64,000 nt of DNA, taken from NCBI RefSeq assembly GCF_006516965.1, contig NZ_VHLH01000004.1:62001-126000 (forward strand). The letters are read 5' to 3'. The translations under genes were made by a program, and so were the position numbers. This document shows, one piece after another, positions 1 through 64,000 of the stretch (position 1 is the first letter of the stretch; each line of letters begins with the position of its first letter). Source of the stretch: Pararhizobium mangrovi. Lineage in GTDB: Bacteria; Pseudomonadota; Alphaproteobacteria; Rhizobiales; Rhizobiaceae. The notes beneath the pieces are model-generated. The model saw nothing but the letters and a program-made list of their open reading frames with translations. It was not told where the DNA came from and ran no database searches.

Positions 1-795
1 CTTGCGCATGGCCGCAGCGCAGGTTTCGCCGATCTCCAGGCGCTGGTCGGGGTCGAGTGCCGGCGAGTTGGCCTCTTCCCAGATCTTCTGATGCCGGCGC
101 TGGAGCGAACAGTCGCGCTCCCCAAGATGGATGGCGGCACCTTCGCCGTCGCCCATGATCTGGATTTCGATATGGCGTGGCTTGGCGAGATATTTCTCGA
201 TATAGACCTCGTCGTTGCCGAAGGAGGACAGTGCCTCGCTGCGCGCGGTCGAAAGCGCCATCGACAGGTCGTCGGGGCCGCGTGCGACCTTCATGCCACG
301 CCCGCCGCCGCCGGCGGTCGCCTTGATGAGCACCGGATAGCCGATCTCCTCGGCGATCGCGGCGGCTTCCTCGTCGGTCGAGACGCCGCCTTCGGAACCG
401 GGAACCACCGGAATGCCGAGTTCGGCCGCCGTCTTCTTGGCCGTGATCTTGTCGCCCATCATGCGGATGTGCTCGGCCGTGGGGCCGATGAAGGTCAGGC
501 CGTGCGCTTCCAGGATCTCCGCGAACTTGGCGTTTTCGGAAAGGAAACCGTAGCCCGGATGAATGGCGTCCGCGCCGGTGATCTCGCAGGCCGATACGAT
601 CTCGTGGATGTTGAGATAGCTCTCGCGCGAAGGGGCCGGGCCGATGCAAACGCTCTCGTCGGCCAGGCGAACATGCATGGCATTGTGATCGGCCGTGGAA
701 TGGACGGCAACCGTCGGGATGCCGAGTTCCTTGCAGGCGCGAAGCACGCGAAGCGCGATCTCGCCGCGATTGGCTATGAGGATTTTCTGAAACAT
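1..795 (-). CDS. accC: Biotin carboxylase subunit of acetyl-CoA carboxylase (partial, 3' end outside window)
   Basis: The protein carboxylates biotin on the AccB carrier using ATP and bicarbonate, the first step of malonyl-CoA and fatty-acid synthesis in the cytoplasm. The reading frame begins [17 protein letters not shown] at 795, the classic AccC N-terminus. It continues through the glycine-rich ATP-grasp loop ([13 protein letters not shown]), [14 protein letters not shown] and [13 protein letters not shown]. About 265 residues of an expected ~450 are present; the rest lies beyond base 1. It starts 8 bp downstream of accB on the same strand, so the two are co-transcribed. Identification is certain. 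Confidence 0.96.
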
Positions 796-803
796 TGCCG
801 CGC

Positions 804-1274
804 CTATTCGAGGACGATCAGCGGTTCACCGTACTCGACCGGCTGTCCGTCCTCGACGAGAATCTCGACCACCTTTCCGCCTTGCGGGGAAGGGATCTGG
901 TTCATCGTCTTCATCGCCTCGACGATCATGACCGTCTGGCCTTCGCGGATCGTCTGGCCGACCTCGACGAAGGGCCGTGCGCCGGGGGAAGCCGCGAGAT
1001 ACGCCGTGCCGACCATCGGCGAGTTCACGGTGTTGGCAGGCACGGGCGCCGGCGTATCGGCGGCCGCCTCGGTCGCCGCCAGAGCGGGCGGCGAGACCGG
1101 CATCGCACCGGGCATCGCGGCGGTCGCCTGAACGGTCTGGACCGTGCCGTTTCGGGAGACGCGAATGCGCAGTTCTTCCTGCTCGATCTCGATTTCCGTC
1201 AGATCGGTCTCGGTGAGAATGTTGGCGAGATCTCGAATGAGTTGCTGATCGACGCCGTTCTTCTTGATGGCCAT
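804..1274 (-). CDS. accB: Biotin carboxyl carrier protein of acetyl-CoA carboxylase (BCCP)
   Basis: This 156-residue carrier holds the biotin that shuttles carboxylate between AccC and the carboxyltransferase. The N-terminal ~45 residues form the conserved association segment. A Pro/Ala-rich linker covers about 47-82 and the biotinyl domain 83-156. The attachment motif is EAMKTMN with the biotinylated lysine at Lys122; the Thr after Lys (instead of Met) is common in alphaproteobacteria. It lies 8 bp ahead of accC. In many rhizobia aroQ lies between dsbA and accB; here that gene is absent and a 270-bp gap precedes accB. Confidence 0.96.
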
Positions 1275-1544
1275 CGGGTTTACCCCTTTATTCCTTATGT
1301 CCGTCGATGCCGCGCGCCCAGCGCCGGCGGCATCGCGGTCACGATATCCGTACGGATCGACGCCGGCTGCGGTCGACCACGACCAAGCCCGGCACGCGAC
1401 GGATCCCGTTTCCGGAATCGCCGTTACCGACCCTCGGTGCGTGGTATAAGCAAGTCATTTCCGGGATGAAAGGACTCTTTTCGCCCCGTACGCTGCGCCA
1501 TTCACGGTAAACGGAGCGTTAACGCCGGATGTTGCCCGTTTTCA

Positions 1545-2324
1545 TCACGAGCACGTCGTGCTTCCGCATGCGCGTACGTTGCCGATCGCCTTGCGCAGGG
1601 CGTCGGCACCGATCACGCCGGAGACCGCCATGTCGCCCACGACGTAGGCCGGCGTGCCAGTCAGGTTCAGCTTGTCGGCGAGCGCGTATGTCTGGCGAAT
1701 GCGCGCGCCGATCTTCGGATCCTTCATCTTCGCTTCGAGCTGCTTGGGATCGACGCCGAGATCGGCGGCGATCTTCTCCGCGCGTTCGGCATCGGCAGAG
1801 CCCTTGATCGCCATCAGGCGGTCGTGAAAGGTCTTGAACTTGTTCGGCGCAAGCATCTCGAACGCCATGCTCGCCCGGCTCGCCGCCATCGAATCGTCGC
1901 CCAGAATCGGGAATTCCTTCAGCACGTAGCGAAGGCCCTTCTCGTTGGCGACGATCGTCTTCATGTCGGAAACGGCCGCCCGGCAATACGGGCAGTTGTA
2001 GTCGTAGAACTCGACGAGGGTAACGGAGCCGTCGGGATCGCCGAGCACGAGGTCGCCGGGCGCGTAATAAAGCGCCTGCCGGTTGTCGGCGATGACCTTG
2101 GCGACCTTCTTCTGCGCGGCCTGCTGCTGCTTGGCCTGAAGCGCATCCTGCGCGTCGAGAAGCACTTCCGGATGCTGCACGAGATAATCGTGCACGAACT
2201 GGCCGAGCTGTTCCTTGTTCGACGGATCGAAGCCGGACGAATCCGAAGCGAGCGCGTTTCCGGCGAGGGTAAGGGCGGCGAGGGTGAGGGCGGCGAGGCG
2301 TCGGATGCGCTTCATGCGGGGCAC
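1545..2324 (-). CDS. DsbA-family periplasmic thiol:disulfide oxidoreductase
   Basis: A 259-residue exported thioredoxin-fold protein (DsbA/Com1 type) expected to introduce or shuffle disulfides in periplasmic proteins. A signal peptide (about residues 5-26, ending ALA) is followed by a helical N-terminal extension. The active site Cys111-Pro-Tyr-Cys114 sits in EFYDYNCPYC, and the cis-Pro loop is in LTGTPAYVV. The start chosen is GTG at 2324, because a strong GGAGGA lies 5 nt upstream; an in-frame ATG at 2315 has none. The last ten residues carry two more cysteines (RACGSTTCS). It points toward accB but is separated from it by 270 bp. Confidence 0.9.
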   Translation of the reverse strand: MPRMKRIRRLAALTLAALTLAGNALASDSSGFDPSNKEQLGQFVHDYLVQHPEVLLDAQDALQAKQQQAAQKKVAKVIADNRQALYYAPGDLVLGDPDGSVTLVEFYDYNCPYCRAAVSDMKTIVANEKGLRYVLKEFPILGDDSMAASRASMAFEMLAPNKFKTFHDRLMAIKGSADAERAEKIAADLGVDPKQLEAKMKDPKIGARIRQTYALADKLNLTGTPAYVVGDMAVSGVIGADALRKAIGNVRACGSTTCS

Positions 2325-2578
2325 GGCATTCCTCCATGTTGCTTGCGGCTTGCGCCTTGCAGGCTCTTATGTCGAGCCTCGCATACTGCGCCGGACGCGG
2401 CATGTCATCCGTCGGCCGTCCGCGCACCGACGGGCGACACCGCGACGCGACGGCATCATCTCGCTCTCCGTCGCGCTTTGAAACGACCGATGGGTGCGCA
2501 ATCCGGCGTCTGACGCCATTGTGAATGCGAACGGGGTCTGCATGATGTCGGCGAAACGAAAAACGCGGGAGATCAAGC

Positions 2579-3733
2579 GTGATTCATCCTTCCTCGCGCA
2601 GCATCGTCGAGCCTTTCCGGGCGATGGACGTGCTCGCGCGCGCGAATCAGCGAGCGGCCGCCGGCAGGCCCGTCATCTCGATGGCCGTCGGCCAGCCGGC
2701 CCATCCTGCGCCGCTGACGGCACGGCGCGCGGCGCAGCTCGCGCTCGAGGCGGGCAAAATCGGCTATACGGACGCATTCGGACGCGCCGACCTGAAGGCG
2801 GCGATCGCTGCGTATTACCTCGGACGCCACGGCGTGGAGGTCGCACCGGACCGGATTGCGGTCACCACCGGTTCGTCGGCCGGCTTCAATCTCGCCTTCC
2901 TTTCGATGTTCAATCCCGGCGATCGCATCGCGATCACGCGGCCGGGCTACCCCGCCTATCGCAACATCCTTGCCGCACTGGAACTCGAAGCGGTCGAGAT
3001 TCCCGTCAACGAGAATAGCGATTTCACGCTGCGCCCGGACCTTCTGGAAGCCGAACAACGCCGGATCGGGCGGATCGCCGGCGTGCTGCTCGCAAGCCCC
3101 GCCAATCCGACGGGCACCGTGACCGGTCGCGACGCGCTCGAAGCGCTGGCCGGCTACTGCTCCTCCAACGACATCGCCTTCATTTCGGACGAGATCTATC
3201 ACGGCCTGACATTCGCCGGCGAAGAGACGAGCGCCCTCGAACTGACCGACGAGGCGATCGTCGTGAATTCGTTTTCGAAATACTATTGCATGACCGGCTG
3301 GCGCATCGGCTGGATGGTCCTGCCGGAAACCCTGATCCGGCCGATGGAGCGTGTCGCGCAGAGCCTTTATATCTGCGCGCCCGAACTCTCGCAGATCGCC
3401 GCGATGGCCGCCTTCGACGGGACGGACGAACTCGACGCCGTGCGCGCCGGCTACGCCAAGAACCGGGCGCTGCTCTCCGAACGCCTGCCGGCGATCGGCC
3501 TCGAGATCGCGTCGCCGATGGACGGCGCCTTCTACGCCTACGCGGACATCACCCGGTACGCCGACGACAGCCTGGCATTCGCCGAACGCATGCTGGAGGC
3601 GATCGACGTCGCCGCGACGCCCGGCCTCGATTTCGATCTCGTCGACGGATGCGGCACCATGCGCTTTTCCTATGCCGGCGCGACCGAGGACATGGCGGAA
3701 GCGCTCGACCGCATGGAACGCTGGCTGACGTAG
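2579..3733 (+). CDS. PLP-dependent class I/II aminotransferase
   Basis: A 384-residue fold-type I aminotransferase of the aspartate aminotransferase superfamily. Visible motifs are GQPAHPAP near residue 38, the phosphate/PLP-ring region TTGSSAGFN near 97, the NPTG-type ASPANPTGT near 173, SDEIYHGL near 203, and the Schiff-base lysine Lys234 in NSFSKYYCMTGWRIGW. The start is GTG at 2579, supported by GGGAG 7 nt upstream. It is divergent from the DsbA gene and followed by a strong terminator. The amino-acid substrate cannot be read from sequence alone; annotation by close homology would be needed to choose among Asp, aromatic or Ala transaminases. Confidence 0.88.
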   Translation: MIHPSSRSIVEPFRAMDVLARANQRAAAGRPVISMAVGQPAHPAPLTARRAAQLALEAGKIGYTDAFGRADLKAAIAAYYLGRHGVEVAPDRIAVTTGSSAGFNLAFLSMFNPGDRIAITRPGYPAYRNILAALELEAVEIPVNENSDFTLRPDLLEAEQRRIGRIAGVLLASPANPTGTVTGRDALEALAGYCSSNDIAFISDEIYHGLTFAGEETSALELTDEAIVVNSFSKYYCMTGWRIGWMVLPETLIRPMERVAQSLYICAPELSQIAAMAAFDGTDELDAVRAGYAKNRALLSERLPAIGLEIASPMDGAFYAYADITRYADDSLAFAERMLEAIDVAATPGLDFDLVDGCGTMRFSYAGATEDMAEALDRMERWLT

Positions 3734-3829
3734 CGCGACAGGCTCTTCGTTCGAAACGCCGACGATGTTTTTCTTGGGCGGCACTGAATAAGCGGCGCCA
3801 GACGCATTGCGCCCCCGTCCGCACAAAGA

Positions 3830-3870
3830 AACGGCCGCGTCGGATGGAATCCGACGCGGCCGTTCTTTTC
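3830..3870. terminator. Bidirectional rho-independent terminator between aminotransferase gene and rne
   Basis: There is a perfect 16-bp stem (3830-3845 with 3849-3864) and a 3-nt loop. CTTTTC follows it on the plus strand and TTCTTTG on the minus strand. The two flanking genes converge on it, so it can serve both. Confidence 0.85.
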
Positions 3871-3931
3871 GGGATATTCCGGTTCGTGCCGCGCTCAGGA
3901 GCGACGCACGTCCGGCATCAACGGAAACCGT

Positions 3932-6871
3932 CTAGAGGAAGCCACGGCGTTGCCACCAGCCCATGCGTTTGCGCTTAGGCTTTTCGGCTTTGGTATCGGT
4001 TTCCGCCTCGGAGGAGGTGACGACCGGCTCGCTGCCGAAGGGTTCGTCCGTGGTCTGCTGGCGAGCCGCTTCCGTCGCATTTTCCTCGACCGGGGACGCA
4101 TCCCCGTCTGCCGGTTCGTCGTTCGCATCGGTCGCGACGATAGGCCCAGGCGTCGGTGTCTCCTCGGCGACGTTCGCTTCCGGCGCCGAGACGGCGGGTT
4201 CGACGGCATCGGCTTCGACAGGGGGCGTCTCGCTTTCCGCGTCGTCCTTGCGCCGACGCCTGGAGCGGCGCGGCTTCTTCTTTTCACCCGGCTCTTCCGG
4301 CGTTTGCGCGGCGGCCGCGTTCTGGTCGTCGTCGGCCGGCGAATTCGCCCCCGCTTCCGGCTCGCTCGCTACCGGCTGTTCGGCGTCCGGCGTCGAACCC
4401 TCGTCGGCCTCGTGATCGTCGGACGACGATTCGTCGGAAGCACCCGATTCCTGATCCGAAGCGCGCTTGCGGCGTCCGCCGCGCTTGCCGCGACGGCGGC
4501 GCTTGCGCTGGCGCTGGGCGTCATCGTCGTCGTCCTCGCCATCGTGGGCTTCGGCTTCACCGCCGTCTTCGCCCGAAGCTTCGGCCGTCTCCGATGCATC
4601 GTTATGGTCGTCGGAACCGCGTCCGCCACGCCGGCGCCGGCGGCGCTTGCGCTTGGAGCCGTCCTCGCCGTTCGCCGTGTCGGGCGTCTCCTCGATCTCG
4701 TCGATCGCCGCTTCGTCGGCTTCCGCCTCCGCTTCGGCGGCTTCCTCGATCTCGATCGCGAGGTTCTCGATGCGTACGGGCTCGGGCACCGGCTCGCCGC
4801 GATCGATCTCGAAATGCTGGGTGGTCACGTTCTCGTCCGCCTCGATGGCGATCGAAAGGCCGAAGCGACGCTCGAACTCGACGATCGTCTCCCGTTTCTG
4901 GTTGAGCAGGTAGAGCGCGGTCTCGGGCAGGGCGCGCACGGTGATGTCGTGCGTCGTGTTCTTGAGGAGATAATCCTCGATACCGCGGATGCAGTAGAGC
5001 GCGACGGACGACTTCGAACGTACGTGACCGGTGCCGTTGCACACCTCGCAGACCTGCGTCGTGCTTTCGAGCACGCTCGCGCGGATGCGCTGGCGCGACA
5101 TTTCGAGAAGGCCGAAATGCGAGATGCGGCCGACCTGAATACGAGCGCGGTCGTTCTTCAGGCAGTCCTTCATCTTCTTTTCGACGGTGCGGTTGTTCTT
5201 CTTCTCCTCCATGTCGATGAAGTCGATGACGATCAGACCCGCAAGGTCGCGCAGACGAAGCTGGCGCGCGATCTCCTCGGCGGCCTCGAGGTTCGTCTGA
5301 TACGCCGTCTCCTCGATCGAGTGTTCCTTCGTGGAACGCCCGGAGTTGACGTCGATGGCGACGAGCGCCTCCGTCTGGTTGATGATGACGTAGCCGCCGG
5401 ATTTCAGCGTGACCTGCGGCTGCAGCATCCGGTCGAGCTGCCCCTCGATGCCCGAGCGCGCATAGATCGGATGAATGTCGCGATAGGGTTGCACGACCTT
5501 GGCATGGCTCGGCATGAGCATGCGCATGAAGGCCTTGGCTTCGCGATACCCTTCGTCGCCGGAAACGACGATCTCGTTGATGTCCTTGTTATAGAGATCG
5601 CGGATCGAACGCTTGATCAGGCTGCCTTCCTCGTAGACGAGGGTCGGTGCCTTGGAGGTCAGCGTGCGGTTGCGCACGTTCTCCCACAACCGCATCAGAT
5701 ACTCGAAGTCGCGCTTGATCTCCGCCTTGGTGCGGTTGGCGCCGGCGGTGCGCAGGATGACGCCCATACCCTGCGGTACGTCGAGCTCGTGCGCGATCTC
5801 GCGAAGCCGCTTGCGATCGGTAACGTTGGTGATCTTGCGCGAGATACCGCCGCCGCGCGCCGTGTTCGGCATCAGCACTGAATAGCGCCCGGCAAGCGAA
5901 AGATAGGTGGTCAGCGCCGCGCCCTTGTTGCCGCGCTCTTCCTTGACGACCTGCACCAGCAGGATCTGCCGACGCTTGATGACTTCCTGGATGCGGTACT
6001 GCTTGCGCGGCTTGGCTCGCTGCGAGCGCTCGGGCAGTTCCTCGAGGGCGTCCTCGGCACCGACCGACTCGACCTTCGTGCCGTCGCCGTTCGTCTCGTC
6101 CTCGCCGTTGTGATCGTCGTTCCGGCGCGCCGAGGACCTGCCGTTGCGCCGTCCGCGACGCGAGGAACGATCGTCGTCCTCGCTTTCGATCTCTTCGGAA
6201 ACGCTGTCCGTCTCGACCGCCGCCAGCATCTCGTCGGGGCCGGACTTGTCCTCGTCGGGCGAGGGCTCGTCGACGTGGTTTTCGACCTCGGCCGGCGTCT
6301 CGTCATCCGCACCGGCAACGTCGTGCGCGGCGACGGCTTCGTCGCCGTTGGGCGCGGCCTCGTCCGATGCCGTGCTCGGCTCCTGAGACGCGACGTCTTC
6401 CGCCGGCGTTTCGGCGTCGGTGCCGGCATTGCCGTCGTCGGCCGTTTCCGCTTCGGCATCGGCCGTCTTCTTGCGGCTGCGGCTGCGGCGCGGCTTGCTC
6501 TTGGACGAAGAAGAGCGGGCCTTCTTGGTCTCCGCCTCCTCGGAATCGCGTTCGCCGTTTTCGCTTTCGGCCTGCTCGCGCTCGGCTTCCGCCTCTGCCT
6601 GAAGCAGGGCCTGACGGTCGGCAAGCGGGATCTGGTAGTAGTCCGGATGGATTTCGGAGAAGGCGAGGAAGCCGTGCCGGTTTCCGCCGTATTCGACGAA
6701 CGCGGCCTGCAGCGAGGGTTCGACCCGCGTGACCTTGGCCAGGTAGATGTTTCCGCGCAGCTGCTTCTTGTGCTGCGACTCGAAATCGAATTCCTCTATG
6801 CGGTTTCCGCGAACGACGACGACGCGTGTCTCTTCCTCGTGAGACGCGTCGATAAGCATTTTTTCTGCCAT
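3932..6871 (-). CDS. rne: Ribonuclease E (Rne/Rng family), degradosome endonuclease
   Basis: A 979-residue essential endonuclease that cleaves AU-rich single-stranded RNA in mRNA decay and rRNA/tRNA maturation. The N-terminal MLIDASHEEETRVVVVRGNRIEEFDFES begins the S1/RNase H-like core. The S1 domain is split by an acidic/basic low-complexity insertion at about residues 100-290, typical of alphaproteobacteria. The catalytic DNase I-like region (VAIDVNSGRSTKE; IDFIDM) and the Zn-link CEVCNGTGH follow. The C-terminal ~300 residues are a disordered scaffold with Arg-rich tracts (KRKRRRRRRGGRG) and a conserved end RMGWWQRRGFL. I place the start at MAEKML (6871), the conserved alphaproteobacterial N-terminus, not 7 codons upstream. 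Confidence 0.96.
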   Translation of the reverse strand: MAEKMLIDASHEEETRVVVVRGNRIEEFDFESQHKKQLRGNIYLAKVTRVEPSLQAAFVEYGGNRHGFLAFSEIHPDYYQIPLADRQALLQAEAEAEREQAESENGERDSEEAETKKARSSSSKSKPRRSRSRKKTADAEAETADDGNAGTDAETPAEDVASQEPSTASDEAAPNGDEAVAAHDVAGADDETPAEVENHVDEPSPDEDKSGPDEMLAAVETDSVSEEIESEDDDRSSRRGRRNGRSSARRNDDHNGEDETNGDGTKVESVGAEDALEELPERSQRAKPRKQYRIQEVIKRRQILLVQVVKEERGNKGAALTTYLSLAGRYSVLMPNTARGGGISRKITNVTDRKRLREIAHELDVPQGMGVILRTAGANRTKAEIKRDFEYLMRLWENVRNRTLTSKAPTLVYEEGSLIKRSIRDLYNKDINEIVVSGDEGYREAKAFMRMLMPSHAKVVQPYRDIHPIYARSGIEGQLDRMLQPQVTLKSGGYVIINQTEALVAIDVNSGRSTKEHSIEETAYQTNLEAAEEIARQLRLRDLAGLIVIDFIDMEEKKNNRTVEKKMKDCLKNDRARIQVGRISHFGLLEMSRQRIRASVLESTTQVCEVCNGTGHVRSKSSVALYCIRGIEDYLLKNTTHDITVRALPETALYLLNQKRETIVEFERRFGLSIAIEADENVTTQHFEIDRGEPVPEPVRIENLAIEIEEAAEAEAEADEAAIDEIEETPDTANGEDGSKRKRRRRRRGGRGSDDHNDASETAEASGEDGGEAEAHDGEDDDDDAQRQRKRRRRGKRGGRRKRASDQESGASDESSSDDHEADEGSTPDAEQPVASEPEAGANSPADDDQNAAAAQTPEEPGEKKKPRRSRRRRKDDAESETPPVEADAVEPAVSAPEANVAEETPTPGPIVATDANDEPADGDASPVEENATEAARQQTTDEPFGSEPVVTSSEAETDTKAEKPKRKRMGWWQRRGFL

Positions 6872-7045
6872 GAAGGGGATGCTCCTCGGCACGCGATCGC
6901 GCTTTGCCCGGCTTCGGCCCGCAAGGGGCCGCCGGGCGAATGCGACGAAGGGGTGCCGGATCGATGGGCTTCCGTCCGATTCAGCCGCGTTGCGGGACGA
7001 TCCGAACCATACGACGTGGCGCGAACGGTGCGCGCATCAGTCGGG

Positions 7046-7074
7046 ATATCCGTCGTTGCAACCAACACTGTCAA
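7046..7074 (-). promoter_or_regulatory. Predicted sigma70 promoter of rne
   Basis: On the minus strand a consensus -35 TTGACA (7069-7074) is separated by 17 bp from a -10-like GGATAT (7046-7051). Transcription would start near 7039 and give a leader of about 170 nt before the rne ATG. A long leader fits the known self-regulation of rne through its 5' UTR in gammaproteobacteria; whether that applies here is inference. Confidence 0.55.
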
Positions 7075-7512
7075 ACGAGAAGCCAGTACAAACAGGACTG
7101 CGAGAGTCCGTGGGGAAATCGGGTGCTTGAAGATGGAAAGGCGGCACGCAGCCGCAAAGCCGATCAGGCATACCCGACGAATCAATCGTTTTACGTACGA
7201 GATCGGGACCCATGCCAATGCTGGATGAAGCCTTGGTCCGGCGCCCGGCAGTTAAACCGTCGGCGGCCCAGGACTGGCGTTTCTATCCCGCCAATGCATC
7301 CTTTTCTCACTTTCGCTTTTATGGTCGAAGCACACGCGTTGCAAGGGAAAAGACGCGGAATACTTCTACGCCGGCCGGGACGGCGTGCATGAGATCGCCG
7401 TATTCGAACGGCAGGCATGGCATCGGTTCGCCTTCGCGCAGTGCGCTTGTCGCCGGCCGCTCACGGTGCGAATGCTGCGAACCGATCGCGGATGGGAAGA
7501 CGAAGGACGACG
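7075..7512. other. Gene-free stretch between rne promoter and amiC
   Basis: About 440 bp upstream of amiC and behind the rne promoter. No reading frame with convincing coding character and no strong terminator hairpin was seen. It presumably contains the amiC promoter, but no clear -35/-10 pair can be named. Confidence 0.4.
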
Positions 7513-8793
7513 ATGGCCTCACGAACGGCTGAAACGCTGAATGCGCTGCGACGGACCTTCGTCGGCAAGGATCGTCGGAACGGCCGGGCCGGACGAGGGC
7601 TCGTCGCCGTCACGCTCTTCACCCTCCTTGCGTACATGACGGGTATCGGTATCGAGCCGGCACATGCGGACGATCGCTGCCTCGCCTTTTCCGCTAGTCT
7701 CGCAGGCGACGCGAAGCAGGTGAAGCTCGTCCTCGACTTCGACTGCAAGCCGGACGTCGCGATCCACTACGTCGACAAGCCGCGGCGCATCCTCGTCGAC
7801 TTTTCCGACACCGTCCTCGGCTTTCCGGAGAAGTCGCTCGTGCCGACCGGTCTCGTCACGCGTCTGCGGGCCGGTGCCATGGGGCCGCATCGTGCCCGCA
7901 TCGTGCTGCAGACGGACGAACCCGCACGCGCGCACCTCGAATCGGTGAAGGCGAACGGCGGCGGTGCCGGCTACCGCGCGACATTCGACGTGACGCCGGT
8001 CTCCGCGTCGCAGTTTTCCGATCTGCTTTCCTCCCAGAACTGGAGGGAAGCCGAAACCGGCGGGGTGGACGCGGCGAAGGGCAAGACGACCAGCGGCAAC
8101 GCAAGCGCCTTCACCGTGGTGATCGATCCCGGCCATGGCGGCATCGACGGCGGTGCCGTCGGTGTCGACGAGACGGCGGAGAAGACGGTGACGCTCGCTT
8201 TCGCGAAGAAGCTCGCCGCCGATCTCGGCGGGCATGATCTGCACGTCGTTCTCACGCGTGACGACGACACCTTCGTCAGCCTGGCAGACCGGGTGAAGAT
8301 CGCGCGGGAAAACGACGCGGACCTTTTCGTCTCGATCCATGCCGATTCCATATCCGTGAAGTCGCTTCGTGGCGCGACGGTCTACACGCTGTCCGACAAC
8401 GCCTCCGACCGCCTCGCCAATCAGATCGCCCAGAGCGAGAACCGCGCCGATGCGGTGGCCGGCCTCAAGGTCGGTTCGGAGCCGAAGGCGGTCGCCGGTA
8501 TTCTCGCCGATCTCACGCGACGCGAGACGCGCCGCTTTTCGGGACGGCTTTCCGACAGCGTGATTTCCGCCTTCACCGGCGACGTCGACCTCATCAACAA
8601 CCCGCAGCGCCATGCCGGCTTCCGCGTGCTCGAAGCGCCGGACGTGCCGTCGGTCCTGGTCGAACTCGGCTTCCTCTCGAACCCGGACGACGAAAAGCAA
8701 CTCATTGATCCGCAATGGCGGGCGAAGGTGGCGGGGCTGATGACCAAGGCGATCCTCGCCTATCGCGACAAGGTGAGCCCGGAAAGCCGATGA
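7513..8793 (+). CDS. amiC: N-acetylmuramoyl-L-alanine amidase, AMIN + Amidase_3
   Basis: A 426-residue periplasmic zinc amidase that splits the amide bond between MurNAc and the stem peptide during septal peptidoglycan processing. After a hydrophobic export segment ending near EPAHA comes an AMIN domain (about residues 40-165: CLAFSASLAGDAKQVKLVL, then AHLESVKANG). The Amidase_3 domain follows, with zinc motifs VVIDPGHGGIDGGAVG, a Glu in DETAEKTVTL, FVSIHADS and the C-terminal VLVELGFLSN. The start ATG at 7513 has GAAGGA 6 nt upstream, so it is preferred over in-frame starts up to 96 bp upstream. It is followed by the penicillin-binding protein 1A gene, a conserved cell-wall pair. Confidence 0.92.
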   Translation: MASRTAETLNALRRTFVGKDRRNGRAGRGLVAVTLFTLLAYMTGIGIEPAHADDRCLAFSASLAGDAKQVKLVLDFDCKPDVAIHYVDKPRRILVDFSDTVLGFPEKSLVPTGLVTRLRAGAMGPHRARIVLQTDEPARAHLESVKANGGGAGYRATFDVTPVSASQFSDLLSSQNWREAETGGVDAAKGKTTSGNASAFTVVIDPGHGGIDGGAVGVDETAEKTVTLAFAKKLAADLGGHDLHVVLTRDDDTFVSLADRVKIARENDADLFVSIHADSISVKSLRGATVYTLSDNASDRLANQIAQSENRADAVAGLKVGSEPKAVAGILADLTRRETRRFSGRLSDSVISAFTGDVDLINNPQRHAGFRVLEAPDVPSVLVELGFLSNPDDEKQLIDPQWRAKVAGLMTKAILAYRDKVSPESR

Positions 8794-8867
8794 ACGCCAA
8801 GCGTTTCCCATCGCCGCGTTCCGAAAAGCGCTGCCTCGGCACGGGCTGTGTTTCACCATGTTGCGGG

Positions 8868-8889
8868 GAGCCTTCGAAGAAGGCTTCCT
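8868..8889 (+). terminator. Weak hairpin downstream of amiC
   Basis: A 7-bp stem AGCCTTC/GAAGGCT (8869-8875, 8879-8885) with a GAA loop is followed by TCCTT. It sits about 75 bp after amiC and 180 bp before mrcA. It could be a weak terminator or attenuator; the missing U-run argues against a strong one. Confidence 0.3.
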
Positions 8890-9067
8890 TCGGCCATGCA
8901 AACCCACTAGACAGCGGCGAGCCGAGGGGGCGAAACTCGCGGTGCGTCGTTGCGGCGCGCACATCGTACGGAAGCATGCGATACGAAAGCACGCTATACA
9001 CAAGCGCCTCGGCGGCCGGCGGAACAGGCCGCGGCGCGTGCGGCGTCGGGCGCATGGCAGGGCAGGC

Positions 9068-11536
9068 ATGATCAGGTTCATCGGCTATCTCTTCGCCGTC
9101 GGCGCGCTCGCCTTCTTCGTCGTTGCGGGCGGGCTCGCGATCTACGTCCAGAACGTCACGGACGACCTTCCCGACTATACGGTGCTTGCCAATTACGAGC
9201 CGCCCGTCGCGACCCGACTGCACGCGGCAGACGGAGAGCTGATGGCCGAATACGCCCATCAGCGCCGGCTCTACCTGCCGATCCAGGCAATTCCCGACCG
9301 CGTGAAGGCCGCCTTCATTTCGGCCGAGGACAAGAACTTCTATTCGCATCCCGGCATCGATCCCGCCGGCATCCTGCGAGCGATGGCCACCAATGTCGAA
9401 AACCTCGGCAGGGATCGCCGCCTCGTCGGTGCATCGACGATCACCCAGCAGGTGGCCAAGAACTTCCTTCTGAGTTCCGACCAGACCTTCGCGCGCAAGA
9501 TCCGCGAAGCGGTGCTTTCGATGCGCATCGAGCATGCCTACAGCAAGAACCGCATCCTGGAACTCTATCTGAACGAGATCTATTTCGGCCACAGGGCCTA
9601 CGGCATCGCCGGCGCGGCGCTGACCTACTTCAACAAGTCCGTCAGCGCGCTGACGGTGCCGGAGATGGCCTATCTCGCCGGTATCGTGAAGGGTCCGGCG
9701 AACTACGATCCCTTCGAGGATACCCGCCAGGCGATCGACCGGCGCAACTACGTCATCGATCGGATGGCGGAGAACGGCTATCTGAGCACGAAGGAAGCGG
9801 CGACGGCCAAGAAGCAGCCGCTCGGCGTGAAGTTCCAGCATCCGGGCTCGTACTTGCCGGTCGCCGACTACTTCACCTCCGCCGTTCGCAAGGACATCAT
9901 CGACCGCTACGGCCGCAAGGCCCTCTACGAGGGCGGGCTTTCCGTGCGCACCACGCTCGATCCCAATCTGCAGCGCATGGCCCGTGCGGCGCTGCGCAAG
10001 GGGCTGGAAGCATACGACCAGCGCCAGGGCTACCGCGGACCCGTCAAGACCATCGACCTCGGCGACGACTGGGGAAAGGCGCTCCACGCGGTCAAGGGAC
10101 TGAACGACGTTCCCGAGTGGCGCCTCGCCGTCGTGCTCGACGCCAGTACCAGCGGCGTGAAGATCGGCCTGGAGCCCGGAACGACGGCAGCCGGAAAGGC
10201 CGACGACGAGCGACGGACCGGCACGATCCGTCCGCAGGACATGAAATGGGCGTATCATGTGGTCTCGAAGGGTCACCGGCGCAACGCCAACTCGCCCGAC
10301 GACGTGCTTTCGAAGGGCGACGTCGTCTATGTCGAGCCGGAAAAGGGCGACGACGGGACGATCCGATACGCGCTGCGCCAGCCGCCGAAGGTGCAGGGCG
10401 GGCTCGTGGCGATGGATCCGCACACGGGGCGCGTGCTGGCCCTCGTCGGCGGCTTTTCCTACGACCAGAGCCAGTTCAACCGGGCGACGCAGGCCGAGCG
10501 CCAGCCGGGTTCCTCCTTCAAGCCGATCGTCTACGCCGCGGCCCTCGACAATGGCTATAGCCCGTCGACGCTCGTTCTCGACGCGCCCATCGACGTGCGC
10601 ACGGTGAGCGGACAGCTCTGGCAGCCGAAGAACTACGCCAACGAACAGGCCGGACCGGCGACGCTGCGTTTCGGCCTCGTGCATTCGCGGAACCTCATGA
10701 CGGTGCGCCTTGCCCGCGACATGGGCATGAAGCTCGTCTCGCAATACGCGGAGAATTTCGGCGTCTACGATCACCTGCCGCCACTCCTGCCGAATTCTCT
10801 CGGCTCCAGCGAGACGACGGTGCTCAGGATGGTCTCGGCCTATTCCGTCTTCGCGAACGGCGGACGGCAGATCCATCCCTCGATGATCGACCGCGTGCAG
10901 GATCGCTACGGGCGGACGATCTACAAGCACGACCAGCGCATCTGCGAAGGGTGCGACGCGAAGGACTGGCACGGGCAGAACGAGCCGAAGATCGTCGACA
11001 AGCGCGAGCAGGTGCTCGACCCGATGACCGCCTACCAGATCACCTCGATCCTCGAAGGCGTCGTCCAGCGCGGTACCGCCTCGCACGGCGTGCACATGGA
11101 CCGGCCGGTCGCCGGCAAGACCGGCACGACCAACGACGAGAAGGACGCCTGGTTCGTGGGCTACACGCCGGATCTCGTCACCGGCGTCTATATCGGCTAC
11201 GACCAGCCAAAACCGATGGGCCACGGCGCAACCGGCGGCGCGCTCGCCGCTCCGGTCTTCAACACCTTCATGAACAATGCGCTGAAGGGCACCAAGCCGC
11301 AGGACTTCCACGAGCCGCAGGGCCTGCTCGCCATGCGGATCGATCGCAAGACCGGCATGGCGCCAACGCCCGGCGACCAGAACGTCATGACCGAGTTCTT
11401 CAAGCCCGGCACCGGTCCTTCTCAGACCTACTCGGTGATCGGCATGGGCGACGGCATGGCGAGCGGCGCGCAGATCACCGACGTCTCGCCCCAGGCCGAG
11501 CGCGCGATCTCGAGCGGCTCCGGCGGCCTCTACTGA
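9068..11536 (+). CDS. mrcA: Penicillin-binding protein 1A (bifunctional transglycosylase/transpeptidase)
   Basis: An 822-residue class A PBP that polymerises and crosslinks peptidoglycan. One N-terminal membrane anchor (residues 3-28) precedes a GT51 transglycosylase domain with the catalytic-Glu motif SAEDKNFYSHPGID, the GASTITQQVAKNF motif and the NEIYFGH loop. An OB-like insert follows. The transpeptidase domain has SxxK in PGSSFKPIVYAAAL, SxN in HSRNLM and KTGTT in VAGKTGTTNDEKDAWFVG. The start is placed at MIRFIGYL (9068). The frame is open for a further 70 codons upstream, but that stretch is Arg-rich and unlike PBP1A. It follows amiC in the same direction. Confidence 0.94.
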   Translation: MIRFIGYLFAVGALAFFVVAGGLAIYVQNVTDDLPDYTVLANYEPPVATRLHAADGELMAEYAHQRRLYLPIQAIPDRVKAAFISAEDKNFYSHPGIDPAGILRAMATNVENLGRDRRLVGASTITQQVAKNFLLSSDQTFARKIREAVLSMRIEHAYSKNRILELYLNEIYFGHRAYGIAGAALTYFNKSVSALTVPEMAYLAGIVKGPANYDPFEDTRQAIDRRNYVIDRMAENGYLSTKEAATAKKQPLGVKFQHPGSYLPVADYFTSAVRKDIIDRYGRKALYEGGLSVRTTLDPNLQRMARAALRKGLEAYDQRQGYRGPVKTIDLGDDWGKALHAVKGLNDVPEWRLAVVLDASTSGVKIGLEPGTTAAGKADDERRTGTIRPQDMKWAYHVVSKGHRRNANSPDDVLSKGDVVYVEPEKGDDGTIRYALRQPPKVQGGLVAMDPHTGRVLALVGGFSYDQSQFNRATQAERQPGSSFKPIVYAAALDNGYSPSTLVLDAPIDVRTVSGQLWQPKNYANEQAGPATLRFGLVHSRNLMTVRLARDMGMKLVSQYAENFGVYDHLPPLLPNSLGSSETTVLRMVSAYSVFANGGRQIHPSMIDRVQDRYGRTIYKHDQRICEGCDAKDWHGQNEPKIVDKREQVLDPMTAYQITSILEGVVQRGTASHGVHMDRPVAGKTGTTNDEKDAWFVGYTPDLVTGVYIGYDQPKPMGHGATGGALAAPVFNTFMNNALKGTKPQDFHEPQGLLAMRIDRKTGMAPTPGDQNVMTEFFKPGTGPSQTYSVIGMGDGMASGAQITDVSPQAERAISSGSGGLY

Positions 11537-11635
11537 ACCGCGAAGTCGATGCGGTGCGCGCTTTGACAGCCGCCCGGCCGCAAACTACATCAGGCCGACC
11601 ATCGAACCACGACCAAGGGACGCGGTAGCAACGAC

Positions 11636-12767
11636 ATGCGCACGGAAACGCAGACGACCGTCGACGAGATCCAGCAGGGCATCGGCCTGCTGAGGAGGCA
11701 TCTTTGACTGGGATCAGGCCGTCAAACGTCTCGACTATCTGAACAACAAGGCCGAGGACGCCGCGATCTGGAACGATCCGCAGGAGGCCCAGAGCCTGAT
11801 GCGCGAGCGCCAGCAGCTTGAGGAGGGCATCGGCGCCGTTCGCAGGATCGAGACCAACCTTTCCGAAAACCTCGAACTGATCGAGCTCGCCGAGGCGGAG
11901 AACGATGCCGGCATCGTTGCCGAGGCGGAAGGCGCGCTGAGCGAACTGAAGGGCGACGTCGAGCGACGCCAGATCGAGGCGATGCTTTCGGGCGAGGCGG
12001 ATTCCAACGACACCTACCTGGAGATCCACTCCGGCGCCGGCGGTACGGAAAGCCAGGACTGGGCGCAGATGCTGCTTCGCATGTATACGCGTTGGGCGGA
12101 GCGTCGCGGCTTCAAGATCGAGGTGATGGAGGTGCATGACGGCGAAGAGGCCGGCATCAAGTCCGCGACCCTCATGATCCGCGGCCACAACGCCTATGGC
12201 TGGCTGAAGACGGAGTCCGGCGTCCACCGGCTGGTGCGCATCTCGCCCTTCGACAGCGCCGCGCGCCGGCATACTTCGTTTTCGAGCGTTTGGACCTATC
12301 CGGTCGTCGACGATTCGATCTCGATCGACGTCGCCGAATCCGATTGCCGGATCGACACCTATCGCGCGTCAGGGGCGGGCGGACAGCACGTCAACACGAC
12401 GGACTCGGCCGTGCGCATCACGCACGAGCCGACCGGCATCGTGGTGCAGTGCCAGCAGGAGCGCTCGCAGCACAAGAACCGCGCCAAGGCGTGGGACATG
12501 CTTCGCGCGCGCCTTTACGAGGAAGAGCTGAAGCGCCGCGAGGCGGCCGCCAGTGCCGAGGCCGAGGCGAAGTCCGAGATCGGCTGGGGCCATCAGATCC
12601 GCTCCTACGTGCTTCAACCCTATCAGCTCGTGAAGGACCTGCGCACGGGACTCGAAAACACCAACCCGCAGGGCGTGCTCGACGGCGGGCTCGACGAATA
12701 CATGGAAGCCGCGCTCGCGCATCGCGTCGCCGGCAAGGAGAATGTCGGCGACGACGCGACGGCATAG
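11636..12767 (+). CDS. prfB: Peptide chain release factor 2 (RF2), made by programmed +1 frameshift
   Basis: RF2 reads UGA and UAA stop codons and releases the finished peptide. The first 23 codons run from ATG 11636 to an in-frame TGA at 11705. Reading then moves +1 (GAC at 11706) and continues for 353 residues, about 376 in total. RF2 hallmarks are the anticodon-like tripeptide SPF in [16 protein letters not shown] and the catalytic GGQ in [16 protein letters not shown]. The internal UGA lets RF2 control its own synthesis. A purely conceptual translation without the shift would wrongly start this gene about 160 bp late. Confidence 0.95.
11693..11708 (+). promoter_or_regulatory. prfB programmed +1 frameshift element
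   Basis: An internal Shine-Dalgarno AGGAGG (11693-11698), 3 nt of spacer, then CTT TGA C (11702-11708). This is the same arrangement as the known bacterial prfB shift site, in which tRNA-Leu slips from CUU to UUU when UGA decoding is slow. Confidence 0.95.
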
Positions 12768-12799
12768 CGCGCCGTCGCTCTTCGTGCCGAAGGGTCAGG

Positions 12800-13408
12800 T
12801 CAGCGCACGCTGCCGACGAGGGCGGGACGGCCGTTGGAGATCTTCTCCCAGCGCTTGGCGTCGAGCGACGACTGGCGCTTGAGATAGGTGTAGTCCGTCT
12901 CCGACCACAGCAGCACGCGATCGTGCATGTTGTCGAGGACGAAGTCGCCACGGTCGGTATGGACGGTCAGGACGGCGTGGCCTTCACCGTTCGGCCGGCG
13001 CACGACGGTCAGAAGCAGGACGGATGCGGGGAAACCTTCGGCCTTCAGGCGCTTGCGCTTGAGAAGCGCGTAGTCCTCGCAGTCGCCGACGCCGTGGTCG
13101 GGATAGGTCCAGTATTCTTCCATGCCGTATGCCGCCTCGTCCGTTTCCGGCATGATCTCGGTGTTGACCGCGTGGTTGACCTTCAGGAGCATGTGCCAGC
13201 GTTCCCGCGTCAGGGTGAGGGATGCCGCGTTGGCCGTATGCGCCGCGCAACTCGCCGGCTCGCGTTCGCAGAACTCGTAATGTCCGATCGGCGGGCTGGT
13301 CGGTCCGGTCTCGGTCATGAAGGCGGGATGCGGACCGGCGGATACGGCCTGAGGAGCAAGTACCAGGCCGGCGACGACGGCGGCGATGAGCGTGGCGAGA
13401 TTTTTCAT
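12800..13408 (-). CDS. LapG-type transglutaminase-like cysteine proteinase (peptidase C93 / BTLCP), secreted
   Basis: A 202-residue periplasmic protein with a signal peptide (residues 1-24, cleavage after VSA). The catalytic triad of the bacterial transglutaminase-like cysteine proteinases is visible: Cys110 in GVGDCEDYALLK, His144 in GEGHAVLTV and Asp159 in VLDN. LapG of this family releases large adhesins from the cell surface under c-di-GMP control. No LapD or LapA partner is in the window, so the substrate is unknown, although a PilZ protein lies next to it. GGGAGACGAAG just upstream supports the ATG at 13408. Confidence 0.85.
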   Translation of the reverse strand: MKNLATLIAAVVAGLVLAPQAVSAGPHPAFMTETGPTSPPIGHYEFCEREPASCAAHTANAASLTLTRERWHMLLKVNHAVNTEIMPETDEAAYGMEEYWTYPDHGVGDCEDYALLKRKRLKAEGFPASVLLLTVVRRPNGEGHAVLTVHTDRGDFVLDNMHDRVLLWSETDYTYLKRQSSLDAKRWEKISNGRPALVGSVR

Positions 13409-13483
13409 CTTCGTCTCCCTGTCGAGACGAACAATGCCACCAACACTTTGATTTCACGCGAAGAACAACCAGCGAAATCAAAT

Positions 13484-13502
13484 CGAATACTTCGCGTATT
13501 CG
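13484..13502. promoter_or_regulatory. Perfect 7-bp inverted repeat upstream of the LapG-type gene
   Basis: CGAATAC-TTCGC-GTATTCG lies 76-94 bp upstream of the start codon of the cysteine proteinase gene. The symmetry is perfect and the flanks are AT-rich for this genome, so it could be a protein-binding operator or a leader hairpin. No known regulator motif is recognised. Confidence 0.4.
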
Positions 13503-13932
13503 TCTAAAATTTTATCGATCGGGTATAAGCCGGGTCATTCCATCGGGTTAGGCAAACTAAGAAGTGCGCGCTCGCTGTATCGGATCGGGATTCGGACATT
13601 GCGTCGTCTGTTTCAGGAGGGCTTCGGCCGCTGGCGACACGGCTGTTCGCGCGCCCGAGCAGACCGGTGCGTCCGCAGAGAGGACACGAAATCGACTCAA
13701 GGCTAACGCCGCCTTATCGACCCTGCAACAGCAGGTCGTCTTGACGGATGGTGGCAGACAGACGGCGGGGTTCGTCCGATGTCGCAAACGCCGGCGGGAT
13801 CACTTCCGGCCGCGTCCACCGAGTATGATGCTACGTCATGAGGACGTCGTGGAGCAGGGGGGGAGAGGCAGTCCCGCAGCGACGGAACCGGCATGCGTTT
13901 CCAGACGGAAACGAAAGGCCCTATCGCACGGC
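13503..13932. other. Gene-free stretch between the LapG-type gene promoter and the PilZ gene
   Basis: About 430 bp. Open frames here are Arg/Ser/Pro-rich with no ribosome-binding site or recognisable motif, so I call no gene. No terminator hairpin with a U-run was found beyond the PilZ stop codon. Confidence 0.4.
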
Positions 13933-14532
13933 TTAAAGAAAGCGCTTCAGCGCGTCCTGCGGCTGGATGGCCGCGAACTCGATGGCAACGCCTTCCTCGA
14001 AATGGCGCACGACACGCCCGCGCATCGTGCCGAGCGTCACCTGCGCACCGACGGCGGGGCGCACGTCGAGGCTGATCGCGGCACCCGAGAGCGAGAGATC
14101 GATGATGCGGCAGGGGTATTCCCGGCCGTCGTTCAGGCGGATGTCGCACTGTGCCTTGCGCGGTGAAAGACGCTCGTGGCGGCGGTCTTCGGGAAGGCTG
14201 AGTTCGTGCTTGTTGGCGATCCAGGTCAGCTGTGCCGCAAGCTTGTCGCGCTTGCGGTCGGTCGCGTTCAGTTCCAGCACGAAACCGTCATGGGCGACTT
14301 CGCTCACATGGCCTTCGACGCGTCCGAGGTGATCGAGGTAGGCGACGATGCGCTCGCCCGTGACCGGCTTCGCCTCCGTCTCGAACCGCACGTCGCCCGG
14401 CGACATCTCGGTAACGGTGCAGTCGAACTCTTCGTAGCTCGCCCGCATCAGCCGTCCGGGCAGGTCGATACGCACACGATGGAACGTTTCGTGCGCGAGA
14501 TTGGACGGCTTCTGGTGGAAAGCGGTTTGCAT
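13933..14532 (-). CDS. PilZ-domain protein (probable c-di-GMP receptor), two tandem PilZ-like domains
   Basis: A 199-residue cytoplasmic protein with two PilZ-like halves. The first (residues 15-85) has HRVRIDLPGRL and a degenerate TEMSPGDVRF. The second (about 115-199) has the classic RxxxR motif in RRHERLSPRKAQC and the D/NxSxxG motif in IDLSLSGAAI, so it is the more likely c-di-GMP binder. A GTG six codons upstream (14550) is an alternative start; neither has a clear ribosome-binding site. Neighbours are a LapG-type protease and a PAS protein, which suggests a small surface/c-di-GMP neighbourhood. Confidence 0.82.
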   Translation of the reverse strand: MQTAFHQKPSNLAHETFHRVRIDLPGRLMRASYEEFDCTVTEMSPGDVRFETEAKPVTGERIVAYLDHLGRVEGHVSEVAHDGFVLELNATDRKRDKLAAQLTWIANKHELSLPEDRRHERLSPRKAQCDIRLNDGREYPCRIIDLSLSGAAISLDVRPAVGAQVTLGTMRGRVVRHFEEGVAIEFAAIQPQDALKRFL

Positions 14533-14716
14533 GACGAGTTCGGTCTGCACATGTTGTTTCGGGGCGAGGCGAAGCTAGCGTGCGAGCCGTTAACATTGCG
14601 TAAGTCGGTGCCGCGACTGCCCGGGTTTGCGGGGCGTTGCGCGCCGGGCATGCGCGAGCGGGACGGCCCGAAACGTGTCGAAACGGCACGACCGTGCCAC
14701 TTCGCGAAACCGCGTT

Positions 14717-15388
14717 TCAACCGTCCTGGCGTCCGCCACGGATAAGGCCGAAGCGGCGGCGCCTTATTGCGCGGGGTGAAAGCGCCGTGGTGCGGGGTGA
14801 AGGCGCCATTGCGCGGGGTGAAACCTCGTCGACCCGTTGCGTATCGCCAGCGGACGGCACTTGCGTAGCGGATGGCGGATCCTCGTCCGGGGCAAACGTA
14901 TCGAGCGCGGTCGTGACGAAGCCGGTCAGCGTGTCGATCTCGAGCCAATAGGGGCGCGTAAGTGGGACCAGCGTTCCGAACAGCCGCTCGATCCCGTCTT
15001 CGCCGGCAAGCGGCATCGCCGTCATTTCGAATTCCGCCCGCCGGCCGAGCGTGCTGAAGCCGTAAAGCCCGAGGACCGCAACCCTTCCGGTCTTGAGGAC
15101 CCCTTCCAACGCGCCGTCTATCGCCTCGTGTTCGTCCGGGGACCAGAGCGCATGGACACGGCTACCGCGCAGTTCACGGCCCATCATGCCGCAGATCGCG
15201 GTACCGGCGAGCCGGAATGCGAGCGGCGCGTCGTCCTGCGGCCGTGTCGCCATGAAGACGTGCGGCAGATGACTCTTCAGCTCGCTCGGCGCGATCTCGT
15301 GCCGATCCGGTGCGAGCCGTCCGGCACGCAGGCGGTTCCAGTAGGCGAAGACGTGAAGGCTGGCCGTATGTCTCATGAGCGTTCCCAT
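14717..15388 (-). CDS. PAS-domain protein of the PAS_5 family
   Basis: A 223-residue protein. Residues 10-165 match the alphaproteobacterial PAS_5 family: YWNRLRAGRLAPDRHEI, LPHVFMA, FRLAGTAICGMMGRELRG, LYGFSTLGRRAEFEMTAMPL and FGTLVPLTRPYWL. These proteins usually stand alone without an output domain and have no assigned reaction. The C-terminal ~55 residues are Pro/Ser/Arg-rich and include a 7-residue repeat (SPRAMAP, SPRTTAL, SPRAIRR) encoded by a DNA tandem repeat. The ATG four codons downstream (15376, preceded by GGGA) is an alternative start. Confidence 0.75.
   Translation of the reverse strand: MGTLMRHTASLHVFAYWNRLRAGRLAPDRHEIAPSELKSHLPHVFMATRPQDDAPLAFRLAGTAICGMMGRELRGSRVHALWSPDEHEAIDGALEGVLKTGRVAVLGLYGFSTLGRRAEFEMTAMPLAGEDGIERLFGTLVPLTRPYWLEIDTLTGFVTTALDTFAPDEDPPSATQVPSAGDTQRVDEVSPRAMAPSPRTTALSPRAIRRRRFGLIRGGRQDG
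14767..14829. repeat. Three 21-bp tandem repeats in the 3' part of the PAS gene
   Basis: Units 14767-14787, 14788-14808 and 14809-14829 share the core GCGGGGTGAA; the third diverges at its end. The 21-bp period keeps frame and encodes heptapeptides beginning Ser-Pro-Arg in the tail of the PAS protein. Confidence 0.75.
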
Positions 15389-15576
15389 GCTTCCGCATCC
15401 GATCGACCGTCTCGCATTGGCACATCCGTGCGAACACGAAGGCGGTCAATCGAAGGCAATGCGAATGCCATGCCACCGTACGGTTGCATCGGAAAACGCG
15501 TGCCCGGGAAGATGGTGGATATCCTTCGGCCGTACGTTTAAGGAACGAAGCCGCACGCGAACGGGAAGGACCGAGG

Positions 15577-16323
15577 ATGCGCGACAGAACCGAGCCGCCC
15601 GAACCGCCGAGGCCTGCCTATTCGGCGCAGTACGGCCGGCCGCCGCGCGAGCCGATGTTCAACGTGCCCCCCGTGCTGACGTGGTTCCTCGCCGCCTTGT
15701 GGCTCGTGCATCTGGCACGCGTCTACGTGCTGACGGCGGCGCAGAACCAGGCGTTCCTGCTGCAGACGGCCTTCATTCCGATCCGCTACGCCACCCCTTT
15801 GGACCAGCAATCCACCGCATGGCTCTGGTCGCCGCTCACCTACGCGTTTCTGCACGGCAGTTTCGTCCATATCTTCGTCAACTCGATCTGGCTCGTCGCC
15901 TTCGGCGCCGTCGTTGCGCGCAGGCTCGGGCCGGCGCGCTTCACGATCTTCTGGCTAGCCGCCTCGGTCGTCTCCGCCTTCGCGTTTCTGGCCCTGAACT
16001 GGGCCGAGCCGGTGCCGGTCATCGGCGCTTCCGGTGTCGTATCGGGACTGATGGGAGCGGCGGCACGGTTCGCGTTTCCGCGCAGCGGCCCGTTCCGCCG
16101 GGAAAACGCGCATTTCCTTCCCCGCGTCGGGATCGTGGAGGCGCTGCGCAATCGCACGGTGCTCGCCTATGTGGTGATCTGGTTCGCGATCAACCTCCTG
16201 ACCGCGGTCGGCTTCTCGCCGGGAACGGGGGCGGGCGTCGCCGTCGCGTGGCAGGCGCATGTCGGCGGTTTCCTGCTCGGCTTCCTGTGCTTCGGCGCGT
16301 TCGACCGGCGCCACTGGACCTGA
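15577..16323 (+). CDS. Rhomboid-family intramembrane serine protease
   Basis: A 248-residue polytopic membrane protein. The catalytic serine lies in IGASGVVSGLMGA (rhomboid GxS) and the catalytic histidine in AWQAHVGGFLLGFLCFGAF. The oxyanion/transmembrane-2 region reads FLHGSFVHIFVNSIWLVAFG. The N-terminal ~25 residues are Pro/Arg-rich and cytoplasmic. The start ATG at 15577 is preceded by GAAGGACCGAGG; in-frame codons further upstream are not needed. It is divergent from the PAS gene. The substrate is unknown. Confidence 0.88.
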   Translation: MRDRTEPPEPPRPAYSAQYGRPPREPMFNVPPVLTWFLAALWLVHLARVYVLTAAQNQAFLLQTAFIPIRYATPLDQQSTAWLWSPLTYAFLHGSFVHIFVNSIWLVAFGAVVARRLGPARFTIFWLAASVVSAFAFLALNWAEPVPVIGASGVVSGLMGAAARFAFPRSGPFRRENAHFLPRVGIVEALRNRTVLAYVVIWFAINLLTAVGFSPGTGAGVAVAWQAHVGGFLLGFLCFGAFDRRHWT

Positions 16324-16437
16324 CCACGAACGCGGATATCTTGATTTCCCGTTTCGGCGAGCGCACCATCTTCTGCGTCAAAACGACGCTATGAACGTTC
16401 GGTGCGGCACGTGCTTCGCCGAATGCGGGAGGTGACC

Positions 16438-16866
16438 ATGAACGTGAAGGCGATACTCGACGAAAAGGGCCGCGACGTCGTTACGGTGTCCGGCGACACG
16501 CCGCTTCGCTCGGTGATCGAATTGCTTGCCGCCAAGCGCATCGGCGCGGCGGTCGTCGTCGATGCAGGAAGGAAGATCGGCGGCATTCTCTCCGAACGCG
16601 ACATCGTGCGTGTTCTTGCCCATCGCGGCGAGGACGCGCTGTCCAGTCCGGCTTCGGCGACGATGACGAAGAGCGTCACGCTGTGTCGCGAGAGCGATAC
16701 GGTGGAACAGGTGATGGCCGTCATGACCGAACGCCGGTTCCGCCATCTGCCCGTCGAGATCGACGGCAAGCTCGCCGGCATCGTCTCGATCGGCGACGTC
16801 GTGCGCAAGCGCATCGAGAGCGTCGAGCGGGAGGCGGAGGAAATGAAGAGCTATATCGCGGGCTGA
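16438..16866 (+). CDS. CBS-domain pair protein
   Basis: A 142-residue protein made essentially of one Bateman module: two CBS repeats (residues 8-65: VSGDTPLRSVIELLAAKRIGAAVVVD; 72-130: LCRESDTVEQVMAVMTERRFRHLPV). Such modules bind adenine nucleotides or S-adenosyl compounds and report energy state; stand-alone versions have no fixed partner. GGGAGGTG just upstream fixes the ATG at 16438, 36 bp inside the longest open frame. It converges on hisI with a 16-bp gap. Confidence 0.85.
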   Translation: MNVKAILDEKGRDVVTVSGDTPLRSVIELLAAKRIGAAVVVDAGRKIGGILSERDIVRVLAHRGEDALSSPASATMTKSVTLCRESDTVEQVMAVMTERRFRHLPVEIDGKLAGIVSIGDVVRKRIESVEREAEEMKSYIAG

Positions 16867-16882
16867 AAGGCGCAGGCACGCC

Positions 16883-17302
16883 CTATCGCGACGTCTCGTG
16901 AACGAGCCTCGGCTTGCCGTCCGGCCCGCTCTCGATGCGCCGGTAGAAGCACGAGCGTGCGCCGGTGTGACACGCGACGCCGGAGCCGCGGATACGCGCC
17001 GTCAGCCAGACCGCATCCTGATCGCAGTCGATCCGGGCGGTTTCGACGTCGAGCACGTTGCCGGAGGTTTCGCCCTTCTTCCACAAGCGCCGACGCGACC
17101 GGCTGAAGAAGTGCGCTTCGCCGGTCTTGATCGTGCGGGCGAGCGCATCGGCGTCCATGTGCGCGAGCATCAGCACCGTGCCGTCGTCCGCATCGGTGAC
17201 GACGGCCGTCACCAGCCCGTTCGCGTCGAAGCGCGGCGCGAGTGTGGCGCCCATCTCACGCTCGGCTTCGTCGATCGGCGTGCCGATGGATCGATCGGTC
17301 AT
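16883..17302 (-). CDS. hisI: Phosphoribosyl-AMP cyclohydrolase (histidine biosynthesis)
   Basis: A 139-residue single-domain HisI that hydrolyses phosphoribosyl-AMP to ProFAR, the third step of histidine synthesis. Motifs are VLMLAHMDADAL, GEAHFFSRSRRRLWKKGETSGN, the metal-binding DCDQDAVW and GVACHTGARSCFYRR. No HisE domain is fused. The start is placed at MTDRSIG (17302). It lies 22 bp downstream of folE on the same strand, so the two are probably co-transcribed. Confidence 0.95.
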   Translation of the reverse strand: MTDRSIGTPIDEAEREMGATLAPRFDANGLVTAVVTDADDGTVLMLAHMDADALARTIKTGEAHFFSRSRRRLWKKGETSGNVLDVETARIDCDQDAVWLTARIRGSGVACHTGARSCFYRRIESGPDGKPRLVHETSR

Positions 17303-17324
17303 GATGGGATCCGAAGGGCGGTTC

Positions 17325-17948
17325 TCACGCCGCGTCCCGGCCGCGCAGCAGCGCGAAGAAATGCGCCTGGTTCTGCGCATGGTCCTTGAAGGCGCCGGTA
17401 AAGCGGCTGGTGGTCGTCAGCGAGCCCTGTTTGCGCACGCCGCGCATCGACATGCACAGATGCTCCGCCTCGATCATCACCGCGACGCCGCGCGGGCCCA
17501 GCGTCTCGTCGATGGCGTCGGTGATCTGCGCCGTCAGCGCCTCCTGGGTCTGCAGGCGGCGGGCGAAGATCTCGACGACGCGGGCAATCTTGGAAAGCCC
17601 GAGCACGCGTTCGTCCGGCAGGTAGGCGACATGCGCCTTGCCGATGATCGGCACCATGTGGTGCTCGCAATGCGAGAAGAAGGGGATGTCCTTCACGAGC
17701 ACGATATCGTCGTAGCCCGAGACTTCCTCGAAGGTCCGGCCGAGAATTTCCGCGGCGTCCTGGTCGTAGCCGGCGAAGAGTTCACGGTAGGAATCCACCA
17801 CCCGGCGCGGCGTGTCGCGCAAGCCCTCGCGCGTCGGATCGTCGCCGGTCCAGCGCAACAGCGTGCGCACGGCTTCTTCCGCCTCCGCCCGGCTCGGGCG
17901 CCGGTCCGCGGCGGCAGGTTCCGGAAAGGGTTCGACGCGTGCGTCCAT
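17325..17948 (-). CDS. folE: GTP cyclohydrolase I (folate/pterin synthesis)
   Basis: A 207-residue enzyme converting GTP to dihydroneopterin triphosphate. Characteristic segments are [14 protein letters not shown], the zinc and active-site stretch [44 protein letters not shown], and the second zinc cysteine in [17 protein letters not shown] start at MDARVEP (17948), which matches rhizobial FolE N-termini; an ATG ten codons upstream (17978) is possible. hisI follows, and a NifU-like gene diverges upstream. Confidence 0.95.
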
Positions 17949-18232
17949 GGTCTTGGGGGCTCCGGCTTGTTTTCGCATCGCTCTTTACGGTTTCGTCTTT
18001 CGAACGCGGCCAGCCAGAGGCCGCGCTTCATTGGCATATCGTCGGGTGCGGAAATCCGCCCGAAAGCGTTTCATCGACCGATGGTATGGTTCAAGCGGTC
18101 GAACATGGCTTGCATTCGCACCGGTGCGCTCCAACCTTTGAACATAGGCAGGTAAACCGCCATGTGTATAGAAATTCCGAGGCACGCATATAGCGGCTCG
18201 GCATGCGGTTTGGAAGGCAAGGCAGGCATGTC

Positions 18233-18676
18233 ATGATCGACGAAGTCTACAACGCGCGTATCCTGGAGTTCGCAGGCAACATTCCGCGCATCGGATCGCT
18301 GGAGGACGCGGATGCGGAAGCATCGGCCTATTCGAAGCTCTGCGGTTCGAAGGTGCGTGTGTGGCTGAAGATGGAGGATGGCACGGTGAGCGATTTCGCC
18401 CACGACGTCAAAGCCTGCGCCCTTGGCCAGGCTTCTTCCTCCATCATGGCGCGCAACATCGTCGGCGCGACGGCGCAAGAGCTGAAGTCGGTTCGCCAGG
18501 ATATGAAGGCGATGCTGAAGGAGAACGGCCCGCCACCGGAAGGTCGCTTCCAGGATCTGAAGTTCCTCGAACCCGTTCGCGACTACAAGGCGCGCCACGC
18601 CTCGACCATGCTGACCTTCGACGCCGTCGTCGATGCGATCGAGCAGATCGAGCAGCGTCAGGCCGAGACCGCCTGA
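18233..18676 (+). CDS. NifU-like/IscU-family iron-sulfur cluster scaffold protein
   Basis: A 147-residue NifU_N-domain protein. The three scaffold cysteine positions are reduced or moved compared with IscU: cysteines appear in [14 protein letters not shown] and [17 protein letters not shown], and the third, usually near residue 105, is not obvious. It therefore belongs to the SufU/NifU-like branch common next to yidD-thrS in Rhizobiales, and its role in Fe-S assembly is inferred. It is followed 23 bp later by yidD. Confidence 0.8.
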
Positions 18677-18699
18677 GCGCGGCGGCGGCGGAGCCCTCG

Positions 18700-19059
18700 A
18701 TGAGCGAGATTCGGGTGAAGCATCGCTCGCGCAACTGGGGTGGCGCGTGGCACCGAACGCCGGGACGGATCCTCGGGACCGGGCTCGTGCGTGCCTACCA
18801 GCTTTCGCTCTCGCCGCTCGTCGGCAGCACGTGCCGGCACCTGCCGACCTGTTCGGAATACGCCTACGAGGCGATCGCCCGGCACGGGCTGTGGCCGGGC
18901 GGGTGGCTCTCGCTCTTTCGCGTCGCGCGTTGCGGTCCCTTCGGAACGCACGGGATCGACAACGTGCCGCCCGACCTTTTGCCACGCCAGCACTGGTGGA
19001 CGCCATGGCGCTACTGGCGACGCACGCCGGCAAAGGTCGAACGCCACGGCCGGACCTGA
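18700..19059 (+). CDS. yidD: YidD-family membrane protein insertion efficiency factor
   Basis: A 119-residue peripheral membrane protein of the DUF37 family, thought to help YidC insert inner-membrane proteins. The family signature is clear: [35 protein letters not shown] followed by [16 protein letters not shown] (spaced cysteines). The usual partners rpmH, rnpA and yidC are not adjacent; here it sits between a NifU-like gene and thrS, a placement seen in Rhizobiales. Confidence 0.92.
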
Positions 19060-19160
19060 AGCGCTCCGGCATCTTTACGCCGCCCGTCAGGATCGCTAAG
19101 CCCCATTCGCATCAGGAAACCACCCGCATTCGTTGGCGGGACTGGATAGGAGACCCGACG

Positions 19161-21137
19161 ATGGCCGACGCCGTTCACCTCGTATTTCCCGACAATTCCG
19201 AACGCAGCTTCGATCCCGGCACGACTGGGCGCGACGTCGCGAAATCGATTTCCCCCTCGCTCGCCAAGAAGGCCGTCGCCATCGCGCTCGACGGTGTCGT
19301 GCGGGACCTTTCGGACCCGGTCGAGGACGGGGCGATCGAGATCGTCACTCGGGAGGATGCTCGCGCGCTCGAACTCATTCGCCACGACGCCGCGCACGTC
19401 ATGGCGGAAGCGGTTCAGGAACTCTACCCCGGCACGCAGGTGACGATCGGCCCGGTCATCGAGAACGGCTTCTATTACGATTTCGCGCGTGAGGAACCGT
19501 TCACGCCCGAGGATCTGCCGAAGATCGAGAAGAAGATGCGCGAGATCATCGCGCGCAACCGGCCGTTCACGAAGGATGTATGGTCGCGCGACCGGGCGAA
19601 GCAGACCTTCACCGACATGGGCGAGGCCTACAAGGTCGAGCTGGTGGACGCGATTCCGGCCGATCAGGACCTCAAGATCTATTCGCAGGGCGACTGGTTC
19701 GACCTCTGCCGCGGCCCGCACGGCGCCTCCACGGGGCAGATCGGCTCGGCCTTCAAGCTGATGAAGGTCGCGGGCGCCTACTGGCGCGGCAATTCCGACA
19801 ATCCAATGCTGACCCGCATCTACGGCACCGCGTGGCGCGACCAGGCAGAACTCGAAGCCTATCTCCACCTGCTCGAAGAAGCGGAAAAGCGCGACCATCG
19901 CCGGCTCGGGCGCGAGATGGACCTGTTCCACTTCCAGGAGGAAGGTCCGGGCGTCGTCTTCTGGCACGCCAAGGGCTGGCGGATGTTCCAGAATCTCGTC
20001 AGCTACATGCGCCGGCGGCTCGAAGGCGACTACGACGAGGTGAACGCGCCGCAGGTGCTCGACAGCTCGCTCTGGGAGACCTCCGGCCACTGGAACTGGT
20101 ACCGCGAGAACATGTTCGCGGTGCGGTCCGCCGACGAGGACGCCGAGGACAAACGCGTCTTCGCGCTGAAGCCGATGAATTGCCCCGGCCACGTCCAGAT
20201 CTTCAAGCACGGCCTGAAGTCGTACCGCGAACTTCCCGTAAGGCTTGCCGAATTCGGGACGGTTCACCGTTACGAGCCGTCCGGCTCCATGCATGGCCTG
20301 ATGCGGGTGCGCGGCTTCACGCAGGACGATGCGCACATCTTCTGTACCGACGAACAGCTTGCCGACGAATGCCTGAAGATCAACGATCTGATCCTCTCGA
20401 CCTACGCGGATTTCGGCTTCGGCGAAATCACCGTCAAGCTTTCGACCCGTCCGGAAAAACGGGTCGGCGACGATGCGCTGTGGGACCGCGCGGAAGGTGT
20501 CATGAGCGCCGTGCTCGAAACCATCGAAGCGCAATCCGAAGGACGTATAAAAACGGGGATTCTGCAAGGTGAGGGGGCGTTTTACGGACCGAAGTTCGAG
20601 TACACGCTGAAGGATGCGATCGGTCGCGACTGGCAGTGTGGCACGACGCAGGTCGACTTCAACCTGCCGGAACGCTTCGGCGCCTTCTACATCGATCGCG
20701 ACTCGGAAAAGCGCCAGCCTGTGATGGTCCACCGCGCCATCTGCGGCTCGATGGAACGCTTCCTCGGCATCCTGCTGGAGGATTTCGCCGGCCACATGCC
20801 GCTATGGTTCGCGCCGATGCAGGTGGTGGTCGCGACGATCACGTCGGAAGCCGACGACTATGCCCGCGATGTCGCCAAGCGGTTGAAGACCGCCGGCCTG
20901 CACGTCGAAACGGACCTTCGCAACGAGAAGATCAACTACAAGGTTCGCGAACATTCCGTGACGAAGGTGCCGGTCATTCTCGTCTGCGGCAAGCGCGAGG
21001 CGGAGGAGCACACGGTCAACATGCGCCGGCTCGGCAGTCGCGAGCAGGTCTCGTTTCCGCTCGACGAGGCGGTTGAAGCGCTGCGCGTCGAGGCGACGCC
21101 GCCGGACCTCAAGCGGCTGATCGGGGCGACGGCTTGA
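19161..21137 (+). CDS. thrS: Threonine--tRNA ligase
   Basis: A 658-residue class II aminoacyl-tRNA synthetase. Domains in order: TGS (residues 1-62), the editing domain with [10 protein letters not shown] and the zinc-like pair, the catalytic core (motif 2 [31 protein letters not shown]; motif 3 [16 protein letters not shown]), and the anticodon-binding domain ([23 protein letters not shown]). ATG 19161 is in the right place for the TGS start [11 protein letters not shown]. It follows yidD by 101 bp. Confidence 0.96.
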
Positions 21138-21144
21138 TCCATAA

Positions 21145-21168
21145 GGGCCGGCGGTTCCGCGTCGGCCC
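21145..21168. terminator. Hairpin between convergent thrS and secreted-protein gene
   Basis: A 9-bp GC-rich stem with one G-U pair (21145-21153 with 21160-21168) lies in the 39-bp gap between two converging genes. There is no U-run on either side, so termination activity is uncertain. Confidence 0.4.
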
Positions 21169-21176
21169 GTGAGGCG

Positions 21177-22229
21177 TCATTCCTTGTCCGCGTCTTCGCT
21201 CTGGTCGAGCAGGACCTCGACCTCGCGGTTCTTGCCGGGTTCGACCTTGAAGTCGCGTTCATAGATGTGACCCTTGTTGCGGGCGACAGCGGTGTAGTTG
21301 CCCTCGGCGAGGACGAGCGAGGCATAGGCGCCGACGCTTTCGCCGACGACGTCTCCGGCCTGCGTGAGAATGGACCAAGCGGTGTTGGCGATGCCTTCGC
21401 CGCCGGGTTTGGCCACCAGCTTCAGCGTGAGCGCGGCAGCGCGATGCTGGATCGTCGCGCGCGTCATCTTTCCCGCTTCGACGCGGATATCGGCACCGAT
21501 CACGGCGTTGTAGTGGCCGTAGTCGGAGACGACGTGGTAGGTGCCGGCGGCAAGACGGATCAGCTTTTCGGGCGGCACGTTCCTGGCGACGAGCGTGCGG
21601 TCCGCCTTTGCGTCGTGCTCTTTACCGGCAGTTCCGTCCTCTGTCTGACGGTAGATCGAAAAGCTGAGTTCGTCGGCCGGGATCTTCGTATGGTCGCCGG
21701 CGACGGCGTCGAGCATCAGCCCGCCCGCATGCAGCACGAATGCCTGTTCGCCGATCGCTCCCGTATCCGGAACGACGATCTTGCGGGTCACGTCCGCATG
21801 ACCGAAGGCGGCATTGACGAAATAGGTGCCGGGGGCAACGCGCAAAGCCGGGCTTCCGCCGCTCGCCTTCGTCACCAACGGCAAACGGCCGTCCGGGCCG
21901 ACGAATTCGGCGAAGACACGCCATTCGAGCCCTTCGCCGATCGGCGCCCCGTCCTTCGTCAGCCTAGCGATCACGGGGATCTCGCGTATGCCTGCCTCGT
22001 CTGTGTCTTCAGAACGGTCGCGCTGCTGATACTTGTCGATCCCCGGCAGCTTGAGTTCGAAGTTCTGGATGGCGGTGTCGGCCGTCGAATGGTCGCCCTG
22101 CGGCTCGACGAATTCCTGCGCCTGCGCGACGCTGCCGATCGTCAAAGCGGCGACGAGCATGGCGGTCAGGGCGAGGCGCACGCGGTGCATGGAGCAGGGC
22201 AGGTGCATGGGGTGCGAAGCAGTTGACAT
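21177..22229 (-). CDS. Secreted protein with PEGA-like repeats, function unknown
   Basis: A 350-residue exported protein. The signal peptide (HRVRLALTAMLVAALTIGSVAQA) ends near residue 37. The mature part contains at least three beta-rich repeats with the PEGA-like pattern Gly-x-Tyr-x-Val: APGTYFVNAAFGH, AAGTYHVVSDYGHY and AEGNYTAVARNKGH. It ends in an acidic tail (DQSEDADKE). Such repeats occur in surface or carbohydrate-associated proteins, but no activity can be assigned. Alternative starts at 22208 or 22190 would shorten the n-region and leave the signal peptide intact. Confidence 0.7.
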   Translation of the reverse strand: MSTASHPMHLPCSMHRVRLALTAMLVAALTIGSVAQAQEFVEPQGDHSTADTAIQNFELKLPGIDKYQQRDRSEDTDEAGIREIPVIARLTKDGAPIGEGLEWRVFAEFVGPDGRLPLVTKASGGSPALRVAPGTYFVNAAFGHADVTRKIVVPDTGAIGEQAFVLHAGGLMLDAVAGDHTKIPADELSFSIYRQTEDGTAGKEHDAKADRTLVARNVPPEKLIRLAAGTYHVVSDYGHYNAVIGADIRVEAGKMTRATIQHRAAALTLKLVAKPGGEGIANTAWSILTQAGDVVGESVGAYASLVLAEGNYTAVARNKGHIYERDFKVEPGKNREVEVLLDQSEDADKE

Positions 22230-22330
22230 CGATCCGGATGGGCGCCAATTGACCCAAAGCCTCGGGCGAATTCAAGGCTGCCTTCGCGCTTCGCCCGTAA
22301 TTCCCCTTCATCCCGCATCTCGGAGATCGC

Positions 22331-22915
22331 ATGGCCGAAAGCCCTTCGCTCAAATCCTATATGCAGAACCGCCGGTCGAGCCCGGTCCTTCAGCTCGGCG
22401 AGCCGGGCCCCTCGCGCGACGAGATCGCGGAGATCCTGTCGATCGCCGCGCGCGTGCCCGATCACGGCAAGCTGGCGCCGTGGCGCTTCGTCGTCTTCCG
22501 CGGGGAAGAGCGCGAGCGCCTCGGCCGGTCGCTTGCCGCCATCGCGCAGGAGCAGCGTCCCGGTATCGGCGAGGAGATTCTCAAGGTCGAGCGCGAGCGT
22601 CTGACGCGGGCGCCCGTCGTCGTCATGCTCGTCAGTCGCGCGGGCCCGCACGCCAAGATTCCCGAATGGGAACAGCAGCTTTCGGCCGGCGCGGCCGGCA
22701 TGAACCTGCTGATCGCGGCGAACGCGCTCGGCTATGCCGCCTGCTGGCTCACCGAATGGATGGCCTACGACACGGCGGCCGCTTCCGTGCTCGGTATTGA
22801 GCCGAGCGAGCGTATCGCCGGCTTCATCCACATCGGTTCGAACGATCAGAAGCCGTTCGAGCGCGACCGGCCGGAGCTCGAAGAGATCGTCACCTGGGTC
22901 GGCGGCGAGGAGTAA
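22331..22915 (+). CDS. Nitroreductase-family flavoprotein
   Basis: A 194-residue FMN-dependent NAD(P)H oxidoreductase of the YdjA-like nitroreductase branch. The FMN-contact segments are visible: NRRSSPVLQLGEPGPSRDEI, ARVPDHGKLAPWRFVVFRG and GAAGMNLLIAANALGYAACW. The substrate is not known; members reduce nitroaromatics, quinones or flavins. GGAG 5 nt before the ATG supports the start. The next gene begins 7 bp after its stop codon and also encodes a flavin-binding protein, so the pair probably forms an operon. Confidence 0.88.
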   Translation: MAESPSLKSYMQNRRSSPVLQLGEPGPSRDEIAEILSIAARVPDHGKLAPWRFVVFRGEERERLGRSLAAIAQEQRPGIGEEILKVERERLTRAPVVVMLVSRAGPHAKIPEWEQQLSAGAAGMNLLIAANALGYAACWLTEWMAYDTAAASVLGIEPSERIAGFIHIGSNDQKPFERDRPELEEIVTWVGGEE

Positions 22916-22922
22916 GCGAACG

Positions 22923-23543
22923 ATGTTCTACGAGACAGCACAGAACGCCCATGGCCTGCCGCACGATCCCTTCAAGGCGATCGTCTCGCCCCGACCGATC
23001 GGCTGGATCGGCACGCGCGGCAGCGACGGCTCGGCCAATCTCGCTCCGTACTCCTATTTCAACGCCGTCTCGGACAAGCCGAAGCTGATCGCGTTTTCTT
23101 CCGCAGGCCGCAAGCACAGTGCGCGCAACGCGGAGGAGACCGGTGTCTTCACGGCAAGCCTCGCCAGCCGAAACCTTGCGGAGAAGATGAACGCCTCCTC
23201 GATCGATGCGCCGGACGGCGTCGACGAGTTCTCCCATGCCGAGCTGGAAGCCGAAGAAGGACGGATCGTGCCCGCACCGTTCGTCAAGGCGGCCTATGCG
23301 GCGCTCGAATGCCGGGTGACCCAGATCGTCAGGCCGATCGGGCTCGATGGCCGCGAATCGACAAACATCATGGTCTTCGGGCAGGTGGTCGGCATTCATA
23401 TCGACGAAGCGGTGATCGTCGACGGCCGCATCGACATGATGCGCGCTGCGCCGCTCGCGCGCCTCGGCTACATGGACTACGCCGACGGTGCCGACACGTT
23501 CGAGATGCTGCGCCCGAAATGGCAGAACGAAGGCGACGCCTGA
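22923..23543 (+). CDS. Flavin reductase-like (DIM6/NTAB family) protein
   Basis: A 206-residue split-barrel FMN-binding protein. Family motifs are FKAIVSPRPIGWIGTRGSDGSANLAPYSYFNAVSDKP (FMN site) and ECRVTQIVRPIGLDG. The group includes flavin reductases that feed monooxygenases and proteins of unknown partner. The GAGGAG-containing end of the nitroreductase gene provides the ribosome-binding site, which indicates translational coupling. No monooxygenase gene lies nearby. Confidence 0.85.
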   Translation: MFYETAQNAHGLPHDPFKAIVSPRPIGWIGTRGSDGSANLAPYSYFNAVSDKPKLIAFSSAGRKHSARNAEETGVFTASLASRNLAEKMNASSIDAPDGVDEFSHAELEAEEGRIVPAPFVKAAYAALECRVTQIVRPIGLDGRESTNIMVFGQVVGIHIDEAVIVDGRIDMMRAAPLARLGYMDYADGADTFEMLRPKWQNEGDA

Positions 23544-23580
23544 CGACGCCGCGCACGTACGTCGCGAGCGAAACGGCCCG

Positions 23581-24381
23581 TCACGTTCGCGGCAGGAGCA
23601 TGGTGAGCTTGAAACCCGGTCTGCCCGCCACGTCGAAGGTGACCTGCTCGTAGCCGAGCGCGCCATGGATCGGGTGATCGAAGAGGCGTTCTCCGCCTTC
23701 GCGCTCGACGACCGCATGCTCGCGCCAGAGCCGCGCGAAGAGCGGGCTGTCCTGGGTCAGCTCTTCGATCAGCGTGCGGATTGCGGCATCCTCGATACCG
23801 GTGCCGACATCGGCGCGGAACTCGGCCACGATCCGGCGCGCACGCTCCTCGAAGTTTCGGATGAGCGCGCGCGCCGCGGGCGTACAGAAGATGTAGCGCA
23901 GCAGGTTTCCCGGGGTCTCTTCGTCCAGCCATCCGACGAAGAGGTCGGCGGCCGGGCGGTTCCAGTGCCGCGCGGACCAATAGCGATCGAGCACATAGGC
24001 CGGCACGTCGATATGCTCGAGGCAATCGGCGGGAAGGGCACTTTCGACGGTTTGCATGGCAGCCTGCCCGGCAGGATCGTGCCGGCCGGCAAGTTCGAAG
24101 AGATAGGCGCGCTCGGCGCGTTGCAGCCGAAGGGCACGCGCGAGCCGGTCGAGCGCCGCGGCCGATACGGCGACGTCGCGTGCCTGTTCGAGCCAGGTGT
24201 ACCACGTCGTGCTCAAACCGCTCAGTTGCGCGACCTCCTCGCGCCGCAGCCCCGGCGTTCGCCGGCGCGGCGTCACCGGCAGTCCGATCGCCTGCGGCGT
24301 CAGGCGCTCTCGGCAGGCGCGAACGAAATCGGCAAGGTCCCGGGCGCGATCGGGCGTGGGGTGAGGAGCGGGTTCGGTCAT
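23581..24381 (-). CDS. XRE-family transcriptional regulator with MmyB-like ligand-binding domain
   Basis: A 266-residue regulator. The N-terminal helix-turn-helix (residues 10-75) includes GLRREEVAQLSGLSTTWYTWLEQAR, the signature of this XRE/MmyB group. The remaining ~185 residues form the MmyB-like PAS-type domain (VLDRYWSARHWNRPAADLF, LRYIFCTPAARALI, HPIHGALGYEQVTFDV). The ATG at 24381 gives the expected family start MTEPAP. It is divergent from a methyltransferase gene 94 bp away, its likely target. Confidence 0.88.
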   Translation of the reverse strand: MTEPAPHPTPDRARDLADFVRACRERLTPQAIGLPVTPRRRTPGLRREEVAQLSGLSTTWYTWLEQARDVAVSAAALDRLARALRLQRAERAYLFELAGRHDPAGQAAMQTVESALPADCLEHIDVPAYVLDRYWSARHWNRPAADLFVGWLDEETPGNLLRYIFCTPAARALIRNFEERARRIVAEFRADVGTGIEDAAIRTLIEELTQDSPLFARLWREHAVVEREGGERLFDHPIHGALGYEQVTFDVAGRPGFKLTMLLPRT

Positions 24382-24475
24382 GGCAGCTTTGATACCCGTA
24401 TAAGAATGCTCCTCAAACCGGTTTCGCTGCGATGGTAGCCATCTGGGTATTAAAGCCAACGGAGAAGGAAGCGAT

Positions 24476-25252
24476 ATGGAACGGGAAGACGGATACGAAA
24501 CGGTCGTCGGCACGCAATTCGGCTCGCGGGCCGACGCGTATCTCGAAAGCACGGTACATGCCGGGGGCGAAGATCTCGCGGCGATCGTCGCCCAGGTCGC
24601 CGAGCGCCCGGGTCTCACCGTGCTCGACCTCGGCTGTGGCGGCGGGCACGTCACCTTCAACGCCGCACCGCACGCGGCGTCGGTCACCGCCTACGACGTC
24701 GCGCCGCAGATGCTCGCCGTCGTCGAACGGGCGGCCGCAGAACGAGGACTTTCGAACGTTAAGACACGCCGTGGCGTGGCCGAAGCGCTGCCCTTTGACG
24801 ACGCCTCGTTCGATATCGTGCTGACGCGGCTCAGCGCACATCACTGGTCGGATTTCGCGAAGGGTATCGGCGAGGCGGCGCGGGTCTTGAAGCCCGGCGG
24901 CATCGTCGGCTTCGCGGACACGCTTTCGCCCGGCCGCCCGATGCTCGATACCTACCTGCAGACGATCGAAACCCTGCGCGACTGCTCGCATGTGCGCTGT
25001 TATGCGCATGCCGAATGGATCGCCGCGATGACTGGCGCGGGGCTGCGCGTCGGCGAGGCGCGTCAGTATCGGCTGCGGCTCGACTTCGACGCCTGGATCG
25101 AGCGGATGAAGACGCCACAGGTCCAGACCGATGCCATTCGTGCCCTGCAGAAGAGCGTCGCCAGCGAAGCGACCGGCTATTTCGAAACGGAAGCGGACGG
25201 CAGTTTCACGATCGACGTCGGCTGGTTCTCGGCGACGAAGCCTTCGAGCTGA
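24476..25252 (+). CDS. SAM-dependent class I methyltransferase
   Basis: A 258-residue Rossmann-fold methyltransferase (Methyltransf_11 type). Motif I is LTVLDLGCGGGHVTFNAA (residues 46-63). The acidic loop is AYDVAPQML, and the post-motif region has RRGVAEALPFDDASFDIVLTRLSAHHW. The acceptor is unknown. GGAGAAGGA stands 6 nt before the ATG. The divergent XRE regulator shares its upstream region and probably controls it. Confidence 0.88.
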   Translation: MEREDGYETVVGTQFGSRADAYLESTVHAGGEDLAAIVAQVAERPGLTVLDLGCGGGHVTFNAAPHAASVTAYDVAPQMLAVVERAAAERGLSNVKTRRGVAEALPFDDASFDIVLTRLSAHHWSDFAKGIGEAARVLKPGGIVGFADTLSPGRPMLDTYLQTIETLRDCSHVRCYAHAEWIAAMTGAGLRVGEARQYRLRLDFDAWIERMKTPQVQTDAIRALQKSVASEATGYFETEADGSFTIDVGWFSATKPSS

Positions 25253-25427
25253 GACAACTTCCGCTGGGCAACATCGCGTTGTGCACTTGCTAGCTGCTCG
25301 CCGAAGCACGATATTATGCCGCAAAACGGACACGAACCGCGCACGCCGCCTGAGTCCTTTCCAAGAGACGCTTGCGGCGTGCGCGGTCGGTCGTATGGCG
25401 CAGCGTAAACGCGGAGATTGCAGGTTT

Positions 25428-26345
25428 ATGGCAAAGGATCCCTACACCGTGCTCGGTGTCGATCGCAACGCTTCGCAGGAGGAGATCCAGAAGGTCTTTC
25501 GCAAGCAGGCGAAGGTCAACCATCCGGATCTCAACCCCGGCAACAAGCAGGCCGAGCAGCGCTTCAAGGATCTTTCCGCCGCCTACGAAGTGCTCGGCGA
25601 CAAGGAAAAGCGCGGCCGGTTCGATCGCGGCGAGATCGATGCCGACGGCAACGAGCGGGCGCAGCAACGCTCGCGCGAATATGCCGGCGCCGGTGGCAAT
25701 CCGTTCGGTGGTGCCGGACGCTCCGGGTTTTCCGATTTCGGCGATGCCGAGGACATCTTTTCCCAGTTCTTCTCCAAGCGCGGTGGAGCCGGCGGCCGCA
25801 GCCGCGCCCGGGTGCGGGGACAGGACGCGAACTATTCGATGAACGTCGCGTTTCTGGACGCGATCAACGGCACGACGACCCAGATCCGTCTTCCGCACGG
25901 CTCGCCGCTCGACGTGAAGATCCCGCCGGGCACGAAGGACGGGCAGACGCTGCGGCTGAAGGGCAAGGGCGAGGTCGGCATCGGCGGAGGCGAACCCGGC
26001 GACGCGCTGATCGAGGTGCATGTCGAAGCGCATCCCTTCTTCACCCGGGAGGGCGACGACATTCGCATCGAACTGCCGATCACGCTTTCGGAAGCCGTGC
26101 TCGGCGCAAAGGTCGCCGTGCCGACGCCCGGTGGCGCCGTCACCGTTTCGGTGCCGGCGAACGCTTCCAGCGGCAAGGTTCTCCGGCTGAAGGGCAGGGG
26201 TGCTGCGAAGCGCGGCGGCGCGAAGGGCAATCTCTACGCGACGCTTCGCATCGTTCTGCCGGACGAAGCGGACGGTGAACTGCGTGCCTTCGTCGAACGC
26301 TGGAACCCGCAGCAGAGCAATCCGCGTTCGCGCATGGGTGTGTGA
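25428..26345 (+). CDS. DnaJ-like co-chaperone lacking the zinc-finger (CbpA type)
   Basis: A 305-residue J-domain protein. The J domain (residues 1-70) begins KDPYTVLGVDRNASQEEIQKVF and has an HPD motif in VNHPDLNPGNKQAE. A Gly/Phe-rich linker covers 80-130. Two substrate-binding beta-domains follow directly; the cysteine-rich zinc-finger domain of true DnaJ is absent. It should stimulate the ATPase of DnaK. Start ATG 25428 (MAKDPYTVLG) is the conserved one; the frame stays open upstream without coding character. Confidence 0.92.
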   Translation: MAKDPYTVLGVDRNASQEEIQKVFRKQAKVNHPDLNPGNKQAEQRFKDLSAAYEVLGDKEKRGRFDRGEIDADGNERAQQRSREYAGAGGNPFGGAGRSGFSDFGDAEDIFSQFFSKRGGAGGRSRARVRGQDANYSMNVAFLDAINGTTTQIRLPHGSPLDVKIPPGTKDGQTLRLKGKGEVGIGGGEPGDALIEVHVEAHPFFTREGDDIRIELPITLSEAVLGAKVAVPTPGGAVTVSVPANASSGKVLRLKGRGAAKRGGAKGNLYATLRIVLPDEADGELRAFVERWNPQQSNPRSRMGV

Positions 26346-26482
26346 TACGGGGCCGGCCGCGCTCGCCGGTTACCATCCCCCAAGCCGAGCCCCATGCGCC
26401 GTGAACCGCTTGCGCACCCGGCTTATCTTGCGCATACACCTTTGACATCGCGCAGGACGACCATCAGGGACCCGAGGGCAGA

Positions 26483-27037
26483 ATGGCGGCTTTTCGAACG
26501 AAATCGAGAGCGTTTCGGACCCATTTGAAAACGCTCCGGCGTTTCAGTGCGCTCGGCGTTGCGATCGCGTGCATAAGCTCTCCGGCATTGGCACAGAATA
26601 CGAGGCCGCGGCACGAGGAACCAGCATACCGGGACGACCGGTCGACCGCGCGGGCGGTGATCGAATCCCTCTATAACGCGATCAACCGGCACGAAATCGT
26701 CCGCGCCTATTCCTATTGGGGAACGGACGACGGGACCGTCGCGCCTTTCAAGACGTTTTCCGAGGGATATCGCGGCACCGTGCATGCCCGGCTCGTGGTC
26801 GGCGACATCACGTCGGACGGAGCTGCGGGAAGCATCTATTTTCACGTACCGGTGGCCGTGCGCACGGTCAACCACGACGGTTCGACCATCGTTGCGGCCG
26901 GTTGCTACACCGTTCGCCAGGTGGACCCAAAGATCCAGGGCAAGCCGCCCTTCACGCCGCTGCACATCGTTTCCGGCAAGCTCCTTCGCGCGAAGGGCCA
27001 TACTTCGAACGCCGTTCCGACGACCTGCCGGGAGTAA
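26483..27037 (+). CDS. Secreted NTF2-like protein, function unknown
   Basis: A 184-residue protein with a signal peptide (residues 1-37, cleavage after ALAQ) and a short basic N-terminal linker. The mature part (STARAVIESLYNAINRHEIVRAYSYWG ... IYFHVPVAVRTVNHDGSTIVAAGCYTVRQV) resembles the cone-shaped NTF2/SnoaL fold, with helices first and strands later. There are two cysteines in the mature part. GAGGG 5 nt before the ATG supports the start. No neighbour hints at a role. Confidence 0.65.
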   Translation: MAAFRTKSRAFRTHLKTLRRFSALGVAIACISSPALAQNTRPRHEEPAYRDDRSTARAVIESLYNAINRHEIVRAYSYWGTDDGTVAPFKTFSEGYRGTVHARLVVGDITSDGAAGSIYFHVPVAVRTVNHDGSTIVAAGCYTVRQVDPKIQGKPPFTPLHIVSGKLLRAKGHTSNAVPTTCRE

Positions 27038-27076
27038 CCGGCAGGCGAAAAGGCGTTATCTCCGTCGGCTGCCGTG

Positions 27077-28531
27077 TCAGGCCGCTTCCAGCGGTTCCCT
27101 GGAAGTCGAAACCTCGCCCGGCTGCGCATTTTCGATCAGGCCGCGGTGCATGGCGACGATCGCCTTCTCGAAGTCCTGTTCGTCGACGATGACCTGAAGA
27201 TCGACCTTGCGCATGAGGTCGTGGAGACCGAGCGGCTCGATACCGGCTTCCGTCAGGACTTCGATCGTTCTCGCCGTCGTCCGCGTACCCTTGAGATCGC
27301 GTCCGATCGCGGAGACGAGGGCCACCTTGCGGGTGCGGATCTCGGCGGCCGGATACTTCTTCGCCAGTTCCGCACTCGCCCGCTCGATCGCACTCATCGC
27401 GCCGTTGCAGAAGTGCGTGATGGCGTTCGCGTTCGACGTCTTGCAGATGATCCAGACATTGTGACGCTTCATCGCGTCCAGAATGTCGGTGTCGTACCCC
27501 TTCACGCCGACCATGTCCTGCTCGAAGAATTCGAAGGCGAAGACGTTCTTCAGGCCCGTCACCATCTCAACTCCCGGCTGGCGGGCATCGAGATCGGATT
27601 GAATGAGCGTGCCGGGATGGTCCGGCTCGAAGGTGTTCTTCACGCGCAACGGGATCTCGGCCTGGCGAAGGCTCTTCGCCGCACGGGGATGAATAGCTTC
27701 CATGCCCATGTTCGAAAGCTGGTCGGCGACGTCGTAATTCGTCTCGCCGATGACACGGACCACATCCTTGCCGACGATGTTCGGATCGGCGGAAGAAAGA
27801 TGGAATTCCTTGTGGATCACGGCTTCGCTCGCACCGGTGACCACTGCGATGTGCGAAAGCGTGACTTCCGAATAACCGCGGTCGTAAGTCTGCATCAGCG
27901 CCGGTTGCGCCTGCGTGTATCCGGTGACGATCGGCAGTTCGCGCGAAAGGTCGATGTCGGCGAACGCGCGCCGGATCCGCTCGTCGAGGTCGAGCTGTTC
28001 CTCGTCGCGCCAGCCCGTCAGGTCGACATACCGGGCGTTGACACCGCGATGGCGCAGGATGAGCGCCGTATTGTAGGCGGAATGAGCCTCGCCCAGAGCG
28101 GCAAGCATTTCACGCACGGTCAGGAGGTGATGTTCGAGCTGAAAGTGCCCGTAGGAACAGAGCCGGTTGAGGTCGATCAGGCAGGAACGCACGCCCTCGA
28201 CACGCTCGCGAATGAAGGCATCGGCATCGCCGCGTGCCGTCGGATCCTTGAAGATCTCGGCATTCTTGGCGAGCATCTTCTGCGCGACTTCCGTCAGCGC
28301 ATCACCCCAGCTCCAACCGCCATCGGCGCTGGCGAACAGGGCGTAGACACCGGGTTCGCCGCTCTTTTTGTGCTCGAGAAGGGCGTCCGTCATGCCGCCA
28401 TAGGCGGATACGACGAAGATGCGGTTATATAGATCGGCGTTCTCGCGGTTTCCGATGATGACGTTGTCGAGCAACGCCTCGGTGCGCGACATCGACGTGC
28501 CACCGATTTTCTCTACGGAATGAGAAGTCAT
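27077..28531 (-). CDS. ask: Aspartate kinase of the ectoine-pathway type
   Basis: A 484-residue kinase that phosphorylates aspartate to supply aspartate semialdehyde for ectoine synthesis. It begins HSVEKIGGTSMSRTEALLDN (lysC-type KxGGTS motif) and carries the FVVSAYGGMTDALLEHKKSGEPG insertion typical of the ectoine-cluster enzyme (Ask_Ect), plus two C-terminal ACT regions. Ask_Ect enzymes are thought to escape the feedback inhibition of housekeeping aspartate kinases. GGAG 5 nt upstream of the ATG is a good ribosome-binding site. It is the last gene of ectA-ectB-ectC-ask, 87 bp after ectC, with a strong hairpin in that gap. Confidence 0.93.
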   Translation of the reverse strand: MTSHSVEKIGGTSMSRTEALLDNVIIGNRENADLYNRIFVVSAYGGMTDALLEHKKSGEPGVYALFASADGGWSWGDALTEVAQKMLAKNAEIFKDPTARGDADAFIRERVEGVRSCLIDLNRLCSYGHFQLEHHLLTVREMLAALGEAHSAYNTALILRHRGVNARYVDLTGWRDEEQLDLDERIRRAFADIDLSRELPIVTGYTQAQPALMQTYDRGYSEVTLSHIAVVTGASEAVIHKEFHLSSADPNIVGKDVVRVIGETNYDVADQLSNMGMEAIHPRAAKSLRQAEIPLRVKNTFEPDHPGTLIQSDLDARQPGVEMVTGLKNVFAFEFFEQDMVGVKGYDTDILDAMKRHNVWIICKTSNANAITHFCNGAMSAIERASAELAKKYPAAEIRTRKVALVSAIGRDLKGTRTTARTIEVLTEAGIEPLGLHDLMRKVDLQVIVDEQDFEKAIVAMHRGLIENAQPGEVSTSREPLEAA

Positions 28532-28545
28532 GGAATCTCCGATAT

Positions 28546-28568
28546 GCGTCCCCGGTGACCGGGGACGC
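28546..28568 (-). other. Intercistronic hairpin between ectC and ask
   Basis: A perfect 10-bp stem GCGTCCCCGG/CCGGGGACGC with a TGA loop sits between the ectC stop and the ask ribosome-binding site. No U-run follows, so it more likely marks an mRNA processing or stability point than a terminator. It may lower ask expression relative to ectABC. Confidence 0.55.
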
Positions 28569-28618
28569 TCAAGCGGGGTCTTGATGGCGAATGCACGGGC
28601 GGCATGGAACGCCCATGG

Positions 28619-29017
28619 CTAGGCGGCTTCGCCGGGAGGTGCGTAGGAGCCATCCTCGCGATGGACTTCCTGCCCGGTCACCGGCGGGTTGAAGCTGCAC
28701 GCGACGACGAGATCCTCGCCGGCATTCGTTCGCACGGTGTGACGATCGTGCTCGTTCAGGGCGTACATTACACCAGGCTTGATCGTGTGCGTCTTGCCGG
28801 TGCCGTGATCCTCGATCGTGCCTTCGCCGGAGATGCAGTAGACCGCTTCGAAGTGATGCTTGTATTCGAAGGTATTGGTGCTGCCCGCGAATAGGCGGGT
28901 GATATGGAATGAAAATCCCATATCGTCGCCCGCCAGCAGCAGGCGCGTGGAATCCCAGCCTTCGGACTTCACAAGCCGCTCGCCGCTGCGTGCTTCTTCG
29001 AGTTCCCTTACGATCAT
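28619..29017 (-). CDS. ectC: L-ectoine synthase
   Basis: A 132-residue cupin-fold enzyme that cyclises N-gamma-acetyl-L-2,4-diaminobutyrate to ectoine. It starts [16 protein letters not shown], as EctC proteins do. The metal/active-site cupin motifs are [20 protein letters not shown] and [10 protein letters not shown], and the family-specific [17 protein letters not shown] is near the C-terminus. Length is normal (about 130). It lies 55 bp after ectB. Confidence 0.96.
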
Positions 29018-29072
29018 GTCGTTCGTCGTCCCTGTCTATTATTGTTGCTGAAAGCGCTCGACCGCGTGCGGC

Positions 29073-30368
29073 CTATTCGGCCGCTGCGAGATGGCTCTGT
29101 CCGAAGACCGTGGCGAACGCGTTCTCCATGACGTCGAGACCGGCGTCGAGCACTTCCTTTTCGATCGTCAGCGGGCACAGCACCTTGACGATTTCATCGT
29201 GCGGTCCGGACGTTTCGATGATCAGGTCGTGCTTGAAGCACTCCTTGCAGATCGCCTCGGCGCGCTCGCCGCTGCCGGCATTGACGCCACGCATCATGCC
29301 GCGTCCACGCGCCGAAAGCCCGTGGTTCTGCGCGATCTTCTCCAGCCGGGAAGCCAGATGGTCGCCCTTCTCCTTCACGGCCTTCTCGAAGCGATCGTTC
29401 TTCCAGAACTTTTCGAGCGCGACGCGTGCGGTGACGAAGGCATGGTTGTTGCCGCGGAAAGTACCGTTGTGCTCGGCAGGCTTCCAGATGTCGTGCTCGG
29501 GACGGATGAGAATGGCAGCCATCGGCAGGCCCATGCCCGAAATCGACTTGGCATGCGTGATGATATCGGGATCGAGACCGATCTCCTCGAAAGAGAAGAA
29601 CGTGCCCGTGCGACCGCAGCCCGCCTGAATGTCGTCGATGATCAACAGCGCGCCGTGCTTGCGGGCGATCGCCTGGACCTTGCGCAGCCAGTCGGCAGAC
29701 GCAGCTTTGAGGCCGCCTTCGCCCTGAACTGCCTCGACGATGATCGCCGCCGGCGCGTCGATGCCGCTGCCCGGGTCGGAAAGCTGGGTGTCGAGCATTT
29801 CGGCCGTATCGACGTCCGGTCCGAAATAACCGTCGTAGGCCGCGCGATGGATGCCGGACAGCGTCACACCGGCCGCGCCGCGATGGCCACTGTTGCCCGT
29901 CGCCGCCAGAGCGCCGAGGGACACGCCATGATAGCCGTTCGTGAACGAGACGATGAACTGACGCCCGGTCACCTTGCGAGCGAGCTTCATCGCCGCCTCG
30001 ACGGCGTTGGCGCCCGTCGGTCCCGTAAACTGCATCCTGTAGTTCATGTTGCGTGGCCTGAGGATGATGTTCTCGTACGCCGCGAGGAAGTCACGCTTGG
30101 CGTTCGTGAAGAGATCCAGACCCTGGGTAAGGCCGTCGCTGGTGATGTGGTCGATCAGCGCGCTCTTCATGTCGGGATCGTTGTGACCGTAGTTCAGCGA
30201 CGAGCAGCCGGCGAGGAAATCGATGTACTCGGTGCCGTCCGCGCCGTGGATCTTCGCATTGCGCGCCTTGGTGAAGAGGCGCGGAAAGCTGCGCGAATAA
30301 CTGCGCACCTGACTTTCGACGCGATCGAAGATTTCGGTATCACCAGCGGTCTGCATGGCGTCGGTCAT
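29073..30368 (-). CDS. ectB: Diaminobutyrate--2-oxoglutarate transaminase
   Basis: A 431-residue class III PLP aminotransferase converting aspartate semialdehyde and glutamate to L-2,4-diaminobutyrate. Motifs are FTKARNAKIHGADGTEYIDFLAGCSSLNYGHN, the cofactor region FTGPTGANAVEAAMKLARKVTGR, IIDDIQAGCGRTGTFFSFE, and the PLP lysine in THAKSISGMGLPMAA. I start at MTDAMQTAGD (30368), with GAGG upstream; a longer frame exists without a ribosome-binding site. Confidence 0.96.
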   Translation of the reverse strand: MTDAMQTAGDTEIFDRVESQVRSYSRSFPRLFTKARNAKIHGADGTEYIDFLAGCSSLNYGHNDPDMKSALIDHITSDGLTQGLDLFTNAKRDFLAAYENIILRPRNMNYRMQFTGPTGANAVEAAMKLARKVTGRQFIVSFTNGYHGVSLGALAATGNSGHRGAAGVTLSGIHRAAYDGYFGPDVDTAEMLDTQLSDPGSGIDAPAAIIVEAVQGEGGLKAASADWLRKVQAIARKHGALLIIDDIQAGCGRTGTFFSFEEIGLDPDIITHAKSISGMGLPMAAILIRPEHDIWKPAEHNGTFRGNNHAFVTARVALEKFWKNDRFEKAVKEKGDHLASRLEKIAQNHGLSARGRGMMRGVNAGSGERAEAICKECFKHDLIIETSGPHDEIVKVLCPLTIEKEVLDAGLDVMENAFATVFGQSHLAAAE

Positions 30369-30426
30369 GATGGGGAACCTCTTTGTCTGGACGGAAGACG
30401 CGGTGTGTGCTCGCAACGCATGACGT

Positions 30427-30975
30427 CTAGGCGGCGGATTTCACATTACCCGAAACGCGTGCGAACGGCCCGATCGAGACCAGGTGTTCGGTCGCGTGAT
30501 TACCGTCGAAATGCGTGTCTTCTTCGAAATGTTCCGCACGGCGGATATCCGCGTCGAGTGCGGCTGCGATCTTGCCGAAGAGCGACCACGAGGCGTCGTT
30601 GTCGTCGGTGATGGTCGTGTTGATGTAGGCAACCTCGGCGCACACCTCGCGAGCGAGCACATCGCGCACGAGACGCTTGCCGAGGCCATGGCCGCGCGCA
30701 TCCTCGCGCACGCACACCTGCCAAACGAAAAGGCGATCGGGATCCTCCGGCGGAATGTATGCCGAAACCCAGCCGACGGCCTCGCCGTTTCGTTCGGCCA
30801 GCGCGCAGGTCGAGGAGAAATGCGTGCACTGCAGGAGATTGCAGTACATCGAATTCTCGTCGAGCGTGCCGGCGTCGCGCACCAGCTTCCAGATCTCGGA
30901 GCCATCCTGTTCGGTAGGCTCGCGGATCACGATGTCGTCTTTGGGCTGGTTCTGGTTTTCGTTCACCGGATGCAT
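30427..30975 (-). CDS. ectA: L-2,4-diaminobutyrate N-acetyltransferase
   Basis: A 182-residue GNAT enzyme that acetylates the gamma amino group of diaminobutyrate. Family motifs are SMYCNLLQCTHFSSTCALAE, GWVSAYIPPEDPDRLFVWQVCV, the CoA-loop DARGHGLGKRL, and YINTTITDDNDASWSLF. Two ATGs lie two codons apart. GGAG sits 7 nt before the second (30975) but only 1 nt before the first (30981), so I choose the second. A consensus promoter with an EctR-like operator lies just upstream. Confidence 0.95.
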   Translation of the reverse strand: MHPVNENQNQPKDDIVIREPTEQDGSEIWKLVRDAGTLDENSMYCNLLQCTHFSSTCALAERNGEAVGWVSAYIPPEDPDRLFVWQVCVREDARGHGLGKRLVRDVLAREVCAEVAYINTTITDDNDASWSLFGKIAAALDADIRRAEHFEEDTHFDGNHATEHLVSIGPFARVSGNVKSAA

Positions 30976-31001
30976 GTCCATCTCCGTATAAGTCGACCTG
31001 A

Positions 31002-31029
31002 AGTTTAGGCACTACGAACTAAATGTCAA
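31002..31029 (-). promoter_or_regulatory. ectA promoter overlapped by an EctR-box-like dyad
   Basis: On the minus strand there is TTGACA (31024-31029), 16 bp, then TAAACT (31002-31007), a near-consensus sigma70 promoter for ectABC-ask. The dyad TTTAG-N10-CTAAA (31004-31023) lies across the -10 and spacer. Its TTTAGT element matches the half-site TATTTAGT described for the MarR-type regulator EctR1 of methylotrophs. Binding here would block polymerase. Confidence 0.65.
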
Positions 31030-31162
31030 GCGGATCACGCCCGACTGCCGGTTCGCTCGCAAACGCGTGCGGATCCGGCCCAGACAGTATCTTTATTCCG
31101 CACGACCATGGATCCATAAGCCGACTTCCCTACGCGTAATTCCCCTTGGGAACGCCGCATAT

Positions 31163-31191
31163 TGCCAAAGAAGTTAGTTTGGACTAAATAA
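31163..31191 (+). promoter_or_regulatory. ectR promoter overlapped by an EctR-box-like dyad
   Basis: On the plus strand there is TTGCCA (31163-31168), 17 bp, then TAAATA (31186-31191). The pseudo-palindrome GTTAGTTT-GG-ACTAAATA (31174-31191) has 8-bp half-sites separated by 2 bp, the same architecture as the known EctR1 site. It overlaps the -10, so EctR probably represses its own gene. Confidence 0.65.
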
Positions 31192-31247
31192 ATTTCGAGC
31201 GGAAAACACCCTCGGTTTCGAAGGCGCTGTGAGGATTGGGCCAGATC

Positions 31248-31733
31248 GTGGACGACCGGACGAAGACAGTTCTGACAGCCATGCGCAAAGTCCTTCGGGT
31301 CAGTAACGCAAACAGCAAGGCTTTGATCCGCGAGACGGGGCTTACGCCTTCACAATTGATCCTGCTGCAGCTTCTCGACGATGGACGCGAGAAGACCGCC
31401 GGCGAGATCGCCACCTCCATGCGCATCACGCAGGCGACGACGACGGCACTCATTCACAAACTCGAAGCGCTCGGCTTCATCCTGCGCCATAAGGGCGAAA
31501 CGGACCGCCGGCGCGTCTGGCTCACGCTGAGCACCAGGGGCGAACAGGCGCTCGCGATCGCCCCGGACGGCGTTCATGCACGGTTTCACGAGCGCTTTTC
31601 CCGGCTGAAGGATTGGGAACAGGCGATGATGATCGCCTCGCTCGAACGCGTTGCGGACATGCTCGGCGACGAGGATCTCGATTCGCAGACGCTCGACGAG
31701 GCGGCCACTCCGGTCGGCTACGAGACCGCTTGA
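31248..31733 (+). CDS. ectR: MarR-family regulator of the ectoine operon (EctR-like)
   Basis: A 161-residue MarR repressor. The winged helix is seen in TPSQLILLQLLDDGREKTAGEIATSMRITQATTTALIHKLEALGFILRHKGETDRRRVWLTLS; the DxRRVWLTL wing is characteristic. It is divergent from ectA with two EctR-type dyads in the shared gap, which supports the assignment as the ectoine regulator. The start is uncertain. GTG 31248 has GAGGA 12 nt upstream. A TTG at 31236 follows GAGGA with no spacer at all and is less likely. Confidence 0.85.
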   Translation: MDDRTKTVLTAMRKVLRVSNANSKALIRETGLTPSQLILLQLLDDGREKTAGEIATSMRITQATTTALIHKLEALGFILRHKGETDRRRVWLTLSTRGEQALAIAPDGVHARFHERFSRLKDWEQAMMIASLERVADMLGDEDLDSQTLDEAATPVGYETA

Positions 31734-31935
31734 AGGCCGATTCGCTGATCGAGTATCACCATTCCCGGTCCCGGAAATCGCAGAATTTGCGACGAGTACG
31801 GTCGATAACGGTTCGTATCCGCGTTCCGGCCGAAGTTTGGCGGCCGGATCGTTTGGCAACCTCGAAGCGAGCGCGCTATAGAATCGCGTTCCGATCCTTT
31901 CCATCCGGCCGGCTCGCGAGGAGGCCCGTAAAATC

Positions 31936-33858
31936 ATGACAGACCGCACCTCCGCCCGTATCGACAGCGACCGACTGCGTGCGCTCTTCGAGGGCATTCA
32001 GGCCTTTGGTCGACAAGGGGCGACGGACGATGCCGAGCGGCCGGCCTTCGGCGAGGCCGACATGGCCGCACGGCGCTGGTTTGCCGAGCAGATGAGCGAT
32101 GCCGGCCTTCGGGTATCCCGGGACGATGCGGGTAACCTCCTTGGTCGATGGGGTGCCGACAGCGGCGCGGCCGTCGTCCTCGGCGCCCATCTCGACGGTG
32201 GTCCTTCGGACGCCTTCGACGGTGCGCTTGCGGCGAGCCTCGCGCTCGAAAGCATCCGCACGTTGAAGGAAGCGGAAGACGGCTCTCCGAAATGTTCGAT
32301 CGAACTCGTCGTCTTCGCCGACGGCGCCGGGCGTTTTGCCGATCGTCTGGGCGTGCGCGCGTTTGCAGGCGCCCCGCAGATCGAGGACCTGTCGGCAGCG
32401 AGCGACGTTGATGGCGTGACGCTGGAAGACGCGATGGCCGGGGCCGATCTCAATGTCGCGCTGATCGAAACGGCCGCCCGCTCCGGCGAGGCGATCCGCG
32501 CCTTCGTCGACCTGCATGTCGACGACACCGGCGCGCTTTCGAGGGAAGGCAACGCGGTCGGCATCGTCGAGCAGGTGACCGGAGAGAGTGTGCGGCGCGT
32601 GCGCCTCACCGCAACCGGCGGACATACCGGCACGCAATCGCCGGACGCGCTGGCCGGCATGTGCGAGATCGGCGCGACGCTTTCCTCGATCATGCGCATC
32701 GTCGGCAGCGAAGCCTCGCGTATGACGATGGGCGAGGTGGATGTCGCCGCCAACCGCGGACCCGGCGTTTCGAAGGAGGTCGCTTTCTCGCTCTATCTTT
32801 CGGACCCCGACGAAAGGACGATGCAGTCGCTCGGCGCGGCGTTCATCGCGCTTGTCGAACGTGTCGCGAACGCAAGGGGCCTCGATATGGCGATCGAGGA
32901 GAAGGTCTGGGAGCAGCCGAAGGCGCTCGACGGCGAAATCGCCGGTATCGTCGAAGCTGAGGCGCAGCGCCTCGACCTGACGGCAACGCGTATGGTCGTT
33001 GCCGGACGCAAGGCGCAGATCATGCAGGCACGGGGTCCGAGCGGCCTCATCGTCTTCACGCCGGCGGACGGCGATCCGGGAGCCGGCAAGGTGAATTGGG
33101 ACGCGCTCGAGCGCGTGGCGAACCTGCACCTCGCGACCCTGGTGCGTCTGGCGGAAACGGGCACGAGCCTTGCCGCACCGACCCCGCTATCGCCTGTTCC
33201 GGCCGATGAGGAAGCCATGCATGCGGAGATGGCGGAGGCCGCCGAAGAGCCGCAGACCGTTACCGAGCCGGAACCGGAACCCGTCGCCTTCAGTGCCGCA
33301 AGCATCGCTGCCGCGCAGGAGGCGATGGTCGCCGAGTTCGGCGAGGCCGGAAGCGACGACACCAGCAGCGAGGAAACCGGCGAGGAGGATGCGAGCGTCG
33401 AGGATCCGGCCGACGACGCCATTTTCGATGCTCAGGAGAGCGAACTCGAGGCGGCGCTCGACAGCGAACTGGCTGAGGAACTCGCGGCCGAGCCCGACGA
33501 GGATCCCGGCGAAGAGGAAGCGTTGCCGGTGCCGAGCGTAGCGCATCAGCAGGACGTCGAACTGGAACGGGCGGAAACGGTGGCCTTGGCGGACGAGCCG
33601 ACATCGTCGGTCATCGATGCGCCGGAAACGTTCGAGACCGCAGAGGCTCCGTCCGATCCAGCTGTGGACATGGGGTCGAAGGAGACGGACCAGCCGGAAG
33701 CCGATGGCGCGGTCGTTCAGGACGTGGATATACCTCGTTCGTCCGACGACGATACGGCGCCGCGCAAGAACGACGAGGACACCGAAGAAGACATCGATTT
33801 CGACTTCGAACTCGATGATTTCATGCTGGACGATAACGAACGGCGCGAGGACAAGTAG
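31936..33858 (+). CDS. M20 allantoate-amidohydrolase-like protein with lost active-site residues and an acidic tail
   Basis: A 640-residue protein. Residues 10-410 follow the M20 hydantoinase/carbamoylase fold. His85 and Asp95 (GAHLDGG ... FDGALA) and His194 (VDLHVDD) of the metal site remain. The DEEGxRF motif has become FADGAGRF (127-134), so the base and metal-ligand glutamates are missing. The GHDA histidine is replaced by Arg358-Lys359 (VVAGRKAQIM), and the SHxPxE segment by PADGDPGAG. The C-terminal ~225 residues are Asp/Glu-rich and probably disordered, ending in DFDFELDDFMLDD. I infer a non-hydrolytic pseudoenzyme. It stands alone, with a terminator behind it. Confidence 0.75.
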   Translation: MTDRTSARIDSDRLRALFEGIQAFGRQGATDDAERPAFGEADMAARRWFAEQMSDAGLRVSRDDAGNLLGRWGADSGAAVVLGAHLDGGPSDAFDGALAASLALESIRTLKEAEDGSPKCSIELVVFADGAGRFADRLGVRAFAGAPQIEDLSAASDVDGVTLEDAMAGADLNVALIETAARSGEAIRAFVDLHVDDTGALSREGNAVGIVEQVTGESVRRVRLTATGGHTGTQSPDALAGMCEIGATLSSIMRIVGSEASRMTMGEVDVAANRGPGVSKEVAFSLYLSDPDERTMQSLGAAFIALVERVANARGLDMAIEEKVWEQPKALDGEIAGIVEAEAQRLDLTATRMVVAGRKAQIMQARGPSGLIVFTPADGDPGAGKVNWDALERVANLHLATLVRLAETGTSLAAPTPLSPVPADEEAMHAEMAEAAEEPQTVTEPEPEPVAFSAASIAAAQEAMVAEFGEAGSDDTSSEETGEEDASVEDPADDAIFDAQESELEAALDSELAEELAAEPDEDPGEEEALPVPSVAHQQDVELERAETVALADEPTSSVIDAPETFETAEAPSDPAVDMGSKETDQPEADGAVVQDVDIPRSSDDDTAPRKNDEDTEEDIDFDFELDDFMLDDNERREDK

Positions 33859-33890
33859 CGGCTGTTTCGTTTCTTCGTTGAAGTCTCAAA

Positions 33891-33931
33891 GAAGAATGCC
33901 GCAGGGGCGATCCTGCGGCATTCTTCGTTTT
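33891..33931 (+). terminator. Rho-independent terminator after the M20-like gene
   Basis: A perfect 15-bp stem (33891-33905 with 33912-33926), a 6-nt loop, and GTTTT downstream. The next gene converges from the other strand and may use it as well. Confidence 0.85.
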
Positions 33932-33996
33932 GCAGATGTGTCGAGTACGGCGCTCGGCCGGCCGAGTTCGCGTAGTGCTTACAAGGCGCGCGCGGA

Positions 33997-34314
33997 CTAC
34001 TTCTCGGATTTCATCAGATACCAGAGGCCGGCGCCGATCAGGCCGACGGCCGCGATCGTTGCTGTCGAGACGGCCACCGGGTTTTCGCGCGTGACGCCTG
34101 CCAGATAGTTGCCCTCGCGCTTGGCGTAGCGCTCCGCACGGCGAAGACCACGAAACGTCCCGTCGTAAAGATCGCGCGAGCGATTTCCGAGAAAATCGAG
34201 CGCCATCCGTCCGGACGGCACGGAATTCGAAACCCGGGCTGCCTCGCGACGAAGTTCGTGAATCTGGCGTTCCAGGGCGGTGATGGCTCTGTCGATTTCG
34301 GGATGGTTCGTCAT
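33997..34314 (-). CDS. Small membrane-anchored protein, ElaB/DUF883-like
   Basis: A 105-residue protein. The N-terminal half is amphipathic helix (ITALERQIHELRREAARVS; then RSRDLYDGTFRGLRRAERYAKREGNYLAG). A single C-terminal transmembrane segment (AVSTATIAAVGLIGAGLWYLM) precedes a short charged end. This layout is that of ElaB/YqjD/DUF883 tail-anchored proteins, some of which bind ribosomes in stationary phase; that role is inference. ATG 34314 is used; a TTG two codons upstream is possible. Confidence 0.7.
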   Translation of the reverse strand: MTNHPEIDRAITALERQIHELRREAARVSNSVPSGRMALDFLGNRSRDLYDGTFRGLRRAERYAKREGNYLAGVTRENPVAVSTATIAAVGLIGAGLWYLMKSEK

Positions 34315-34375
34315 TTTCAACCTCGTTCACGGGAGCAGGAAAAAACGGACAACTACGCGAGAATGTTCCAGCTTT

Positions 34376-35350
34376 TCATGCGGTCGTCTCGTTTTCAGCA
34401 AGCGGATGGTAGCATGCGGCGAAATGGCCGGCTTCGCCGGTATCGGGCGGGAAGGCGCGCGTGCAATCCGCCTGCGCCTTCCAGCACCGCGGGTTGAAGG
34501 GGCAGCCAGGCGGCGGGTCGAGCGGCGAGGGCAGTTCGCCGGTCAACGGAATGCGGTTCTTCTCGCGTGTCGGATCGGCGACCGGCGTCGCCGAAAGAAG
34601 CGCCGCGGTATAGGGGTGGGTCGGATGCGCGAAGACCTCCTTCGCGCTGCCGTGCTCGACGACCCGGCCGAGATACATGATCAGGATCTCGTCGGCGATA
34701 TGACGCACGACAGAAAGGTCGTGGCTGATGAAGACGTAGGCGAGACCGAATTCTTCCTGAAGGTCGTTCAGGATGTTGAGCACCTGCGCCTGGATCGAGA
34801 CGTCGAGCGCGGAAACCGGCTCGTCCAGGACGAGGACGCGCGGTTGCAGCATGAGCGCGCGAGCGATCGCGATGCGCTGGCGCTGGCCGCCGGAAAACAT
34901 GTGCGGATACCGCTCGTAGTGTTCGGCGCGAAGGCCGACACGTTCGAGCATGGCAAGCCCGCGGCGCTTGCGCTCCCTGGCCTTCACGTCGGTGTTCAGC
35001 TTCAGCGGCTCTTCCAGGATCGCACCGATCTTCTGGCGGGGATTGAGCGAGCCGAACGGGTTCTGGAAGACGATCTGGATCGCCTGGCGAAGCTTCGGAT
35101 CCGCCTTGCCGCTGACGGTTCTGCCGTCGATGGTGAGTTCGCCTCGCGAGGGCGGCTCGATCATGGTTAGGACGCGTGCGAGCGTCGACTTCCCGCAACC
35201 CGATTCGCCGACGATGGCGAGCGTGCGCCCGGCTTCGAGATCGAAGGAGGCACCGTCGAGTGCACGCACGGTCGCCGGTTTCGCGAAGGCACCGCTCGAT
35301 GTTTCGTAAAAGCGCGCGAGGTCACGCGCTTCGAGAACGTGTTCGCTCAT
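34376..35350 (-). CDS. dppF: Dipeptide/oligopeptide ABC transporter ATP-binding protein (DppF-like)
   Basis: A 324-residue ATPase energising peptide import. Walker A is GESGCGKSTLA, the Q-loop lies in VFQNPFGSLNPRQ, the signature is FSGGQRQRIAIARAL, Walker B is VLVLDEPVSALD, and the switch His is in ISHDLS. The C-terminal oligo_HPY extension (PPGCPFNPRCWKAQADCTRAFPP) carries the four cysteines typical of the OppF/DppF group. Its ATG overlaps the TGA of the preceding ATPase gene (ATGA). It is the last gene of the 40.0-34.4 kb operon. Confidence 0.93.
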   Translation of the reverse strand: MSEHVLEARDLARFYETSSGAFAKPATVRALDGASFDLEAGRTLAIVGESGCGKSTLARVLTMIEPPSRGELTIDGRTVSGKADPKLRQAIQIVFQNPFGSLNPRQKIGAILEEPLKLNTDVKARERKRRGLAMLERVGLRAEHYERYPHMFSGGQRQRIAIARALMLQPRVLVLDEPVSALDVSIQAQVLNILNDLQEEFGLAYVFISHDLSVVRHIADEILIMYLGRVVEHGSAKEVFAHPTHPYTAALLSATPVADPTREKNRIPLTGELPSPLDPPPGCPFNPRCWKAQADCTRAFPPDTGEAGHFAACYHPLAENETTA

Positions 35351-36354
35351 GAGGTGACGTCGTCCATCGCGTTCGCCTCTTCCTTGCCGGTCGGCCGGCC
35401 GTTCACGAGGGGGTAGTTGCACAGCGCGCCACCGAACTCCGGGCCCTGTCGTTTGACCGACCTGCGGCAAAGGTCGTCGGCATAGCGGCATCGCGGCGAG
35501 AACAGGCAGCCTTCCGGCCGGTCGTACTGGCCGGGCACGACGCCCGGAATGGCGGGCAGGCGCTTGTCCGTCGCGCGTTCGGGCAGGGCCGCGAGAAGCG
35601 CTGCGGTATAGGGGTGGTGCGGATCGGCGAAGAGATCCTTCACGTGCTGCTCTTCGACCTTTTCGCCGGCATACTGGACCTGAACGCGCTCGGCGGTCTC
35701 GGCCACCACGCCCATGTCGTGCGTGATGAGGATGAGCGCCATGTCCTTCTTTTTCTGAAGATCGACGAGCAGTTCCAGGATCTGGGCCTGGATCGTGACG
35801 TCGAGGGCCGTCGTCGGCTCGTCGGCGATCAGGAGCTTGGGATCGCAGGCGAGCGCCATGGCGATCATCACGCGCTGGCTCATGCCGCCCGAAAGCTGGT
35901 GCGGAAAGACGTTCAGCCGCTTTTCGGGCGCCGGAATACCGACCTGCTTCAAGAGCTCGATCGCCTTTTCGCGCCGCTCCTTCCGGCCGAGGCCGAGATG
36001 TTTGCGCAGCGATTCGCCGAGCTGGAAGCCGACGGTGAAGCACGGGTTGAGGCTCGACATCGGCTCCTGAAAGATCATTGCCATCTCGCGGCCGATGACC
36101 TTGCGGCGCGCGCGCGGACCCATGGCGCGCAGATCGTTGCCCTGAAAGGCCAGCCGCTTCGCCTCGACGCTCGCCGTCCAGGGCAGGAGACCCATGAGGG
36201 CGAGCATGGCGACGGACTTGCCGGAGCCCGATTCGCCGACGATCGACAGGATCTCGCCCTGGTCGCAGGTCAGCGATATGTCGTGAACAGCACGGAACAT
36301 GCCGCCAGACGTCTGGAAGCTGACCGAAAGGTTCTCGATTTCGAGAAGCGCCAT
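35347..36354 (-). CDS. dppD: Dipeptide/oligopeptide ABC transporter ATP-binding protein (DppD-like)
   Basis: A 335-residue partner ATPase. Motifs are GESGSGKSVAMLALMGLL (Walker A), FQEPMSSLNPCFTVG, LSGGMSQRVMIAMALACDP, LIADEPTTALDVTIQ, and the HPY region RPEGCLFSPRCRYADDLCR with its cysteines. It overlaps the permease gene upstream by one base and the second ATPase gene downstream by four, indicating translational coupling. Confidence 0.93.
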   Translation of the reverse strand: MALLEIENLSVSFQTSGGMFRAVHDISLTCDQGEILSIVGESGSGKSVAMLALMGLLPWTASVEAKRLAFQGNDLRAMGPRARRKVIGREMAMIFQEPMSSLNPCFTVGFQLGESLRKHLGLGRKERREKAIELLKQVGIPAPEKRLNVFPHQLSGGMSQRVMIAMALACDPKLLIADEPTTALDVTIQAQILELLVDLQKKKDMALILITHDMGVVAETAERVQVQYAGEKVEEQHVKDLFADPHHPYTAALLAALPERATDKRLPAIPGVVPGQYDRPEGCLFSPRCRYADDLCRRSVKRQGPEFGGALCNYPLVNGRPTGKEEANAMDDVTS

Positions 36355-37283
36355 CAGGACCTCTTCAGCTTGGGATCGAGCGCGTCGCGCAGGCCGTCGC
36401 CCATCAGGTTGATGGCGAGCACGGTGACGAGGATGGCAAGGCCCGGGAAGGTGACCGCCCACCACGCCTTCAGGATGAACTCGCGCGATTCGGCGAGCAT
36501 CGTTCCCCATTCCGGGGTGGGCGGTTGCGCGCCCATGCCGAGGAAGCCGAGTGCCGCTGCGTCGAGAATGGCGTTCGAAAAGGAAAGTGCGGCCTGGACT
36601 ATGACAGGACCGAGACAGTTCGGCAGTAGCGTGCGCGTCATCAGGTAGAACGGCGACGCGCCGGCGACACGTGCGGAAATCACGTATTCCCGGTCGATCT
36701 CGCCAATCACCGCAGCTCGCGTCAGCCGGACGAAGTGCGGCTGCAGGACGATGGCGATGGCGATCATGGCGTTGACGAGGCCGGGGCCGAGCACGGCGAC
36801 GAGCACGAGCGCCAGAAGCAGCGAGGGAAAGGCGAGGATGACATCCATGATCCGCATGATCAGCGTATCGAGCCATCCGCGAACGTAACCGGCGATGAGG
36901 CCGACCGTAACGCCGCCCAGCAAAGCGATCGCCACCACGACGATGCCGATGAAGAGCGAAAAGCGCGAGCCGTAGATCAGGCGCGAGAAGATATCGCGGC
37001 CGACGGCGTCCGTGCCGAGGAAGAAGCGCCATTCGCCTCCCGACGTCCATGCGGGCGGCAGGAGCTGGGCGTTGTCGAACTGGATGTTCGGGTCGTGCGG
37101 GGCGAGCAGCGGCGCGAGGATGGCCACCAGCACGAGCAGGGCGAAAACGACGAGGCCGGCGACGGCACCGCGGTTTTCGGAGAAGTAGTACCAGAACTCG
37201 GACAGGCCCGAGCGCCGCGCCGGGGTTTCGTTCCTGGCGAGCTCTTCGGCCGCTTCTTCGGAGATGCTTTCTTCAAGCGCCAT
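36354..37283 (-). CDS. dppC: Dipeptide/oligopeptide ABC transporter permease (DppC-like)
   Basis: A 309-residue inner-membrane permease. A ~30-residue acidic cytoplasmic N-terminus precedes the OppC_N segment (FWYYFSENRGAVAGLVVFALLVLVAI). The binding-protein-dependent transport domain has about five further helices, with the EAA loop in EYVISARVAGASPFYLMTRTLLPNCLGP. The conserved GTDAVGRDIFSR motif is present. ATG 37283 lies one base after the dppB stop codon. Confidence 0.93.
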   Translation of the reverse strand: MALEESISEEAAEELARNETPARRSGLSEFWYYFSENRGAVAGLVVFALLVLVAILAPLLAPHDPNIQFDNAQLLPPAWTSGGEWRFFLGTDAVGRDIFSRLIYGSRFSLFIGIVVVAIALLGGVTVGLIAGYVRGWLDTLIMRIMDVILAFPSLLLALVLVAVLGPGLVNAMIAIAIVLQPHFVRLTRAAVIGEIDREYVISARVAGASPFYLMTRTLLPNCLGPVIVQAALSFSNAILDAAALGFLGMGAQPPTPEWGTMLAESREFILKAWWAVTFPGLAILVTVLAINLMGDGLRDALDPKLKRS

Positions 37284-37284
37284 G

Positions 37285-38292
37285 TCAGGTGTGCCGGATG
37301 CGCGGGTTGATGAAGCCGTAGAGGACGTCGACGGCAAGGTTCACGAGCATGATGATGATCGCGATGATGAGCAGACCGCCCTGAATGACGGGGTAGTCTC
37401 GGCGGAAGACCGAGTCGACCATCCACTTGCCGATCCCGGGCCACGAGAAGATGGTTTCCGTCAGGATCGCGCCGGCCATCAGCACGCCGACCTGAAGGCC
37501 GATGGTGGTGACGACCGGGATCATCGCGTTTCTCAACGCATGGATGCCGACGACGCGGCGCGGCGGCATACCCTTGGCGCGAGCCGTGCGCACATAGTCC
37601 TCGCCGAGGACTTCGAGCATTGCCGAACGCGTCTGCCGGGCGATGACGGCGAGCGGAATCGTGGCGAGCACGATCGCCGGCAGCACGAGGTGGGATAGCG
37701 CCGAGGTAAACGCGCCTTCCTGTCCGGAAAGCAGACTGTCGATCAGCATGAACCCCGTCGGCGTCGGGAAATAATACATCAGCGAGATGCGACCGGAGAC
37801 CGGCGTCCAGCCAAGGATCCCGGAAAAGAGAATGATGAGCAACGGTCCCCACCAGAAGATCGGCATGGAATAGCCGATGAGGGCGGTGCCCATGATGCCC
37901 TGTTCGAGCACGGAACCGCGCTTGATCGCAGCGAGCATGCCGGCTGGAATGCCGATGCCGACCGCGAGGATCATCGCGCAGATCGATAGTTCGAGGGTCG
38001 CGGGAAAGCGCGAGAAGAATTCGTCGATGACCGGACGCTTGGTCACGACGGAACTGCCGAAATCGCCGGTCAGCACCCCGCCGAGATAGTCGAGGTATTG
38101 GAGCGGCAGCGACTTGTCGAGCCCGAGCGCGTGCATGGCCGCGGCGTGCTGCGCGGGCGTCATGCCATGCTCGCCCGCCATCAGGATCACGGGGTCGCCC
38201 GGCAGAAGGCGGATGAACGAGAAGGCGATCAGCGACACGCCGATGAAGGTCGGCACGAGGACGGCGATGCGCCTGAGGATGAATTGTAGCAT
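37285..38292 (-). CDS. dppB: Dipeptide/oligopeptide ABC transporter permease (DppB-like)
   Basis: A 335-residue six-helix permease beginning MLQFILRRIAVLVPTFIGVSLIAFSFIRLLPGDPV, the standard DppB/OppB start. The EAA loop is EDYVRTARAKGMPPRRVVGIHALRNAMIP. AGGG 6 nt before the ATG is a fair ribosome-binding site. It lies 142 bp after the binding-protein gene, with a perfect hairpin in between. Confidence 0.93.
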   Translation of the reverse strand: MLQFILRRIAVLVPTFIGVSLIAFSFIRLLPGDPVILMAGEHGMTPAQHAAAMHALGLDKSLPLQYLDYLGGVLTGDFGSSVVTKRPVIDEFFSRFPATLELSICAMILAVGIGIPAGMLAAIKRGSVLEQGIMGTALIGYSMPIFWWGPLLIILFSGILGWTPVSGRISLMYYFPTPTGFMLIDSLLSGQEGAFTSALSHLVLPAIVLATIPLAVIARQTRSAMLEVLGEDYVRTARAKGMPPRRVVGIHALRNAMIPVVTTIGLQVGVLMAGAILTETIFSWPGIGKWMVDSVFRRDYPVIQGGLLIIAIIIMLVNLAVDVLYGFINPRIRHT

Positions 38293-38389
38293 GCGTTACC
38301 CTGCGAGGCTCCGTTCGACTGGCCGTACGGAACGCCCGGCCCGTTCCGATGAACGGGAGGCCGACGCTGACGAACGGGAGCAACCGGAT

Positions 38390-38416
38390 GGAAAGCGCCG
38401 GATACCGGCGCTTTCC
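38390..38416 (-). other. Intercistronic hairpin between dppA and dppB
   Basis: A perfect 12-bp stem GGAAAGCGCCGG/CCGGCGCTTTCC with a 3-nt loop, 18 bp after the dppA stop and without a U-run. Such hairpins behind binding-protein genes protect the upstream mRNA and let the binding protein be made in excess of the membrane parts. Confidence 0.6.
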
Positions 38417-38434
38417 GATACTTGATCGAGGTGC

Positions 38435-40033
38435 CTACTGCGACAGGCTCACATCGTCGAAGCGGTGGAAGCCGAGCGGGTCCTGCTGGAAGCCCTGGAC
38501 CTTCTTGCTCATCGGCATGATGACGGTCGAATGGTCGATCGTCATCCACGGTGCCTGCTGCTTGAAGATCTTCTGGGCCTGCTGGTAGAGCTTGACGCGC
38601 TCGTCCTTGTCGGTGGTGCGGGCGGCCTTGTCGACGAGGCTCTGGAAATCCTTGTCGCACCATTCCGCGACGTTGTTCGACGTTCCGACGCCGTCGCAGC
38701 CGAGGAGGGTGTTCAGGAAGTTGTCCGGATCGCCGTTGTCGCCCGTCCAGCCCAGCATCACCGCGCCGTCATGGTCCTTCTGGCCGGCGCGCTTGATGTA
38801 TTCGCCCCATTCGTAGCTGACGATGTTGGCCGTGACGCCGATCTTCTTGAAGTCGGCCTGGATGATTTCCGCGGCGCGCCGTGCGTTCAGCATGTAGGGA
38901 CGCGAGACCGGCATCGCCCAGATGTTCATCTTGAGGTTCTTGACGCCGGCGTCGGCCAGCATCTGCTTGGCCTTGTCGGGATCGTACGGATCGTCCTGGA
39001 CGGACTTGTTGTAGCTCCACATGGTCGGCGGGATCGGGTTCGTGGCGACCTGCGCCATGCCCTGAAAGACCGACTGGACGATCGCCTTCTTGTCGACGGC
39101 CATGTTGAGCGCCTTGCGCACCTTGACGTTGTCGAAGGGCTTCTGGCTGACGTTATAAGCCAGATATGCGATGTTAAGGCCCGGCTGTTCAAGAACCTGG
39201 AGGCTGTCGTCCTTCTTCAGCCCGGCCACGTCCGCCGCATTCGGGTACGGCATGATCTGGCATTCGCCGGACTTCAGCTTCTGCGTGCGCACGGAAGCTT
39301 CCGGCGTGATCGCGAAGACGAGATTGTCGAGCTTCTGCTTGCCGTCCCAGTAGTCCGGGTTCGCCTTGTAGCGAATGACGGCGTCCGGCTGATAGGCGAC
39401 GAAGGTGAACGGACCGGTGCCGACCGGCTTCTGGTTCAGATCGCCCATGTTGCCGTTCTTCTTGAGCTGATCGGCGTACTCCTTCGACATGATCGACGAG
39501 AAGTCCATGGCGAGATCGGCCAGGAACGGCGCGCTCGGACGCGACAGGGTGAACTTCACCGTCTTGTCGTCGACCTTCTCGACCTTCTTGAGCAGCGAAT
39601 CGAAGCCCATGCTCGAAAAGTAGGTGTAGGTCGTGCCGTTGGCGTAGTCGTGCCAGGGGTTGCCGTCCTTGAGCTGACGGTTGAACGAGAAGACGACGTC
39701 GTCGGCGTTCATGTCGCGGGAAGGCTTGAAGTAGTCGGTCGCGCCGAACTTGACGCCGTCGCGAAGGTGGAAGGTGTAGACCGTGCCGTCGTCCGAGACG
39801 TCCCAGCTCTTGGCGAGGCCGGGGGTCAGCTCGGTGCTACCGTGCTTGAACTCGACGAGGCGGTTGTAGATCGTGCGCGACGAGGCGTCGAAGGTCGTAC
39901 CGGTCGTGTAGAGCGCGGGATCGAAGCCTTCCGGCGAGCCTTCCGAGCAATAGACCAGCGTCTGTGCCTGCACCGCCGATGCCATGACCGACGCGAAGAG
40001 CGATGCGGTCAGCACTTTGGTAATTCGTTTCAT
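38435..40033 (-). CDS. dppA: Periplasmic dipeptide-binding protein (DppA-like)
   Basis: A 532-residue SBP_bac_5 family protein. Signal peptide 1-23 (ASAVQA). The mature start QTLVYCSEGSPEGFDPALYTTGTTFDASSRTIYNRLVEF is close to DppA of enteric bacteria, as are MDFSSIMSKEYAD and VGTGPFTFVAYQPDAVIRYKANPDYW. The peptide-binding role is inferred from this similarity; some DppA proteins also bind heme or delta-aminolevulinate. GGGAG stands before the ATG. It is the first gene of dppABCDF. Confidence 0.92.
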   Translation of the reverse strand: MKRITKVLTASLFASVMASAVQAQTLVYCSEGSPEGFDPALYTTGTTFDASSRTIYNRLVEFKHGSTELTPGLAKSWDVSDDGTVYTFHLRDGVKFGATDYFKPSRDMNADDVVFSFNRQLKDGNPWHDYANGTTYTYFSSMGFDSLLKKVEKVDDKTVKFTLSRPSAPFLADLAMDFSSIMSKEYADQLKKNGNMGDLNQKPVGTGPFTFVAYQPDAVIRYKANPDYWDGKQKLDNLVFAITPEASVRTQKLKSGECQIMPYPNAADVAGLKKDDSLQVLEQPGLNIAYLAYNVSQKPFDNVKVRKALNMAVDKKAIVQSVFQGMAQVATNPIPPTMWSYNKSVQDDPYDPDKAKQMLADAGVKNLKMNIWAMPVSRPYMLNARRAAEIIQADFKKIGVTANIVSYEWGEYIKRAGQKDHDGAVMLGWTGDNGDPDNFLNTLLGCDGVGTSNNVAEWCDKDFQSLVDKAARTTDKDERVKLYQQAQKIFKQQAPWMTIDHSTVIMPMSKKVQGFQQDPLGFHRFDDVSLSQ

Positions 40034-40210
40034 GAAATTCTCCCAGTTTCGTCAAGGCGCGCATGACGGTGAACGCCGCAGCCGGCGGCTAGGCGGAACG
40101 CGATCCGATCACGGTCAGGAACACGACCCGGTTTCACCGATGCGTAAATCGCCTATTAGTCGCCACAATCCGCACCCGCAATCGAGTTTTGATCTTCGCA
40201 ACTTCCTTGC

Positions 40211-40242
40211 GCATATAATGTGCCACGCGACATTCTGCGCAA
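40211..40242 (-). promoter_or_regulatory. Candidate dppA promoter region
   Basis: On the minus strand TTGCGC (40237-40242) and an AT-rich -10 (ATTATA, 40214-40219) are 17 bp apart, about 180 bp upstream of dppA. The same bases also form GG-N10-GC (TGGCAC...ATGC, 40211-40225), the spacing of a sigma54 site. The plus strand reads a perfect TATAAT (40214-40219). Which of these is used cannot be decided by eye. Confidence 0.35.
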
Positions 40243-40261
40243 AATAACGCCGCCCTGTCGA

Positions 40262-40307
40262 CCGAAAATCACGGAAAGCGCCTTCGGACACGCCGACACC
40301 GCTTTCC
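40262..40307 (-). terminator. Hairpin just downstream of the P1 peptidase gene
   Basis: GGAAAGCG/CGCTTTCC arms (40273-40280, 40300-40307) with an inner TCGG/CCGA stem begin 2 bp after the stop codon. On the minus strand GTGATTTTCGG follows. It probably ends the second peptide-transport operon. Confidence 0.55.
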
Positions 40308-40308
40308 C

Positions 40309-41340
40309 TCATGCGCCTTTGCTGCGGTCGGCGGGATCGTCGCGCACGGTCTCGGACCACGTCGGAAGGGTATCGCCGGCCGCCGGTCGCGCCGCGTAGA
40401 CGGCACGCGCGATCGCGCGGGCAAGGCAGAGAGCTGCACCGTGGCCGAGCATCAGCAACGTGTGGGGATCATCGCCGGGCGGCTTGGCTCCCGTCGCCGC
40501 GGCGAAGACGAGATCGCCGTCGAAGAATGTATGGGAAGGAACGATCGCGCGTGCCATCCCGTCGTGGGCCGCGGTCGCCATGCGCTGCGCCCCGGCCTTG
40601 GTCAGCGCCGCATCGGTCGCGACGATCGCGATCGTCGTGTTGGCGCCGGACGCGAAGGCCTCGCCCTTCCGGTTGGCAGGCTGGACGAGCCCCGGCGTTT
40701 CGGGCGACGGGCCAAGCCCGCCGAACTCGCCATCGACCTCGAAGGGCGCCGCCCAGAAATGCGGACCGTTCCCGACCGTGACGCTGCCATAAGGATTGGC
40801 CGCGACGAGCGCACCGACGGTGTGGCCGCTGTCGAGCACGAGCGAGGCCGAACCGAGACCGCCCTTCAGCGTGCCGGTGGTGGCACCCGTTCCCGCACCT
40901 TCGGAACCGACCGGGAACGTCTCGCCCGCCGCCTCGAACGCCGCACGGCCGAGGGCGTGGTAGGGGTTTTCCGTCCAAGCCTTGTCGCCTCCGTTCGTCA
41001 GATCGAAAAGGATGGCGGCCGGAACGATGGGCACGCTTACCGGCCCGACGGTCAGACCGCGACCGGCCGCACGAAGACCGTCCGAAACCCCGGATGCCGC
41101 ATCGAGGCCGAAAGCGGAACCGCCTGAAAGGACGAGCGCATCGACCGTTTCGACCATGCGGCCCGGCGCGAGCAGGTCGGTTTCCCGTGTGCCGGGCGCG
41201 CCGCCCATCACGTGGACGGCGGCGGTGAAGCGATCGGCGGAGGTCAGGACGGTGACGCCGGACTTCAGCCGCGCATCCGCCGCGTTGCCGACGATCAGCC
41301 CCTCGACGTCGGTGATGAGATTGCGTGGACCGGGTTTCAC
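40309..41340 (-). CDS. P1-family (DmpA/BapA-type) aminopeptidase
   Basis: A 343-residue member of the self-processing peptidase family P1 (L-aminopeptidase/D-esterase, beta-peptidyl aminopeptidase). Family features are NLITDVEGLIVGNA, VSGGSAFGLDAASGV-like glycine stretches (VLSGGSAFGLDAA), GAGTGATTGTLKGGLGSASLVL around the processing-site serine, and GANTTIAIVATDAALTKAGAQRMA. The start is GTG at 41340 with GGGAGG 6 nt upstream. It lies 85 bp after the ATPase gene of the second peptide transporter on the same strand, which suggests that imported peptides are hydrolysed by it. Confidence 0.85.
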   Translation of the reverse strand: MKPGPRNLITDVEGLIVGNAADARLKSGVTVLTSADRFTAAVHVMGGAPGTRETDLLAPGRMVETVDALVLSGGSAFGLDAASGVSDGLRAAGRGLTVGPVSVPIVPAAILFDLTNGGDKAWTENPYHALGRAAFEAAGETFPVGSEGAGTGATTGTLKGGLGSASLVLDSGHTVGALVAANPYGSVTVGNGPHFWAAPFEVDGEFGGLGPSPETPGLVQPANRKGEAFASGANTTIAIVATDAALTKAGAQRMATAAHDGMARAIVPSHTFFDGDLVFAAATGAKPPGDDPHTLLMLGHGAALCLARAIARAVYAARPAAGDTLPTWSETVRDDPADRSKGA

Positions 41341-41425
41341 CTATGGCCTCCCTGGCTCATTCGGAGCGATCGGCATCTTCGCATGCGATGCCGGTGAAGT
41401 CGAAGGCGAAGCGCTCGCGCCGCGC

Positions 41426-43063
41426 TTACGGGGTGGCAGCCCGTTCGGCCTTCCTTCGCGATTTCGCGAGCTCACGTTCGATATCGGGTGTCGCCGCGAT
41501 CAGGCTGCGCGTGTAGGCGTGGCGGGGCTCGGCGAAGACGCGTTCCGTCTCGCCTTCCTCGATGATGCGCCCGGCCTGCATGACGTAGATCCTGTCGGTG
41601 ATCGCACGGACGACCGAAAGGTCGTGCGAGACGAAGAGATAGGCGATCGAGCGTCGCCTCGAAAGGTCGGCGAGCAGGTCCAGGATGCGCGAGCGGATCG
41701 AGACGTCGAGCGCCGAGACCGCTTCGTCGAGGACGATGATCTCCGGCTCGATGATCAGTGCACGCGCGATCGCGATGCGCTGGCGCTCGCCGCCGGAGAA
41801 TTCGTGGATATAACGCTCCGCGTCGTCCGGTTGCAGGCCGACGTCGGCGAGAGCCGCGGCGATGCGTTCGCGTCGCTGCTTGCCGCGAGGGGCGTCGGCA
41901 AGCAGATGGAACGGCTCGCCGATGAGACGGGCGACCCGGTGGCGCGGATCGAAGGAGGCGTAGGGGTCCTGAAAGACGACCTGCACCTTTCGGCGAAGGG
42001 CCTGATCCGGCTTCGAACCCGCCGCATGAAACGGAAGGCCGCCGATCTCGATCGAGCCGGTGGTGAGGGGATCGAGCCCGAGAATGGTGCGCACGAGGGT
42101 GGACTTTCCGCAGCCCGATTCGCCGACGAGCCCGACATTCTCACCGCGGCGTAGCGCCATGGAAACATGATCGACGGCGCAGAAGCTCGCCGCAGGCGAG
42201 AACAGGGATCGCCGCGGCAAGGCGTAGTCGCGCACGACGCCCGAAACGGTGAGGATCTCGGCCGATGTCTCGAGTTGCCGCTTGCCGGCCGGCGCGCTGG
42301 TGGACGCTTCGAGGAGCGCCTTCGTATGGGGATGATGTGGCGTCGTAAAGAGGGTTTGCGTGCGGCCGTCTTCGACGATCGCACCGTTGCGCATGACGAC
42401 GATCCGGTCCGCCATGCCGGCCATGACCGCAAGGTCGTGCGTGATGAGGACGAGGCCTGCGCCGTCCTCCGCGACGAGGCGTTTGAGAAGGGCGAGGATG
42501 TTCGCCTGCGTCGTGACGTCGAGTGCCGTCGTCGGCTCGTCGGCGATCAGAAGCTTCGGTTTCAGGACGATCGCCATGGCAATCACGACGCGCTGTCGCT
42601 GGCCGCCGGAAAGGTCGTGGGGGTAACGATCAAGCGAGAAGCGCTCCTCCGGCAGCCCGACCCGGTTCAGCGTCTCGCGGGCGATGTCGCGGGCTTCGCG
42701 CCTGCTCGCATCGGTGTGGATGCGTACCGTCTCGGCCACCTGATCGCCGATCGTGCGGACGGGGTTCAGCGCGGTCATCGGCTCCTGGAAGACCATGCCG
42801 ATCTCCCGCCCGCGCACGGTGCACATCCGCGCTTCGTCGTACCCTTCGAGGGCTTTGCCATCGAGACGGATCGAGCCCGTCCATTGCGCTGTTTCCGGGA
42901 GGAGCTGCATGATCGCGTTCGCCGTCATGCTCTTGCCGGAACCCGATTCCCCGACGATGCCGAGCACCTCGCCTGCCTCGAGGGTAAGGCCCACGTCGCG
43001 GAGCACCGGCCGGTCGCCGATCGAAAGGTCGAGGTGCTCGACGGCAAGAAGCGGCTTGCTCAT
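41426..43063 (-). CDS. Peptide ABC transporter ATP-binding protein with two fused ATPase domains
   Basis: A 545-residue protein carrying both ATPases in one chain, like GsiA/YejF. Domain 1 (residues 5-255) has GESGSGKSMTANAIM, LSGGQRQRVVIAMAI and LIADEPTTALD. Domain 2 (275-535) has GESGCGKSTLVRTIL, FSGGERQRIAIARAL and IVLDEAVSALDVS, where the usual Pro after Glu is Ala. The oligo_HPY cysteine region found in separate DppD/DppF proteins is absent. It overlaps the permease gene upstream by 4 bp. Confidence 0.9.
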   Translation of the reverse strand: MSKPLLAVEHLDLSIGDRPVLRDVGLTLEAGEVLGIVGESGSGKSMTANAIMQLLPETAQWTGSIRLDGKALEGYDEARMCTVRGREIGMVFQEPMTALNPVRTIGDQVAETVRIHTDASRREARDIARETLNRVGLPEERFSLDRYPHDLSGGQRQRVVIAMAIVLKPKLLIADEPTTALDVTTQANILALLKRLVAEDGAGLVLITHDLAVMAGMADRIVVMRNGAIVEDGRTQTLFTTPHHPHTKALLEASTSAPAGKRQLETSAEILTVSGVVRDYALPRRSLFSPAASFCAVDHVSMALRRGENVGLVGESGCGKSTLVRTILGLDPLTTGSIEIGGLPFHAAGSKPDQALRRKVQVVFQDPYASFDPRHRVARLIGEPFHLLADAPRGKQRRERIAAALADVGLQPDDAERYIHEFSGGERQRIAIARALIIEPEIIVLDEAVSALDVSIRSRILDLLADLSRRRSIAYLFVSHDLSVVRAITDRIYVMQAGRIIEEGETERVFAEPRHAYTRSLIAATPDIERELAKSRRKAERAATP

Positions 43064-43932
43064 CGCGCCCGTCTCAGCCTCGGGTCGAGGATGTCGCGCA
43101 GCCCGTCGCCCATCAGGTTGAGGCCGAGAACGGTGCACACGATCGCCATGCCCGGAAAAATCGCGAGGTAAGGGGCGAAGGCGATCATCGTCTGCGAATC
43201 GGCGAGCATGCGGCCCCAACTCGGCAGCGGCGGTTGCGTGCCGAGGCCGACATAGGCGAGGCCGGCTTCGGCGAGGATGCCGAGCGAGAACTGGATGGTG
43301 GCCTGCACCACGAGGATGTTGGCGATGTTCGGCAGGATATGCTCCAGCGAGATCCGGGCAGCCTTCTTCCCCGCTACGCGCGCGGCCATGATGTAGTCCC
43401 GCGTCCATATGGAAAGGGCAGCGCCGCGCGAGAGGCGCGCGAAGACCGGGATATTGAAGATGCCGATCGCGACGATGGCGTTGACGGCGCCCGGACCGAA
43501 GATCGCCGTGATCATGATCGCCATGAGAAGGGCGGGGAAGGCGAAGACGAGATCGTTCGTACGCATGATGATCTCGTCGAGCAGCGAACCTCGCCGCGCC
43601 GCCGCGGCAAGGCCGAGCGGCACCCCTGCCGCCACACCGATCCCGACGGCGACCAGTGCCACGGCGATGGAGGCGCGCGCACCGACCATGACCATGGAAA
43701 AAACGTCGCGACCGAAATGATCCGTGCCGAACCAGTGCGCAGCCGAGGGTGGTTGCAGCTTGTCGGCGATGTTCATCGCGGTGACGTCGTAGGGCGTCCA
43801 TGCGAACGAGACCACGGCGGCCAGGAGGAACACCGCACTGAGGGCAAAGCCGATCGCGAACGCCGGCGTGCGCACCGCTGCGGAAAGGAAGCCCGTGCGC
43901 TTCGGGCGCGTGCGATCGGCCGGGACGCTCAT
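43060..43932 (-). CDS. Peptide ABC transporter permease (DppC/OppC type)
   Basis: A 290-residue inner-membrane permease. The N-terminal helix is FAIGFALSAVFLLAAVVSF, the conserved segment GTDHFGRDVFSMVMVGARAS follows, and the EAA loop is RDYIMAARVAGKKAARISLEHILPNIANI. The C-terminal GLNLMGDGLRDILDPRL is typical. It overlaps both neighbours by 4 bp, so the genes are translationally coupled. Confidence 0.91.
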   Translation of the reverse strand: MSVPADRTRPKRTGFLSAAVRTPAFAIGFALSAVFLLAAVVSFAWTPYDVTAMNIADKLQPPSAAHWFGTDHFGRDVFSMVMVGARASIAVALVAVGIGVAAGVPLGLAAAARRGSLLDEIIMRTNDLVFAFPALLMAIMITAIFGPGAVNAIVAIGIFNIPVFARLSRGAALSIWTRDYIMAARVAGKKAARISLEHILPNIANILVVQATIQFSLGILAEAGLAYVGLGTQPPLPSWGRMLADSQTMIAFAPYLAIFPGMAIVCTVLGLNLMGDGLRDILDPRLRRAR

Positions 43933-44879
43933 CGCCGACGCGTCCGCAACCGCGGATCCGCCGCCGCATAGGCGAGATCGGTCAGGAAGGTGACGAGAAC
44001 GACCGCGAGCACCAGCAGGACGACGACCGACTGCACGACCACGAGGTCGCGCTGCGCGATCGCCTTGAAGACGAGCTGACCGAGGCCGGGCAGGTAGAAG
44101 ACGTTCTCGATGATGATCGCGCCGGCGAGCAGGAACGAAAACTGCAGGCCGACGATCGTGAGCACCGGGATCAGCGCGTTGCGCAGCGCATGCCGCCGCA
44201 ATGCCTGGCTTCGCGTCAGCCCCTTTGCGCGTGCCGTCCGCACGAAATCCTCGCCCAGCATATCGAGGAGCGAGGAGCGGAGCACGCGCGCGAGGATCGA
44301 AGCCTGGGGCAGGGCGAGGGCGATGGCCGGCAGGGTCAGCGCCTTCATGCAGGGGAAAAATCCGGCTTGCCATCCCGGAAACCCGCCGGCCGAAAACCAG
44401 TGCAGCGTGATCGAAAACAGAAGGACGAGCAGCATCGCGAACCAGAAGTTCGGAAGGGCGATGCCGAGCTGGGTCAGCCCCATGATCGAGACGTCGCGCG
44501 CCGAGTTGCGCCTGGAAGCCGACAGGACGCCCGCTGGAAACGCGACGAGGATGGAGAGCGAAAGCGCATAGAGCGCGAGCGGCAGCGAGATCCAGATGCG
44601 TTGGCCGATCAGCTGCGAAACGGGCACCTTGTAGGTGTAGCTGACACCGAAATTACCGCTGAGAAGCCCGCCGACCCAACTGGCGTAGCGCATGAGGATC
44701 GGCTGGTCGAGGCCAAGTTCGCGGTGCAGCGCGGCAACCGCCTGCGGGCTCGCATCGAGGCCGAGCATGACGCGCGCGGGATCGCCCGGCACGATGTTGG
44801 TCACGGCGAAGATGACGATGCTCGCCGCAACGAGCGTGAGGGCGAGCGAGACGAAGCGCTTGCACGCGAAGAGAAGCAT
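43929..44879 (-). CDS. Peptide ABC transporter permease (DppB/OppB type)
   Basis: A 316-residue permease. It begins MLLFACKRFVSLALTLVAASIVIFAVTNIVPGDPARVMLG. The EAA loop is EDFVRTARAKGLTRSQALRRHALRNALIP, and six helices are predicted by eye. It lies 168 bp after the binding-protein gene. Confidence 0.91.
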   Translation of the reverse strand: MLLFACKRFVSLALTLVAASIVIFAVTNIVPGDPARVMLGLDASPQAVAALHRELGLDQPILMRYASWVGGLLSGNFGVSYTYKVPVSQLIGQRIWISLPLALYALSLSILVAFPAGVLSASRRNSARDVSIMGLTQLGIALPNFWFAMLLVLLFSITLHWFSAGGFPGWQAGFFPCMKALTLPAIALALPQASILARVLRSSLLDMLGEDFVRTARAKGLTRSQALRRHALRNALIPVLTIVGLQFSFLLAGAIIIENVFYLPGLGQLVFKAIAQRDLVVVQSVVVLLVLAVVLVTFLTDLAYAAADPRLRTRRR

Positions 44880-45047
44880 GTCGAAACCCGCCGCGCCTCG
44901 CTCGGTGAAGGCGACCGCGTATGGCGATCGCTTATCCCAGGGGCCTGGAGCATTTTCCAGCCAGACTGACCCAGTCCGGCGTCGCGAACAATGCGCGAAT
45001 CAAAGAGATGGCGTGCTGGACGCGATTCAATCGGGTCGCAGAGCGCT

Positions 45048-46529
45048 CTAGTTCCGCCAGTGCACCTCGGTCAAGTCGTTTGCCGGCGTGGGGGAGTTCT
45101 TCCATAACCCCATAAGGTTCTTTTTAGCGACGCCGAGCTTGGGCAGCTCGAACAGAAACGCGTTGACGTAATCCTCGGCGATTCGCTTCTGCGCTTGCTT
45201 CAGGAGTTCGGTGCGCTTTTCGGGATCCGTGGTTCGGTCGAGCTCGGCCATGATCTTCTTGAAGCGATCGGAGTGGTAATTGAAGTAGTAGTCGTCCCGC
45301 GCGTAGATGCCGATATCCATCGGCTCCGTATGCGAGACGATGGTCAGGTCGTAGTCCTTGTCCTTGAAGACGGTCTGCAGCCACTGCGCCCATTCGACGT
45401 TGACGATCTTCACGTCGATGCCGACCTGGCGAAGCTGCGCGGCGACGATCTCGCCGCCACGGCGCGCATAGGATGGCGGGGGAAGCTTCAGCGTCGTTTT
45501 GAAACCTTCCGGATAGCCGGCTTCGACGAGAAGCTTCTTCGAGAGCTGCGGGTCGTATTTCGAAAGGCCCGTAAGATCGATATAAGCCGGGTTCTGCGGC
45601 GCGAAGTGCGAGCCGATCGGCTTCCCGTATCCGAAATAGGCGCCGTTGATGATCGCCTCGCGATCGATCGCATGCGCGACGGCTTCTCGGACCTTCTTGT
45701 TCTTGAACGGCTTGCGACCGTTGTTCATCGCAAGGATCGTCTCACCCTCCGTCGACCCAACCATGACCTTGAACCGCGGGTCGCCCTGGAACTGCTGCAG
45801 GTTTTCCGGTGCCGGATAGTTCGGGTAGGCGTCGAGATCGCCCGACATCATGGCGCCGAACGCCGCGGTCGGGTCGGAGATGAACCGGAAGGTCACGGTT
45901 TCGAGCTTTGCCGGGTCACCCCAGTAATTCGCGTAGCGCTTGAGCGTGATGTGATCGCCGCGCACCCAGTCGTCGAACTCGAAAGGGCCGGTGCCGATCG
46001 GATGCGTCGCATCGCCGGCGGCCGTCTTTTCGGAAACGATCTGCGCGTCGCCCCATGCCATGTCGAACAGGAAGCTTCCGTCCGGTTGCGAAAGCGTGAC
46101 CTTCGCGGTCAGCGGATCGACGACTTCGACCTTTGCGATATCGGTGAAGAGTTCCTTCTGCGCGTTGGCCGAGTCCTTTCCTCGGGCACGGTCGAGCGAG
46201 AACTTCACGTCGCTCGCCGTCATCTTCGAGCCGTCGTGGAAGGTCACGCCGTCATGCAGGTGGAAGGTGTAGACGAGACCATCCTTCGAGATGTCCCAGG
46301 AACGGGCAAGGTCCGGTTCGATCGAGCCGTCCTCGGCAAAGCGCGTCAGACCCTGGAAGATATTGGCGTAGGTGACCTCGTCGATGGCCGCAGCCGCACC
46401 CGTCGTCGGATCGAGCGTCGGCGGCTCGAGCGGCATGCCGATCGTCGCGCTCGTCGGGGCGGCAAACGCCGCCGGCGCTGTCGCAAGGCCGGCTCCGACA
46501 AGCACCAGAGCCATGATCGTTCGGGTCAT
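45048..46529 (-). CDS. Periplasmic peptide-binding protein (SBP_bac_5)
   Basis: A 493-residue ABC substrate-binding protein with signal peptide 1-23 (APAAFA). Typical segments are EPPTLDPTTGAAAAIDEVTYANIFQGLTRF, YTFHLHDGVTFHDGSKMTASDVKFSLDRARG and IGTGPFEFDDWVRGDHITLKRYANYWG. Several residues differ from DppA (about 34-40 kb), so this is a separate oligopeptide-type system, not a recent copy. The start MTRTIMALV (46529) fits the signal peptide; a longer frame upstream lacks one. First gene of the 46.5-40.3 kb operon. Confidence 0.9.
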   Translation of the reverse strand: MTRTIMALVLVGAGLATAPAAFAAPTSATIGMPLEPPTLDPTTGAAAAIDEVTYANIFQGLTRFAEDGSIEPDLARSWDISKDGLVYTFHLHDGVTFHDGSKMTASDVKFSLDRARGKDSANAQKELFTDIAKVEVVDPLTAKVTLSQPDGSFLFDMAWGDAQIVSEKTAAGDATHPIGTGPFEFDDWVRGDHITLKRYANYWGDPAKLETVTFRFISDPTAAFGAMMSGDLDAYPNYPAPENLQQFQGDPRFKVMVGSTEGETILAMNNGRKPFKNKKVREAVAHAIDREAIINGAYFGYGKPIGSHFAPQNPAYIDLTGLSKYDPQLSKKLLVEAGYPEGFKTTLKLPPPSYARRGGEIVAAQLRQVGIDVKIVNVEWAQWLQTVFKDKDYDLTIVSHTEPMDIGIYARDDYYFNYHSDRFKKIMAELDRTTDPEKRTELLKQAQKRIAEDYVNAFLFELPKLGVAKKNLMGLWKNSPTPANDLTEVHWRN

Positions 46530-46759
46530 TCGCACTGCCTGTTCCCCTTCTCCTTCTCCGGTCCGACTGGTGAATGCCCCGCAGCCATACCGTTCCGGCA
46601 CGTTCTAGCCAAAGCGTGCCGGCAATGCGAGCCTATGCCCCGGAAAGGTTGGACTGCCGAAAAATCACGATGCCGTTTCGCTGCACGACGCCCGGTTGCA
46701 TCGAAGGGCGCAGCCATGCCCTATAGGTCGGCGGATACGGAACAAAGGGGCATACCGGA

Positions 46760-48403
46760 ATGAACGTCGACAATGCCGATTGGTGGCGCGGTGCGGTGAT
46801 CTACCAGATCTATCCGCGATCGTTTCAGGACACGACGGGCGACGGGATCGGCGACCTCGCGGGGATCGCCGCACGGCTCCGCCATGCGGCCGATCTCGGC
46901 GCGGATGCCGTGTGGCTTTCGCCGTTCTTTCGCTCGCCGATGGACGACATGGGCTACGACGTTTCCGACTACTGCGCCGTCGAGCCGATGTTCGGCACGC
47001 TCGCCGATTTCGACTCCGTGGTCGAAAGGGCGCACGAACTCGGCCTGAAGGTCGTCATCGACCAGGTTCTCTCGCACACCTCCAGCAAGCACGCCTGGTT
47101 CGAGGAAAGCCGGGCCGGCCGCGACACTGCGAAGGCCGACTGGTACGTTTGGGCGGAGCCCAAGCCCGACGGTACGCCGCCCAACAACTGGCTTTCCATT
47201 TTCGGCGGACCCGCCTGGGAATGGGACGGCGTGCGCGGACAGTATTATCTGCACAATTTCCTCGCCTCGCAGCCCGACCTCAACTTTCACAATCCCGAGG
47301 TCCAGGACGCGATCCTCGAAACGGTTCGCTTCTGGCTCGAGCGCGGGGTGGACGGATTTCGCCTCGATACGGCGAACTTCTACTTCCACGACGCGGAACT
47401 GAGGGACAATCCGCCGCCTCCCGCCGGCGAGGACGCCGTCGCCACTCTCGGCGACGCGCGCACCAACCCTTACGATTTTCAGGACCATATTTACGACAAG
47501 ACCCGGCCGGAAAATCTCGATTTCCTGCGCCGGTTCCGTTCGCTGCTCGACAGCTACGAAGGCCGCACCTCCGTCGGCGAGGTCAGCGACGGCGCGCGTT
47601 CCCTGCAGACGGTCGCGCGCTATACCGCAGGCAGCGACAAGCTGCACATGTGCTACACCTTCGACCTGCTGACGGGTCCGTTCAGCGCGGCGCACTTCCG
47701 CCGCGCCGTCGAGAACTTCAAGGCCGAAAGCCGGGACGGCTGGGTGTGCTGGTCGCTGTCGAATCACGACGTCGTTCGCCACGTCACGCGCTGGGCCGGG
47801 GACGGGGAGGGGACCGATCCGCTCGCCCGCTTCGGTGCGGCCCTCGTCGCGACGCTCGAAGGGTCGATCTGCCTCTATCAGGGCGAGGAACTCGGGCTCG
47901 GCGAGGCGGAACTCGCATTCGAAGATCTGACGGACCCTTACGGCATCCGTTTCTGGCCGGCCTACAAGGGGCGTGACGGCTGCCGCACGCCGATGGTCTG
48001 GGAGAAGAATGCGCAGAACGCGGGCTTTTCGAAAGCCGAGCGTACGTGGCTACCGGTTCCCGAAGCGCATCGCCTGCGCGCGGTCGATACGCAGGAAGAG
48101 GTCGAGGGTTCCATTCTCGAACATTACCGCGCGGTGCTTTCGTTTCGTCGGCGGCATCCGGTCCTGAAGACCGGAACGACCCGGTTTCTGACCTCCGACG
48201 ACGATATTCTCGCCTTCGTCCGCGAAGGGGACGGAGAACGTCTGCTCTTCGCCTTCAACTTCGCGCGCCGGCCGGCCGAATGGCGCCTGCCCGATGGTCT
48301 GACGATCGGGGAACCCGTCGCGATGCCCGGTTTCGCGCCAGCGATCGAGGACAACCGCGTTCGCCTCGGCGGGCTCGACGTGTTCTGCGCAAGGCTCGGC
48401 TGA
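46760..48403 (+). CDS. Alpha-glucosidase, glycoside hydrolase family 13
   Basis: A 547-residue cytoplasmic GH13 enzyme of the oligo-1,6/alpha-glucosidase type (AglA-like). The family regions are DWWRGAVIYQIYPRSFQD, DYCAVEPMFGTLADFD, the nucleophile Asp in GFRLDTANFYFHD, the acid/base Glu in SVGEVSDGARS and the third Asp in SLSNHDVVRH. It should release glucose from maltose-, sucrose- or glucosylglycerol-like substrates. The sugar ABC transporter usually found beside rhizobial aglA is not here. AGGGG lies about 9 nt before the ATG. Confidence 0.92.
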   Translation: MNVDNADWWRGAVIYQIYPRSFQDTTGDGIGDLAGIAARLRHAADLGADAVWLSPFFRSPMDDMGYDVSDYCAVEPMFGTLADFDSVVERAHELGLKVVIDQVLSHTSSKHAWFEESRAGRDTAKADWYVWAEPKPDGTPPNNWLSIFGGPAWEWDGVRGQYYLHNFLASQPDLNFHNPEVQDAILETVRFWLERGVDGFRLDTANFYFHDAELRDNPPPPAGEDAVATLGDARTNPYDFQDHIYDKTRPENLDFLRRFRSLLDSYEGRTSVGEVSDGARSLQTVARYTAGSDKLHMCYTFDLLTGPFSAAHFRRAVENFKAESRDGWVCWSLSNHDVVRHVTRWAGDGEGTDPLARFGAALVATLEGSICLYQGEELGLGEAELAFEDLTDPYGIRFWPAYKGRDGCRTPMVWEKNAQNAGFSKAERTWLPVPEAHRLRAVDTQEEVEGSILEHYRAVLSFRRRHPVLKTGTTRFLTSDDDILAFVREGDGERLLFAFNFARRPAEWRLPDGLTIGEPVAMPGFAPAIEDNRVRLGGLDVFCARLG

Positions 48404-48433
48404 GGAGCCGAAGTCCGACGGCAAGGTCTCGTG

Positions 48434-50146
48434 TCAGTGCAAGGCGGCAGGCTCGACCAGTGCGAAGCGGTCGACGTCCACGAGCCCGCGATCGCTGAGC
48501 TTCAGATGCGGGATCACGGGCAGCGGTAAAAAGGCGAGCTGCAGGAAGGGTTCGTCCAGCGTCACGCCGAGGGAGTGGGCCGCCTCGCGCAATCGCTCGA
48601 GCCGGGCGCGCACGCTCGCATGGGGTTCCTCGCTCATCAGCCCGGCGATCGGCAACGCGATCTCGGCCGCGACTTTGCCGCCGTCCACGACGACGATGCC
48701 GCCCTCGAGGTCGCGCAGCCGGTTGACCGCCACCGCCATTTCGGCGCGGTCGAGGCCGACCACACCGATATTGTGGCTATCGTGGCCGATCGAACAGGCG
48801 ATCGCGCCGCGGGCGAGCCCGAAGCCCTGGACGAAGGCGTTCGCGACATTGCCGTTCTTTCCATGCCGCTCGACGACCGAAAGGCGCACGATATCGGCCT
48901 GCGGGTCGGGCAGGGCCTCGCCGCCGGCCTCGGGCAAACGATGGCGGCGATGTTCGGTAATGATCTTGCCGGGCAGAATGCCGATGACGGACGTCTCGCC
49001 CCGCGAGGGTCTCGCCACGAAGGCGTCCGCTTCGAGAACGGGCACGCGAACGCTCGCCCGCCCGACGACCGGCACCGGACGGCGCGTATCGAAGAGCGCA
49101 TCGGTCACCCTACGCCCGGCGGAGAAAACCATCTCCGCGTTGCAGCCTTCCAGGCTGTCGAGCACGACGAGGTCCGCGCGCCAGCCCGGCGCGACGAGGC
49201 CGCGATCCATCAGGCCGAAGGCGCGTGCGCCGGAAATCGTCGCGGCGCGGTAGATCGCCAGCGGCTCGACGCCGTTTTCGATGGCGTGCCGGATCATGTA
49301 GTCGAGATGGCCGTGCTCTGCGATGTCGAGCGGGTTGCGATCGTCCGTACACAGCGCCAAAAAGGGCGAATGCCGCTCGGTGATGATGGGCAGCAGCGCG
49401 TCGAGATCCTTCGAGACCGAACCCTCGCGCACCAGCACGCGAACGCCCTTGCGAAGCTTTTCGAGCGCCTCGTCGGCGCTCGTCGCCTCGTGTTCGGTGC
49501 GAATGCCGGCTGCGAGGTAGCCGTTCAGCCCGTGACCGCGAAGCAGCGGCGCGTGCCCGTCTATATGACCGCCGCGGAACGCTTCGAGCTTCGCCATGCA
49601 ACCGGGATCGCGCGCGAGCACGCCGGGAAAGTTCATGAACTCGGCAAGCCCGATGACCTTCGCGTGGTCGCGAAAGGGCAGGAGATCGTCGATCGACAGG
49701 GCCGCGCCCGAGGTTTCGAGGTCCGTCGCGGGCACGCAGCTCGAAAGCTGCACCCGCAAGTCCATGATCGTCTCGTCGGCCGCGGCGAGGAAATACCGTA
49801 TGCCTTCCGCGCCGAGAACGTTGGCGATCTCGTGCGGATCGCAGATCGCGGTGGTGATGCCGCGCGGCAGCACGCAACGGTCGAACTCGTGGGGCGTGAG
49901 AAGCGAGGATTCGACGTGCAGGTGCGTATCGATGAAGCCCGGCACGATCACCTTGCCGGCGACGTCGATCTCGCGCGTCGCGTCGTAGGTCTCGTAAGTA
50001 CCGACGATCGTCTCACCGCAGATCGCAACGTCGCTCTCGACGAGATCGCCGGTGACGAGATCGAAGACGCGGCCGCCCTTCAGCACGAGATCGGCCTTCG
50101 CCGCGCCGCTTCCCTGTTCGATCCGCTTTGCGAGGCTGTCCGTCAT
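48434..50146 (-). CDS. ade: Adenine deaminase
   Basis: A 570-residue amidohydrolase converting adenine to hypoxanthine and ammonia. Metal-binding HxH is in [20 protein letters not shown]. Family segments include [45 protein letters not shown], and the C-terminal domain [14 protein letters not shown] 50146 is chosen because GGAAG sits 8 nt upstream; an ATG five codons further up (50161) has no ribosome-binding site. The next gene upstream on the strand is a class II aldolase, 38 bp away. Confidence 0.94.
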
Positions 50147-50184
50147 CGTCTTTGCTTCCATCGTCTGCGCGCGTTCGCTTGTAC

Positions 50185-50943
50185 CTATTCCGCGTAATCC
50201 GGCGCTTCGCGGTCGAGGATGCGCTTCATCTCTTCGAAATGGGCGAACTGCTGTTCGCGGTCGGCATCCCATTCGGCAGCCGTCATCTCGGCCGTCTCGT
50301 GGTCGAGGACGGAAAGCGGCCGGCCGGTCGAATAGGCGAGCACCGTGGTTCGGGCGGCGCGCTCCAGAAAATACATCGCGTCGTAAGCCTCGGCGACGGT
50401 CTCCCCGACCGTGCTGACACCGTGGTTGCCCATCATCACCACGCGATGATTGCCGAAGGTGGCGGCAATGCGCTCGCCTTCCTCGCCATCCGTCGCGATA
50501 CCGCCATAGGAAAGGTCGATCGCCATGCGGTTGTAAAAACGCGCCGTGACCTGATCGATCGGATAGATCGTCGGGTCCTTCAGCGTCGCAAGCGTCGTCG
50601 CGTAGGGGGGATGCAGATGGAGCGCCACGCGGGCGTGCGGCACGGAGCGATGGATCGCCGAATGGATCGACCATGCCGTGGGATCGGGCGCGTCCTCGCC
50701 CTCCATGGTCGCCGGATCGTCGGCATCGACGAGGATGAGGTCGCTCGCCCTGATCGACGAGAAATGCTTCCAGCGCGGATTGACGAGGAAGCGCTTGCCG
50801 TCCGGCGACACGGACGCCGAGAAATGGTTGGCGACGCTTTCGTGCCAATCGGCCCGTGCGGCCAAGCGAAAAGCCGCCGCCAGATCGATGCGAAGCTGCT
50901 TTTCCTCGCTTTCGGCAAAGCGGACGACGTTGGATTCGGCCAT
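50185..50943 (-). CDS. Class II aldolase/adducin-family protein
   Basis: A 252-residue protein. The zinc-binding motif is [16 protein letters not shown], a third ligand is likely in [24 protein letters not shown], and the phosphate/substrate loop is in NHFSASVS. Relatives include fuculose-phosphate aldolases and many uncharacterised proteins encoded next to purine or pyrimidine genes. GAGGA 8 nt upstream supports the ATG. It is probably co-transcribed with ade, and both face away from the RutR-like gene. Confidence 0.85.
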
Positions 50944-51051
50944 GGTTGCGTTCCTCGACAGGTAACAGTTCGATCTCTTCGCGTTGCCCGAAGCTCGAAG
51001 AGGGCGGGCGCGGCGGCTTCTTTTATCCCAAAGCCTATGCTACGCAAATTC

Positions 51052-51067
51052 TTGATCGGTCGATCAA
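51052..51067. promoter_or_regulatory. RutR-type operator candidate
   Basis: TTGATCG-GT-CGATCAA has perfect 7-bp arms separated by 2 bp, the same geometry as the E. coli RutR consensus TTGACCA-nn-TGGTCAA. It differs at two positions per arm. It lies 43 bp before the RutR-like gene and about 110 bp before the divergent aldolase-ade pair. Confidence 0.65.
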
Positions 51068-51109
51068 AGCGCGGCGTCGCGATTCATCGTTCGGGGCGAG
51101 GGGAACAGG

Positions 51110-51742
51110 ATGAACGAGACGACCGGCCGTCGGGCGTGCGGGACCCGCATCCAGCGCGCCAACCGCGAACGTATCCTGGACGCCGGCCTCGAGATCTTCT
51201 CCCGTTACGGCTTCAAGGGCTCGACGATCGACCAGATCGCCGCGAAGGCCGGCATGTCGAAGCCGAACCTCCTCTATTACTTCCGGCGCAAGGGCGAGGT
51301 CTACGATGCCGTGCTCGGCGACCTGCTCAGTCTCTGGCTCGATCCGCTGCGCGAAATGCGCGCCGAAGGCGAGCCGCTGGACGAAATCCGGCGATACGTC
51401 TTCCGCAAGCTCGAGATTTCACGCGACCGTCCCCGGGAAAGCCGGCTTTTCGCCAACGAGATGCTGACGGGCGCGCCGCGCATACACGGGTTGCTCGCGG
51501 GCGAACTCAAGACGCTCGTCGACGAGAAGGCCAGCGTGATGCGTGGATGGATCGAAAACGGCACGCTTGCGCCGGTGGACCCGTACCACCTCATCTTTTC
51601 GGTCTGGGCGACGACCCAGCACTATGCCGATTTCGACGTTCAGGTTCGCGCCGTGCTCGGCGGCGGAAAGGAAGAGGAGCGCTTCCACGACGCAGCGGCC
51701 TTCCTTGCGAGGCTCTATACGTACGGCCTCGCGCCCGGGTGA
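51110..51742 (+). CDS. rutR: RutR-like TetR-family regulator
   Basis: A 210-residue TetR protein whose whole length follows E. coli RutR. The helix-turn-helix is GFKGSTIDQIAAKAGMSKPNLLYYF. In the ligand domain, RRYVFRKLEISRDRPRESRLFANEMLTGAP and LAPVDPYHLIFSVWATTQHYADFDVQV resemble RutR closely. RutR senses uracil/thymine and controls pyrimidine and purine genes. No rut catabolic genes lie here; instead it diverges from aldolase and adenine deaminase genes with a RutR-like palindrome in the gap. Confidence 0.87.
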   Translation: MNETTGRRACGTRIQRANRERILDAGLEIFSRYGFKGSTIDQIAAKAGMSKPNLLYYFRRKGEVYDAVLGDLLSLWLDPLREMRAEGEPLDEIRRYVFRKLEISRDRPRESRLFANEMLTGAPRIHGLLAGELKTLVDEKASVMRGWIENGTLAPVDPYHLIFSVWATTQHYADFDVQVRAVLGGGKEEERFHDAAAFLARLYTYGLAPG

Positions 51743-51752
51743 AGACGACGGC

Positions 51753-52466
51753 TCAGCGGGAACCGTCGAGTTCGGGGTAATGCCGGAAGATGCCCATCGT
51801 GTTGAATGCGATCCGGCGCTCGCTTTTCAGGTAGGCTGCGATGTTTTCGCGTTCGCTGACGCGCTGCGCCAGCGCAAGCACATTCGGATATGCGCCTTCG
51901 AGCGCGGTCATGCGTTCGGGAAAGGCGTAGCGCAAGCCGGCGACGATCTGGAAGAGGGAAAGGTCGGCATAGGTCGTCGTCGTGCCGACGAGGTATTCCG
52001 GCCCGGAAGGATTGCGCTCGAGCACGCTCTCCATCCAGCCGAGGAACTTCGGCAGTCGCTCGGAGCGGAACTCTTCGGCACGCCGTGCCGATTCGTCCTT
52101 CTGGTCCTCGTAATAACGACCGATACCGAGCGGATGATGGACGTCGTGGGCTTCGTCCACGAGATCGGCGATGGTCAGTTGGACCTGATGCGTCCACAAG
52201 CGAGGGCGTTCGTCGTCCGGGGCCAGACCAAGCCTCGGCCCGAGATAAAAGAGCGCTGCTGCCGTCTGGCCGACGATCACGTCTTCGTCGCGTATGAATG
52301 GCGGAGCGAAAGGCGGGGTGCTGCTCTCCTCCATGAGTGCGCTGACCGCTCCGTCGCCGTCGATCCGTGCGACGTCGCGATAGTCGGCGCCGGCATCTTC
52401 GAGGGCGAGCCGAACGAATTCGCCGCGTCCCTGGATGGGCGACCAGTAGAAGAGTTCGTATGCCAT
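51753..52466 (-). CDS. Glutathione S-transferase-like protein
   Basis: A 237-residue protein with a thioredoxin-fold N-terminal domain (YELFYWSPIQGRGEFVRLALEDAGADY; substrate loop PFAPPFIRDEDVIVGQTAAALFYLG). An all-helical C-terminal domain contains YLVGTTTTYADLSLFQIVAGLRY, the GST N-capping motif. The catalytic residue is uncertain (Tyr7 or Ser9). It resembles the pi/sigma-like bacterial GSTs whose substrates are not known. Confidence 0.85.
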   Translation of the reverse strand: MAYELFYWSPIQGRGEFVRLALEDAGADYRDVARIDGDGAVSALMEESSTPPFAPPFIRDEDVIVGQTAAALFYLGPRLGLAPDDERPRLWTHQVQLTIADLVDEAHDVHHPLGIGRYYEDQKDESARRAEEFRSERLPKFLGWMESVLERNPSGPEYLVGTTTTYADLSLFQIVAGLRYAFPERMTALEGAYPNVLALAQRVSERENIAAYLKSERRIAFNTMGIFRHYPELDGSR

Positions 52467-52621
52467 GGCCGGTCAATGTCCGGGTGCCGTCTTCGTTCCC
52501 CTTCGGCACGCTTGTCGCACGCTTGTGTGACCGGCTTTCTTGAACATGGAGAACATGCAACAATATTAGCAACGGTGGGGTCGCCGACGTGGGGTCGGCA
52601 TCGACAATCAGGAGCAGTTAT

Positions 52622-53731
52622 TTGGACGAGTCGGATCCAGTACGGCTGACGGATCGCCTGAATGCGGAACAGGGGGCAGGGGATCCTTTCGCAGCGGCGG
52701 TGCGCGCAACCCGCATGCCGATGATCATTACCGATCCCCGGCAGGACGACAACCCGATCGTCTTCGTCAACGACGCGTTTTGTCGTCTGACGGGATATAC
52801 GCGGGAAGAAAGTCTCGGGAACAACTGTCGTTTCCTTCAGGGCGAGAAAACCGATCGCGAGGCAGTCTCGGCGATTCGACAGGCAGTCGAATCGCTCGAG
52901 GACATCTCCATCGAACTCCTGAACTATACAAAGGACGGCACCGCCTTCTGGAACGCGCTCTACCTCAGCCCCGTGGCCACGGAAGGCGGCGAGGTGCAGT
53001 TCTTCTTTTCCTCCCAGCTCGACGTGACGGCCGACCGCGAACGCGAACGCCAGGCGCTCGAAGACCGGGATGCGCTCGAGGACGCGGTGCGCGAACGCAC
53101 GGCCGAACTCGAAGCGGCACTCGAACAGAAGACGCTGCTTCTCCACGAGGTCGATCATCGCGTGAAGAACAATCTGCAGATGATCTCGGCGATGATCCGT
53201 AGCCAGGCGCGTTTTTCCAAGGACGCAGCCGCCAAGGAGGCGCTGCGCACGACGCTTTCGCGCGTCGAGACGCTCGGCATCGTCCATCGCCGCCTTTACG
53301 AAAGCAGTGATGTCGCGAGCTTCGACCTGTCCGAGTTCATCCGGGAGACGGCAAAGGAACTCGTCGATTCGCGCGACAGCGGCATCGAGCTCGTGCTCGA
53401 GCTCGTTCCCGTCGAGGTACCGGCGCGCGCGGCGTCGCCCCTTTCGCTCCTTCTGAACGAGATCATCACCAACGCCATGCAGCACGCCTTCGCCGAAGAT
53501 GCCGGCGGCACCATCGCGGTGCGCACGAGCCAGGACGGCGAAAACTGCATTCTCGCGATCGAGGACAACGGCAAGGGCTTCGAGAGCGGCACGGTGTGGG
53601 AACATTCTTTCGGCCGACGGCTTATCGACTCGTTGGTAAGGCAGATCGGTGGGTATCTCGAATGGAGCGATGCAAAACCGGGAACGCGAGCGACCATTAC
53701 CTTTCCGTCGCAAGATCCGATGGCCCGGTAA
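52622..53731 (+). CDS. Blue-light LOV sensor histidine kinase
   Basis: A 369-residue soluble kinase. The LOV domain (residues 22-137) has the flavin-adduct cysteine Cys69 in GNNCRFLQGEKTD, plus NYTKDGTAFWNALYLSPV. A coiled linker leads to a HisKA_2/HWE-type dimerisation domain with the phospho-His near 179 (EVDHRVKNNLQMISAMI) and an ATPase domain (LLNEIITNAMQHAF, IEDNGKGF). The start is TTG at 52622: AGGAG lies 7 nt upstream, and the GTG 33 bp earlier has no ribosome-binding site. A response regulator follows 14 bp later. It resembles alphaproteobacterial LOV-HK/LovK. Confidence 0.9.
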   Translation: MDESDPVRLTDRLNAEQGAGDPFAAAVRATRMPMIITDPRQDDNPIVFVNDAFCRLTGYTREESLGNNCRFLQGEKTDREAVSAIRQAVESLEDISIELLNYTKDGTAFWNALYLSPVATEGGEVQFFFSSQLDVTADRERERQALEDRDALEDAVRERTAELEAALEQKTLLLHEVDHRVKNNLQMISAMIRSQARFSKDAAAKEALRTTLSRVETLGIVHRRLYESSDVASFDLSEFIRETAKELVDSRDSGIELVLELVPVEVPARAASPLSLLLNEIITNAMQHAFAEDAGGTIAVRTSQDGENCILAIEDNGKGFESGTVWEHSFGRRLIDSLVRQIGGYLEWSDAKPGTRATITFPSQDPMAR

Positions 53732-53745
53732 GCGCGTTGCGCCCC

Positions 53746-54168
53746 ATGCGTATCCTCATCGTCGAAGACGAGGGGCTGATCGCGATGGAAATCGAGGACA
53801 CCGTCGTCGAGCTCGGCCACGATGTCGTCGGCTGGGAGGCGAGCGCGGACAGCGCGATCGCTTCCTTCGACGCGCACCTCCCAGATCTCATCCTCCTCGA
53901 TATCGAACTGCTTCAGTCCTCCGGTCTCGAGGTCGCGCGCCATGTCCAACGCGCGACGAAGTCGCGTTTCGTCTTCCTGACGGCCAATCCCGCCAAGCTC
54001 GAAGGCGAATTCTTCGGCGCCATCGGCGTCATGTCCAAGCCGTTCACCTCCGAATCGCTGAAGGCGAGCCTGCACTACCTGCACGAGGGCGTGTGCGACC
54101 CACCGCCCAAGCGCGGACTGCCGCACGGCCTTCGTCTCGGGCCGGACTACAATGCCATATGGGCCTGA
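53746..54168 (+). CDS. Single-domain response regulator (LovR-like) partner of the LOV kinase
   Basis: A 140-residue receiver-only regulator. The acidic pocket is in ILIVEDEGLIAMEIED, the phospho-acceptor is Asp52 in LILLDIEL, Thr is in FLTANP and the conserved Lys is in MSKPFTSESL. There is no output domain, so it probably acts on the kinase, as a phosphate sink or through a stress-response phosphorelay, as LovR does with LovK in Caulobacter. ATG 53746 gives the standard MRILIVEDE start. Confidence 0.88.
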   Translation: MRILIVEDEGLIAMEIEDTVVELGHDVVGWEASADSAIASFDAHLPDLILLDIELLQSSGLEVARHVQRATKSRFVFLTANPAKLEGEFFGAIGVMSKPFTSESLKASLHYLHEGVCDPPPKRGLPHGLRLGPDYNAIWA

Positions 54169-54231
54169 GGATACGCCGCGGCTCCCGTCGACGATAATCG
54201 GCGAGACGTTCCAGAAAGCGTTTTAATTCTC

Positions 54232-54248
54232 TTTGGAATTGTTCTAAG
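54232..54248. promoter_or_regulatory. Irr-box (ICE)-like site upstream of rirA
   Basis: TTTGGAA-TTG-TTCTAAG matches the rhizobial iron control element TTTAGAA-N3-TTCTAAA at 12 of 14 arm positions. It lies 34 bp before the rirA start codon. Irr is known to repress rirA under low iron in Agrobacterium. Confidence 0.5.
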
Positions 54249-54282
54249 TTCGAGCCGACCGAACGCGCAAAGGCTTCAACCC

Positions 54283-54750
54283 ATGCGGCTTACCAAGCAG
54301 ACGAACTACGCCATCCGGATGATGATGTATTGCGGCGCCAACTGCGAAGGGCGGCTTGCTCGCGTTCAGGATATCGCCGGGGCATATGGCGTTTCGGAGC
54401 TCTTTCTCTTCAAGGTGTTGCAGCCGCTCGTCGAAGCCAAGCTGATGGTAAGCGTGCGCGGGCGGAAGGGTGGTGTGCGCCTTGCCAAACCGGCTGGCGA
54501 AATCACGCTCTACGAGGTCGTTCGCGTGACCGAGGAAAGCTTCGCCATGGCGGAATGCTTCGAGGCCGGCGAGGTCGATTGTCCGCTCGTCGACAGCTGC
54601 GCGTTGAACGGCGCGTTCTACGAGGCGCTGAACGCTTTCTTTTCTGTGCTGCAGCGGTACACGATAGAGGACCTGGTGGCGTCCCGTCCGCAGATGCGTC
54701 GCCTTCTCGGCATGATGGACCTCGACAACCAGGCGGCCGGTACGGCTTGA
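54283..54750 (+). CDS. rirA: RirA, Rrf2-family iron-responsive repressor
   Basis: A 155-residue Fe-S regulator that represses iron uptake genes when iron is plentiful. The N-terminus MRLTKQTNYAIRMMMYC and the winged helix (GAYGVSELFLFKVLQPLVEAKLMVSVRGRKGGVRLAKP) follow rhizobial RirA. The three cluster cysteines are Cys92, Cys100 and Cys106 (AECF ... DCPLVDSC). It is specific to Rhizobiales and close relatives and so helps place the genome. Confidence 0.93.
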   Translation: MRLTKQTNYAIRMMMYCGANCEGRLARVQDIAGAYGVSELFLFKVLQPLVEAKLMVSVRGRKGGVRLAKPAGEITLYEVVRVTEESFAMAECFEAGEVDCPLVDSCALNGAFYEALNAFFSVLQRYTIEDLVASRPQMRRLLGMMDLDNQAAGTA

Positions 54751-54878
54751 TCTCGCCGGTCGTCCAACCGTTCATGCTTGTTCTTTAGCGAACATCAATG
54801 CGCGCGGCGGCGGGAATTTCTTCCGCACCGTCGGCCCATGCGTTTTGGGTAAACTCCAGACCTGGCGCGTGCGACGCA

Positions 54879-55199
54879 TCAGGCGGCGGCGTGCTGGCCG
54901 CGGCGTTCGTGCGTGAAGATCGTGTCGAGCGTCTTGAGGAGCGTTACCACGTCGTCCGACGCGATCGAATAGTAGATGGTCTGCGCATCACGCCGCGTCT
55001 TGACGAGGTCGCGCGCGCGAAGCTTCGCCAGATGTTGAGACAGGGCGGACTGGCTAAGACCGACCGCTTCTGCCAGCGCCCCAACGGCCATTTCTTCGCT
55101 TTGAAGATGGCACAAAATCATCAATCGCTTGGCGTTTGAGACAGCCGATAAAAAGGCCGAGGCTTCCTCCGACCGGTCCACTAGTTTCGTTTTGTCCAT
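54879..55199 (-). CDS. nolR: NolR-like ArsR-family regulator
   Basis: A 106-residue winged-helix repressor. The segment SNAKRLMILCHLQSEEMAVGALAEAVGLSQSALSQHLAKLRARDLVKTRRDAQTIYYSI is strikingly like NolR of Sinorhizobium, a global repressor of nodulation and other genes. ArsR metal-binding cysteine motifs are absent. I start at MDKTKLV (55199). The symbol is assigned by sequence likeness only; the free-living role is unknown. Confidence 0.75.
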   Translation of the reverse strand: MDKTKLVDRSEEASAFLSAVSNAKRLMILCHLQSEEMAVGALAEAVGLSQSALSQHLAKLRARDLVKTRRDAQTIYYSIASDDVVTLLKTLDTIFTHERRGQHAAA

Positions 55200-55356
55200 G
55201 GCCACATTTGCTTCTTTTTTTCCGACGGCGGCGACACTTTCACCTAAAAGGGAACGGAGCCGACCGTCCATGTACCTGCGGTAGTGAATGGCGTTCTCCG
55301 CAGTATTTTGCGCACGGCACCGATGGATTCGTGCGAGACGGTACTTACTGCGACAT

Positions 55357-56106
55357 TCAGTCGCTCCCTTCGAGCATTGTTACCAGTTTCACACGTAGTT
55401 CATCTGATCTTAGAAGAACTTCGTCGAATTCGACCCTTGCAAGCCGGTCTCTGGCTTGGAGGTCAAATCCGGCAGCATCAAGGCCGCAGAAGCGCCAGTT
55501 TGCGGGCTTTTCACCGGCGTAGCGCGCGGCATAAACACGTGCCGCGTCTGCATGGTCGGCATTCATATGCTCGACGGCCGCAGCCTCCATCGCCGCAATG
55601 GCATCGATCGCAGGTGAACGAATACTTAGGGCGTCGCCGCCGATCTGGTAGGCCCGCCCGAATCCGCCGTTGAGACGGGCGTCGATCGGCACGAATCGGA
55701 CAAACGTAAAGTCGGGCAAATCGATGTAGAGAGCGGACTTTTCATGTCGGCGAAGGAAGCGCGCGCGCAGGAGCACATGCGCCGGACTTTCCGTCGGCAC
55801 GCTTTCGGCCTGGCAACGCACGGAAAGACGGGGATGGGCGAGCGGATCGCCCTTCTTCGGTTCGCCGGCAAGGATGCTTGCCCGGCCGTCTGCGCTCAGG
55901 GCCCGGGTGTGCGGGGCGAGCGCGGAAACCAGCGTGACCGGCACGCCGTCGACATCGGTGCCGAGAAGGACGCGGCTTGCCAGAGGAAAGCCCGTCTGCG
56001 GGTCGGCGACCGCGAGCGCGCCGAAGCGGGCCCCACGCAAGAGGACGCGTGCCTGATGGACTGCCTGCGCATCCGTCTCGCGAAGACCGTCCCCCGGAGG
56101 CACCAT
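55357..56106 (-). CDS. HugZ-family split-barrel protein (pyridoxamine-oxidase-like, possible heme oxygenase)
   Basis: A 249-residue protein. The N-terminal split barrel (RFGALAVADPQTGFPLASRVLLGTDVDGVPVTLVSALAPHTRAL) is followed by a C-terminal DUF2470 domain (IDAIAAMEAAAVEHMNADHADAARVYAARY). HugZ proteins degrade heme, but many relatives have not been tested. AAGGA 8 nt upstream supports the ATG. It starts 11 bp after the choV stop codon, so it appears to belong to the choline-transport operon. It is also close to rirA, which would suit a heme/iron role. Confidence 0.8.
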   Translation of the reverse strand: MVPPGDGLRETDAQAVHQARVLLRGARFGALAVADPQTGFPLASRVLLGTDVDGVPVTLVSALAPHTRALSADGRASILAGEPKKGDPLAHPRLSVRCQAESVPTESPAHVLLRARFLRRHEKSALYIDLPDFTFVRFVPIDARLNGGFGRAYQIGGDALSIRSPAIDAIAAMEAAAVEHMNADHADAARVYAARYAGEKPANWRFCGLDAAGFDLQARDRLARVEFDEVLLRSDELRVKLVTMLEGSD

Positions 56107-56117
56107 GGCCGTTTTCC

Positions 56118-57176
56118 TTAGTCCTTTCGGGAACGCCGGTGCCGCGTCAGGCCCGCAACGACCTCCGATGCGCCGATCGTGCCGACGATGGAGCCGTTGT
56201 CGACGACGCCGATCCGGCCGGGCCGATCGGTCAATGCATCGAGGATCTCGACGAGCGGGGTCTGCGGCTTGACGGTCGCGGAAAGGTTTCCGTCGGCGTC
56301 CTCCCGGCTCGGCGAGCCCTTTCGCATGACATCGGATGCCGAGAGCACGCGCATCGGGTTCATGTCGGCCACGAAGTCGCGCACGTAGTCGTCGGCCGGG
56401 TTCTGGACGATGTCATGCGGCGTGCCGCACTGGACGATGCGCCCGCCCTCCATGATGGCAATGCGATTGCCGATCCTGAACGCCTCGTCGAGGTCGTGGC
56501 TGACGAAGATGATCGTCTTCTTCAAACGCTCCTGGAATTCCAGGAGATCGCCCTGAAGACGCGTGCGGATCAGCGGATCGAGGGCGGAGAAGGGCTCGTC
56601 CATGAGCAGGATCGGCGCGCCCGTGGCAAAGGCGCGGGCGAGGCCGACACGCTGCTGCATGCCGCCCGACAGTTCACCGACGCGCCGGTTCCCCCATTGC
56701 GTCAGCCCGACGAGGTCGAGTTGCTCGTCGATGCGCTTGCGCCGCTCGGCCTCGCGCATGCCGGCAAGCTCCAGCCCGAAACCGACATTGGAGGATACGG
56801 TTCGCCACGGCAGCAGGGCGAACTGCTGGAAGACCATGGAAACGTGATCCGAACGAAGGTCGCGCAGCTTGCGCTTTGGACAGTCGTAGGGGTTGATCGT
56901 TTCCTCGCCGCACTTCACAGACACCCAGCCGCGGCGCACCGGCGCCAGCCCGTTGACGGCGCGAAGCAGCGTCGACTTTCCCGACCCCGAAAGCCCCATG
57001 AGAACGAGGGTCTCGCCCTCATGAACTTCGAGCGAAGCGCCGGCGACGCCCAGAACCTGGTTCGTCTCCTTGCTGATCTCGTCGCGTGTGGCACCGCGGT
57101 CGATGAGTGGCAGGGCCTTCTTCGGCTGTTCGCCGAAGACGATGTCGACCGCGTCGAAGGTGACGGCAGTGGTCAT
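56118..57176 (-). CDS. choV: Choline ABC transporter ATP-binding protein
   Basis: A 352-residue glycine-betaine/choline-type ATPase (ProV/ChoV). Walker A is GLSGSGKSTLLRAVNGL, the signature LSGGMQQRVGLARAFA, Walker B LLMDEPFSALD and the switch ISHD-type VSHDLDEAF. A C-terminal regulatory CBS-like region (ASDVMRKGSP ... GRIGVVDNGSIVGTI) is present. It overlaps choW by 4 bp. Choline rather than betaine is inferred from the choX similarity and the betI neighbour. Confidence 0.9.
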   Translation of the reverse strand: MTTAVTFDAVDIVFGEQPKKALPLIDRGATRDEISKETNQVLGVAGASLEVHEGETLVLMGLSGSGKSTLLRAVNGLAPVRRGWVSVKCGEETINPYDCPKRKLRDLRSDHVSMVFQQFALLPWRTVSSNVGFGLELAGMREAERRKRIDEQLDLVGLTQWGNRRVGELSGGMQQRVGLARAFATGAPILLMDEPFSALDPLIRTRLQGDLLEFQERLKKTIIFVSHDLDEAFRIGNRIAIMEGGRIVQCGTPHDIVQNPADDYVRDFVADMNPMRVLSASDVMRKGSPSREDADGNLSATVKPQTPLVEILDALTDRPGRIGVVDNGSIVGTIGASEVVAGLTRHRRSRKD

Positions 57177-58015
57177 GAGCGATCTCCACCAGGAACACGC
57201 AGGAAGCGGTCGAGCACGATGGCGAGGATGACGATGCAAAGGCCCGATTCGAAACCCTTTGCGACGTTCATCGAGGAAAGCGCGCGCAGCACCGGCACGC
57301 CGAGCCCATCGGCCCCGACCAGCGCCGCGATGACGACCATCGACAGCGACAGCATGATCGCCTGCGTCAGCCCGGCCATGATCTGCGGGAGCGCGTAGGG
57401 CAGTTCGATCTTGGTGAGGATCTGCCACGAGGTGGCTCCGAAGGCGGAGGCCGCCTCGGTCAACGCCGGCGGCGTCGATGCGATGCCGAGCCGCGTCAGG
57501 CGCACCGGCGCGGGAATGGCGAAGACGACCGTCGCGACGAGTCCCGGCACCATGCCGAGCCCGAAGAGGATGAGGGCCGGAATCAGGTAGACGAAGGGCG
57601 GAATGGTCTGCATCAGGTCGAGGATGGGGCGAACGATCGCATAGACCACCGAACTGTGCGCGGCGGCGATACCGAGCGGCACCCCGACGATCATGCAGAC
57701 GAGCGTGGCCGCCAGCACGAGCGAAAGCGTCTGCGTCGTTTCTTCCCAATAGCCGAGATTGACGATGAGCAGCAGACCGAGCGCGGAGAAGAACGCGATG
57801 AGGATCGACCGGCGCACGGCAAACGACAGTGCGGTGATCGCTGCGATGACGATGAAGGGGTGGGGGGTGTCCAGCACCCAGAGAATGCCGCTGATGATGC
57901 TCGAAAGCACGCTCGACAGCCAGTTGAAGAACCAGTTGAGATTGGACGTCAGCCAATCGACGGCGGCGTTGGCGCCTTCGCCGATGGGCAGCGGATGTTG
58001 CGTAAGCCAGTTCAA
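57173..58015 (-). CDS. choW: Choline ABC transporter permease
   Basis: A 280-residue OpuA/ProW-type permease with about six helices. The permease loop is TRLGIASTPPALTEAASAFGATSWQILTKIELPYALPQI. The start is TTG at 58015 (LNWLTQHPLP, read as Met), supported by AGGA 8 nt upstream; no ATG lies nearby. It lies 137 bp after choX with a GC-rich hairpin between. Confidence 0.9.
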   Translation of the reverse strand: MNWLTQHPLPIGEGANAAVDWLTSNLNWFFNWLSSVLSSIISGILWVLDTPHPFIVIAAITALSFAVRRSILIAFFSALGLLLIVNLGYWEETTQTLSLVLAATLVCMIVGVPLGIAAAHSSVVYAIVRPILDLMQTIPPFVYLIPALILFGLGMVPGLVATVVFAIPAPVRLTRLGIASTPPALTEAASAFGATSWQILTKIELPYALPQIMAGLTQAIMLSLSMVVIAALVGADGLGVPVLRALSSMNVAKGFESGLCIVILAIVLDRFLRVPGGDRS

Positions 58016-58099
58016 GTCGATGGTCCTGCGTTGTTGGCGTTGTCGCGGCCTTTAGAGCCTTTCGGCGTCCAGCGTCGCGAATCGGCCCGGAAAGCGAAA

Positions 58100-58127
58100 A
58101 CGGGCGGGCCGCGTACGGTCCGCCCGT
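58100..58127 (-). other. Intercistronic hairpin between choX and choW
   Basis: An 11-bp stem with one G-U pair (58100-58110 with 58117-58127) lies 25 bp after the choX stop. As after dppA, it probably stabilises the binding-protein message and limits read-through. Confidence 0.5.
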
Positions 58128-58152
58128 CGAATTCGAAAGCGATAGGCGGACC

Positions 58153-59094
58153 CTAGACGCCGAGCGCCTTCTTGACGGCGGGCAGGGCAGGCTTGCCGTC
58201 GACCGTCGTCACGCCCTTCAGCCATTCGTCGAGAACGCTCGGGTTCTTCTTCAACCACGCCTGGGCAGCCTTCTGGCCGTCCATGTTGTCGTCGAGGATG
58301 GAGCCCATAATCTGGTTTTCCATCTTCAGCGAGAATTGCAGGTTCTTGAGCAGCGTGCCGACATTCGCGCACTTGCTCACGTAGCCTGCGCGCGTGTTCG
58401 TGTAGACCGTGGCGCCGCCGTAGTTCGGGCCGAAGACGTCGTCACCGCCGGAAAGGTAGGTAAGGTCGTAATTGGTGTTCATCGGATGGGGTTCCCAACC
58501 GAGGAAGACGATCGGCTTGTCGGCGTTGCTCGCCCGCTTGACCTGCGAAAGCATGCCCTGCTCGGACGATTCGACGAGATGGAACTTGCCCAGGTCGAAC
58601 TTGTCGTCGTTGATCATCTTGATGATCAGCGCGTTGCCGTCGTTGCCGGGCTCGATGCCGTAGACCTTGTCGTCGAGCGCGTCGGCGTGCTTGGCGACGT
58701 CGGAGAAGCTCTTGATGCCGAGCTTGGCGCCGGCCGCGTTCGTCGCGAGCGTGTACTTCGCACCCGTCAGGTTGGCGCGCACCACGTCGACGTCGCCCGC
58801 CTTCTTCAGCGGCTCGATGTTCGACTTCATCGTCGGCATCCAGTTGCCCAGGAAGACGTCGATGTCGTTGTTCTTCATGGACTGGTAGGTCACGGGCACC
58901 GAAAGGATCTTCGTGTCCGTCTTGTAGCCGATGTCCTGGAGAATCAAGGTCGTCACGGCGGTCGTTGCCGTGATATCGGTCCAGCCGACATCGGAAAAGC
59001 GCACCGTCTTGCAGCTGTCCGGAACATCGGCGAAAGCGGAGGCGCTGCCAAGCGCAATAAGGGCCGTCAACGCGGCGGCGATCGTCTTTCTCAT
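58153..59094 (-). CDS. choX: Choline-binding periplasmic protein
   Basis: A 313-residue OpuAC-family binding protein, signal peptide 1-22 (SASAFA). Segments match rhizobial ChoX: CKTVRFSDVGWTDITATTAVTTLILQDIGYKT, VFLGNWMPTM, and VFLGWEPHPMNTNYDLTYLSGGDDVFGPNYGGA. The aromatic residues of the choline box (Trp, Tyr) are in these stretches. The ATG at 59094 gives the signal peptide directly. It is divergent from betI with a BetI-like operator in the gap. Confidence 0.92.
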   Translation of the reverse strand: MRKTIAAALTALIALGSASAFADVPDSCKTVRFSDVGWTDITATTAVTTLILQDIGYKTDTKILSVPVTYQSMKNNDIDVFLGNWMPTMKSNIEPLKKAGDVDVVRANLTGAKYTLATNAAGAKLGIKSFSDVAKHADALDDKVYGIEPGNDGNALIIKMINDDKFDLGKFHLVESSEQGMLSQVKRASNADKPIVFLGWEPHPMNTNYDLTYLSGGDDVFGPNYGGATVYTNTRAGYVSKCANVGTLLKNLQFSLKMENQIMGSILDDNMDGQKAAQAWLKKNPSVLDEWLKGVTTVDGKPALPAVKKALGV

Positions 59095-59164
59095 GGCAAA
59101 CTCCCTGTCGGTTTTGTCCGTCGGCCCCAATGGCGCCACATCCTGACGGATATTGCAAGGGTAT

Positions 59165-59182
59165 ATTGAATGGGTGTTCAAT
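59165..59182. promoter_or_regulatory. BetI-type operator between choX and betI
   Basis: ATTGAA-TGGGTG-TTCAAT is a perfect 6-bp inverted repeat with a 6-bp centre, followed by AAA. It resembles the ATTGA...GTTCAAT sites bound by BetI in other proteobacteria. It is placed to act on both divergent genes. Confidence 0.65.
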
Positions 59183-59215
59183 AAACGCATATTGGTCCGG
59201 TTCTGGAGATCACGC

Positions 59216-59818
59216 ATGCCGAAGCTGGGAATGGAATCGGTCCGCCGGCGTTCGCTGGTCGAGGCGACGATCTCCGCGATTCACACGCGCGGCTCGATGG
59301 ACGTCACCATGCGCGAGATCGCCACGCGGGCAGGCGTCTCGCTCGGTCTCGCCCACCACTATTTCGCCAACAAGGACGACCTCCTGACCTCGGCCATGCG
59401 GGCGATCATGACCGATTACCGGACGCAGGTCGGCGAAGCTCTGGCCGGCGCCGACGGTCCGCACGAGCGTGTGCGTGCCATCATCCGTGCGAGCCTCGCG
59501 CAGGATCAGTTCAACCCGGAAGTCGTCTCGGCATGGCTCGTCTTCTATGCCCATGCCCATCGTTCGCCGCGGGCCCGGCGTATCCTTTCGATCTACACGC
59601 GCCGCCTTCACAGCAACCTGTGCCACGAGCTTCGCCAGCTCGTCGGCGAGCGGGCCGACGGCGTCGCAGCGGGCCTCGCCGCGCTGATCGACGGTCTTTA
59701 CGTACGGGAAGGCCTCGGCACGGCGCGCATGGCCGATTCGGACGCTTATCGGCTCCTCGATAGCTATGTGTCGCTACAGATCGCCGCCGGCCCGGCGAAG
59801 ACGGCTTCGGCGGCGTAA
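59216..59818 (+). CDS. betI: BetI, TetR-family choline-responsive repressor
   Basis: A 200-residue repressor relieved by choline. The N-terminus MPKLGMESVRRRSLVEATISAI is the BetI signature, and the helix-turn-helix is TMREIATRAGVSLGLAHHYFANKDDLL. The C-terminal region AGLAALIDGLYVREGLG also matches. GGAG stands 8 nt before the ATG. The usual betCBA oxidation genes do not follow; choXWV lies opposite instead. Confidence 0.92.
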   Translation: MPKLGMESVRRRSLVEATISAIHTRGSMDVTMREIATRAGVSLGLAHHYFANKDDLLTSAMRAIMTDYRTQVGEALAGADGPHERVRAIIRASLAQDQFNPEVVSAWLVFYAHAHRSPRARRILSIYTRRLHSNLCHELRQLVGERADGVAAGLAALIDGLYVREGLGTARMADSDAYRLLDSYVSLQIAAGPAKTASAA

Positions 59819-59926
59819 GGAAAGCCCGGTATTTCGGGAGTTCGCGAGTTGACGCTCGCCGCTGCCGACGGAACAATCGCGCGAGAGCGATTCTCGCCGG
59901 TTCGCCTCTGAACGAAGGTTTCGCAA

Positions 59927-60328
59927 ATGTCGTACGTCTCGCGTTCAGCCGTCCTTCTTGCCGCCGGTATCGCCGTCATCGTCGGCGGCGCGCCGAGTTT
60001 CGGTGCGGACCGCGCGGAAATGGGCGCGAAGGTCTTCGCGAACGAGTGCAGCCTGTGTCATTCGCTCCAAAAGGGCGAGATGCGGGTCGGGCCGCCGCTC
60101 GACGGCGTCGTCGGTCGACCGATCGCGAGCGTTCAGGGCTACGGCTATTCGCAGGCCCTCGAGGACTACGGCAAGGGCAAGGTCTGGACCGAGGACCGTC
60201 TCGATACCTTTCTCGCGAACCCGGTGAAGACGGTGCCCGGCACACGCATGGCCTATCGAGGCCTCGGCGACCAGAAGGCGCGAACCGACCTCATCACCTA
60301 TCTGAAGGAAGGATCCGATGGCGGGTGA
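59927..60328 (+). CDS. Class I soluble c-type cytochrome
   Basis: A 133-residue periplasmic electron carrier. Signal peptide about 1-26 (SFGA). The heme c motif is CSLCH in FANECSLCHSLQKGEMRVGPPLDGVVGR, and the axial Met is likely in PGTRMAYRGL. Length and the GPPLDGVVGR motif are those of the cytochrome c2/c556-like monoheme proteins of Rhizobiales. The redox partners are not in the window. Confidence 0.9.
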   Translation: MSYVSRSAVLLAAGIAVIVGGAPSFGADRAEMGAKVFANECSLCHSLQKGEMRVGPPLDGVVGRPIASVQGYGYSQALEDYGKGKVWTEDRLDTFLANPVKTVPGTRMAYRGLGDQKARTDLITYLKEGSDGG

Positions 60329-60373
60329 GGTCGATACACCGCCGTCGACGACGGCCCTGTGGGAGATGCCCTC

Positions 60374-61411
60374 GTGATCGGTTCGCTTTCGCGAAGCAAG
60401 CCAGGCATGCCACGGCTCGACGAGCCTCTGCTGGCGCTTGCGAGCCGGCTCGGGGCGATGGATGCGCTGCTCGCCGATGTCCACGCGGTTCACCTCCACG
60501 ATGCGGGGGGCGGGAACCCGGAAGCAACGGGCGCTTCGATCGGCGACGTGCCTTCGGGCTGGGTGATCGCACGCATTGATTCGCTGCTCGAAGGCTTCGT
60601 CGTTCTACTCGTGCAGCTTGCCGACGAAATCGATGCGGTTCGCGAGGAGTGGGATGCGTTTCGCACCGAAGAGGAGGAATCGGGCCGTGGGCGGTTCTTC
60701 CCACGAGGCTGGTGGTCCGGCGGTTCGGTGACGCGGCGCAACGCGCTCGGCATGCGCTTTTCGCATCTTCTCGGCGTCTGCGATGGCGTGGACGTGCTGC
60801 ATGCCGGCGCGACCCGGCTCCTCGAAATTGCGTGCCTGCGCGCCGAACGCGCCTCGAAGGCGACGACGCGGCGCACGCTCGCCATCCTCGAGGAGATCCG
60901 GGAGACGCAGGAGGAACTGCGCGCACTCGACGCCACGCTCGACCACGCGGAGGCGAGCTTTCCCGTTGCCGCCGATGCCGATTCGGCCGCGAAGCTCGGT
61001 CTCGACCATGCCGAACACCGCCAGCACCGCGAGGCGCTGACCGTCGGGCAGGCGGGGCGACGCAACCACCTCGAGGACTGGCGCAAGCAGGGAAGCCGCA
61101 TCCGCCACGATCTCGACGGACTTCTGGCGGCGCGCGGCACCCTTCGTCTCGTCGGAGAGAAGGCGAAGGTGGAAACGGAGCGCCTCGTCATGTTCGCTTC
61201 CGCGCTTGCAGACGACCGCACGGCCGATGGCTCCGATACGGTTCCCGTCGAGATGGACGAGCGACGCGAGGGCACGGTTCGCGACCTCATGCGCGCACGC
61301 AGCGACGGCCTTCTCTCCATGCCCGAATGCATGGAACGCAAGGCCTGGGTTGACGCTGCGCTCGACACGCATTTTTCGGGAATCGTCTCTGCCAGGCCGG
61401 AAAACGACTAG
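60374..61411 (+). CDS. Unrecognised coiled-coil protein
   Basis: A 345-residue soluble protein that I do not recognise. There is no signal peptide or membrane segment. The middle and C-terminal parts are heptad-rich and charged (TTRRTLAILEEIRETQEELRALDATLDHAEA), predicting long coiled coils. A glycine/arginine patch (RGRFFPRGWWSGGSVTRRN) precedes them. The start is a GTG at 60374 with GGGAG 8 nt upstream. The acidic composition and codon usage favour this frame over the opposite-strand frames. It follows the cytochrome c gene by 45 bp and precedes putA. Confidence 0.6.
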   Translation: MIGSLSRSKPGMPRLDEPLLALASRLGAMDALLADVHAVHLHDAGGGNPEATGASIGDVPSGWVIARIDSLLEGFVVLLVQLADEIDAVREEWDAFRTEEEESGRGRFFPRGWWSGGSVTRRNALGMRFSHLLGVCDGVDVLHAGATRLLEIACLRAERASKATTRRTLAILEEIRETQEELRALDATLDHAEASFPVAADADSAAKLGLDHAEHRQHREALTVGQAGRRNHLEDWRKQGSRIRHDLDGLLAARGTLRLVGEKAKVETERLVMFASALADDRTADGSDTVPVEMDERREGTVRDLMRARSDGLLSMPECMERKAWVDAALDTHFSGIVSARPEND

Positions 61412-61521
61412 ACGCCGGCAGATCAGGGTCGGGCGTCTGCACGTTGCATGCTGCGGCAGTACCGCTAGGTTTTCACGGTGACGGACCGTCTCATGCGCCA
61501 CCCCATCGAAGGAACCGCCCC

Positions 61522-64000
61522 GTGACCGAGACCGCCGATCGCCGCGCACCCACCTTCGACGCGCCCTATGCTGGCGACGACGCCACGCTGCTTTCCCGCT
61601 TCGCCCGGGACGTGACTTTCACGAGGGCGCAGGACGAGGCGATCGACCGGCGCACGCGTGCTTCCGTCGAGGCGATCCGCGAGGGCGTCGGCACCATCGG
61701 CGGCGTCGACGACTTCCTGCGCGAATACGGGCTTTCCACGCGCGAAGGCCTCGCCCTGATGGTGCTCGCCGAAGCGCTGCTGCGCGTGCCGGACGCGGGC
61801 ACGCAGGACAAGCTCATCGAGGACAAGCTCAAGGAAGGCGGCTGGAGCGAACACGAGGCGCACGGCGATACGTGGTTCGTCAACGCTTCGGCCTGGGCCG
61901 TCGGCATGTCCGCTCGCGCCATCGGCCGCAGTGACACGCCCGAAGGCGTGGTGCGCTCCCTCGTGCGCCGCATGGGAATGCCGACCGTGCGCTCCGCGAC
62001 GCGCCAGGCCATGCGCTTCCTCGGTTCGCACTTCGTGCTCGGCGAGACCATCAAGGATGCGCTCGGCAAGGCTTTGAAGAACGAAGCGCGCGGTTATCGA
62101 CACTCCTTCGACATGCTGGGCGAGGGCGCACGCACGCACGAGGACGCCCGCCAGTACCGGCAAGCCTATGCCGACGCGATCGAGGCGATCGGCAAGGCTG
62201 CCGACAGGGCCGAGGGCAATGCGGGGCTGCCGGACCGCATGGGCATTTCCGTCAAGCTCTCCGCGCTGCACCCGCGCTACCTCGCGACCCATCGCGAGGA
62301 GGTGCTGAGGGAACTCGTGCCCGACCTGCTCGCGCTCGCGCAGAAGGCGAGGGCGCATGACCTGAACTTCACCGTCGATGCCGAGGAGGCCGACCGGCTC
62401 GAACTCTCGCTCGAGGTGATCGAGCGTGTCTTCGCCGATCCTTCGCTCGCAGGCTGGGAAGGCTTCGGACTGGCGATCCAGGCCTACCAGAAGCGCGCGC
62501 CGGCCGTCGTCGACCACGTCGCGGCGCTCTGTCGTGCCCACGATCGCCGCATGATGGTGCGCCTCGTGAAGGGCGCCTACTGGGATACGGAGATCAAGCG
62601 GGCGCAGGAGCGCGGCCTCGACGATTACCCGGTCTTTACGCGCAAGGCGGCCACCGATCTCTGCTACCTCGCATGCGCGAAGAAGATGCTCGAACAGCGC
62701 GAATGCCTCTTCCCGCAGTTCGCCACGCACAACGCGCTGACGGTCGCGACGATCTTCGAGATGGCCGGCGACGATCGGTCCGGCTTCGAGTTCCAGCGCC
62801 TGCACGGCATGGGCGAGGCGCTCTACGAAGACCTGATGAAGAGCAACGACCGCGTGCCCTGCCGCATCTACGCGCCGGTCGGCGGCTATCGCGACCTGCT
62901 CGCCTATCTCGTCCGCCGCCTTCTCGAAAACGGCGCCAATTCCTCCTTCGTCGCGGTTGCGGGAGACCGGGACGTGCCGGTCGAGACGCTGCTCGAACGG
63001 CCGGCGGACAAGCTCGATCTTTCGGCGGCCGACGGCGGACGCCATCCGCGCATTCCGTTTCCGCGCGATATCTACGGTGCGCGCAGGAACAGCGCGGGCC
63101 TCGAGTTCGGTGACCGCCGGCAGCTGTCCGCACTGGTCGAAGGAATGGGAAAGGCACCGGTCTCCGTCGATGCCGTGCCGCTTCATCCGGGCGCAACAAC
63201 GCGCGGGAACGAACGGAAGGCCGTCTCGCCCGCCGACCACGACCGTGTCCTCGGCAGCGTGCGCTTTTCCGATGTCGACGACGTCGATGCCGTCGTGCGC
63301 AGCGCGCAGGACGGCTTCACGCGCTGGTCGCGTCGGCCGGTCGAGGAACGCGCGGCCGTTCTCGAACGGATCGGCGACCTGTTCGAGGAAAACCGCGACC
63401 GGCTGATGGCGCTGCTTTCCCACGAGGCGGGCAAGACGCTCGACGACGGGTTGGCGGAACTGCGCGAGGCGACGGACTTTTGCCGCTACTACGCGCATCA
63501 GGCGCGCGCCACTTTCGGTGAGGTTCGGCGCATGCCGGGACCGACGGGCGAGGACAATCGTTACGGCTGGCGCGGTCGCGGCGTGTTCGTGTGCATCTCG
63601 CCCTGGAACTTCCCAATGGCGATCTTCACCGGCCAGATCGCCGCCGCGCTCGTCTCGGGCAATGCGGTGATCGCCAAGCCTGCCGAACAGACGCCCCTGA
63701 TCGCCTACGAGATCGTCCGACTGATGCATCGGGCGGGCGTGCCGGAGGATGCGCTCGCCTATATGCCGGGCGAGGGCGATGTCGGTGCGGCACTGACGGC
63801 CCACCCCGCGATCGCCGGCGTCGCCTTTACCGGATCCATCGAGACCGCGCACGCGATCAATCGCGCGCTTGCGGCCAAGGATGGGCCGATCGCGCCGCTG
63901 ATCGCCGAAACCGGCGGGCTGAACGCGATGGTCGTCGACGCGACGGCGTTACCCGAGCAGGTTGCCGACGACGTGGTCATGTCCGCCTTTCGCTCCGTCG
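61522..64000 (+). CDS. putA: Bifunctional proline dehydrogenase/L-glutamate gamma-semialdehyde dehydrogenase (partial, 3' end outside window)
   Basis: PutA oxidises proline to glutamate in two steps. The frame is open from GTG 61522 (GAAGGA 8 nt upstream) to the window end, about 826 of ~1,200 codons. The proline dehydrogenase barrel ([54 protein letters not shown]) is complete. The aldehyde dehydrogenase half begins ([45 protein letters not shown]) and is cut before the catalytic Cys. There is no N-terminal ribbon-helix-helix domain, so it is not the autoregulatory trifunctional type. Confidence 0.95.

Follow-up and report, generated by a model that had tools for sequence, protein, structure and literature searches.

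The window (the whole stretch of 64,000 nucleotides of Pararhizobium mangrovi DNA that was analyzed; host genome size, 3.92 Mb) contains an open reading frame with the coordinates, strand, and length that were given in the earlier note. Its product consists of a core related to M20 hydantoinase/carbamoylase-type hydrolases and an acidic C-terminal tail, and the gene is preceded by a ribosome-binding-site-like motif and followed by a terminator-like hairpin (Table 1). The inverted repeat of this hairpin folds with a minimum free energy of -31.2 kcal/mol (z -6.3). A terminator scan of the region did not report the hairpin, which does not satisfy the T-run rule of the scan; the two sites that it did report are both on the minus strand and occur at chance rate, and neither corresponds to the hairpin. 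A promoter-like TTGGCA-N18-TATAGA was spotted by eye at 31853-31882, and a promoter scan of the region gave none meeting its criteria. No tandem repeats were found, and a search against a defence-system library gave no match.

Table 1. Coordinates of the M20-like gene, its parts, and associated features in the window.
Feature	Coordinates	Strand	Basis
EctR-like MarR regulator, upstream neighbour	31236..31733	+	family match
GAGGAGG, ribosome-binding-site-like, 5' of ATG	31918..31924	+	sequence
Whole ORF: M20 hydantoinase/carbamoylase-type core and acidic tail, 640 aa	31936..33858	+	NF006771 and TIGR01879 matches
Core, residues 1-407; end-to-end alignment with intact homologues	31936..33156	+	alignment
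H85, HxD-motif histidine, kept	32188..32190	+	H in 87/87
D95, kept	32218..32220	+	D in 87/87
G130-A131 where homologues have the catalytic/metal Glu-Glu	32323..32328	+	E-E in 87/87
H194, kept	32515..32517	+	H in 87/87
D197 where the substrate-orienting Gln (RrCbAA Gln196) stood	32524..32526	+	Q in 87/87; PMC10952681 (excerpts)
H230, kept; probably the opposing-subunit His	32623..32625	+	H in 87/87; PMC6117287 (excerpts)
N273, kept	32752..32754	+	N in 83/87
S289 where the carboxylate-binding Arg (RrCbAA Arg291) stood	32800..32802	+	R in 87/87; PMC10952681 (excerpts)
R358 where the GHDA His stood	33007..33009	+	H in 87/87
G382 at the SHxP His position (RrCbAA His385)	33079..33081	+	H in column, 87/87
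Acidic tail, residues 408-640	33157..33855	+	composition; missing from 87/87 homologues
Terminator-like perfect 14-bp inverted repeat with trailing CGTTTT, 33 nt past the stop codon	33892..33925	+	sequence, folding

To the left of the gene, ask_ect, ectC, ectB, and ectA (minus strand) are followed by the MarR gene (plus strand), and the M20-like gene starts approximately 200 bp downstream of this ectR on the same strand. MarR-type EctR genes located beside ect genes have been described (PMC5924519, excerpts). The MarR gene of the window is 80% identical to the one beside the ect cluster of genome G032. The cluster as a whole (27077-31733) is a candidate for transfer, since its Ask is 77% and its MarR 80% identical to the G032 proteins whereas an RNase E-like gene had no G032 match (see below). 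The EctR start may be the GTG at 31248 instead of the listed TTG at 31236; the homologue in L095 begins with MDDRTKT. In the ectA-ectR gap, we found a candidate EctR operator, the palindrome TTAGTTTGGACTAA (31174-31187; TTAGT-N4-ACTAA). Among nine other fetched ect clusters, and with no chance control, forms with one mismatch are present in L097 and L098 and forms with two mismatches in L095, L096, and L099; the latter may be chance matches. Upstream of the M20-like gene, the palindrome does not occur (best site, four mismatches). In all nine clusters, a MarR gene lies beside ectA, no M20 match is present in the stretches examined, and the following genes differ. Because the nine other ect clusters show no M20 match and the EctR palindrome is missing here, adjacency to ectR is not evidence of function, and with neither a conserved ect association nor an upstream EctR site the gene is not assigned to the ectoine cluster.

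To the right, a 107-aa ORF (33997-34320) and then a Dpp-type ABC transporter operon are both on the minus strand and thus convergent with the M20-like gene. The 107-aa ORF has a C-terminal hydrophobic segment and no Pfam or NCBIfam match; by eye, we take it to be like the YqjD/ElaB membrane-anchored ribosome-binding proteins. The minus-strand segment 34376-46601 appears to hold two consecutive Dpp-type ABC operons; the gene that separates them (40309-41340) resembles, by eye, a P1-family peptidase. The substrate-binding protein of the adjacent operon (38435-40033) scored 744 bits against the NCBIfam DppA model, for which the cut-off is 1005.

The core was compared with M20 enzymes in several ways. 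The NF006771 profile matched residues 8-407 with 210.6 bits (E 2.7e-62) and the TIGR01879 profile matched with 157 bits (E 6.9e-46), both below the curated cut-offs (399 and 204, respectively), and no Pfam family was found at E 0.001 (one chance-level match, E 0.12). A structure-sequence comparison identified 18 distinct sequences of solved relatives (best E 2.2e-26), including hydantoinase/carbamoylase family amidases, ureidoglycolate hydrolase, allantoate amidohydrolase, the Rhizobium radiobacter enzyme RrCbAA, and beta-alanine synthase. Residues 1-407 cover both the catalytic and the dimerisation domains and are 34-39% identical to 43 intact homologues, and a quick IQ-TREE analysis of 71 rows placed the core inside a 44-row clade of M20 hydrolases (SH-aLRT 99), although on a long branch. 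AlphaFold models were too poor to use, both for the whole protein as a single sequence (mean pLDDT 38) and for the core with one relative (mean pLDDT 39).

Homologues were collected from family, order, and class samples, which overlap and were drawn from larger groups, with three to four candidates scored per genome. Full inspection covered all 86 matches with E <= 1e-45 (from 47 of the 393 other genomes of the family, 33 of 396 in the order sample, and 6 of 325 in the class sample) and one plasmid copy from Nitratireductor sp. OM-1; these 87 homologues were aligned with the core. An unsampled or more diverged sister outside this limit could exist. Identities to the core in the search tables are 30-40%; in the family, order, and class samples none exceeds 40% and the best score is 255.2 bits. 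Neither the same losses nor the tail was found in 60 relatives or in the 393 family, 396 order, and 325 class genomes. Among plasmids, 706 records matched (best identity 37.4%); of the 40 listed, the one inspected was the Nitratireductor copy, which is intact and tailless. IMG/VR gave no match, and a scan of genome contigs gave a single match to a haloarchaeal M20 protein (26%). The only other M20 match in the host genome is a paralogue that is 26% identical. The genus is represented by one genome among those compared, and a gene that we take to be RNase E-like matched 55 of 112 other family genomes at E <= 1e-100 with 61-73% identity, with no match in the rest at this limit; these values indicate that no near relative is among the genomes compared. 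For the same gene, there was no G032 match at E 1e-100, which could be technical.

Across the 87 homologues, six residues that are present in every sequence, namely E130, E131, Q197, R289, H358, and the His of SHxP, are replaced in the window protein by G, A, D, S, R, and G, respectively. At the motif level, the EEEG of the homologues (given as DEEG in the earlier note) has become DGAG, GHDA has become GRKA, and the SHxP segment is gone, losses that the earlier note had described. The retention of H85, D95, and H194 that it reported also held, with H, D, and H in all 87 homologues; D87, H230, and N273 are kept as well (D87 and H230 in 87/87). The invariance of the six positions argues that their loss is not due to chance substitutions. 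When 76 homologues, of which 49 belong to the 87, were checked with less strict patterns, HxD, DG, EEG, and HxEQ were found in 76/76 and xHD and SHxP/E in 71/76 each.

We take H85 and H194 to be metal ligands and D95 to be the bridging aspartate. On roles that we assume from beta-alanine synthase, H85, D95, and H194 would bind one metal and D95, E131, and the SHxP His the other; the SHxP His would thus be a metal ligand as well, and the GHDA His would not. N273 presumably has a functional-site role, and we take H230 to correspond to the trans His226 of the enzymes in the next paragraph. The numbering of RrCbAA was transferred through the host genome's own intact paralogue L002, in which the first Glu of EEG is residue 132, the Gln of HIEQ 197, the Arg of DFRS 292, and the His of SHNE 386. 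Given this offset of one, RrCbAA His385 was taken to be the SHxP/SHNE His and not the GHDA His. The metal-site histidine is probably that of SHxP and not that of GHDA; both are lost here. The earlier note was correct that the GHDA His is gone, and one correction concerns the roles: with those assumed from beta-alanine synthase, the metal site has lost E131 and the SHxP His, and the loss of the GHDA His comes in addition.

According to the excerpts of PMC10952681, RrCbAA holds its substrate with Glu131, Gln196, Arg291, and His385, the last being substrate-orienting, and the equivalents of all four are lost in the window protein. For E. coli allantoate amidohydrolase, the excerpts of PMC6117287 name Glu127, His382, and His226. 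The His226 is delivered by the opposing monomer; the figure legend there labels AtAAH, and the discussion gives His226 for EcAAH. The same excerpts describe metal sites of two kinds for the group, mononuclear and binuclear, with the Geobacillus L-N-carbamoylase and E. coli allantoate amidohydrolase as mononuclear cases.

The catalytic Glu together with the five metal ligands (H, D, E, H, and H) is thus not complete in the window protein. Because it fails these catalytic tests of the family, the protein should not carry the name of a member enzyme, and it is better described as a descendant of M20 hydantoinase/carbamoylase-type enzymes. Its best NCBIfam matches would label it an allantoate amidohydrolase or hydantoinase-family hydrolase, a label that the active site contradicts.

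The acidic tail that the earlier note had pointed out was confirmed. Its 233 residues include 76 Asp/Glu and 8 Lys/Arg but no Trp, Tyr, or Cys, and the longest C-terminal extension among the 87 homologues is 11 aa. The computed pI is 4.05, which we take to be the floor of the program used. No homologue of the tail was found in the host's own genome or, with a low-complexity filter applied, among plasmids. Against 296 other family genomes, there were just three weak matches (E 7.6e-4 to 0.009), which were taken as compositional. Three short hydrophobic-acidic segments can be seen by eye (about 453-470, 494-515, and 618-632), and the tail is probably disordered.

The earlier note had proposed checking whether the losses and the tail are conserved among orthologues. 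No orthologue with either was found: all 87 homologues are intact and tailless, and by this comparison the losses and the tail appear to be a single-lineage event with no second example. It had also proposed that intact orthologues in the same clade would indicate local decay. This holds in part, as the change is confined to one lineage; however, the intact homologues are just 30-40% identical, and the evidence described below goes against plain decay.

The terminal branch leading to the core is 2.99, approximately twelve times the median of 0.25 (same quick tree of 71 rows). The next longest branch in the 44-row clade is 1.03, and three rows from distant groups have 2.5-2.9. Placement of the core on this branch is unsure, with no support for a nearer sister, and partial relaxation would also give such a length. 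In 124 columns, identity among 43 intact homologues reaches 95% or more; the window protein keeps 67 of these. Within five residues of functional sites, 39 of these columns are lost and 26 kept; farther away, the numbers are 18 and 41, respectively (Fisher p 0.0012, with 13 functional positions and a five-residue cut of our own choice). Away from the site, the more conserved a column is, the more often it is kept: 24% of the most variable columns are retained and 69% of the most conserved (Spearman 0.32, p 2e-8). Near the site, 43% of columns conserved at 95% or more are kept. When intact members were left out one at a time, mean retention was 99.6% near the site and 96.8% elsewhere. In the 80-95% conservation class, retention near the site (54%, n 13) equals that elsewhere (54%, n 61). 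Retention of conserved columns is lowest in the dimerisation domain, at 43%, compared with 61% and 56% in the two parts of the catalytic domain.

The reading frame has stayed open over this divergence. Under neutrality, approximately 36 stop codons would be expected at 2.99 changes per codon, a branch length that is itself a model estimate, or approximately 12 at 1.0, and none was observed. GC contents at the three codon positions are 0.73/0.51/0.79 for the core; the tail has 0.77/0.41/0.75. Synonymous usage per codon in the sense frame is 0.31 in the core and 0.18 in the tail, and seven other ORFs of the window have 0.15-0.43. The two alternative sense frames score below zero, whereas the antisense frames have 0.26, 0.12, and -0.34. 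The value for the tail lies near the bottom of the range of the compared genes, and one antisense frame (0.26) is higher. Nevertheless, codon usage appears coding-like in both the core and the tail.

The gene neighbourhood also differs from that of the homologues. In 11 of 12 regions examined for the 87 homologues, an intact copy is divergent from a DppABCDF-like operon (10 of 11 genomic regions and the Nitratireductor plasmid; the plasmid and G063 copies, two of the 12 regions, are near-identical). This divergent peptide-type ABC transporter suggests that the NF006771-like intact enzymes act on a compound taken up from outside, either peptide-like or of the acylated amino-acid type, and not on allantoate. 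The window gene has no such divergent operon, its neighbours being ectR and the 107-aa ORF. The DppA of the adjacent convergent operon is of another type, 30-33% identical to the DppA linked to intact homologues. When the homologue-linked DppA from G233 was used as the one query, none of 16 host matches exceeded 36% identity; the linked transporter therefore seems to be absent from the host genome.

These patterns can be explained in several ways. We lean towards a lineage-specific M20 pseudoenzyme in which the scaffold has been under selection and an acidic tail was gained, the product most likely being a non-catalytic binding protein. The main alternative is that the gene is degenerating: with the transporter gone, catalysis became useless, constraint was relaxed, and the gene is drifting to loss, with the tail as an extension into neutral DNA. 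The very long terminal branch, the missing transporter neighbourhood, the lack of a host protein resembling the linked transporter above 36% identity, and the absence of any tailed or dead relative among the 87 homologues would all fit this scenario. However, zero stops against some 36 expected, the preferential retention of the most conserved structural columns over active-site columns, the coding-like codon-position GC of the tail, its synonymous usage, which is positive in the reading frame and negative in both alternative sense frames, and the hairpin directly after the tail make plain decay unlikely. We conclude that the gene has, as far as its sequence indicates, mostly evolved as a protein without M20 catalysis.

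A protein that is still active with altered chemistry, binding one metal through H85, D95, and H194 and using D129, D197, and others in place of the lost residues on another substrate, is improbable. Mononuclear sites are reported for the Geobacillus and E. coli enzymes (PMC6117287, excerpts) and there are known pseudoenzymes whose catalytic residues have migrated (PMC10211241, excerpts), but the Glu pair, the substrate-binding Gln and Arg, and two C-terminal His, all invariant in 87/87, are gone together. We give very little credence to a role as co-factor in ectoine osmoregulation or for the adjacent Dpp transporter, with selection acting by way of the location between ectR and dpp. Although the gene follows ectR closely on the same strand and adjoins the dpp operon, the nine other ect clusters have different genes and no M20 match after ectR, the candidate EctR palindrome is missing upstream (best, four mismatches), and the dpp operon is convergent, separated by the 107-aa ORF, and encodes a DppA only 30-33% identical to the homologue-linked one. 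Most remote of all is a regulatory subunit that would form a pair with a catalytically active M20 enzyme, to which it would give H230 and N273 in trans. It would account for the retention of these two residues when the cis catalytic residues are lost, in line with the delivery of His226 by the opposing monomer (PMC6117287, excerpts); yet the genome has just one further M20 match, at 26% identity, R289 is lost, and the dimerisation-domain columns are retained least.

Under the favoured reading of a non-catalytic binding protein, the ancestor would have been an M20 hydantoinase/carbamoylase-type copy of the subgroup whose genes usually neighbour those of a peptide-type ABC transporter in divergent orientation. 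The catalytic Glu, the second metal site, and the substrate anchors would have been lost while the scaffold stayed under selection, and a long, probably disordered acidic tail would have been gained. The product would lack hydrolase activity and is probably cytoplasmic and perhaps dimeric; the low retention of conserved columns in the dimerisation domain weakens the claim of a dimer. Its core may hold one metal ion (H85, D95, and H194) and a ligand pocket of new specificity, and the tail, with its hydrophobic-acidic segments, would contact a basic partner. Directly evident from the sequence are the lost residues, the uninterrupted frame, the graded retention of the scaffold, the tail, and the hairpin. 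Of the two halves of the earlier proposal, the turn of an enzyme to a non-catalytic state has good sequence support; the binding or scaffolding half is our inference, as no partner, ligand, or conserved neighbour was found. In the regions compared, no conserved neighbour ties the gene to a process. A more specific proposal, namely a new bacterial regulator or scaffold with an M20 fold lacking catalysis and the second metal, one metal site plus a trans His, and a disordered tail docking onto a basic partner, is put forward tentatively and is rather doubtful as a whole.

Among known systems, the closest is the intact NF006771 subgroup (PRK09290.1-5; allantoate amidohydrolase/Zn-dependent hydrolase), with which the core aligns end to end and shares a clade in the tree. 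Members of this subgroup differ from the window protein in keeping the six lost residues and in being tailless (87/87), as well as in the divergent peptide-type ABC operon in 11 of 12 regions. RrCbAA of R. radiobacter is of the same family (sequence match, E 2.5e-17) and differs in its complete set of substrate-holding residues. Transferrin receptor and nicastrin are eukaryotic proteins in which an M28 metallopeptidase-like fold has turned into a binding protein. The window protein would resemble them in the turn of the fold to binding, and differs in that they are of the M28 type, eukaryotic, and without such an acidic tail. In the literature searched, by titles and abstract openings of the top matches, no bacterial M20 carbamoylase-type pseudoenzyme was found. 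As a single-lineage case, the gene by itself opens no broad question, and it offers a clear natural case of a metalloenzyme that sheds its catalytic residues with the scaffold retained, with many intact relatives available for comparison. Pseudoenzymes in general are recognized by the loss of a conserved catalytic motif and the retention of the scaffold (PMC10211241, excerpts). The window protein, in which the motifs are missing and the scaffold is kept, fits this concept, and what appears to be new is a variant of the M20 carbamoylase type that is confined to one lineage.
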